Of a stretch of 29,616 nucleotides of DNA, positions 1 through 29,616 are shown piece by piece. The notes beneath the pieces are model-generated. The model saw only the letters and a list, made by a program, of their open reading frames with translations. It was not told the origin of the DNA and searched no databases. The position numbers were made by a program, and so were the translations under genes. Position 1 is the stretch's first letter, and each line of letters begins with the position of its first letter. The stretch is taken from IMG/VR virus record IMGVR_UViG_3300021076_000222, positions 1 through 29,616 of that record; one strand, 5' to 3'. The DNA is from a virus.

Positions 1-1776
1 ACGCAGTCCGCCGTCCTGAACACCATCGGTTACTACAGCCATTGGGAGCCGTCGCCGATTCTCTGCGTTCAGCCCAGCCTTGCCGAGGCGGAGAAATTCT
101 CCAAAAACCGCGTCGCCAAAATGATCCGCGATACGCCCGTCTTGCGCGACCTGTTCCCCTCGCCGCGTTCGCGTGACTCCGGTAACACCCTACTCAATAA
201 AGAATTCCCCGGCGGCATCCTCGTGTTAGTCGGCGCGAATGCTCCCGTCGGCTTGCGCGGCCTGCCCGCGCGCATCATCCTCATGGATGAAGTCGATGGT
301 TACGAGGCCTCCGCCGGCACGGAAGGCGATCCGGTTGACCTGGCGAAAAAGCGCGCGACAAAATTCTGGAATCGCAAAGTTGTACTGATTTCCACGCCGC
401 ATATCAAGTACCTATCGCGCATCGAGGCGGCCTATAACTCCAGCGATCAGCGCCGCTACTACGTGCCCTGCCCGCACTGCGGAGAAATGCAGCAGCTCGA
501 GTGGAAGCGGCTGCAATTCAAAACCGAGCCGGTCGAAAATTCCCGCCCGCGCGTGCTGTGGTATCACTACACCTGCATCAATGGCTGCATCATTGAAGAG
601 CGATCCAAGCATGAGATGATCCGCCGCGGCGAGTGGCGCGCCACGGCGAAATCTCATGACGGCAAGACGGCGGGCTTCCAACTCAACGCGCTCTATGGCG
701 TGGTGGACTGGCTGGACCTCATCCGCGAATGGCTTGAGGCGCAAACCAACTTAGAGCGCATGAAGGTTTTTATTAATACCAACCTCGCCGAGACGTGGGA
801 GATTCGTGGCACCGGCGCGAATAACTCCGAGCTGGAAAAACGTCAGGAAGATTTTCACGACAAACTGCCCTCCGGCGTCCTCTGGCTCACCGCCGGAGTG
901 GATACCCAGGATGATCGCCTGGAATGCAGCCTCTACGGCTGGGGCCTCGATGATGAGCGCTGGGCCATCGAGCATAAAATTTTCCCCGGTGATCCATCCT
1001 TGCCGGACTCGGACCCGGCCAGCCCCTGGGCCGCGCTCCGCGCGTATCTGCTGGAAGAGTGGGAACACGCCAGCGGAGTTACCATGCGCATTGCCGCCGC
1101 GCTGATTGATTCAGGCGGCCATCACACTGAGCGAGTGTACGAATTCACGCGCAAGCACGAGGCGCGGCGCTGGCACGCCATTGTGGGCCGCGCTGGCATT
1201 GGCCGTCCGCTGCTCAGCTCCGGCACCCGCGTCGGGCCGTACAAAACGCTGCTCTACACAGTGGGCGTCGATACCGCCAAAGAGGATGTTTTTACCAGCT
1301 TCCGAGTGACCGAGCCGGGGCCGCAATATTGCCACTTCAGCAACACGCTCACGCCGGAATTCTTCCGCCAGATCACGGCGGAAAAGCTAGTCAAAACTAC
1401 TCAGAATTTTCAAACCACGATGCGCTGGGTAAAAACCTCCGAGCGTAACGAGGCGCTGGACTGCGCCGTCTACGCGCGCGCCGCTGTAAGTGTGCGCCGT
1501 CCGAACTTCCGCAAGCTGGCGCGCAGCCTCTTCCGGCTGACGGAAAAACTGCGCCACGAGCGCGAAGCCGCCGGTCAGCCCGCGCCCAAGCCGGAAGACG
1601 AGATGATCGGCCCCGCAACCGCGGTTGTTTCTCCCGCGTCCGCTCCCACTGCTGGTCATTCTGAGCGACCGAAGGGAGCCGAAGAACCTGCGGCTGTTGC
1701 TCCCAAACCCGCGCCTGCCAAACGCAAGCGGGCAAACATTGCCGCCCAGCTTCGCGCCCTCAACCGTCTGCGGTGA
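1..1776 (+). CDS. Phage terminase large subunit, GpA family (5' end cut by window)
   Basis: ATP-driven motor and nuclease that cuts concatemeric phage DNA and packs it into the prohead. The reading frame is open from base 1; the first ATG (121) is internal, because the residues before it (IGYYSHWEPSPILCVQPSLA, about 4-82) match the family's early ATPase region, so the Walker A and perhaps 50-90 residues lie upstream. Visible: Walker B DEVD at 286-297; a zinc-ribbon-like CPHC (469-480) and CINGC (about 571-588); nuclease motifs GVDTQDDRLE (895-924), IDSGG (about 1105) and NEALDCAVYA (about 1447-1476). The C-terminal 70 residues are Ala/Pro/Lys-rich and contain an in-frame copy of a dispersed repeat (1654-1699). 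It heads the visible late operon, in the order terminase, connector, portal as in lambda A-W-B. Family assignment is secure; cos or pac packaging cannot be told from here. Confidence 0.95.
   Translation, partial: TQSAVLNTIGYYSHWEPSPILCVQPSLAEAEKFSKNRVAKMIRDTPVLRDLFPSPRSRDSGNTLLNKEFPGGILVLVGANAPVGLRGLPARIILMDEVDGYEASAGTEGDPVDLAKKRATKFWNRKVVLISTPHIKYLSRIEAAYNSSDQRRYYVPCPHCGEMQQLEWKRLQFKTEPVENSRPRVLWYHYTCINGCIIEERSKHEMIRRGEWRATAKSHDGKTAGFQLNALYGVVDWLDLIREWLEAQTNLERMKVFINTNLAETWEIRGTGANNSELEKRQEDFHDKLPSGVLWLTAGVDTQDDRLECSLYGWGLDDERWAIEHKIFPGDPSLPDSDPASPWAALRAYLLEEWEHASGVTMRIAAALIDSGGHHTERVYEFTRKHEARRWHAIVGRAGIGRPLLSSGTRVGPYKTLLYTVGVDTAKEDVFTSFRVTEPGPQYCHFSNTLTPEFFRQITAEKLVKTTQNFQTTMRWVKTSERNEALDCAVYARAAVSVRRPNFRKLARSLFRLTEKLRHEREAAGQPAPKPEDEMIGPATAVVSPASAPTAGHSERPKGAEEPAAVAPKPAPAKRKRANIAAQLRALNRLR
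1654..1699 (+). repeat. Dispersed 'GTCATTCTGAGCGA' repeat inside the terminase gene
   Basis: Begins GTCATTCTGAGCGACCGAAG and ends GAACCTGCGGCTGTT. It is read in frame as GHSERPKGAEEPAAV. The same family recurs at 4440-4499 inside another gene. The short direct repeats GCGGTTGTTTCTCCC (about 1621) and GCGGCTGTTGCTCCC (about 1690) flank it. I recall this family as a common intergenic repeat in Acidobacteriota; that part is memory, not a search. Confidence 0.75.
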
Positions 1777-1798
1777 TTCGCGTCTGAAGTTGTTTTCT

Positions 1799-1836
1799 GT
1801 TCCCTGTTCCCTGATCCCTGGTCCCTGTTCTCTCTA
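1799..1836 (+). repeat. Heptamer tandem repeat (CCCTGTT type)
   Basis: Four to five degenerate 7-bp units (TTCCCTG, TTCCCTG, ATCCCTG, GTCCCTG, TTCTCT) between the terminase stop and the next gene. Similar tracts lie at 7485-7506, 8671-8700 and 15831-15864. No gene fits in the gap 1777-1875. Confidence 0.8.
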
Positions 1837-1875
1837 AATTCGCGCTAAATCCGCTTTCTCGCCCATAACTAAAAC

Positions 1876-2520
1876 ATGGGCAGCCTAAAAAATCCCTCCA
1901 CGCCGATCCCGCAATTCAACGATCCTGACGTGCCAATCGAGCCGACAAGCCTTCGCCAGGGCGATACCTGGAACTGGGCGCGCGCCTTCCCGGACTATCC
2001 CAGCAACCTGTATCAACTCAAGTACGTGTTCAACAGCGCCGCCAACCGCTTTGTGCTTGGTGATCCGCTGGAGGTCAATCCACCGATTACACCGGATGCG
2101 GACAACCAGACCTTTGATATACACGCCACGAGCGGTGTCACCGCAACCTGCCAGCCCGACACCTATCAGCTCGTGGCCATCTTGATTGGCGTTGCGGGTA
2201 CTACGGCGGAGGGTGAGCAAGTCACCATGCCGCTGCAAGACGTGATGGTCGAGGCCAATCTGGCCACAGCCACCGGCCCCGTGGATACGCGCAGCTTTGT
2301 CAAAAAGCGCCTGGACATCATCGAGGCCGCTCTCTCCGGCGACACGCGGCCCGATGTGATGGAGTACATGATCGCTGGCCGCCAGCTCAAGAAAATCAAC
2401 CCGGCAGAGCTGGAAAAATTGCGCGTCCACTACAAGAGCAAGTACAAAGCGGAGCTGCGCTCTCAGGGCGAATACGCTGGCCGTCGCGTGATTGGTTTCC
2501 GCTTCATGCCGTCGATCTAA
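1876..2520 (+). CDS. gpW-like head-tail connector with an extra N-terminal domain
   Basis: 214 residues. The last 70 or so (RPDVMEYMIAGRQLKKINPA followed by ELEKLRVHYKSKY) have the gpW-type pattern, a short element with GRQ/GRS then 'laEL..lr..Y..E', seen in lambda gpW and relatives. Its place between terminase and portal is exactly where gpW sits in lambda. gpW seals the filled head and forms the platform for the tail. Lambda gpW is only 68 residues; here about 130 residues come first, predicted beta-rich (PIEPTSLRQGDTWNWARAFP and onward), which I do not recognise but which resemble a small beta-sandwich found in some phage connectors. No clear Shine-Dalgarno precedes ATG 1876; no better start is evident. 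Function is inferred from position and a short motif, so it is moderate. Confidence 0.6.
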   Translation: MGSLKNPSTPIPQFNDPDVPIEPTSLRQGDTWNWARAFPDYPSNLYQLKYVFNSAANRFVLGDPLEVNPPITPDADNQTFDIHATSGVTATCQPDTYQLVAILIGVAGTTAEGEQVTMPLQDVMVEANLATATGPVDTRSFVKKRLDIIEAALSGDTRPDVMEYMIAGRQLKKINPAELEKLRVHYKSKYKAELRSQGEYAGRRVIGFRFMPSI

Positions 2521-2524
2521 GAAC

Positions 2525-2556
2525 GGGTGCCCCAGGTCCGGATTTTCGGACCTGGG
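2525..2556. repeat. Hairpin repeat H1 (GGGTGCCCCA family, AGGTCCG stem)
   Basis: Starts GGGTGCCCCAGGTCCG; a perfect 10-bp stem CCCAGGTCCG / CGGACCTGGG with loop GATTTT, five bases after the connector stop. The TACCTC tail present in most other copies is missing here. It could act as a terminator-like or 3'-stabilising hairpin in the late transcript, but no T-run follows. Confidence 0.85.
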
Positions 2557-2583
2557 AATGATGAGTTGAGTTTTAGGTGAAGG

Positions 2584-2640
2584 GTACGGGCTTTAGCCCG
2601 TACATAAAACTCCGCAAAAATAGGCCGGGCTTTAGCCCCC
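2584..2640. repeat. Bipartite hairpin repeat, GGGCTTTAGCCC type (copy 1)
   Basis: First hairpin GTACGGGC-TTTA-GCCCGTAC (2584-2603), then a linker containing TCCGCAAAA, then GGGC-TTTA-GCCC (2627-2638). Copy 2 (11111-11166) has the same three-part plan with a different first stem. The element sits just before the portal gene, and the purine run GAGGGAAG that follows it is the portal's likely ribosome binding site. Confidence 0.8.
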
Positions 2641-2656
2641 GAGGGAAGTTTCTTCA

Positions 2657-4426
2657 ATGAATTCAAAGCGACCAAACCTTGTAACTCGCACCTTCCGCGC
2701 CGTGTCGAAAGGAATCACTGCGGCGCGGCGCACGCTCACCTCGGATTCGACTCTGGCCCAGCTTGGCGGCTCCAGTGGCTTGCAGGGCTTCAACGCCGCC
2801 AAGATGGGCCGCCTCACCATGGATTGGCCCACGGCCTCGCGCTCCGCCGATCAGGATTTGTTGGTTGATCTGCGCCGCCTCCGCGCCCGCGCGCGCAATC
2901 AGGCCGTCAATAGCCCCATCGCCTCGCGCTTTCTTTGGATGCTGCGCTCCAATGTCGCGGGCAAAGATGGTGTGCGGCTTACCTTCAAAATCCAGCAGCA
3001 GCGCCAGCGCAAAAGCAAAAATGGAATTCCGCTGGATGACGCGGCTAACTCGGAATTACGCCAGGCATGGTGCGAGTGGGGAAAGAAAGGCTCTTGCACT
3101 GTCTGTGGCCGCTACTCTTTGCGCGAGGTCGAGCAGCTTATTACGGAAAATGCCGGTCGTGACGGCGAGCAGTTCATCCGCAAGGTCTATGTGCCGAAGT
3201 CGGTCAATCCCTTCGGCTTTCAGTTGCAACTGATCGACGCTGACCAGGTGGACGACACTTACAACCTGATGGGCCGCGCGGACGGCGTCCAGGTGCGCAT
3301 GGGCGTCGAGGTGGACCAATACCAGAAGCCCATCGCCTATCACATTTTCAAAGGCAATCCATACGAGGCCAGCTTTGGCAGCTCTCTCCGCCAGCGCGTG
3401 CCCGCCGATCAAATCATCCATTGGATGATTGCCCACCGCACCGGCCAGACGCGGGGCTATCCGTGGATGGCCGCGGGCATGGCTCAGCTCAATATGCTCG
3501 ACGGGTATTTTCAGGCGGAGTTATCCCGCTCCCGCATCAACGCGGCGCTGCTAATGTCCATCGAAACCGACAAAGACGCGGATGAGGACGCGGACGAAGT
3601 TGAGGCTGATGGCATCAACGCGGATGGCAGCAAGGCGATTGATATTGGCAACGGCAGCGCAATCGATCTGAGTGGCACGGGCGCGCACTTGCAAGATCAC
3701 ACGCCCAGCAGCCCGAACAATGCTTTCGACCCGTTCATGAAGCAATCCGGACGGCTGATTGCCTCCGGTCTCAACGTGCCCTACCACTCGCTTTTCAATG
3801 ATCTGAGCGGAGTGAATTATAGCTCCGCGCGCATCGGCGAGTTAGAGGTTCGGGAGTTTTGGATGGAGGTGCAAAACTCTCTGATTGATAACGTCCTCGA
3901 TCCGATCTTTGATGCGTGGCTCGGCGCGGCGCTGCTGAATCGCGCGGTTGATCTTCCGCTCGCGGATCGCAAGCGTTTCACCGGCGAATCGCTTAAATGG
4001 GAGGCGCGCCGCTGGCCGTGGATTGACCCGCTCAAGGATGTGCAGGCAAACACCCTGCTCGTGCAAAACGGTTTCGATAATCACGAGCACATCCTCAATA
4101 GCATGGGCCGCGATCTGGAAGACACTTACACCGCGCTCGCCCGCGAGCAGGAGCTGGCGGACTCGCTTGAGTTAGCTCTTGGAACCGATATTCGAGGCCA
4201 GGGAACAAGTGAAATCAATAACTCGGATGAAACGCCAGAGGACGATGAACAGCAGCCAAAAGAGGGCGATGAAAAGCCGCCCGCCCAACCGGCGGTCAAG
4301 CCCGCCAAGCCAAAAACAAAAACGCCTCATGCGCCTGCAAAGCCAAAAGCCCGTGAGCTGGAACGCGGGATGCACCCGGCCAACGCAGCCATCTGGAACT
4401 TAACCACTGAAGAGGAGAAAGAATGA
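2657..4426 (+). CDS. Phage portal protein, lambda family
   Basis: 589 residues; forms the dodecameric ring at the capsid vertex through which DNA enters and leaves. The N-terminal half has the lambda-portal signature (DLRRLRARARNQAVNSPIA followed by SRFLWMLRSNVAGKDG, about residues 71-105), and the second half has LNVPYHSLFNDLSGVNYSSA (about 373-392), the family's most conserved stretch. The last 85 residues are a charged, Pro/Lys/Glu-rich tail ending in NLTTEEEKE. Start ATG 2657 follows GAGGGAAG by about 8 bases. Its stop overlaps the next gene's start (ATGA at 4423-4426), implying translational coupling. Downstream, the protease and capsid are in the expected order. Confidence 0.95.
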   Translation: MNSKRPNLVTRTFRAVSKGITAARRTLTSDSTLAQLGGSSGLQGFNAAKMGRLTMDWPTASRSADQDLLVDLRRLRARARNQAVNSPIASRFLWMLRSNVAGKDGVRLTFKIQQQRQRKSKNGIPLDDAANSELRQAWCEWGKKGSCTVCGRYSLREVEQLITENAGRDGEQFIRKVYVPKSVNPFGFQLQLIDADQVDDTYNLMGRADGVQVRMGVEVDQYQKPIAYHIFKGNPYEASFGSSLRQRVPADQIIHWMIAHRTGQTRGYPWMAAGMAQLNMLDGYFQAELSRSRINAALLMSIETDKDADEDADEVEADGINADGSKAIDIGNGSAIDLSGTGAHLQDHTPSSPNNAFDPFMKQSGRLIASGLNVPYHSLFNDLSGVNYSSARIGELEVREFWMEVQNSLIDNVLDPIFDAWLGAALLNRAVDLPLADRKRFTGESLKWEARRWPWIDPLKDVQANTLLVQNGFDNHEHILNSMGRDLEDTYTALAREQELADSLELALGTDIRGQGTSEINNSDETPEDDEQQPKEGDEKPPAQPAVKPAKPKTKTPHAPAKPKARELERGMHPANAAIWNLTTEEEKE

Positions 4427-5346
4427 ACAAAATCAAAAGCTGTCATCCTGAGCGACCAGAGCGTAGCGACGGGAGTCGAAGGACCTGCGGTTGTTTTTCT
4501 ATCCTGAGAGTCGCTTTTATCGTAATCATGTTGCTCTGCGCGTATGCGTCCCTGCCCGCGCAAACCGTCACCGTCACCGCGTCGAGCTTTTCCGACAGCT
4601 CCGGCAATCTGATTACCGGGCAGTTGTGGTGGCAGCCCACCTTGCTCGATGGCACGCCCGCAAGCTATCGCCTCGGCAGTGGCGGCCAGGTTACATCCTT
4701 GCCGGTGAGTGTCTATGTCCAAAAAGGAGTGCTCTCGCTCACCATTGCGGATACCTCTCTGACCAGCCCGGCCAACATCTGTTTCCGGCTCTCGCTTACC
4801 ACCACGCTCAGCAAATCCGCGCTCGGCCCCGGTTACAGTTGCGTCCAGCCGCATAGTGTCGCCACCGGAACCACGGATTGGTGTCAGGCCGGTATTTGCA
4901 ATCTGGATGACTACACGCCCAACCTGCCCGCGCTGCCCATTGCCTATGTCTCGCCGGATTTGATGAGCGCCTGGAATGTTGCGGCGGCGGCCTACATCAG
5001 CGCCGGGAACACTGTCACGCAATCCACGCTCACGGATGCGGCCACGGTGACCGACGCCACCGGCGGCGCGCTGATGAGTGTCGCCACGCTCTCGCTGACC
5101 AGCACGCCGTCGCGCACCATCAATGTCACCGGCCTGGTCCCTGGCGCGCGCTTCGGAGTCCTGATAAGCACGCTGGATTCTGGCACGGCGCGCACGGTGA
5201 CTTTCGGCTCCGGATGCGCTTGGCAGTTTGCGCCCGGCGCGGTGGTCTCCGGTAACACGCTGAACATTCCGCCGTGGGCCAACTGGAGTTACTTCGCCTA
5301 TTTCATCTATGACGGCACTAACTGCATTGGCATGGTGTCTGACTAA
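4423..5346 (+). CDS. Putative exported protein, paralogue of the tailspike N-terminus; function unknown
   Basis: 307 residues. ATG 4423 overlaps the portal stop and has a strong ribosome binding site (GAGGAGAAAGA). A hydrophobic core (ILRVAFIVIMLLCAYASLPA, about 27-46) before Q47 looks like a Sec signal peptide ending ...SLPAQ. A basic stretch of 19 residues (6-24) before that core is encoded by a dispersed repeat (4440-4499); removing it leaves MNKIK joined to FSILRV, a normal signal peptide. Residues about 47-170 align by eye with residues 20-147 of the protein at 22996: AQTVT, GGGQVTS, P-N-C, CVQP/CLQP, WC and CNLDDYTP/CNLDNYSP are shared. The C-terminal 85 residues (SRTINVTGLVPGARFGVLIS through FIYDGTNC) resemble a small beta-domain of phage surface proteins. 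A signal peptide between portal and capsid genes is unexpected. It could be a decoration protein, an envelope protein made late, or an anchored receptor; I cannot decide. Confidence 0.75.
   Translation: MNKIKSCHPERPERSDGSRRTCGCFSILRVAFIVIMLLCAYASLPAQTVTVTASSFSDSSGNLITGQLWWQPTLLDGTPASYRLGSGGQVTSLPVSVYVQKGVLSLTIADTSLTSPANICFRLSLTTTLSKSALGPGYSCVQPHSVATGTTDWCQAGICNLDDYTPNLPALPIAYVSPDLMSAWNVAAAAYISAGNTVTQSTLTDAATVTDATGGALMSVATLSLTSTPSRTINVTGLVPGARFGVLISTLDSGTARTVTFGSGCAWQFAPGAVVSGNTLNIPPWANWSYFAYFIYDGTNCIGMVSD
4440..4499 (+). repeat. Dispersed 'GTCATCCTGAGCGA' repeat inside the 4423 gene
   Basis: Begins CTGTCATCCTGAGCGACC and ends GACCTGCGGTTGTTTTT. It encodes SCHPERPERSDGSRRTCGC (57 bases, a multiple of three) and lies five codons after the start. 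It is the same family as 1654-1699 but longer in the middle. Confidence 0.8.
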
Positions 5347-5393
5347 CCCCTGTTTATTTGCGGGCTTTTTCATTTCAGGAGCACAACAGAGAT

Positions 5394-7436
5394 ATGAGCA
5401 CCAAACGTCAGTTACCTATTCAGTATCGCGCGGCCACTATCGCCGCCACGCCGAAAGAGGGTGAGCGGCTCTCCGGCCCCGATCCGGGCCGCTTTGATTT
5501 TACTGTGAGCAGCGAAGCGCCCTACCTGCGCAACTACTGGCAGGGGCCGGGAAACGAAATCCTGCTCCACAACAAAGAGAACGTGCGCACGGAACGGCTC
5601 GATCAGGGCATGGTTCCGCTGCTCTTTAACCATGACCCCGATAAGCAGCTCGGCGTGGTGGATAACTACGAGCTGAAGGGTGGCAAGCTGCACGTCTCCG
5701 GGCCGTTCGGGCCGTCACCTCTGGCCCAGGAAAAACGCGCCGACTATGACGCGCGAATCCTCAAGGCCGCGTCGGTTGGCTACAAAGTAAACAAGATGGT
5801 GCGCACGGAAGCTGAGGACGAAAACGGCGATCCGATTGACGGCGAACCGGCGCGTTGTGAGGTCAAGGATTGGGAGCCGTTCGACGCCTCGCTCGTCAGT
5901 GTTCCCGCTGATCCGACCGTGGGCGTTGGCCGCTCCGCAAAGGGCGATCAGGAGTACCCGGTCGAGGTCGAAACCATTCTGCGGCGCTCCGCTACGCTCG
6001 AGCCCGCGCCACCGCAACCTGTAACTCAACCTGTAACTCCGGAGGTAAGATTCATGGCCGAAGCGGCTGAAAAACCCAGCGCGGAAAAATTGGAGCTTGT
6101 GCGGCGCGAAAAGATCATGGCCGTTGCGACCGACAAGGATTTCCGCAAATATACCACCATTGACGAGGCCCAGAAGGCTATCGCGGAAGGCACTTCCGTC
6201 GATGACTTCAGTGACCAGGTCACCCGCAAGATTGTTGCGGCCAACGACGCCAGCAAGGTGGGCACGGCTGGCAGCAACCTGTTTTCCGAGATGGATAAGA
6301 GCGACCAGAAACGCTTTAGCGTCTTTCGCCTGGTGCGCTCGCTGGTCAATCAGGCCAAGTCCGGCACGTTCTCGGCCAGCGCCAGCGACGCGCGGCTGGA
6401 ACATGAGTACAGCGACGAGCTGAAAAAGCGCCTCAAGATCAGCACAAATGGCCCGCTGATTCCGGATTCGCTTTCTACCCGCGCTCTGGGCACGCAAACC
6501 GTGGCCAGCGCCGCTGGCCAGCTCGGTTTGACCTCTGAGGCCGCCGCTGTGGCCACGTACACGCATCCTGAAGTCATCGAGCTGCTGCGCAACCGTCCGC
6601 GCGTTGAGCAGCTCGGCGCGCGCCGCCTGGGCGGCTTGCAGGGTATCATCCGCCTGCCGCGTCAGTCTTCCGCCGCCACTGCGCAGTGGGTTGGCGAGGG
6701 CGCGGCGAACACTTCTTCCGATCTGAGCATGGACTTCATTTCGGTCACGCCTCACCGCATCAGCGCACAGACCGCGTGGGATGTGGAGTTGCTGGCCGAA
6801 AGCGCTCCCGATGTTGAAGGCTTGGCCCGCGCGGATCAGGATACCGTGATTCTGCTGGCGCTGGACCTCGCGGCCATCAGTGGCACGGGAGCCAACGCTC
6901 AGCCGCTCGGCCTGATGAATACCACCGGCCTCACGCTGCTTTCGCCCTCCGGCACGGCCTTCAGTGATGGTGGCCAGCCGCTTACCTGGCAGGACATTTT
7001 GAAATGCGAGTCCACGGTGGCCGCTGCCAATGCCGATGTGGCGACGTCTGCATGGGCCTTCACGCCGGAAGTCCGGATGCAGCTCAGGAATACGCTCAAG
7101 GCCGCCACGGGCCTCGCGGGCTTCATCTGGAGCGATGGCCCCAAAGACCCGCTTGGAATCGACACGCAAGGCCCTGCTGGCTATCGCGCGGGCGTTACCA
7201 ACCAACTCAGCAAGACGGGAACCAAATCCGGCGTGACCGGCTCCATTCTGCATAACGCGATCTTCGGCGATTGGAGCCAGTTGATTATCGCGGACTGGGG
7301 CGCGCGGGAAATTGTCGTTGATCCGTACACCCAGGCCGCCAGCGGCGCGGTGGTGGTCACTCAGCGCGCGTTGCATGATATTGCTATCCGGCATATCGCC
7401 GCCTTCGTCGCCAACCCCTACATCGCCATCAGCTAA
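5394..7436 (+). CDS. Fused prohead protease (S78-like) and HK97-type major capsid protein
   Basis: 680 residues from ATG 5394, which has AGGAG 12 bases upstream; the frame extends to a TTG at 5358 but the added residues look non-coding. Residues about 1-185 are a prohead maturation protease: LLFNHD with His80, KAASVGY with Ser127, and FDASLVSVPADPTVGVGR (163-180), the family hallmark. Residues about 221-330 look like the helical delta/scaffold region, rich in Lys/Glu. Residues about 365-680 are the HK97-fold capsid subunit (ELLRNRPRVEQLGARR, SAATAQWVGEGAANTSSDLS, ending NPYIAIS). In most phages these are two genes; here they share one frame. An excellent internal ribosome binding site and ATG (6041-6056) would give a 460-residue capsid-only product, so two products from one gene are likely. 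The protease must cleave itself free or be outnumbered. Confidence 0.95.
   Translation: MSTKRQLPIQYRAATIAATPKEGERLSGPDPGRFDFTVSSEAPYLRNYWQGPGNEILLHNKENVRTERLDQGMVPLLFNHDPDKQLGVVDNYELKGGKLHVSGPFGPSPLAQEKRADYDARILKAASVGYKVNKMVRTEAEDENGDPIDGEPARCEVKDWEPFDASLVSVPADPTVGVGRSAKGDQEYPVEVETILRRSATLEPAPPQPVTQPVTPEVRFMAEAAEKPSAEKLELVRREKIMAVATDKDFRKYTTIDEAQKAIAEGTSVDDFSDQVTRKIVAANDASKVGTAGSNLFSEMDKSDQKRFSVFRLVRSLVNQAKSGTFSASASDARLEHEYSDELKKRLKISTNGPLIPDSLSTRALGTQTVASAAGQLGLTSEAAAVATYTHPEVIELLRNRPRVEQLGARRLGGLQGIIRLPRQSSAATAQWVGEGAANTSSDLSMDFISVTPHRISAQTAWDVELLAESAPDVEGLARADQDTVILLALDLAAISGTGANAQPLGLMNTTGLTLLSPSGTAFSDGGQPLTWQDILKCESTVAAANADVATSAWAFTPEVRMQLRNTLKAATGLAGFIWSDGPKDPLGIDTQGPAGYRAGVTNQLSKTGTKSGVTGSILHNAIFGDWSQLIIADWGAREIVVDPYTQAASGAVVVTQRALHDIAIRHIAAFVANPYIAIS
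6041..6056 (+). promoter_or_regulatory. Internal ribosome binding site and in-frame ATG for capsid-only product
   Basis: GGAGG (6041-6045), 8-base gap, ATG 6054, which is codon 221 of the fused frame. It lies exactly at the junction between the protease and the delta/capsid parts, just after a Pro/Thr/Val linker coded by the repeated CCTGTAACTC. This is a better start signal than the one of the full-length protein. Confidence 0.8.
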
Positions 7437-7450
7437 GTCAAACCTCTAAT

Positions 7451-7482
7451 GGGTGCCCCAGGTCCGGATTTTCGGACCTGGG
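7451..7482. repeat. Hairpin repeat H2 (GGGTGCCCCA family, AGGTCCG stem)
   Basis: Same 32 bases as H1: stem CCCAGGTCCG / CGGACCTGGG, loop GATTTT, 14 bases after the capsid stop. It is followed by a TTCACTG heptamer tract (7485-7506). Confidence 0.85.
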
Positions 7483-7484
7483 AT

Positions 7485-7506
7485 TGTTCACTGTTCACTG
7501 TTTCAC
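7485..7506 (+). repeat. Heptamer tandem repeat (TTCACTG)
   Basis: Units GTTCACT GTTCACT GTTTCAC between hairpin H2 and the next gene's ribosome binding site. Confidence 0.65.
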
Positions 7507-7517
7507 GAAAGGAACAA

Positions 7518-7820
7518 ATGCTTACATCGAGTAACAAGAATGAGCCGGTCCAGGCCGTGCTGCGCGTCAGTATGATCGTTGACCGCAAGCCGCGCGAAAA
7601 GGGCGAAGTGGTGGAGCTTTCGCACCGCGATTTTGTCTATCTCCACACTCACAACCGCGTGGCCGAGGCAACCAAGGAAAACATCGAGGCCGTCGAGGCT
7701 GAGATTGAATCCGAGCGGGAAGCCGCGGAGCGCGCCGCGCAGCCCACTGAGGCTGATGCGCTGCGCGAAGAGAATGCCCAGCTCAAGGCCGAACTTGCCG
7801 CCGCCAAGAAAGGCAAGTAG
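7518..7820 (+). CDS. Small hypothetical protein with C-terminal coiled coil
   Basis: 100 residues from ATG 7518 (AAAGGAA just upstream). The frame opens earlier at 7449, but that part is the hairpin repeat H2. Residues about 12-50 (VQAVLRVSMIVDRKPREKGE) look like a small beta-domain; residues 56-100 are a Glu/Ala/Lys-rich helix (EAEIESEREAAERAAQPTEA followed by DALREENAQLKAELAAAKKG) likely to form a coiled coil. It follows the capsid gene, where decoration or connector proteins are usual. I do not recognise a family; cytoplasmic, probably virion-associated by context only. Confidence 0.75.
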   Translation: MLTSSNKNEPVQAVLRVSMIVDRKPREKGEVVELSHRDFVYLHTHNRVAEATKENIEAVEAEIESEREAAERAAQPTEADALREENAQLKAELAAAKKGK

Positions 7821-7838
7821 TTATTTATAACTCAGTCA

Positions 7839-7894
7839 GGGTGCCCCACCCTCGCCGCGTCTTTGTTTTTTGCGGCTAGGGTGGGATACCTCGA
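7839..7894. repeat. Hairpin repeat H3 (GGGTGCCCCA family, CCCTCGCCGC stem)
   Basis: GGGTGCCCCACCCT, GCCGC, a T-rich loop, GCGGC, then AGGGTGGGATACCTC. The stem differs from H1/H2 but the flanks GGGTGCCCCA and TGGGATACCTC are the same. Lies between the genes ending at 7820 and starting at 7914. Confidence 0.85.
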
Positions 7895-7913
7895 CTGTCC
7901 ACTGAGGTGAGTC

Positions 7914-8246
7914 ATGTTTGGCGATAGCGATCTACCCGTGATGATGAGTGACTTTGGCGTACCGGCCATCATTGCGGGCACGACGGTGACCGGCATTCTC
8001 GACGCCTACACCGATGTGTACGAACACGGCGGCGGCCCAGGGTCCATCGAGATTGCGCAGTACATCTTGCACATCCCGCGCGCATCGGTCAGCGCCACGC
8101 CCGCGCCCAAGGATCATATCATCATCCCCAAAAACGCGAATCTCCCGCCGGAATTCGAGCCGGGAACTTACACCGTCAAGGGCTTCCCAAAATGCCACGA
8201 TCCATCCGTCCTTGACATTGAGTTGAAAGGACCGCTCGGCGCATGA
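7914..8246 (+). CDS. Head-tail joining protein, gpFII-like
   Basis: 110 residues; start ATG 7914 with GAGGTGAG four bases upstream. A small beta-rich protein: GTTVTGILDAYTDVYEHGG, then IEIAQYILHIPRASV, DHIIIPK and TYTVKGFP. That is the strand pattern of lambda gpFII-type joining proteins (a 'ditch', an iron-free beta barrel with 'gd.i.i....y.V....dd.g...l.L'). FII-class proteins form the tail-binding face of the completed head. Position after the capsid and before the tail terminator candidate agrees. Sequence similarity is weak, so the call rests on pattern and place. Confidence 0.6.
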   Translation: MFGDSDLPVMMSDFGVPAIIAGTTVTGILDAYTDVYEHGGGPGSIEIAQYILHIPRASVSATPAPKDHIIIPKNANLPPEFEPGTYTVKGFPKCHDPSVLDIELKGPLGA

Positions 8247-8294
8247 TAACTAACTACAACAATCGAATGCTGACTCCTGAGCGAAAGGAAAGCA

Positions 8295-8672
8295 ATGAGC
8301 AAATCCGTAAATTCTGTGATGCTGCTGGGCAACGTGGGCCAGCCGCCGGAAATCAAAACCCCCGCGAACGGCGCGTTGCGGGCGACGGTCTCCATCGCAA
8401 CCAACGAGAAGACGAAAAAAGGTGATAAGTGGATAGATCACACCGAATGGCACCGTGTTGTGCTTTTCGGCCGCCTGGCGGAGCTTGCCCGTGACTATCT
8501 CCACAAAGGCTCCAAGGTTTTCATCGAGGGCAAGCTCCGCACGTGGAAGTGGGATGACGCGGGCACAACGCGCTACATGACCAATATCATCGCCACTGAC
8601 CTCACTTTGCTCGATTCGCGCGATACGCGGCCCCCTGAGCCACCCGCTGAAGTCTATGATGCTGCGTTCTAA
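8295..8672 (+). CDS. ssb: Single-stranded DNA-binding protein (SSB)
   Basis: 125 residues; coats single-stranded DNA in replication and recombination. ATG 8295 has GAAAGGAAAG upstream. The OB-fold signature is plain: SVNSVMLLGNVGQPPEIKT (5-23), FxA-like ATVSIATNE, WHRVVLFGRLAELARDYLHK (about 52-71), GSKVFIEGKLRTWKW (72-86) and a final ATDLTLL strand. The C-terminus YDAAF is a short form of the acidic tip (DDDIPF in E. coli) that binds partner proteins. Short compared with host SSBs (150-180 residues), as is usual in phages. It is odd here: an early-function gene between two virion assembly genes, so it would be made late unless it has its own promoter, which I do not see. Confidence 0.95.
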   Translation: MSKSVNSVMLLGNVGQPPEIKTPANGALRATVSIATNEKTKKGDKWIDHTEWHRVVLFGRLAELARDYLHKGSKVFIEGKLRTWKWDDAGTTRYMTNIIATDLTLLDSRDTRPPEPPAEVYDAAF

Positions 8673-8700
8673 TCCCTAACCCCTAATCCCTGATCCCTGC
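8671..8700 (+). repeat. Heptamer tandem repeat (CCCTAAT/CCCTGAT)
   Basis: Units TCCCTAA CCCCTAA TCCCTGA TCCCTGC directly at the end of the SSB gene. The next bases GAACGGAGTGAGC serve as ribosome binding site for 8715. Confidence 0.8.
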
Positions 8701-8714
8701 GAACGGAGTGAGCA

Positions 8715-9191
8715 ATGCCGCAAACTATCTGGACACAAGCTGCCACGGCGATCCTGGACGCGCTGAACGGCGCAGGCTCGCCGGCCAGCGCCTACCGTGA
8801 CCGCTTCGAGGCTGTCGATTCATCCGAGATAGCCTTCAACCTTTTCTCCACCAAAGTCAGCATTAGTTACACCGGCGCGCACGATTCCGCCTCGGTGGAT
8901 GCCACCATCACCGTGCGCCTTTCTGTTGGCGGCATAGCCGCCGATCCGGTCACTGGCGCGGCGGCCGTGCCGGTTAGCCTGGTGGCCGATCCGCTGGTGT
9001 TGTGGGCCTGGCGCGTGGTCCGCGCCAATCCCACGCTCTGTGGCCTGGTCAGCGATGTTTACCCCGAGGAAATCGAGACGGGCTACATTGATAAGTCCAG
9101 TTCCGATCAGGTTTGCGTGGATATTTCTTTCCATGTTGTAGTTGAGGTGGGAAGAGATGATCCGAGTCTTAACCGCACCTTCATGGGCTAA
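8715..9191 (+). CDS. Probable tail terminator / minor tail protein (gpU position)
   Basis: 158 residues from ATG 8715, preceded by GGAGTGAG. Alternating helices and strands: TQAATAILDALNG (helix), SEIAFNLFSTKVSISY, ASVDATITVRLSV, then VVRANPTLCGLVSDVYPEEI and VCVDISFHVVVEVGRDDPSL (a final strand pair with 'R.dPs.n'). The helix 'N.tL.glv.dv' and the ending resemble the tail-terminator/completion class of siphophages (lambda gpU, HK97 gp10 neighbours). It precedes the tail tube gene as in lambda. No firm domain match can be made by eye, so treat the product as positional. Confidence 0.55.
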   Translation: MPQTIWTQAATAILDALNGAGSPASAYRDRFEAVDSSEIAFNLFSTKVSISYTGAHDSASVDATITVRLSVGGIAADPVTGAAAVPVSLVADPLVLWAWRVVRANPTLCGLVSDVYPEEIETGYIDKSSSDQVCVDISFHVVVEVGRDDPSLNRTFMG

Positions 9192-9210
9192 CTGCCCATA
9201 GTTGTTAGCC

Positions 9211-9263
9211 GGGTGCCCCACCCTCGCCGCGCTTTTGTTTTTGCGGCTAGGGTGGGATACCTC
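9211..9263. repeat. Hairpin repeat H4 (GGGTGCCCCA family, CCCTCGCCGC stem)
   Basis: Almost identical to H3; GGGTGCCCCACCCTCGCCGC, a T-rich loop, GCGGC, AGGGTGGGATACCTC. A GTG inside it (9213) opens the frame of the next gene but is not a credible start. Confidence 0.85.
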
Positions 9264-9284
9264 AGAATCAAAGGAGAATCACTT

Positions 9285-10028
9285 ATGTCTGCCGTTGCCG
9301 CCACTGTTACCGTCACCCCTGCGCAATCCAGCATCGTGAATACGCAGACACTATCCGTGCTGATTGCCGTCGCTGGCACGGGCGCAACGCCCACCGGCGC
9401 TGTAGCTCTCACCTCCGGCACTTACGCCTCGGGCGCTATCACGCTGGTTGGCGGCTTCGCCACCATCAACATCCCGGCGGGTTCGCTCGCCATCGCCGCC
9501 AGTGACACGCTCACGGCCACTTACACGCCAGACAGCGCCAGCACGACCGCTTATCTCACGGCCACCGGCACGGCCACGGTCAAGGTAGCTGCGGTGGTTG
9601 TCTCGCTGCCCGCCAAGCTCCAAGGCTACCTGGCGCAGCTTGCCTATACCTCCGCCAGCGGCGCGAATGTAATCGTGGCCGGCCTGAAGGAACTCGATGG
9701 CGGCTTTACCGTCGAGGAACTTGACTCCACCGATCACAGTAATAACGGCTGGAAGTCGCGCATGGCTGGCCTGAACGATTTCGACGGCTCGGCCAAGCTG
9801 GACTATATTGCTGGCGATAACTCGCAGACTTATCTGCTGAACGCAGTGCTCAATCATACGTCGCTCAACCTCACCCTGCTCCCGACCGATGTGGCTGGCT
9901 CCGGCGTACAGTCGTTTGTCGGCCCGGCCATCATCACCGCCTGGAAGTGGGACGGCAAGAATACCGACCTGCAAGGCGTTCAGATCACCCTCAAGGGCAA
10001 CGGGCCGTTCTCGGTCGTCGCTCAATAA
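9285..10028 (+). CDS. Major tail tube protein with N-terminal Ig-like domain
   Basis: 247 residues from ATG 9285 with AAAGGAGAA upstream. Residues about 5-105 are a bacterial Ig-like repeat of the kind found in surface proteins (GTGATPTGAVALTSGTYASG then ASDTLTATYTPDSAS and TGTATVKV). Residues about 110-247 are the tube subunit: LAYTSASGANVIVAGLKELD, VEELDSTDHSNNGWKSRMAG, LDYIAGDNSQTYLLNAVLNH and ITLKGNGPFSVV; this 'eld.Td......r..g' pattern is typical of phage tail tube proteins. The tube stacks as hexamers between the head and tip. Lambda gpV carries its Ig domain at the C-terminus; here it is N-terminal. A strong terminator-like hairpin follows (10099-10132), fitting a protein needed in high amounts. 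Confidence 0.85.
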   Translation: MSAVAATVTVTPAQSSIVNTQTLSVLIAVAGTGATPTGAVALTSGTYASGAITLVGGFATINIPAGSLAIAASDTLTATYTPDSASTTAYLTATGTATVKVAAVVVSLPAKLQGYLAQLAYTSASGANVIVAGLKELDGGFTVEELDSTDHSNNGWKSRMAGLNDFDGSAKLDYIAGDNSQTYLLNAVLNHTSLNLTLLPTDVAGSGVQSFVGPAIITAWKWDGKNTDLQGVQITLKGNGPFSVVAQ

Positions 10029-10098
10029 GCTCCGCTGGCGCGGGCTTCAGCCTTCCCCGCGCCGCGTTGAGGCCCGGTAACCCGCATCCACCGGGCTA

Positions 10099-10136
10099 AC
10101 AGGGGCGGCCTACCGCTCAGGCCGCCCCCTGTCTTT
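10099..10136 (+). terminator. Strong hairpin terminator after tail tube gene
   Basis: ACAGGGGCGGCCT (10099-10111), loop ACCGCTC, AGGCCGCCCCCTGT (10119-10132), with one bulged C, followed by CTTTA. The T-run is short, so termination may be partial; that would raise the tube protein level relative to the chaperones downstream. Confidence 0.65.
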
Positions 10137-10152
10137 ATAAGTCACAAATGTC

Positions 10153-10191
10153 GGGTGCCCCAGGTCCGGATTTTCGGACCTGGGATACCTC
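10153..10191. repeat. Hairpin repeat H5 (GGGTGCCCCA family, AGGTCCG stem with TACCTC tail)
   Basis: Stem CCCAGGTCCG / CGGACCTGGG as in H1/H2, but here followed by the GATACCTCGG tail of the other subtypes, which links the subtypes into one family. Confidence 0.85.
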
Positions 10192-10214
10192 GGAACTATG
10201 AGTTACAAAATGCC

Positions 10215-10259
10215 GGGTGCCCCATCCATCGCGTTCTTTGCGATGGGTGGGATACCTCG
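10215..10259. repeat. Hairpin repeat H6 (GGGTGCCCCA family, CCATCGC stem)
   Basis: CCCATCCATCGC, loop GTTCTTT, GCGATGGGTGGG (one G-T pair), then GATACCTCG. It begins 24 bases after H5, so two copies sit in tandem. It lies inside the upstream extension of the next frame (ATG 10198), which is why that start was not chosen. Confidence 0.85.
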
Positions 10260-10275
10260 AAACAGGGAGTTATCT

Positions 10276-10668
10276 ATGGACAATGTGAAGCTCTTCAAAA
10301 AACCAATCTTCATCGAGCTGGACCGCCGCCGCCAACTCGTTTTCAATCTCAACACCGAAATTCTGATCCGCCAGGCGGGCGGAGAAAACAGCTCGCTTTG
10401 GCAAACCATCGGCGAGCGCACGGACCCAGACACCGGCAAGGTAGAGCACACCCTTGACGTGAACCTGGAAAATCTCCGCCTGTACCTCTGGGCGGCCCTG
10501 CAAGAGGACGCCGAGGCGGCCGGGCAGTCATTGACCCTCGAAGAGGTTGGCGGGCTGCTCGCGCGCCGCAAAGCTGTACTCTCTACGGTCACGGCCATCA
10601 CCGAGGCTCTCCGGCAATACTACGGTGATGAGCCGGGGGAAGAAAGCGCCCCAGCCGCAAGCGTGTAG
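10276..10668 (+). CDS. Tail assembly chaperone, gpG-like
   Basis: 130 residues from ATG 10276, with GGGAG eight bases upstream. An earlier ATG (10198) in frame would have to read through hairpin H6 and is rejected. Small acidic helical protein: MDNVKLFKKPIFIELDRRRQ, ENLRLYLWAALQEDAEAAGQ and LTLEEVGGLLARRKAVLSTV; this matches the size, place and helix content of gpG, which coats the tape measure and recruits tube subunits. The stop at 10666-10668 overlaps a second frame running to 11027 (gpT-like), reached by a -1 shift. It sits between tube and tape measure genes, as in lambda. Confidence 0.75.
   Translation: MDNVKLFKKPIFIELDRRRQLVFNLNTEILIRQAGGENSSLWQTIGERTDPDTGKVEHTLDVNLENLRLYLWAALQEDAEAAGQSLTLEEVGGLLARRKAVLSTVTAITEALRQYYGDEPGEESAPAASV
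10635..10641 (+). promoter_or_regulatory. Candidate -1 ribosomal frameshift site (GGGGGAA)
   Basis: Reads G-GGG-GAA in the gpG frame, comparable to lambda's G-GGA-AAG. It lies in the short window where both frames are open (from 10632 to 10668). The shifted frame gives AGA AAG CGC and continues to 11027. Confidence 0.6.
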
Positions 10669-11027
10669 GCCAGGGGCGTAAATCACGCGCGAAAACCTAC
10701 ACCTGGGAAGACGCCTTCCGCATCGTCTGCGGAGAACTGGGCCTTGCGCCCTCGGAGTTTTACCGGCTGATGTATAGCGAGCTGGCGCTCATCCTGCGCG
10801 GCCACAGTGAGCGCCAGCAGCGCAGACTACGCCAGCGCCGCGAAGAGAGCGCCTGGATGGTCAGTTGGCTCCTGCTGCCGTACAAATCCTCTGACGCCGA
10901 TCCGCTCACGCCGGATAAGCTGCTGGGCCGCAAGCCGCGAAAGAAACCTGCGCCAAAGTTCAGCTCGCCCGGCGAAGCCGCCCAAGCCTTCTTCGCCGCC
11001 CGCGCCGCCAAAGCCAAAGGCAGCTAA
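10641..11027 (+). CDS. Tail assembly chaperone T-domain, made as gpG-gpT frameshift fusion
   Basis: This is the -1 frame portion (128 residues) and has no good start of its own; an ATG at 10770 would drop its best-conserved part. After a basic linker (RKRPSRKRVGQGRKSRAKT) comes YTWEDAFRIVCGELGLAPSE then FYRLMYSELALIL, the 'W.dAf...~.~LGL.P.eFY.lt..El' pattern of T-type tail chaperones. The fusion with the first 122 residues of gpG would be about 250 residues. In lambda a few per cent of ribosomes shift, and the T domain binds the tube subunit while G binds the tape measure. The downstream end is rich in Lys/Pro/Ala. Confidence 0.75.
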   Translation, partial: RKRPSRKRVGQGRKSRAKTYTWEDAFRIVCGELGLAPSEFYRLMYSELALILRGHSERQQRRLRQRREESAWMVSWLLLPYKSSDADPLTPDKLLGRKPRKKPAPKFSSPGEAAQAFFAARAAKAKGS

Positions 11028-11037
11028 CAGCTCACAG

Positions 11038-11083
11038 CGGATGCCCCATCCTTTCCGCGTTTTGTGCGGAAGGATGGGATACC
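11038..11083. repeat. Hairpin repeat H7 (GGATGCCCCA variant, CCTTTCCGC stem)
   Basis: GGATGCCCCATCCTTTCCGC, loop GTTTTGT, GCGGAAGGATGGGATACC. A 13-bp stem with one bulged T. Its left flank has an A in place of G (GGATGCCCCA). Confidence 0.8.
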
Positions 11084-11110
11084 GCAAATGCCAAACGTCA
11101 GGTTTTGATA

Positions 11111-11166
11111 GGGCACGGCTTCGCCGTGCCGATAAGGTCCGCAAAACAGACCGGGGCTTTAGCCCC
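11111..11166. repeat. Bipartite hairpin repeat, GGGCTTTAGCCC type (copy 2)
   Basis: GGCACGGC-TTC-GCCGTGCC (11112-11130), linker with TCCGCAAAA, GGGGC-TTTA-GCCCC (11153-11166). It lies before the tape measure gene as copy 1 lies before the portal gene. Confidence 0.8.
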
Positions 11167-11195
11167 TGCGGAAAAGCCAAAGAACGGAGTGAGCC

Positions 11196-13949
11196 ATGGC
11201 CGGTAAAGGCAGTGTACAGGTCGTAATCGTTGGCGAGGATAAGTCCGGCGAAGTCTTCGCCGCTGTCAAAAAACATCTTGACGAAACCCAGGCCAAAGCC
11301 AAGGAAACCTCTGCCTCGCTCGGCAGCATCGGCAAGGTTCTCCAGCAGGGCCTAGCCGCCGCCGGTATTGCCATTGGCTTGCGCGAAATCATCGGCGGTT
11401 TCAAAGAGATGGTCACGTCCAGCATGGAGATGGGCGTTCAGTTGGGCCACCTATCACAACAGACTGGCATTTCAGTTCAGAATCTTTCTGTCCTGCGTTA
11501 CGCTTCTCAGCAAACCGGCATTGGATTTGAAACTCTGACAAAGGGCTTCCGTAAACTCTCCACGGGAGTTTACGAGTGGGAACACGGATCGAAAAAAGCC
11601 GCTGATGCTTTTGCCGCACTGAATATTTCGCAGCGCGACATGAAGGCAACGGGCGGCGATATGTATCAGGTGATGGAAATGGTTGCGGATCGTTTCCAGC
11701 GAATGCCTGATGGTATTAACAAGAGCGCTATCGCCACGGAACTTTTTGGACGATCTGGAACTGAGCTGATTCCAGCGTTGAATCAAGGCGCGGGCGGCAT
11801 TGAGAAATTCCGCGCTGAAGCCCAAGCGCTTGGCCTTGTCCTTGATAAAGACGCCATCGAAAAGATGGAGAAATTGCATCAACAAACTGTCCAGCTCGAA
11901 GGTGCGTTGCAAGGCTTAGGCATGAAGCTCACAGCAACGCTAGGCCCGGCACTGGAGTTAATTGGTAATAAGCTCGTTAAACTTACTGAACAATTTGCCG
12001 AGCTGACTAATCTGAATCCAACTCATGAAGAGACTACTACACAGGCAGCGATGCAGCCGTATTATGCAATGCCTGATAACATCCGTGCTTCGCGCGACCC
12101 GAAAGGTATTGCCCAGCAAGCCGCCTCAACAAAGAAGGCCTTGGAAGATGAGCTAAAAAATTCAGTCTTATCTAGGGCCAAAAAATCAGAGTTGCAAAAA
12201 CAATGGGATCAGGCCGATCTACGCGAGAACCAAGCCTATCTTGCTGCAATGATTCGGCAGCGGGAAGATGCGCAAGGGACTCTCCAACACGCGGAAGAGG
12301 AGATACGCAAAAATACAAGTCTTGCGAATACGACGGGACAATATGAACAATATGTGCCCTTGGTTAATCAAGCGGCTGCTCAGCGCGATCAGGCTAAACG
12401 GGATATAGATCAAGCATTCAAGGGAATTGAGAATGCAGCCGCCCGCATTAGCTCTCACCCTTCGGCAGCCCCACGCCCAAGCGGCGGCGGCCTTGATTTT
12501 GTTGCGCCCAAGACAAAAGATACTGGCTTGCTTGAAGCACGGGAACGCGATGCGAGAGCGATCCGCGAGCTGGCAGCCGAAGGCGCAAAGGCCGAAGAAG
12601 AGAAAGCCAAGGCGCACGCTGAAACCCTGTTGGCGATTCTCGAAAGCCAGCACAAGCTCGGACTGATTTCCGAGTCGGCTTACCTGGCGCAAAAGCAAAC
12701 GATTCAAGATCAGGGCTTCAAAGCGGAACAAACTGCGCTGGAAGCTGAGAAAACCGCGCTCTCGGCGCAGATGCGCCAGCTCTCCAGTGAGAAGCCGAAA
12801 ACGGAAAAAGATCGCCTGGACAATTCCGCCAAACAGAATGATCTCCAAAAACAGATGATCGAGTTGGACGGCAAGCTCGTTGATTTAGGCGAGCAGCGGC
12901 GGCGTAAAGAAGTTGAGATTGGCGAGGCGCGCGCTGAGGCGGTGCGCAAACAGCGCGCTCAGGTGCAGCAGATGGAGGCTGAGCTCGAGCAGCGCACCGG
13001 CGGCGGCTCTGTAAAAACCGTTGTTGCTCAACGGCAAAAGTCCGCCGAGGAAAGGCAAAACCTTGCCAATGGCGGCGCCACGCCGCAACAGCTTGCGGAG
13101 TTCGATGCGCTGCAAAAGCTGGAAGAGGAAAAGATCAAGATTGCGGCGCTGGACCGCGACGGCGAACGCATCAAGCGCGAGGCCGCATTGGCTGAGGCCA
13201 AGGTGGAGCAGCAGGCGCTCGGACACTCTATCAGCAACCGGGAGGGCGATCAGCAGTTGACCGCGATCCGCGCGGCGGAGCTTGCTCAGCTACAGCAGCT
13301 CTCCGCGGCTTATGCGCAATACGGCGAAGCTGGCCGCGACGCGGAAACGAACGTGCAGCGCGAAATTACGCAGACCATGCAGGCCATGGAAAAGGAGTCT
13401 GACACTCGGCTGAAACAGATTGGCGAGGGCTACGCCCATGCGCTCTTCGATCCTCTGTTTGATATGAGCACGGCGTGGAACAAAAAAGGGAAGGCGATTA
13501 CGGACGGCCTGATGCGCATGACAAGCCAGGTGGCCGAGCATCAGCTCTTCAGCGCGCTCTTCGGTGACTCTGAAGAGGGTGGCAAAGGCGCATCCCATGG
13601 CCGCAAAGGCCTCTCCGGCACGAATGGCCTGGTGGGCGATGCCATGGATTCGCTCGGCGGTGTTTTCCATCGCAAAAAAGCCAGCCCGGTTTCCAACGGG
13701 ACTGGCGCGGCCGGCGCGGGCGCGCTGAAGAGCGCGGAGGCCAGCCTGATGCAGCTCGGCAAGGGCGCATCCGGCGGCGGCGGAATCCAGGTAATCCTCT
13801 ATAACAACGGCAGCGCCTTGCAGGTTGAATCGACACAACAGTCAGGCGGCGGCGACGGCGGCGAGTCCCAGGTGGTTCAGATCGTGCTGAAACAGCTCGA
13901 TACCAATGGCCCGGTCGCTCAGCGCCTGGCGTCAATGTTTAGCGCTTAA
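11196..13949 (+). CDS. Tail tape measure protein
   Basis: 917 residues from ATG 11196, with GGAGTGAG upstream. It sets tail length and is ejected ahead of the DNA. The N-terminus (VQVVIVGEDKSGEVFAAVKK, LQQGLAAAGIAIGLREIIGG) and the conserved block GHLSQQTGISVQNLSVLRYA (about 89-108) are typical of tape measures. A central helical region (about 300-730) is rich in Gln, Glu, Lys and Ala coiled coil. The C-terminal part (YAHALFDPLFDMSTAWNKKG, about 744-763) is the usual 'fd.~~~g..s~~~a~~~~' segment, followed by a Gly/Ser-rich end. At about 1.5 angstrom per residue the tail would be 130-140 nm. Bases 11930-12470 look clearly richer in A/T than the ends, suggesting a swapped central section. Its stop overlaps by 11 bases a gene on the opposite strand. 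Confidence 0.93.
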   Translation: MAGKGSVQVVIVGEDKSGEVFAAVKKHLDETQAKAKETSASLGSIGKVLQQGLAAAGIAIGLREIIGGFKEMVTSSMEMGVQLGHLSQQTGISVQNLSVLRYASQQTGIGFETLTKGFRKLSTGVYEWEHGSKKAADAFAALNISQRDMKATGGDMYQVMEMVADRFQRMPDGINKSAIATELFGRSGTELIPALNQGAGGIEKFRAEAQALGLVLDKDAIEKMEKLHQQTVQLEGALQGLGMKLTATLGPALELIGNKLVKLTEQFAELTNLNPTHEETTTQAAMQPYYAMPDNIRASRDPKGIAQQAASTKKALEDELKNSVLSRAKKSELQKQWDQADLRENQAYLAAMIRQREDAQGTLQHAEEEIRKNTSLANTTGQYEQYVPLVNQAAAQRDQAKRDIDQAFKGIENAAARISSHPSAAPRPSGGGLDFVAPKTKDTGLLEARERDARAIRELAAEGAKAEEEKAKAHAETLLAILESQHKLGLISESAYLAQKQTIQDQGFKAEQTALEAEKTALSAQMRQLSSEKPKTEKDRLDNSAKQNDLQKQMIELDGKLVDLGEQRRRKEVEIGEARAEAVRKQRAQVQQMEAELEQRTGGGSVKTVVAQRQKSAEERQNLANGGATPQQLAEFDALQKLEEEKIKIAALDRDGERIKREAALAEAKVEQQALGHSISNREGDQQLTAIRAAELAQLQQLSAAYAQYGEAGRDAETNVQREITQTMQAMEKESDTRLKQIGEGYAHALFDPLFDMSTAWNKKGKAITDGLMRMTSQVAEHQLFSALFGDSEEGGKGASHGRKGLSGTNGLVGDAMDSLGGVFHRKKASPVSNGTGAAGAGALKSAEASLMQLGKGASGGGGIQVILYNNGSALQVESTQQSGGGDGGESQVVQIVLKQLDTNGPVAQRLASMFSA

Positions 13950-14505
13950 TGGGTTGTGATCGGGGAACGAGACTATCTCTGCGTCTCTGCCCTTCACGAA
14001 CCAATTGCCATCTGAAACGATTTTCTTGCTTATCGGCGAGCGCCGCTGCTTCTTGGATCGCCGGAATCTTTCTCCATTGCGCAATTGCTTGCCGGACAGC
14101 GCCCGTTCTCAAAAGATCGCAGCTCAATGCCAGATATGGGGGATAGACCGCAAATGATGCTTCTATCATGGTTGCTTTTTGTGTTCGATGCGGACCTTGT
14201 ACTTTAATCCATGACCAGCAGGGCCGTTTCTGACGTCCATCTGTGTCCAATAAGCCGCTTTGGTGAACTAAATCAAAAGTATAGGATATTCCATCTACAT
14301 GAGCGTTGCAGGATGCGTATATGGTTCGGCCATCTTCAACGGATTCTCTGGTTTCGCATGGATAAAGCTCAATTGTCTCCGCGTTTACCCTTCGTTTCTT
14401 ACGGGGTTTTATCGCCAGAGATGCCACAATATGTTTTCTATCAAACAGAGAACGTATCGGCGTTACAAAAAACACCTGGATGAGAATAGTAATAATTTTA
14501 AGCAT
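13939..14505 (-). CDS. Hypothetical protein with N-terminal hydrophobic segment
   Basis: 188 residues, start 14505, GGAG about 11 bases upstream. MLKIITILIQVFFVTPIRSL is a possible signal anchor; the next residues are basic (KPRKKRR). The middle (ETIELYPCETRESVEDGRTI then YASCNAHVDGISYTFDLVHQ, with two Cys) looks like a small extracytoplasmic beta-domain; the rest (LSCDLLRTGAVRQAIAQWRK onward) is helical and basic. No family recognised. It follows the 14551 gene by 45 bases on the same strand and may be co-transcribed from the promoter at 15017-15044. Its base composition is closer to neutral than the phage genes around it. A shorter plus-strand frame (14211-14483) overlaps but has no ribosome binding site. 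Likely a moron; existence is moderate. Confidence 0.5.
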   Translation of the reverse strand: MLKIITILIQVFFVTPIRSLFDRKHIVASLAIKPRKKRRVNAETIELYPCETRESVEDGRTIYASCNAHVDGISYTFDLVHQSGLLDTDGRQKRPCWSWIKVQGPHRTQKATMIEASFAVYPPYLALSCDLLRTGAVRQAIAQWRKIPAIQEAAALADKQENRFRWQLVREGQRRRDSLVPRSQPIKR

Positions 14506-14550
14506 AGGGAGCTTTACTCCAGCATATCGCCCGCGCGCCGCCTGTGCGCG

Positions 14551-14994
14551 TTACCACACATCCACGCTGACAGGCTCGACGCGGTATGTCCATTTGCCGC
14601 GCGGGGCCGTATTCATTGACTCGAACGCGTAGTTTGTATTCGGCGGAATGTTGGTCGTGCTTGCCGGCCAAAAATCATCAGAAAACGCAACGGAACCGTC
14701 GGCGTTGTAAGCGGTCCATTTGAGTTTTACTCCACCGGCGGATGTGCAATGGCTCGTCACAATGCCGGTGAGCTTTGCATTATCATATTCGGTTGACACC
14801 CGGAGTTTTGACACCGAAAAATCGGCCGCTGTACAGGATGCTGAGGCAGTGTCTCCGCTGGCGTGTACGGATGACTGGCCCGATGAGCTACTAATGTCCC
14901 GACCAATCCCTGCATGGGCAGTTACCCTACCGATCACTGCAAGACCTAACAGAAGAACCACAACTACTAAGACACCCTCGAAAAGATGGCGCAT
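14551..14994 (-). CDS. Membrane-anchored or exported protein with FxLYD-like domain (moron)
   Basis: 147 residues, start 14994 with GGGAG seven bases upstream. Residues 8-27 (VLVVVVLLLGLAVIGRVTAH) form one membrane segment or signal peptide, followed by a Ser-rich linker. Residues about 57-140 (FSVSKLRVSTEYDNAKLTGI, VKLKWTAYNADGSVAFSDDF, IPPNTNYAFESM) match the FxLYD-type beta-sandwich: a strand, 'N....~.~.~..yda.G.....~.~...~i.pg....f'. Such domains sit outside the cytoplasmic membrane. It points against the late genes and has its own strong promoter (15017-15044), the classic arrangement of a moron, a gene expressed in the lysogen. A role in altering the envelope or excluding other phages is possible but is inference. 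Confidence 0.75.
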   Translation of the reverse strand: MRHLFEGVLVVVVLLLGLAVIGRVTAHAGIGRDISSSSGQSSVHASGDTASASCTAADFSVSKLRVSTEYDNAKLTGIVTSHCTSAGGVKLKWTAYNADGSVAFSDDFWPASTTNIPPNTNYAFESMNTAPRGKWTYRVEPVSVDVW

Positions 14995-15016
14995 ATTGTC
15001 TCCCGCAATCCGCCCC

Positions 15017-15044
15017 AGTATACCGCCGCCGCGCCGCTTGTCAA
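15017..15044 (-). promoter_or_regulatory. Sigma70-type promoter for the 14551-14994 gene
   Basis: On the minus strand, -35 TTGACA (15039-15044), 16-base gap, -10 TATACT (15017-15022). Start of transcription near 15010, giving a leader of about 15 bases that holds the ribosome binding site. It overlaps the last codons of the gpZ-like gene. Confidence 0.8.
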
Positions 15045-15790
15045 CCGCCGATTTTCAGCCCCCGTGCCATAATCGAACGCCAGTTCTCTTCCCATAGCTT
15101 CGGGAAAGCCTTTTGCACGGCTGCATCCACGGTCTTTTCCATTTCCAAAATCGGCTTGATCTTGGCCTCGGAAATCAGGAAATAGAACGGCGCGGCGTCG
15201 TGGCCCTCCGGATCGCGGCCCATGATGGCCTTGTGACCATCCCTCATGTCCTGGATGAAAAACACGTAGCCAGCCACGATCTTTTGCTGGCGGAGCGCGA
15301 TCTGGCGGCTAGACCATCCTTTGCGCCGCACCATGGCCGTGTACCGGCCGCCAACCGCGCCCAGCAGGTTCCTGGGCCGCAGCTCCGCGCGGATCACGCC
15401 ATTGCCGAACTTTTGCCGGAAATAACTCGTGGGCACAGCGATGAAGGAGTGTCCGCCGAATGGCACTTTCTCTGCGCCGGTATCCTGAGCCAGCAGATAA
15501 TCCGGCGCGCCGCTGCTCCGGTTGGCTGTGTCGGTATGCACATCCGCCTGGATAAGCTCGCTGTTTTTCTCCGCCGGTTTGATGCGGATGCCCTGGCGCG
15601 TGAAGTTATTCCGCAACGTGAATTTCTCGCCGAGGCTCTCTTGCACCCCGGCCTGACTGGCCTTCGCGCATCCAGTTAGCGTCTTGGCCAGGGCGAACGG
15701 GATCTGTGTTTTTTGCAGATCATCCAGCCCAGCCACCGCCTCGCTCACATCCACAGACACTTTGAGTTCCATGCCTTTATCTTGCTGCAT
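15041..15790 (-). CDS. gpZ-like minor tail / tail completion protein, on the reverse strand
   Basis: 249 residues from ATG 15790; ATG 15772 (MELKVSVDVSEAVAGLDDLQ) is equally likely as neither has a clear ribosome binding site. The N-terminus (LDDLQKTQIPFALAKTLTGC) has the 'i....ipfA.akaLn..a~~~' pattern of prophage minor tail protein Z, followed by 'f.lr......gIri' (KFTLRNNFTRQGIRIKPAEK) and a beta-rich centre (VPFGGHSFIAVPTSYFRQKF). In lambda gpZ completes the tail and lies between FII and U. Here it is displaced to after the tape measure and reversed, inside an island with hicAB. Other Z- or HK97-gp10-like proteins would share the same pattern. It should be expressed with hicAB unless a promoter lies nearby. 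Confidence 0.6.
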   Translation of the reverse strand: MQQDKGMELKVSVDVSEAVAGLDDLQKTQIPFALAKTLTGCAKASQAGVQESLGEKFTLRNNFTRQGIRIKPAEKNSELIQADVHTDTANRSSGAPDYLLAQDTGAEKVPFGGHSFIAVPTSYFRQKFGNGVIRAELRPRNLLGAVGGRYTAMVRRKGWSSRQIALRQQKIVAGYVFFIQDMRDGHKAIMGRDPEGHDAAPFYFLISEAKIKPILEMEKTVDAAVQKAFPKLWEENWRSIMARGLKIGG

Positions 15791-15793
15791 TTA

Positions 15794-15825
15794 GTGAAAA
15801 CGCCGCACAGCGAAGCCAGTGCGGC
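15794..15825 (-). terminator. Weak hairpin after hicB
   Basis: Stem GCCGCAC (15802-15808) / GTGCGGC (15819-15825), loop AGCGAAGCCA, followed on the minus strand by GTTTTC. It would cut the hicAB transcript before the gpZ-like gene, at least partly. Confidence 0.45.
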
Positions 15826-15830
15826 ACTGT

Positions 15831-15864
15831 TCTGACCCCTGACCCCTGATCTCTGATCTCTGTT
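15831..15864 (-). repeat. Heptamer tandem repeat (CCCCTGA/TCTCTGA)
   Basis: Units CCCCTGA CCCCTGA TCTCTGA TCTCTG between the hairpin and the hicB stop. The reading direction of this repeat is the plus strand although the flanking genes are reversed. Confidence 0.8.
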
Positions 15865-15866
15865 TT

Positions 15867-16295
15867 TCACGCCGCCACTGTTTTGACGATTAGCTTGCGC
15901 CGGCCGCCGAGCGCGGTCATGGCCTCAGCCAGCGTATCGATCTTGGTTGTGTGCCGCACGTCGATCATGCGGTCCACCGCCTGGCGGGGCACGCCCATGC
16001 GCCGCGCCAGCTCCGACGGCTTGACGTTTTTCCGCAGCATTTCATTCCAGAGCATTACCTTTGCCGAAACGCTCAGTGGCAGCGCCACAACGGCCTGTCC
16101 GGGCCGCGCCTTGGAAGGGATGGGCACCGGACGATGCGTCTCAAAGTAAAAGTCCAGAGCAACCTCCAGAGCGTCTGCCGCCATGGTCAGCGCGTCCGCA
16201 CGGCTTGTGCCTTCGGTGTGCGCCTCCGGAACGTCAGGGAAGGTGACCATGAGAAACTTCCCGTCTTTTCGCATTTCTACTGGATATTCCAGCAT
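15867..16295 (-). CDS. hicB: HicB-type antitoxin with C-terminal HTH
   Basis: 142 residues from ATG 16295, chosen because AGGAGG lies at 16300-16305; the frame's earlier ATG (16463) lies inside hicA and is not credible. Residues 1-60 are the HicB partial RNase H fold (YPVEMRKDGKFLMVTFPDVP then EAHTEGTSRADALTMAADAL), which binds and blocks HicA. Residues about 92-130 (WNEMLRKNVKPSELARRMGV then PRQAVDRMIDV) are an Xre/HTH-like DNA-binding domain, so it should repress its own promoter. The ribosome binding site overlaps the hicA stop codon, so the pair is translationally coupled with the toxin first, the usual HicAB order. In a prophage, such pairs can stabilise the element or block other phages. 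Confidence 0.88.
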   Translation of the reverse strand: MLEYPVEMRKDGKFLMVTFPDVPEAHTEGTSRADALTMAADALEVALDFYFETHRPVPIPSKARPGQAVVALPLSVSAKVMLWNEMLRKNVKPSELARRMGVPRQAVDRMIDVRHTTKIDTLAEAMTALGGRRKLIVKTVAA

Positions 16296-16303
16296 CGTTC
16301 CTC

Positions 16304-16486
16304 CTATTTCAACCCCAAGTCCTTTTTGATTTTCTCTACAAGCCCCAGGCCGATCTCTTTGGTCGCGTGCATCGGCAGAATGGAAAACTTCCCGTTCAAA
16401 TAAACCTTCAGGTGCGACCCCTTGCCGTGCTTGCCGAAAATGGCTCCCTGCGCCGCCAGCCACCGTTTGAACTCGGAAGTCTTCAT
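16304..16486 (-). CDS. hicA: HicA-type toxin (mRNA interferase)
   Basis: 60 residues from ATG 16486 (MKTSEFKRWLAAQGAIF), the family's usual start. A TTG six codons earlier (16504) lies upstream of the predicted transcript start. HicA is a dsRBD-fold RNase that degrades mRNA. The catalytic motif GKGSH with His25 is intact, followed by LKVYLNGKFSILPMHATKEI and a Lys-rich C-terminal helix. The stop TAG lies eight bases before hicB. The promoter (16493-16521) puts the first transcribed base at or next to the ATG, so the mRNA seems leaderless; consistent with this, there is no Shine-Dalgarno. hicA and hicB together are a complete, apparently active pair. Confidence 0.9.
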   Translation of the reverse strand: MKTSEFKRWLAAQGAIFGKHGKGSHLKVYLNGKFSILPMHATKEIGLGLVEKIKKDLGLK

Positions 16487-16492
16487 GTAAAC

Positions 16493-16521
16493 AACATAGA
16501 TCAATTCTTCTCGTGTGTCAA
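16493..16521 (-). promoter_or_regulatory. hicAB promoter
   Basis: Minus strand: -35 TTGACA (16516-16521), 17-base gap, -10 TATGTT (16493-16498). The -10 ends six bases before the hicA ATG. Confidence 0.75.
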
Positions 16522-16532
16522 CAAAAATGTTG
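16519..16532. promoter_or_regulatory. Candidate HicB operator (inverted repeat)
   Basis: CAACA-AAAA-TGTTG, perfect 5-bp arms, partly overlapping the hicAB -35 box. A bound HicB dimer or tetramer would block the promoter. The arms are short, so this is a candidate only. Confidence 0.45.
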
Positions 16533-16584
16533 CATGAGGAGGAATAATTCGCGCGCTTTGCGGCTTTCGCCGCATGGTGAAGTT

Positions 16585-17526
16585 ATGGCGAACTATCCCA
16601 TTTTTCCCAGCCTCTCGCGCCAGCCGTCGATGGATACATCGAAGAGCACGGAAGACGATACCATCCGGGACACATCTGAGAGCGGATACGTCTCCACGCG
16701 CCCCCGCTTCACGCGCGTCCGCGACACGTGGAAAATCAACGTGCGCAACCTGGTGGCCGAGGACAAGCGCGTGCTGGATTACTTTACCAAAGTCACGGCG
16801 GCGCGCGGCGGCAACAGCTTTCTTTTTCCCAACCTGCTGCCGAATTGGAGCTTTGAATTCCCGGCGCTGGACGCCACCGAACTCGCTCAGGGCTGGTATC
16901 AGGCTGACGATCCTGTGGCCGCTCTGCCGGTCTCCATCGTGACCAGCAACATCGAGGACGGCGCGGCCGCGCTCTGCTTTGGCACTGCGGCGGCCACCAT
17001 GCTGGCGGAGGGCGCATCGCTATCCGCCGAGGTGGATAGCGACGTTGTAACCCCTTGCGCGCCCGGCGATGTGTATCTCTTTCACGCGCGGGTCTGCCCC
17101 ACGCAAGGCACGCTGGCCGCCGCCTCTACGCTGTGGGCCGAGGCGCTGATGTATACCTATGACGCTGACGGCAATCAATCCACGCTGGCGGCCGCTGGCA
17201 ATGGTTTCAACTGTTCGGTTTCCGGCTGGCAGGATTACTACGATACCTTCACCATCCCCGCCGGGGCGGTGAGTTTCCGGATGCGCCTCCTGGGTAACTT
17301 GACCGGCTCCAGCTCCGCCGCCATCGCGCTCGACGGCTCCGCCTCAATTCTGTTTGACCGCGTGGGCTGCGCGCTGCTCACGCCCGCGCAGATGTACGGC
17401 CGCATGGTGGGTTCGGACGCCTTGCCGCGCCCGGTGCGCTTCAGCAAGCTGCCGGAGTTAGCTGACATTGGCTATGGCAACGGCGTCAAACGCTACGGCG
17501 CGAACTTTGAGTTGACGGAAGTCTAA
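16585..17526 (+). CDS. gpM-like tail-tip protein with inserted carbohydrate-binding-like domain
   Basis: 313 residues from ATG 16585 (GGTGA upstream; a small GCGGC-TTTC-GCCGC hairpin at 16560-16573 precedes it); the earlier in-frame ATG (16513) lies in the hicAB promoter and is rejected. Residues 1-82 (FPSLSRQPSMDTSKSTEDDT, GYVSTRPRFTRVRDTWKINV, VLDYFTKVTAARGGNSFLFP) and the last 45 (PRPVRFSKLPELADIGYGNG, ANFELTEV) look like one small tail-tip domain of the gpM/DUF2460 kind. Between them, about 83-262, is a second domain starting NLLPNWSFEFPALDATELAQ and later GWQDYYDTFTIPAGAVSFRM, the 'NLL.N.SFE....gW' pattern of family 4/9-type carbohydrate-binding jelly rolls. A binding domain thus appears nested in a structural one. 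It follows the tape measure module and precedes L, K and J as in lambda. Confidence 0.65.
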   Translation: MANYPIFPSLSRQPSMDTSKSTEDDTIRDTSESGYVSTRPRFTRVRDTWKINVRNLVAEDKRVLDYFTKVTAARGGNSFLFPNLLPNWSFEFPALDATELAQGWYQADDPVAALPVSIVTSNIEDGAAALCFGTAAATMLAEGASLSAEVDSDVVTPCAPGDVYLFHARVCPTQGTLAAASTLWAEALMYTYDADGNQSTLAAAGNGFNCSVSGWQDYYDTFTIPAGAVSFRMRLLGNLTGSSSAAIALDGSASILFDRVGCALLTPAQMYGRMVGSDALPRPVRFSKLPELADIGYGNGVKRYGANFELTEV

Positions 17527-17538
17527 TTCCTAACCCCT

Positions 17539-17555
17539 GTTTTGCGGAGCAAAAC
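17539..17555. repeat. Palindromic repeat carrying a ribosome binding site (copy 1)
   Basis: GTTTTGC-GGA-GCAAAAC, a perfect 7-bp stem whose loop contains the GGAG used to start the gene at GTG 17557. Identical copy at 18552-18568. Both follow CCCTG heptamer remnants. Confidence 0.8.
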
Positions 17556-17556
17556 C

Positions 17557-18456
17557 GTGTCCACTGCAATAAGCCCCATGGCGATTCTTTCCCTGGCCGC
17601 CCAGCGCGATAAGTCCAAGCTGGCCAGCGGCGATGCTTGGCTTTTACTGGTGGACCTGATCTGGAATGGCGCGCACATCCGCCTGGCGCGCAACGTCGAT
17701 CCTATCCAGTTCGATTGCGGTGACGGCAACGGCATTCAGACTTATCAGGCTTTCAACTTCGAGTTCACCGCCGAGCAGCCCGGCCAGGGCCAACTCCCGA
17801 CCATGATCCTCCGCGCGTCGAATGTCGAGCGCATCTTGCAGGGCATCATCGAGCAGTACGGCGGCATTGCGGGCGCGCTCTGCAATATCTATGTCTACAA
17901 CACCGCGCACCCGGCCGGCGAGCCGGACCTTGCCGTCCAGACCACAGTGATGAAAACGGTTTGCACGGCAAGCCAGGTCACGCTCACGCTTTCAGCGCCC
18001 TCGCCGATGCGCAAGATTTTTCCGCGCTGCACGTATCGCGCCAGCTTTTGTATGTGGGTATCGAGTTACAAGGGTAAGCAGTGCGAATACGTGGGCACAT
18101 CCATCAGCGCCGCCACCAATGCCAGCTCCGCCGTGCTCACCACGACCGGCCTGGGCGCGGTGGGGCCGGTGGGCACAACCTTTTCCGCGACAATCTCCGG
18201 CTTCACCGGCGCATGGGCCGCGGCCAACGGCGCGCAGACCGTAAAGCTCGTAACCATGGCTAGCCCGGCCACCTTCTCTATTCCAGTGGATTCCACCGGC
18301 TTTGGCGCAATTGCTGGCAAACCCATTCTGACGTTGAGCAATTGCGACGGGACTTATGCCGGGGCTTGCGGCTGCCAGGTGCATGACAACGCCGCGCGCT
18401 ATGGTGCATTCCCCGGCATTGGAACCAACGGCACGGCGCTGGCGGCGCAAGCGTAG
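17557..18456 (+). CDS. gpL-like tail-tip protein (iron-sulfur type) with inserted Ig-like domain
   Basis: 299 residues from GTG 17557, with GGAG seven bases upstream; the TTG at 17542 is in the repeat. Residues 1-155 match the N-terminal beta-domain of minor tail protein L (LLLVDLIWNGAHIRLARNVD, FNFEFTAEQPGQGQLPTMIL, RILQGIIEQYGGIAGALCNI). The C-terminus has the family's cysteine signature: C158, C165, C176 (KQCEYVG), C263, C271, C273 and HDNAARYGAFPGI. Lambda gpL uses four such cysteines to hold an iron-sulfur cluster. Residues about 181-260 (SSAVLTTTGLGAVGPVGTTF, SISAATNAS) are extra, a Thr/Ala-rich beta-domain inserted between the cysteine pairs. Location between M- and K-like genes agrees with lambda order. 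Confidence 0.8.
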   Translation: MSTAISPMAILSLAAQRDKSKLASGDAWLLLVDLIWNGAHIRLARNVDPIQFDCGDGNGIQTYQAFNFEFTAEQPGQGQLPTMILRASNVERILQGIIEQYGGIAGALCNIYVYNTAHPAGEPDLAVQTTVMKTVCTASQVTLTLSAPSPMRKIFPRCTYRASFCMWVSSYKGKQCEYVGTSISAATNASSAVLTTTGLGAVGPVGTTFSATISGFTGAWAAANGAQTVKLVTMASPATFSIPVDSTGFGAIAGKPILTLSNCDGTYAGACGCQVHDNAARYGAFPGIGTNGTALAAQA

Positions 18457-18483
18457 TTAGCGGAGTTAGCGGTGTTAGCGGCG
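18457..18483 (+). repeat. Three 9-bp tandem repeats (TTAGCGGNG)
   Basis: TTAGCGGAG, TTAGCGGTG, TTAGCGGCG just after the stop of the gpL-like gene, with single-base differences. Confidence 0.8.
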
Positions 18484-18489
18484 CTATCT

Positions 18490-18533
18490 GGGTGCCCCAT
18501 CCATCGCGTTCTTTGCGATGGGTGGGATACCTC
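18490..18533. repeat. Hairpin repeat H8 (GGGTGCCCCA family, CCATCGC stem)
   Basis: Identical in stem and loop to H6, with the TGGGATACCTC tail. A copy 8 kb from its twin shows that the subtypes spread as units. Confidence 0.85.
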
Positions 18534-18551
18534 AACTGTTCACTTATCCCT

Positions 18552-18568
18552 GTTTTGCGGAGCAAAAC
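18552..18568. repeat. Palindromic repeat carrying a ribosome binding site (copy 2)
   Basis: GTTTTGC-GGA-GCAAAAC, identical to 17539-17555. Here GGAG lies 11 bases before ATG 18574, a loose spacing. Confidence 0.8.
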
Positions 18569-18573
18569 CCACG

Positions 18574-18951
18574 ATGCAATCTATCCCGTACACTCTCTGG
18601 GCCGATCTGCTCGGCAAGCCCTGGCGGGCGGATGCGCGCGGCCCAGACGCTTATGACTGTGTTGGTCTGCTGCTGGAAATCGAGCGCCGCCTGGGCTATA
18701 CGCTGCCAGATTACGCCAGCGAAAGTCATGCGCTGCTCGCCGCCATGGCCGCCTGGGAGCGAGTTACTGATCCACAGCCTGGCGATGGGATTCTGATTTA
18801 CTCCGCGCACCCGCGCTGGCACGTGGCCGTGGTTTGCAGTCCGAACATGATGTTGCACTCGCGCGAGGGGCTGGGAGTGGCAATAGAGCGGTATTCCGGC
18901 TTTCCGTGGCAATCTCAAATTGAGGGCTTCTATCGATGGCGGCTGAGCTGA
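18574..18951 (+). CDS. Tail assembly peptidase, gpK-like NlpC/P60 family
   Basis: 125 residues from ATG 18574; the earlier frame (18472) runs through hairpin H8. NlpC/P60 cysteine peptidases cut peptidoglycan stem peptides; in lambda gpK acts in tail tip assembly or entry. Here WADLLGKPWRADARGPDAYD then CVGLLLEIERR holds the catalytic Cys29 (YDCVGL, equal to the usual FDCSGL), HPRWHVAVV holds His83, and PGDGILIYSA is the 'pGD...~' turn before it. The third residue may be His95. The lambda gpK JAB domain is absent, so only the NlpC half is present. Its stop overlaps the start of the next gene by 16 bases, implying coupling. Confidence 0.85.
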   Translation: MQSIPYTLWADLLGKPWRADARGPDAYDCVGLLLEIERRLGYTLPDYASESHALLAAMAAWERVTDPQPGDGILIYSAHPRWHVAVVCSPNMMLHSREGLGVAIERYSGFPWQSQIEGFYRWRLS

Positions 18952-21900
18952 TTCCATTTCCGAAAGCAGAAATTATTACACCGCATGAGTTAGCCCTGCG
19001 CCGCGTCCGCATTATCGTCAACCTGAATCCCTTCCGCGTGGAAGAGCGCCGCGTGGTGGAGATTGCGCCGCTCGCGGGTGAGAGCCTGGGCGCAATCGTC
19101 GCCCGCGCATTTCCCGCCGCCGATATTCTTCCAGATGATTATCTTTTCAGCGTCAACGGCGCGCGCATCCTGGATGAAAATGTCTGGAATACGGTGATAA
19201 AGCCCGGCGAGGAAATTGTCCTTTTCCCGCGCGCGGGGAATGGAAAAATTGGCGAAATGGCCGCCATGATCGGGCTGATGGTGGTTGCCGCGGCGGTCAC
19301 GTGGGGATTTGCAATTCCCGGTATAGTTGCCTGGGGCGGCCTCGCCGTCAGTGCGTCCACAGCATCCTTTGCTTTCAGCGGCATGGTGATGGCGGGCAGT
19401 ATGCTGATTAGCTGGGCCTTTGCGCCCGGCCAGCCCAAACAGCCGGATTGGTCTCAAAGTTACGATCCTACCGGCCCCAAAGGACTCGCCCAGCCTGGCA
19501 CGCCCGTTCCCAAGGCCTACGGCACATTCGGATGGTGCGGCAATATCGTTTCGAGTTACATCAGCTTTGCGGGCGCGAAAGCCTATATCAACGTGCTGGT
19601 CTGCTATGGCTGGGGCACGGCAAAAAGCATTTCCAATATCCTCATCAACAAACAGTCGATTTCTAACTTTTCCGATTGCAGCTATCAAACGCGCTTCGGC
19701 ACAAACGATCAGGCTCCAATTGATGGCTTTGACGCCACAGTCAACGGCTACCCGCAAGAGATTCAGATGTTGGTGGCCAATGGCCCGGTGGTTGTCTCTG
19801 GAACCGGCACAAACATCCAGGGCTTGCAGATCACCGTCAAATTTCCCTCCGGTTTATATTCGGTCACCGCCGATGGAAATTACGTCAATTGCCACTTTGT
19901 CTACAAAATCGAAGTCGCGCCACATGGCACGAACACATGGACCGCGCCGCTCTTCCCGAACATGGATGATATGAGCACCGTGGCCAGCTTCCACACCGGC
20001 AACACAACGGAGACGTGGCCGGCCTGGGTAGTCAATCCCACAGATCAATTCGCGGGCAGTGGCCTGGTCTACGCCGCCAGCAATGATTCCCATACACCGG
20101 GCGAAGCATGGTCCTCCACTGAAACTGTCACGGTGATCGATATGAATGGCGGTTCCAGCACAACTTCAGCCACCTTCCAAGGCGTCTGGCAGCCGTGCGA
20201 TCCGAACACCAATCCGGTCAAATGCAATAGCTGGCATCAGGGATTCATCAACGTCTCCGCGAACTCGCTGAGCGCGATCTTTGATACGCAATGCGTCTAT
20301 GGCCTGACGCCGGGCCAGTGGGATGTGCGTGTTACCAAGATCGGCTGGTTTCAGAATGCACACTCGATCAATTACTCCGATAGCGGAAAAGCAAATCAGG
20401 TCTGCGACGGCTGGCTGTGGAATATCAACGAGCTTTTCTGGTCGAATCTGAGTTACCCCAACATGATTCTGGTGGGCATCAAGGCCCTGGCCACCTCGCA
20501 ACTGAGTGGCGCGGATATTCAGGTGATGGCCACCATCACGCACGGCCTCGGCGAGGATACCGTGCTGCCAGCGCAGCTCGCGAATTATGAAACCGATAAC
20601 CCGGCCATCGTGTCCTATGATCAACAGACCAATACACTCTATGGCATGGGTGTTGCGGCCTCGCTGATTGACGTGCCAGCCTACACGGCCTGGGCGGACC
20701 TCAACGATGAAGTGGTAATCAATCAGGATGGCACTACCGCGCGCCGCCACATCTTCAACGGCGTTTTCGATCAATCCGGCAATGCGTGGAAGGCACTGAG
20801 TTATGTGGCCGGGATGAGCCGCGCAGCCATCCTCCAGCTTGGGATGCGCTACACCGTGGTTTTGGACGCGCCCGCCGATCCGGTCCAGCTCTTCACGGTT
20901 GGCAACATGAAAAAAGACAGTTTCAGCGAGCAGTGGTTGGCGCTCGATGACCGTTGCACGCTGGTTGAATGCAGCTTTGCCGATGCAGCGCGGAACTACC
21001 GCACTGATCTGCCCGTATCGGTGATGACGGAAGAGGATCAGAATAGCGGCGAGCAGCCCAAGCTCACGCAAACCACGCTCACCGGATGCACGAGCCGCGA
21101 TCAGGCCTGGCGCTGGGCTTATCACCAATTGCTGAGTACCAAGCTCACCCTGCGCACCATCGGCTTTACCGCGCCGGTGGAGGCTGTCTGCTGCACGCTC
21201 GGCTCGGTAATTGCCGTTCAGTCCGACGTAGTGCAATGGGCCAGCGGCGGCCGCGTGCAATCTGGCTCGACGCTCACCACGCTTGCGGTTGAGCGCACCG
21301 ATCTGGAGTTTACCGCGGCGGCTGGATACACGGTCAGCGTCCAGCATCCCATCGTCGAGCGCGGCACAGCCACCATCAACGCAATCTCCGGCCTGATCCT
21401 CACCATGACCGCCGCGCTGCCCGCCGGGCGCGTCGCGAAGGCTGTAGCGCCGGACGGCACGGAATATGTGGTCACCGGCTACGGCACATCCACGCTTACA
21501 CTTGCCTCGGTCACGGCCACCGCGTCGGCCACCGCTCTGGCTACCGGGCAGGTGCTCACACTCTACGATTGCAACGTCATTGAAAATCTGGACGTGACCG
21601 GAGTGACCACCATCCTTCCGTCGCCCACAAGCCGGGGCGGCGCGGTGATTGCCGTCTCTGGATCGTTCAGCGCCGTGCCTACCGAAGACAGCGCCTGGGC
21701 CTACGGCCAGAGCGCGGGCTATCAGCCAGCGAAGCTCTTCCGCGTGGTGAGTATTAAACGCTCCGGTGACTTTGATTTTGAAATCGGCGCGGCTGAATAT
21801 AACTCGGACGTGTATACCGACGCGATTCCAAAATATGGCGAGATTGTCGGCACTCCAACTACCGCGGCTTCAATTACAAACTTGACCCTGACCGAGCAAT

Positions 21901-22982
21901 ATCAAAACGGATTGCTCACTGGCAGCGTTAATTCGTCCATCGTCGCGGTTGGTTGGCAAAACGGAAACACCGCCATTGGCGCGCTCGTTCAGGTTCAGGC
22001 AGTGGGCGGCAACTGGAACACCATCGGATCCATCGAGGGCCAGGGATGCACGTTCGTTGGCTATATTGGCACGACCTACAATGTGCGGGTAACTGGTATG
22101 AACTACGCCGGGAACGCGGTCGGCACGCCGGTCACCGCATCCATCACTGTGGTTGCCTCCACCGATGCGCCCGCCAACGTAACCGGTTTCACCGGTTCGG
22201 TAAGCGGAACATCCATTGTGCTCACCTGGAATGCGGTTGGCGGCTGCGATCACTACGAAATCCGTTGGGCCGCTTCCGCCGCGCTCGCGGTATGGAATAC
22301 TTCCGAGGTGCTTTGGGATGGAACCGGCACAACCTGGACCGATACCACCCTGCGCAGTGGCGTCTACATGATCGTCGCGGTTAGTTCCGTAGTTGACGAG
22401 TATGTATCAACCAAGATTGGACTTAATACTTATGTCAACGTTATTCCTATATCCGGTCCAGTAACAAGCATCACGCCGGCCACCTGGGCATCCACGGTAT
22501 CCGCCACATCCGTCTCATCCTCACTTACTTTGTTTTCCCCTAGTTATAACTCTGAGACGGTCAATCAAGAAAATCAAATCATCACTGGAGCTACGCTGGA
22601 TTTTGGTTCTGTATCCGGCACAATCATGAATACGGTGACCAATACGCTTGTTACCGTTTCGGGAACTGGCGTCGTCGAATCTTTCCCTTTTACAAATGCA
22701 AATCGCAGCACGTCTTATCACTATTATACAGGCAAAGGTACATTTGTTGCGTATGACTATATCGACTCAAACGGCGGATGGAATGTTGTCAAAATATATC
22801 TGAATGATGGAGGGTTCGTATATAACAACTATCTGCTATCGACTAACACCGCCGCCCTAACCGCCGCGGCGGCGACTGCAAAAGCCGCTGGAATAGCCGC
22901 ATTCAAGATGGAATGGATTTTCGATATGTATTCCGACGGCTCAGTTATCTTTGACAGTTCCGGCATAGCTCAGATTTCTTGA
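18936..22982 (+). CDS. Central tail-tip protein: gpI-like N-terminus fused to gpJ host-specificity protein
   Basis: 1348 residues from ATG 18936. Residues about 20-98 (RRVRIIVNLNPFRVEERRVV, YLFSVNGARILDENVWNTVI, PGEEIVLFPRAG) are a ubiquitin/MoaD-like fold, and 105-162 two hydrophobic segments (MIGLMVVAAAVTWGFAIPGI, MVMAGSMLISWAFAPG), together the layout of lambda gpI. From about 175 the chain is gpJ-like: VPKAYGTFGWCGNIVSSYIS, AKAYINVLVCYGWG, then beta-rich baseplate domains through about 980, and FN3-like domains (DAPANVTGFTGSVSGTSIVL then TWNAVGGCDHYEIRWAASAA, about 1072-1150). The last 180 residues (to FDSSGIAQIS) should form the receptor-binding tip; their DNA (22400-22980) is visibly richer in A/T than the rest, as expected of a swapped part. 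Separate I and J genes are usual; this fusion skips a gene boundary. Confidence 0.85.
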   Translation: MAAELIPFPKAEIITPHELALRRVRIIVNLNPFRVEERRVVEIAPLAGESLGAIVARAFPAADILPDDYLFSVNGARILDENVWNTVIKPGEEIVLFPRAGNGKIGEMAAMIGLMVVAAAVTWGFAIPGIVAWGGLAVSASTASFAFSGMVMAGSMLISWAFAPGQPKQPDWSQSYDPTGPKGLAQPGTPVPKAYGTFGWCGNIVSSYISFAGAKAYINVLVCYGWGTAKSISNILINKQSISNFSDCSYQTRFGTNDQAPIDGFDATVNGYPQEIQMLVANGPVVVSGTGTNIQGLQITVKFPSGLYSVTADGNYVNCHFVYKIEVAPHGTNTWTAPLFPNMDDMSTVASFHTGNTTETWPAWVVNPTDQFAGSGLVYAASNDSHTPGEAWSSTETVTVIDMNGGSSTTSATFQGVWQPCDPNTNPVKCNSWHQGFINVSANSLSAIFDTQCVYGLTPGQWDVRVTKIGWFQNAHSINYSDSGKANQVCDGWLWNINELFWSNLSYPNMILVGIKALATSQLSGADIQVMATITHGLGEDTVLPAQLANYETDNPAIVSYDQQTNTLYGMGVAASLIDVPAYTAWADLNDEVVINQDGTTARRHIFNGVFDQSGNAWKALSYVAGMSRAAILQLGMRYTVVLDAPADPVQLFTVGNMKKDSFSEQWLALDDRCTLVECSFADAARNYRTDLPVSVMTEEDQNSGEQPKLTQTTLTGCTSRDQAWRWAYHQLLSTKLTLRTIGFTAPVEAVCCTLGSVIAVQSDVVQWASGGRVQSGSTLTTLAVERTDLEFTAAAGYTVSVQHPIVERGTATINAISGLILTMTAALPAGRVAKAVAPDGTEYVVTGYGTSTLTLASVTATASATALATGQVLTLYDCNVIENLDVTGVTTILPSPTSRGGAVIAVSGSFSAVPTEDSAWAYGQSAGYQPAKLFRVVSIKRSGDFDFEIGAAEYNSDVYTDAIPKYGEIVGTPTTAASITNLTLTEQYQNGLLTGSVNSSIVAVGWQNGNTAIGALVQVQAVGGNWNTIGSIEGQGCTFVGYIGTTYNVRVTGMNYAGNAVGTPVTASITVVASTDAPANVTGFTGSVSGTSIVLTWNAVGGCDHYEIRWAASAALAVWNTSEVLWDGTGTTWTDTTLRSGVYMIVAVSSVVDEYVSTKIGLNTYVNVIPISGPVTSITPATWASTVSATSVSSSLTLFSPSYNSETVNQENQIITGATLDFGSVSGTIMNTVTNTLVTVSGTGVVESFPFTNANRSTSYHYYTGKGTFVAYDYIDSNGGWNVVKIYLNDGGFVYNNYLLSTNTAALTAAAATAKAAGIAAFKMEWIFDMYSDGSVIFDSSGIAQIS

Positions 22983-22995
22983 TCAACGAGGTGAA

Positions 22996-25446
22996 ATGAA
23001 AAAACTGATTGTATCTATGATGATCGCGCTGGCGTCGCTGGCCGCCAGCGCGCAAACCGTAACCCTGACCGCAAGCTCCATCAAAACGCTTTCCGGCACC
23101 ACGTTCACAGGCAAGCTCTGCATGGTCCCGGCCAATAACAATGGCACGGTCCTCAGCCACTTTCAATACGGCGGCGGTGGCCAGGGCGTCACGAGTCAGG
23201 TCTGCTATCAGGTCACCGCGGGCGCGCTGCAATCCGGCGTGACCGTGCCGGATACTTATCAGACCAATCCACAAAATCTTTGCCTGTACACGCAACTGAT
23301 TGATCCATCGCAGCCCCTCCAAAAGCGCGTGGTGGGCACATTCCCATGCCTTCAGCCGGCCAGTTCCGGTCAGAATTGGTGCTCCACCACGGGTGCCGTA
23401 ATCACCTGCAATCTGGATAACTACAGCCCAAGCGAAACGCCGGGAACGATGCAAGAGCCGGACGTGATGGGACCGCAGGGTCTGCCAGGCGGCTTGCCCG
23501 GCGCGATTGACATCAACACGCTCTCCGGCGCGGATTTTGGCGTCAAACTGAGCGCGTGTCTGGCTCGGCTGAGCACAACCTACGGCGGCATCTGCGAGGG
23601 TCGCAACCTGGGCGCGACGGCGCTGACAATGGCCTCCAGCGTGACTATTTCCACGCCCAACACCATCATCAATCTGCCGTGCGCGACGATAACAACGGCT
23701 CAGCAAGTCATCGTGCCGGCCGGTGTGCGCAATGTGACCATTCACGGCTGTGCCTACCAGGGGGGCAGCACGGCCAATGGCGCGGCGGGTGGCACGGTTT
23801 GGGTTTATACCGGCTCTGGCGCGGCCTTTGCCGTTGGCGATTCGAGTTATGCCGTCGATACCAAAGGCTTTTCATTCGACAATGCCAACCTGAACACCGC
23901 CAGCGCGGGCGCGGCCGGGTCGGCTTTCTACTTCTATCGCACCCAGGAAATCCGCCTCGACAATCTCTATCTGAATGGCAATCAACTTACCGGCCAGACG
24001 GCGGTCACGCTCGACGGCACGGGAGATTACTCCGGCGGCCTCTTCCAGAATGACACGCTGAACGGCTTCGGAACCGGCTTTCTGCTTACCGGCCATCTTT
24101 CCGGATCGGTCTCGGATGACTACGCCAACGCCTCGGTCTTCAACCGCGTGCGTATCATCTGCCCCACGTCCTCCGGCAGCCCGGTTGCCGGAACCTATGG
24201 ATTCAATGTTGCGGGCGCGGACGGCAACACGTGGAACGGCGGCGATGTGGAGGGTTGCTCGACGGCGATGCACCTGGGCGCGGCCGCCACCGGCAACACG
24301 ATTGTCGGGCTGCGGAATGAGAACTCGACTGCTCAGGCCGTTGCGGACTCCGGCAGCAGCTATAACTCATGGATTACCGGGGGCACAATGTTTACCGGCG
24401 CTCTGACGGATAATGGAACGCATAACACCTTTCTGGACGCCTTTCACCGGCAATTTAACTCACTTAACGGTGATCTCTGGCGCAGTCAAGCCGATGCGAC
24501 GGTGACCGATCACATCTTCACCGGCATTGGCCTGGGCAATGTGCGCGGGCGGCAAGTGGAATACCAGACGGATGTTCCCAACGCTGCCGGAAGTTATCGG
24601 AATGCTTGGCTCTGGGGGCCGGGCGACGGTACAAGCGGCGCGCAGGCCTGGGTGCTTCAGGATTTGCTTAATAACACCATCCGGCTCGGAATTCAGCAAA
24701 ACACCACGGCTGGCGAAAATAATCAGAGCTTCCTCAACGCGGCTGGTACCGGCAGCGTGTGTTTCAATTGCGGCGCTAACTCAGGCACGGGCGGAGTTAC
24801 CATCGGCAGCGGTGGCGCATCGCCGACGACCGTCGCGAGCTGGGATTCCAGCGGCAATCAGACACTCCTCGGCGGCTTGAATTTCTACTCAGGTACAACG
24901 CAAGCCTGGCAATGGAACTGCGCTCTTTCAGGCTCCTGCTCATTAAACAACAAGAACGCCACGACTCCCGCTCGTGTATTTGCAGCATGGACAAACGGTG
25001 GAACTGACATTGACAGCCAAACGACCAACGCCGTGACCATCAATAACACAAGCACAGGCGGTACAGGTGGATTCCTCGTCTATGAGGGCGGCGCAAATTA
25101 CAGCACGATAGCGTTCGGAGTGTCCGGTGCGGGAGCAACTAACCAAGCCGGAAACCATCAGACGGGCAGCGCCAGCGGGACCGGAAATGAAATTATCGGC
25201 AACCATCTGAATCAGATTGCCACCGCCGACTTCGCGGGAACTTGCACTATGTCCAGCTCGGCCACGTGTACCGTGTCGTTTCAGCACTCATGGACATCCA
25301 TACCCGATTGCCATGTGACCCCAATTGTCTCCGCCGCGCCGACTAACTACGCGGGCTACAGTTGGTCTACGAACGTGGTGACAGTTTGGGCCAATGCCAG
25401 TAACTCACTGACTTGGTCCGTAGTCTGTGTCGGCAACCCAAACTAG
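22996..25446 (+). CDS. Tailspike-like beta-helix protein with signal peptide and collagen-like linker
   Basis: 816 residues from ATG 22996 (GAGGTGA upstream). Residues 1-19 (MKKLIVSMMIALASLAASA) are a textbook Sec signal peptide cut near ASAQ. Residues 20-147 are the cysteine-bearing domain shared with the 4423 gene. A short collagen-like stretch GPQGLPGGLPGAI (159-171) leads into a parallel beta-helix (about 172-480: GADFGVKLSACLARLSTTYG, VTISTPNTIINLPCATITTA, VRNVTIHGCAYQGG, GFSFDNANLNTA, IRLDNLYLNGNQL), as in tailspikes and pectate-lyase-like enzymes. The C-terminus has small repeats and a last domain with four cysteines (GTCTMSSSATCTVSF, CHVTPIVS, SVVCVGNPN). It sits where lambda has its side-tail-fibre gene. 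A signal peptide is not expected in a tail fibre; either the fold is exported or the hydrophobic end anchors it to the tail. Confidence 0.8.
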   Translation: MKKLIVSMMIALASLAASAQTVTLTASSIKTLSGTTFTGKLCMVPANNNGTVLSHFQYGGGGQGVTSQVCYQVTAGALQSGVTVPDTYQTNPQNLCLYTQLIDPSQPLQKRVVGTFPCLQPASSGQNWCSTTGAVITCNLDNYSPSETPGTMQEPDVMGPQGLPGGLPGAIDINTLSGADFGVKLSACLARLSTTYGGICEGRNLGATALTMASSVTISTPNTIINLPCATITTAQQVIVPAGVRNVTIHGCAYQGGSTANGAAGGTVWVYTGSGAAFAVGDSSYAVDTKGFSFDNANLNTASAGAAGSAFYFYRTQEIRLDNLYLNGNQLTGQTAVTLDGTGDYSGGLFQNDTLNGFGTGFLLTGHLSGSVSDDYANASVFNRVRIICPTSSGSPVAGTYGFNVAGADGNTWNGGDVEGCSTAMHLGAAATGNTIVGLRNENSTAQAVADSGSSYNSWITGGTMFTGALTDNGTHNTFLDAFHRQFNSLNGDLWRSQADATVTDHIFTGIGLGNVRGRQVEYQTDVPNAAGSYRNAWLWGPGDGTSGAQAWVLQDLLNNTIRLGIQQNTTAGENNQSFLNAAGTGSVCFNCGANSGTGGVTIGSGGASPTTVASWDSSGNQTLLGGLNFYSGTTQAWQWNCALSGSCSLNNKNATTPARVFAAWTNGGTDIDSQTTNAVTINNTSTGGTGGFLVYEGGANYSTIAFGVSGAGATNQAGNHQTGSASGTGNEIIGNHLNQIATADFAGTCTMSSSATCTVSFQHSWTSIPDCHVTPIVSAAPTNYAGYSWSTNVVTVWANASNSLTWSVVCVGNPN

Positions 25447-25507
25447 CGCCCTTTTCAGAACAATCTCCATACTGGCTTTATCAGGCGGAAACGCCAAGGA
25501 GAAATCT

Positions 25508-25981
25508 ATGGGAATCGGAAGTGTAGTAACTGACATTACGAGCCGCATTGAAAAGATCGGCAAGGAAATCTGGACGGCCCTCAAGGGCGGCGGAGAGCTG
25601 TTTCTGAAGCTCGCCAAGTCTGGCAAGCTGATCGAGGTTGGCGAGGATGGTGAAGCTATCGCCTCCGCGGGAGCCAAGGCCATCATCACCTTTATCGACG
25701 ATGGCGAAGCGCTGGTGACCACAGTCGCCAAGGATGACGGCGCTAGCCTGGCAGCCCTCAAGACGCTGGCGGAAGAGGTCACGGCGGCCGTGGCCGCGAA
25801 GGGCGAGAACTGGGTGGAAGACGTGGCGTCCTTTACCGATCTGATTGCCGCGCTCAAGACCTTCTCTGCCACCAATTACACCGATGTAATTACGAGCTTT
25901 GACAAGGTCGTGACCGACGTGAAGAGCGTTTCCACCGCGCTCAAGACGGACGTGGAGAAGCTCATCAAGGATACCGAGTAA
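25508..25981 (+). CDS. Helical protein of unknown function
   Basis: 157 residues from ATG 25508 with AAGGAGAAA upstream; the frame opens earlier at 25427 within the previous gene. Predicted nearly all helical and amphipathic (VVTDITSRIEKIGKEIWTAL, LAALKTLAEEVTAAVAAKGE, FDKVVTDVKSVSTALKTDVE), no membrane segment, no Cys. Near the end of the late genes and followed by a strong terminator (26004-26035), so it is the last gene of the tailspike transcript. Position suggests lysis or tail-fibre accessory role, but nothing in the sequence shows it. Confidence 0.75.
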   Translation: MGIGSVVTDITSRIEKIGKEIWTALKGGGELFLKLAKSGKLIEVGEDGEAIASAGAKAIITFIDDGEALVTTVAKDDGASLAALKTLAEEVTAAVAAKGENWVEDVASFTDLIAALKTFSATNYTDVITSFDKVVTDVKSVSTALKTDVEKLIKDTE

Positions 25982-26003
25982 GCATTTGTGTTACACGGGT
26001 TCT

Positions 26004-26035
26004 GCGCGGCATGGCTTACGTCATGCCGCGCTTTT
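26004..26035 (+). terminator. Rho-independent terminator ending the late operon
   Basis: GCGCGGCATG (26004-26013), loop GCTTACGT, CATGCCGCGC (26022-26031), then TTTT. Perfect 10-bp stem, the best terminator in the window. Confidence 0.88.
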
Positions 26036-26068
26036 CTGAAACTGCCGTCAAACCGCATGGAGTAGAGC

Positions 26069-26350
26069 ATGGCCCCGGTTGAAATATCCGCAATCGCCGA
26101 ACTTACTGGAGAGGTGAGCAAGCTGCGCGCCGATCTGCGCGTATTTCAAACCAGACTCATGGGCGATGACGAATCGGAGGATGCCCAAGGCCGTATTCCG
26201 CGCATCGAAGCCTCTGTGAAAGATCATGAGGACAGAATTACGCGCATTGAGCATCTGCGCTGGGCAGCGCATTTTCTGTCAGTGATCGGCGGCGCGATTG
26301 CCGGGGCTGCTGGCGCGGCTTATTCGCTTTACAGGATGTTTTCGCATTGA
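26069..26350 (+). CDS. XhlA-like small membrane protein (possible lysis accessory)
   Basis: 93 residues from ATG 26069 (GGAGTAGAG upstream). Residues 5-60 form a coiled coil with acidic and basic residues (ISAIAELTGEVSKLRADLRV, IEASVKDHEDRITRIEHLRW); residues about 66-90 are one membrane segment (FLSVIGGAIAGAAGAAYSLY) with a short tail MFSH. This coiled-coil-plus-one-TM layout is that of XhlA-type proteins found with phage lysis genes. It has no holin partner or endolysin beside it, so the lysis role is an inference. It lies downstream of the strong terminator, so it probably has its own promoter, not seen. Confidence 0.7.
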   Translation: MAPVEISAIAELTGEVSKLRADLRVFQTRLMGDDESEDAQGRIPRIEASVKDHEDRITRIEHLRWAAHFLSVIGGAIAGAAGAAYSLYRMFSH

Positions 26351-26358
26351 GGAGTGAA

Positions 26359-26757
26359 ATGGAAAAGTCAACTTATGAGAATGGAGCAAGCCGCTCGGCG
26401 CTGGCTGAGCGTTATGACCTGATCCCGAAAGCGGCTATGGATGCGCTGGCGCGGCGGTTGGCTTTGGGCGCGGCCCAGCACGGCGAGAATAACTGGCGCG
26501 GCGGCGGCGAAGAGTTTCGCAAGGCCACGTTGAATCACCTCATGCGACATTTGCTCGATTACATCGAGAACGGGAATGCCAGCGACGCCAATACAGACGC
26601 CATCATTTGCAATGCGGCGTTTCTCGCTCACTTCGAGGTGCAAAAGCCGTTCAACCCGCGCGGATTGCCGCCAGACGTAGTTAAGGTGCTACTTACAAGG
26701 CCGCACAAAACACTTAGCGCGTTCAAGGCTGTCAAGCCGCGTTTCTCGTCATGCTGA
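26359..26757 (+). CDS. dATP/dGTP pyrophosphohydrolase-like protein (DUF5664, MazG-related)
   Basis: 132 residues from ATG 26359, GAGGAGTG just upstream; it starts 8 bases after the previous stop. The conserved parts are ERYDLIPKAAMDALARRLAL with 'GAAQHGENNWRGG' (about 18-50), the 'R.dLIP..al..~A....Ga.KYg..NW..G' pattern, and NHLMRHLLDYIENGNASDAN (about 61-80), the 'RHl.a...Ge..D' metal-site pattern. These proteins hydrolyse dNTPs to dNMPs in some phages. In phages with modified bases they sort with genes that change the dATP pool, but no such gene is visible here. The end overlaps the integrase gene on the other strand by 9 bases. Confidence 0.75.
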   Translation: MEKSTYENGASRSALAERYDLIPKAAMDALARRLALGAAQHGENNWRGGGEEFRKATLNHLMRHLLDYIENGNASDANTDAIICNAAFLAHFEVQKPFNPRGLPPDVVKVLLTRPHKTLSAFKAVKPRFSSC

Positions 26758-27906
26758 GATGTGTTCACGATAAGCATATTGACCATCTGACCTGACTGGC
26801 GCTTTCCGCGTCAGATCGATAGACTCCACCGCAATAAACTTCACGCGTGTGCGCTGATGTGCGTAGTATTCCATCATTTTATGACCCACGTGCCCGGCGA
26901 TAGCGATCACCGTCTCCGGATTCACATCGTTTTCCAGCAGCCGCGTGATGCAGTGGTGGCGCAGATCGTGAGGTGTCAGACTGACAAACCCCGTAGCTTT
27001 CCGCAAGTTATCCCAGCTTTTCCGCAGCCACCCTCGCGACGCCGGCCGCGTGGGGTCGAACTCGTTGCGAATCACGCGAAACGGGAAGAGGTAATGATCC
27101 GGTTCGCAGGAACCCAGCTTGAGCGCGCGCTTGAAGCATTGCTCAACCGCCCATTTTGCCGCGGCGTTCAATGGAATCTTGCGCGGACGATGATTGTTTT
27201 TCACCGCATCCTCTGGGATATAGATCTCCGAAATTCCATCTGTGCTCAAAAACCAGTCTTTGAGCCGGAGGCGGCGCAGCTCAATGCCTGACGCCGTGGT
27301 GTTGTTTGTGATGCAAGCAACCCAGTAGGCCAGCGCAGCCTCCGGATGCTGGCGTGCTACGCGGAAGAGCCGCTCTTCTTCGGGCTCGGTCAGAATGGTC
27401 CGCGGTGACCAACTGGGAATCGAAAGCGGAAAATAGAACGGCCTGATACGGTACCACAGTTCGCAGTGGTTCAGAACCATAGCCAAGACATTGACCTCAT
27501 GGTTGACCGTACCGTGCTGGCAGGTGTGTTTCCATGGATGCAGTTGCTGGCCGCCCACATTGAGCGAGTTACCCATGCGCGCAATCTGATAGGCGCGAAT
27601 CTGGCCGGGTGTAATATCGCATAGCCGCAGGTCACCAAAGAACACATTGAGATAGGTCTGTGTGGCCTCGTGAGCGCGCGGCTTGAGGGATACGGACTGG
27701 CGGCGCAACTGCATCCAATAGCGCGCCGCATCGCGGAAACATTTTTTGGCCAGATGCAGATTGCCGCCGCGCAACGCGGCGTCGGCCGCCTGGCACGCCG
27801 GGCAGTTGATGTGATCGATAGTGTGTTGCTCTGCAAATTTCGTTTCAGGTATACAAAACGGTGTAAATTCTACCCGAGTCTTCGTTGATTCCTTAAAATC
27901 GGACAT
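26749..27906 (-). CDS. int: Tyrosine-type site-specific integrase
   Basis: 385 residues from ATG 27906, GGGGAAAA upstream. Cuts and rejoins attP and attB to insert and excise the phage. The N-terminal half carries CPAC (35-38) in an otherwise unusual arm-binding region with extra Cys, and a core-binding helical region. The catalytic domain is complete: Arg211 (GIELRRLRLKDW), a Lys in the beta hairpin (VKNNHRPRKIPL), H313-x-x-R316 (TPHDLRHHCITRLL), His339 (IAIAGHVGH) and the nucleophile Tyr348 (MEYYAH). It sits next to the tRNA-Val fragment, as for phages that integrate into tRNA genes. The gene faces the late genes; the 129-bp gap to the next gene holds its promoter. Confidence 0.93.
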   Translation of the reverse strand: MSDFKESTKTRVEFTPFCIPETKFAEQHTIDHINCPACQAADAALRGGNLHLAKKCFRDAARYWMQLRRQSVSLKPRAHEATQTYLNVFFGDLRLCDITPGQIRAYQIARMGNSLNVGGQQLHPWKHTCQHGTVNHEVNVLAMVLNHCELWYRIRPFYFPLSIPSWSPRTILTEPEEERLFRVARQHPEAALAYWVACITNNTTASGIELRRLRLKDWFLSTDGISEIYIPEDAVKNNHRPRKIPLNAAAKWAVEQCFKRALKLGSCEPDHYLFPFRVIRNEFDPTRPASRGWLRKSWDNLRKATGFVSLTPHDLRHHCITRLLENDVNPETVIAIAGHVGHKMMEYYAHQRTRVKFIAVESIDLTRKAPVRSDGQYAYREHISA

Positions 27907-27953
27907 TTTTCCCCATTTCTAAAATGTGGTACGCCATCGAGTGTGAGATTAGC

Positions 27954-27977
27954 GCCACGCTATGCACACGCCGTGGC
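27954..27977. promoter_or_regulatory. Inverted repeat upstream of integrase
   Basis: GCCACG (27954-27959), 12-base gap, CGTGGC (27972-27977), in the 128-base region between the integrase and the 57-codon gene, which are divergent. May be an operator or core-type site. Confidence 0.4.
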
Positions 27978-28013
27978 CAGCGATGGGCGCAATAGCCCAT
28001 AACGTGTTCATTC

Positions 28014-28043
28014 ATAGGCCATTACTCTCGTGGTATGGCCTAT
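28014..28043. promoter_or_regulatory. Inverted repeat over the start of the small RHH gene (candidate operator)
   Basis: ATAGGCCA (28014-28021), 14-base gap, TGGCCTAT (28036-28043). The right arm begins inside the ATG at 28035. The arm centres are 22 bp apart, about two helix turns, suited to two bound dimers. A repressor here would block its own translation start region and perhaps the integrase promoter. Confidence 0.55.
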
Positions 28044-28208
28044 AAACGCATTCACGTCTCGCTATCCCCGGCGCAGTTCAGACTTTTAGAAAAGCTCCAA
28101 ACTAAGCTCGGTCTCGATACCACCAACACCATCCGGTATTGCGTGTCCCGCATCGCAGAGCAAGAGAATCTCTTGCGTGAGCGGTCTGGAAAAGCTGATG
28201 GAATCTAG
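28035..28208 (+). CDS. Small ribbon-helix-helix-like protein (candidate excisionase or regulator)
   Basis: 57 residues from ATG 28035 to TAG 28206. MAYKRIHVSLSPAQFRLLEK has the beta-strand of basic/hydrophobic alternation (YKRIHVSLS) followed by a helix, then LGLDTTNTIRYCVSRIAEQE, a second helix; this is the Arc/MetJ/CopG type layout. It is divergent from the integrase. Small DNA-binding proteins beside integrases are often excisionases or regulators. The ribosome binding site is weak (CGTGG). The inverted repeat at 28014-28043 fits self-regulation. Assignment is by pattern only. Confidence 0.65.
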   Translation: MAYKRIHVSLSPAQFRLLEKLQTKLGLDTTNTIRYCVSRIAEQENLLRERSGKADGI

Positions 28209-28219
28209 CGGAATGGGAC

Positions 28220-28281
28220 AAAACCCGAAAGAAACCGAAATGACCGGCATGAAAAAGCGTAAAACGCATAGAAAACCCGAA
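28220..28281 (+). repeat. Direct repeats AAAACCCGAA (candidate arm-type sites)
   Basis: AAAACCCGAA at 28220-28229 and 28272-28281, 52 bases apart, with a related GAAACCGAAA at about 28231. They lie between the small gene and the attachment site, where integrase arm sites are usual. Confidence 0.35.
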
Positions 28282-28282
28282 C

Positions 28283-28304
28283 ATCTGTGACAGCCGTCAC
28301 AGAT
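28283..28304. promoter_or_regulatory. Perfect inverted repeat with TGTGA-N6-TCACA core
   Basis: ATCTGTGAC-AGCC-GTCACAGAT, 9-bp arms with a 4-base gap. The core is the textbook CRP/FNR-family consensus. It could also be a hairpin at the 3' end of the small gene or an integrase site. The stretch 28209-28399 holds no other gene that I can see. Confidence 0.5.
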
Positions 28305-28399
28305 TGGCGGTAACTTCGGCGTAAAGTGGGTTTAACGAAACGTGAGAAGCAAATAGATAAGCAATCTGTTCTAGGCAGTTGTAGAACGCCTGCCGGTTC

Positions 28400-28460
<61 letters not shown>

Positions 28461-28537
28461 TTTATATATTCTTTTGATCCGGCCCAAAATGAATACAGAA
28501 CCGCGTAACATCATCAGCACTTTACAGACTCAATCTT

Positions 28538-29443
28538 TTACCGCCGCCGGGCGCGTTCCCGTTGCAGTTCGCGGTAGAGTTCGCTCTTGGACTGGCCCAG
28601 TTCGCGCGCCAGCCGCTTCAGGGCTTCTTTTTCCTCGATTCCGGCCTCGTCCTGAAGGCGGGCGACGCGGTCGTTAATGCTGACGGGCGCGCCGGTCGCG
28701 GCTTGTCCCTCGGCCACGCTCCTCGGCCGCGCTTCCACCAGCAGCGTAAACTCGCCGCGAATGCGGTCGCGGCTGGCCAGCTCGCGGTGCGCCTCATTCA
28801 CGCTTCCGCGCAGAAACTCCTCGTGAATCTTGGTCAGCTCGCGGGCCAGCACGACGCGCAAATCCGCGCCAAAGACGGCTTCCATATCCGCGAGCGTCTC
28901 CAGAATGCGGTGTGGAGCTTCGTAAAAGACCAGCGTGCGCGGGCTCTCGTTTCTTTGCGCCTCGGCGGCCAGAGCTTCCAGACGGGTGCGCCGTGCGCCG
29001 GCCTTTTCCGGCAGAAAACCGATGAAGTGAAACTCATCCGTGGAGAGTCCAGAGGCCACCAGCGCGCTGAGCGCGGCATTGGCTCCGGGAATGGGAATGA
29101 CATTGATGCCGGCCTGGATGGCTTCGGTCGTGAGCCAGCTTCCGGGGTCGCTAATGCCGGGCATTCCGGCGTCGGAGACCAGGGCGATGCGGCCGCCAGC
29201 TTTCAGCGCCTCGATCAGCTCTACCGCGCGCTGGTGTTCGTTGTGCTGGTGACAACTTACGGTGGGGGTAGTGATTTCATAGTGGTTGAGCAGCTTCTGC
29301 GTTTGGCGGGTGTCTTCGCAGGCAATGCGGTCGGCGCGGCGCAGCACGTCCAGGGCGCGCAGCGTGATGTCGCCCAGGTTGCCGATGGGCGTGGCCACCA
29401 AGTAAAGTCCGGGAGCGAGCGGAAGTGCGGAGTCGCCGGTCAT
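28538..29443 (-). CDS. rsmI: 16S rRNA (cytidine-1402-2'-O)-methyltransferase RsmI
   Basis: 301 residues from ATG 29443. Adds the 2'-O-methyl group to C1402 of 16S rRNA using S-adenosylmethionine. Conserved blocks: LYLVATPIGNLGDITLRALD (14-33), ACEDTRQTQKLLNHY (41-55), LVSDAGMPGISDPG, VIPIPGANAALSALVASGLS, FHFIGFLPEKA and LVFYEAPHRI; full family length (about 280-300). It is host DNA just beyond the attachment site, and reads toward it. It starts eight bases after the end of the preceding CBS-domain gene, so the two probably form an operon. Confidence 0.95.
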   Translation of the reverse strand: MTGDSALPLAPGLYLVATPIGNLGDITLRALDVLRRADRIACEDTRQTQKLLNHYEITTPTVSCHQHNEHQRAVELIEALKAGGRIALVSDAGMPGISDPGSWLTTEAIQAGINVIPIPGANAALSALVASGLSTDEFHFIGFLPEKAGARRTRLEALAAEAQRNESPRTLVFYEAPHRILETLADMEAVFGADLRVVLARELTKIHEEFLRGSVNEAHRELASRDRIRGEFTLLVEARPRSVAEGQAATGAPVSINDRVARLQDEAGIEEKEALKRLARELGQSKSELYRELQRERARRR

Positions 29444-29451
29444 GGTTGCGC

Positions 29452-29616
29452 TCAGCCCTTGGCCTCTTGGCGTTCCAGGCGGCGCTGCTCGCTGAGCAGC
29501 GCCATGGAACTCATCAGGTTCTGCACGCTGACAATGCCGACCACGCGCCCTGCGTCGGTAATGGGAATCAGCGAAAGCCCGTGACCGGCCTGAAGGCGGC
29601 GAATGGTGGTTCCCAG
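29452..29616 (-). CDS. C-terminal end of a CBS-domain protein (cut by window)
   Basis: 54 residues to the stop at 29452: LGTTIRRLQAGHGLSLIPIT then DAGRVVGIVSVQNLMSSMAL, the second half of a CBS domain (H-x-LIPItD...VvGivSvqnLm). CBS pairs sense adenosine nucleotides. It may be the end of a site-2-type protease with CBS domains or a stand-alone CBS protein; the remainder lies outside the window. Confidence 0.75.
   Translation of the reverse strand: MGTTIRRLQAGHGLSLIPITDAGRVVGIVSVQNLMSSMALLSEQRRLERQEAKG

Follow-up and report, generated by a model that had tools for sequence, protein, structure and literature searches.

An Acidobacteriaceae palindromic repeat in frame within the signal peptide of a phage fibre-like protein

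The best-known palindromic repeats lying in frame within protein-coding genes are those of Rickettsia, whose genomes are reduced. PMC10969869 and PMC3733652 credit these Rickettsia palindromic elements (RPEs) to Ogata et al. 2000 and 2002, and excerpts of the latter paper report a CGTC tag for the RPEs of R. conorii. In the same excerpts the GTAG and CGTC families of intragenic repeats are given for other phyla, and Acidobacteria are named only for RAYT genes (PMC3733652). We analysed a viral sequence of 29,616 nt (IMG/VR record IMGVR_UViG_3300021076_000222, positions 1 to 29,616; referred to below as the window), which contains the following features.

121..1776, + strand, terminase large subunit (PF05876, PF20454, phrog_15)
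about 1654..1698, + strand, repeat copy 2, within the C-terminal tail of the terminase large subunit and in frame with it, encoding GHSERPKGAEEPAAVA
2657..4426, + strand, portal protein (PF05136, phrog_21), overlapping the start at 4423 (ATGA)
4413..4425, + strand, Shine-Dalgarno-like AGGAG and ATG start, position kept in relatives with and without the insertion
4423..5346, + strand, insertion-carrying gene: 307-aa protein with predicted cleavage between ASLPA and Q and a tail-fibre-like C-terminal part
4440..4499, + strand, repeat copy 1, inserted in frame and accounting for about residues 6-25 (SCHPERPERSDGSRRTCGCF), lacking in relatives except L003
4501..4560, + strand, hydrophobic core and c-region (residues 27-46): hydropathy peak ILRVAFIVIMLL, within the modeled helix 24-42, aligning with homologous signal peptides
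22996..25446, + strand, paralogue of the N-terminal domain, whose signal peptide is of ordinary form (MKKLIVSMMIALASLAASAQ) and lacks the repeat; 33.5% identical to residues 28-181 by tblastn

The protein encoded by ORF 4423-5346 begins with MNKIKSCHPERPERSDGSRRTCGCFSILRVAFIVIMLLCAYASLPAQTVTVTAS. Repeat copy 1 spans 60 bp, or 20 codons, and lies after the start codon but ahead of the hydrophobic core. Its limits are the points where agreement ends among 15 host copies compared with their flanks. The sequence GTCATCCTGAGCGA is matched exactly at 4442, and with up to two mismatches this pattern has three matches in the window versus 0.2 expected. Hence, the dispersed repeat which the preliminary description had placed in frame within a signal peptide is indeed there. 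Its location was correctly given, while its size is 60 bp rather than 57 bases, covering about residues 6-25 rather than 6-24, and three cysteines (C7, C22 and C24) are added instead of two. The length gain is a multiple of three, as had been proposed, but it amounts to 69 bp (23 codons) and not 57 bp in comparison with relatives that have the same ATGA start. The frame is open in two phages differing by about 20% in DNA, which suggests that the insertion has been tolerated, as had been stated.

The family to which this repeat belongs was defined by the pattern GTCATYCTGAGCG-N(4,32)-CGAAGRACCTG. Of 11 Acidobacteriaceae genomes, 10 contained it, with 5-38 copies each and 183 matches in total, as counted on genome stretches, while a reversed control pattern had no matches in the same 11 genomes. 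The 15 host copies obtained by pattern search of GTDB contigs were all from Acidobacteriaceae, including Terracidiphilus, and they agree from YTGTCATCC to CCTGCGGTTGYTTTT, not beyond. Most copies are intergenic, and the middle of the repeat is variable, in some copies including another hairpin. In the outer stem, the Y and R positions covary (89 C-G, 7 T-A and 1 C-A; Fisher p = 6e-10), which fits the palindromic nature of the repeat ends. Among 109 copies, one forward frame was always stopped (0/109 open) and the other two were open in 104/109 and 94/109, while the reverse frames were open in 51-83; thus the repeat can be read through in most, although not all, frames. Rfam gave no match for the repeat, and a literature search returned nothing relevant on the repeat sequence itself. 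In the limited set of open papers searched, neither the family nor its setting seems to have been described. The phage is linked to such hosts by the flanking rsmI gene, which is 82% identical to rsmI of a genome with 38 repeat copies (G001). The segment 28395-28449, beyond the integrase-like gene 26749-27906, was recognized as a partial tRNA by Rfam (33.9 bits) and not by ARAGORN, and it could be an attachment-site remnant next to host rsmI.

The coding context of the repeat was assessed for 91 non-redundant host copies with enough flank, using a heuristic codon-usage score with an arbitrary cut-off. Coding-like sequence was present on both sides of eight copies, in the same frame on both sides in all eight. 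One of these genes, desampylase-like, ends inside the repeat (L064), and the other seven are read through. All but one of the seven (L092) were assigned by NCBIfam, as listed here by locus.

L029, TsaD
L041, NifS/IscS-type cysteine desulfurase
L051 and L069, PyrB
L079, AcnA
L114, Era

In several host genes the NCBIfam profile match is split around the insert, and in PyrB and Era both the profile and the PDB alignments are split there. The corresponding loops of PyrB, Era and TsaD in relatives are short or filled with other sequence, and do not contain the repeat. Two further Era genes (L166 and L168) have a different palindrome (GGGTGCCCCAGGTC...GACCTGGGA) at the same loop, and Era of L114 contains both palindromes in tandem. 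As for PyrB, different-length versions of the repeat are located at the same loop in two genomes (L051 and L069); the frames of entry upstream differ, and the exit frame is the same (VEGPA).

The second Era palindrome resembles the intergenic repeat found in the window at 2522, 7448 and 10150. The latter belongs to a second hairpin family (GGGTGCCCCA...TGGGATACC) with at least seven intergenic copies in the window.

2522-2560, 7448-7486, 7839-7892, 9211-9263, 10150-10188, 10214-10258 and 18489-18533, copies of the second hairpin family

The mechanical start of ORF 7449-7820 falls in the copy at 7448-7486, and since the homologue in L003 begins with MLTSSNKN, the true start is probably an ATG near 7518. 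In one intergenic space the window has the second family (10028-10200) and L003 has a GTCATCCTGAGCG repeat (L003:5800-5913), which indicates that repeats turn over between close phages. The copy in the terminase gene is common to the window and L019, while other sequence is found there in L016-L018, L020, L002 and L012. One metagenome sample yielded both L019 and L003, and L019 stops within the portal gene a short distance ahead of the L003 start; the two contigs may be parts of one phage. The terminase gene itself probably starts before the listed position, and may be cut by the window.

Homologues of the 4423 protein in viral contigs are 38-79% identical to it, and a wider search of viral contigs found the gene at 35 loci. 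About two dozen of these are distinct, and only L003 (L201 in that search) has the repeat. The N-terminus of L003 is MKIPKSCHPERPERSGGSRRTCGCFYIVRIAFIVLALLCAYASLPAQ, with the repeat at the same codon as in the window. Signal peptides are of the ordinary kind (MKTLIRITLFTLAML...) in insert-free relatives that share the portal/ATGA overlap, as in L002 (MKTLIRITLFTLAMLCGIASLPAQ) and L004 (MKSLLRIAAITLAMLAGIASLPAQ), where the ATGA overlaps the portal stop and compared to which the window is longer by 69 bp. The preliminary description had predicted an exact empty site in homologues; the homologues with short, ordinary signal peptides were found, but the junction is not base-exact, because the flanking n-region codons have diverged. 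Because only L003 is occupied, and at the same codon, the insertion was most simply inherited by both phages from a recent ancestor. The insert is identical at 53 of 56 positions between the window and L003. Its excess conservation over the gene (about 77%) was considered and dropped, because the flanks beside it are also about 82-87% identical. Further into the gene the identity of the window to L003 falls to about 65% and is exceeded by that to L002, which lacks the insert, so that, judged from these alignments, the gene is a mosaic with the insert within the part shared with L003. Nothing close to this gene was found in GTDB contigs, and a family-level search gave only relatives of 30-42% in 11 of 200 genomes.

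The C-terminal part of the 4423 protein, about 110 aa long, resembles phage fibre/tail domains, while the protein had no Pfam or PHROG match and no match at E <= 0.001 in a PDB structure search. In a low-confidence model (pLDDT 60) residues 1-23 are unstructured, and the helix 24-42 is followed by beta domains. The N-terminus has the features of a Sec signal peptide, which are a basic n-region (net +3), a hydrophobic core and a small residue at -1 (...SLPA before Q). The mean KD of the core is 2.94 in the window versus 2.0-2.7 in insert-free forms, the net charge of the n-region is +3/+4 with the insert versus +2 without it, and the predicted cleavage site is unaltered by the insertion. Sec-type signal peptides are present throughout this fibre-like family (4423-5346, 22996-25446 and homologues L002-L016), one gene of which sits between the portal and capsid genes. 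It is possible that the exported fibre-like protein is a secreted lysogenic-conversion or surface protein.

The preliminary description had noted that the extra residues would be ancestral coding sequence if all homologues had them. A long ancestral n-region, lost in other lineages, could explain why two phages share the insert at one codon; however, the segment is a copy of a repeat dispersed through the host genomes, and every other homologue, near or far, is short, L003 being the one close relative with the residues, which makes this explanation hardly credible. Somewhat less improbable, but still unlikely, is that translation begins after the repeat, at codon 28, in which case the repeat would be an untranslated leader and its open frame accidental. 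The product would then be MRVAFIVIMLLCAYASLPAQ, which is close to the homologues, and L003 has GTG at this position; a general warning about downstream starts in genes with N-terminal REPs is also contained in the excerpts of Di Nocera et al. 2013 (PMC3733652). However, the codon in the window is CTG, a weak start, and codon 28 is not preceded by a Shine-Dalgarno sequence, while ATG 4423 has AGGAG at 4413-4417 with good spacing. The ATGA overlap and the Shine-Dalgarno sequence are conserved in the window, L003, L002, L004 and L012, including the insert-free relatives, and ATG 4423 is therefore favoured as the true start on comparative grounds.

The insertion could also be adaptive, the added peptide (GSRRTCG, a loose twin-arginine sequence) or a hairpin altering the targeting or translation of the fibre-like protein. 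The retention of the insert in two divergent phages and the position of SRR before the hydrophobic core would agree with such a role. On the other hand, the translation next to the core reads GSRRTCGCF, which departs after RR from the Tat motif S/T-R-R-x-F-L-K (consensus SRRxFLK), SRRTCG simply results from reading the repeat in this frame and recurs at unrelated sites, and the RNA folding of the inserted strand was no better than that of shuffles (z 0.15). We consider an adaptive role quite improbable.

The reading that we prefer, with a probability of roughly 0.82, is that a small, selfish palindromic repeat of Acidobacteriaceae was inserted in a recent common ancestor of L003 and the window phage and was tolerated in the n-region, in the manner of RPEs. 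In Sec signal peptides the n-region serves above all as a spacer with positive charge. A copy of the short dispersed repeat would have entered after the start codon, upstream of the hydrophobic core, and it would persist because the gain is a multiple of three, the frame has no stop, and the n-region is such a spacer. More generally, the repeat would insert or be copied widely, and selection would remove most arrivals within genes, while arrivals that keep an open frame, lengthen it by whole codons and lie at a tolerant site would survive. The signal-peptide n-region may be one such place, where the insertion is presumably neutral and the core and cleavage site stay untouched, so that the protein would still be exported. 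The 9 bp by which the net gain of 69 bp exceeds the 60-bp repeat count against this explanation. No target-site duplication was obvious by eye among the 15 host copies with flanks, and these included no recent empty/occupied pair with intact flanks; hence the transposition event is putative.

The insertion in the 4423 gene is one case of a wider process in which repeat DNA becomes protein. What was known from Rickettsia is here done by a different repeat in free-living soil bacteria with large genomes and in their phages, the sites being a signal peptide and core enzymes. We give slightly less than even odds to a tentative extension: essential genes of Acidobacteriaceae and their phages would continually receive in-frame insertions of several unrelated small repeats, loops such as those of Era, PyrB and TsaD would be refilled again and again with different repeats, providing a standing source of new protein segments in this family, and phages would share and perhaps carry the repeats. 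The natural pairs of occupied and empty sites form a test bed for the amount of extra sequence that is tolerable in the n-region of a signal peptide or in the loop of an enzyme. Annotators are also warned that a peptide like CHPERSEGSRR in an Acidobacteriaceae protein may come from a repeat and still be real.

Among small mobile repeats, prokaryotic MITEs (reviewed in PMC10969869) are similarly small, non-autonomous and able to form in-frame fusions, but a terminal inverted repeat with target-site duplication was not recognized here. The intragenic GTAG/CGTC REPs are, in the excerpts of Di Nocera et al. 2013 (PMC3733652), also short palindromes, mainly intergenic and with some in frame in genes, and different repeats may occupy one site of one gene. 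In contrast to them, the Acidobacteriaceae repeat has no GTAG or CGTC end tag: its ends are YTGTCATYC and CCTGCGGTTGYTTTT, with neither the GTAG tetranucleotide at the hairpin end nor the CGTC tag of R. conorii. Genes with the Y1_Tnp domain are present in 7/7 genomes examined, but none of 30 repeat loci had a RAYT-like gene beside it, with a partial motif in only one. Since it lacks the end tags and does not lie beside Y1 transposase genes, an identity as a RAYT-type REP was rejected. Like the RPEs, as excerpted in PMC10969869 and PMC3733652, the repeat is palindromic and dispersed, and it lies in frame in unrelated protein genes, including those of core metabolism, with the inserts absent from homologues. 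It differs in its host phylum, in its length (about 36-60 bp versus ~150 bp), and in being mostly intergenic, also phage-borne, and here located inside a signal peptide. Hence, by analogy, the repeat would work like an RPE, a likeness in behaviour; the kind of phenomenon is known, and the repeat family appears to be new.
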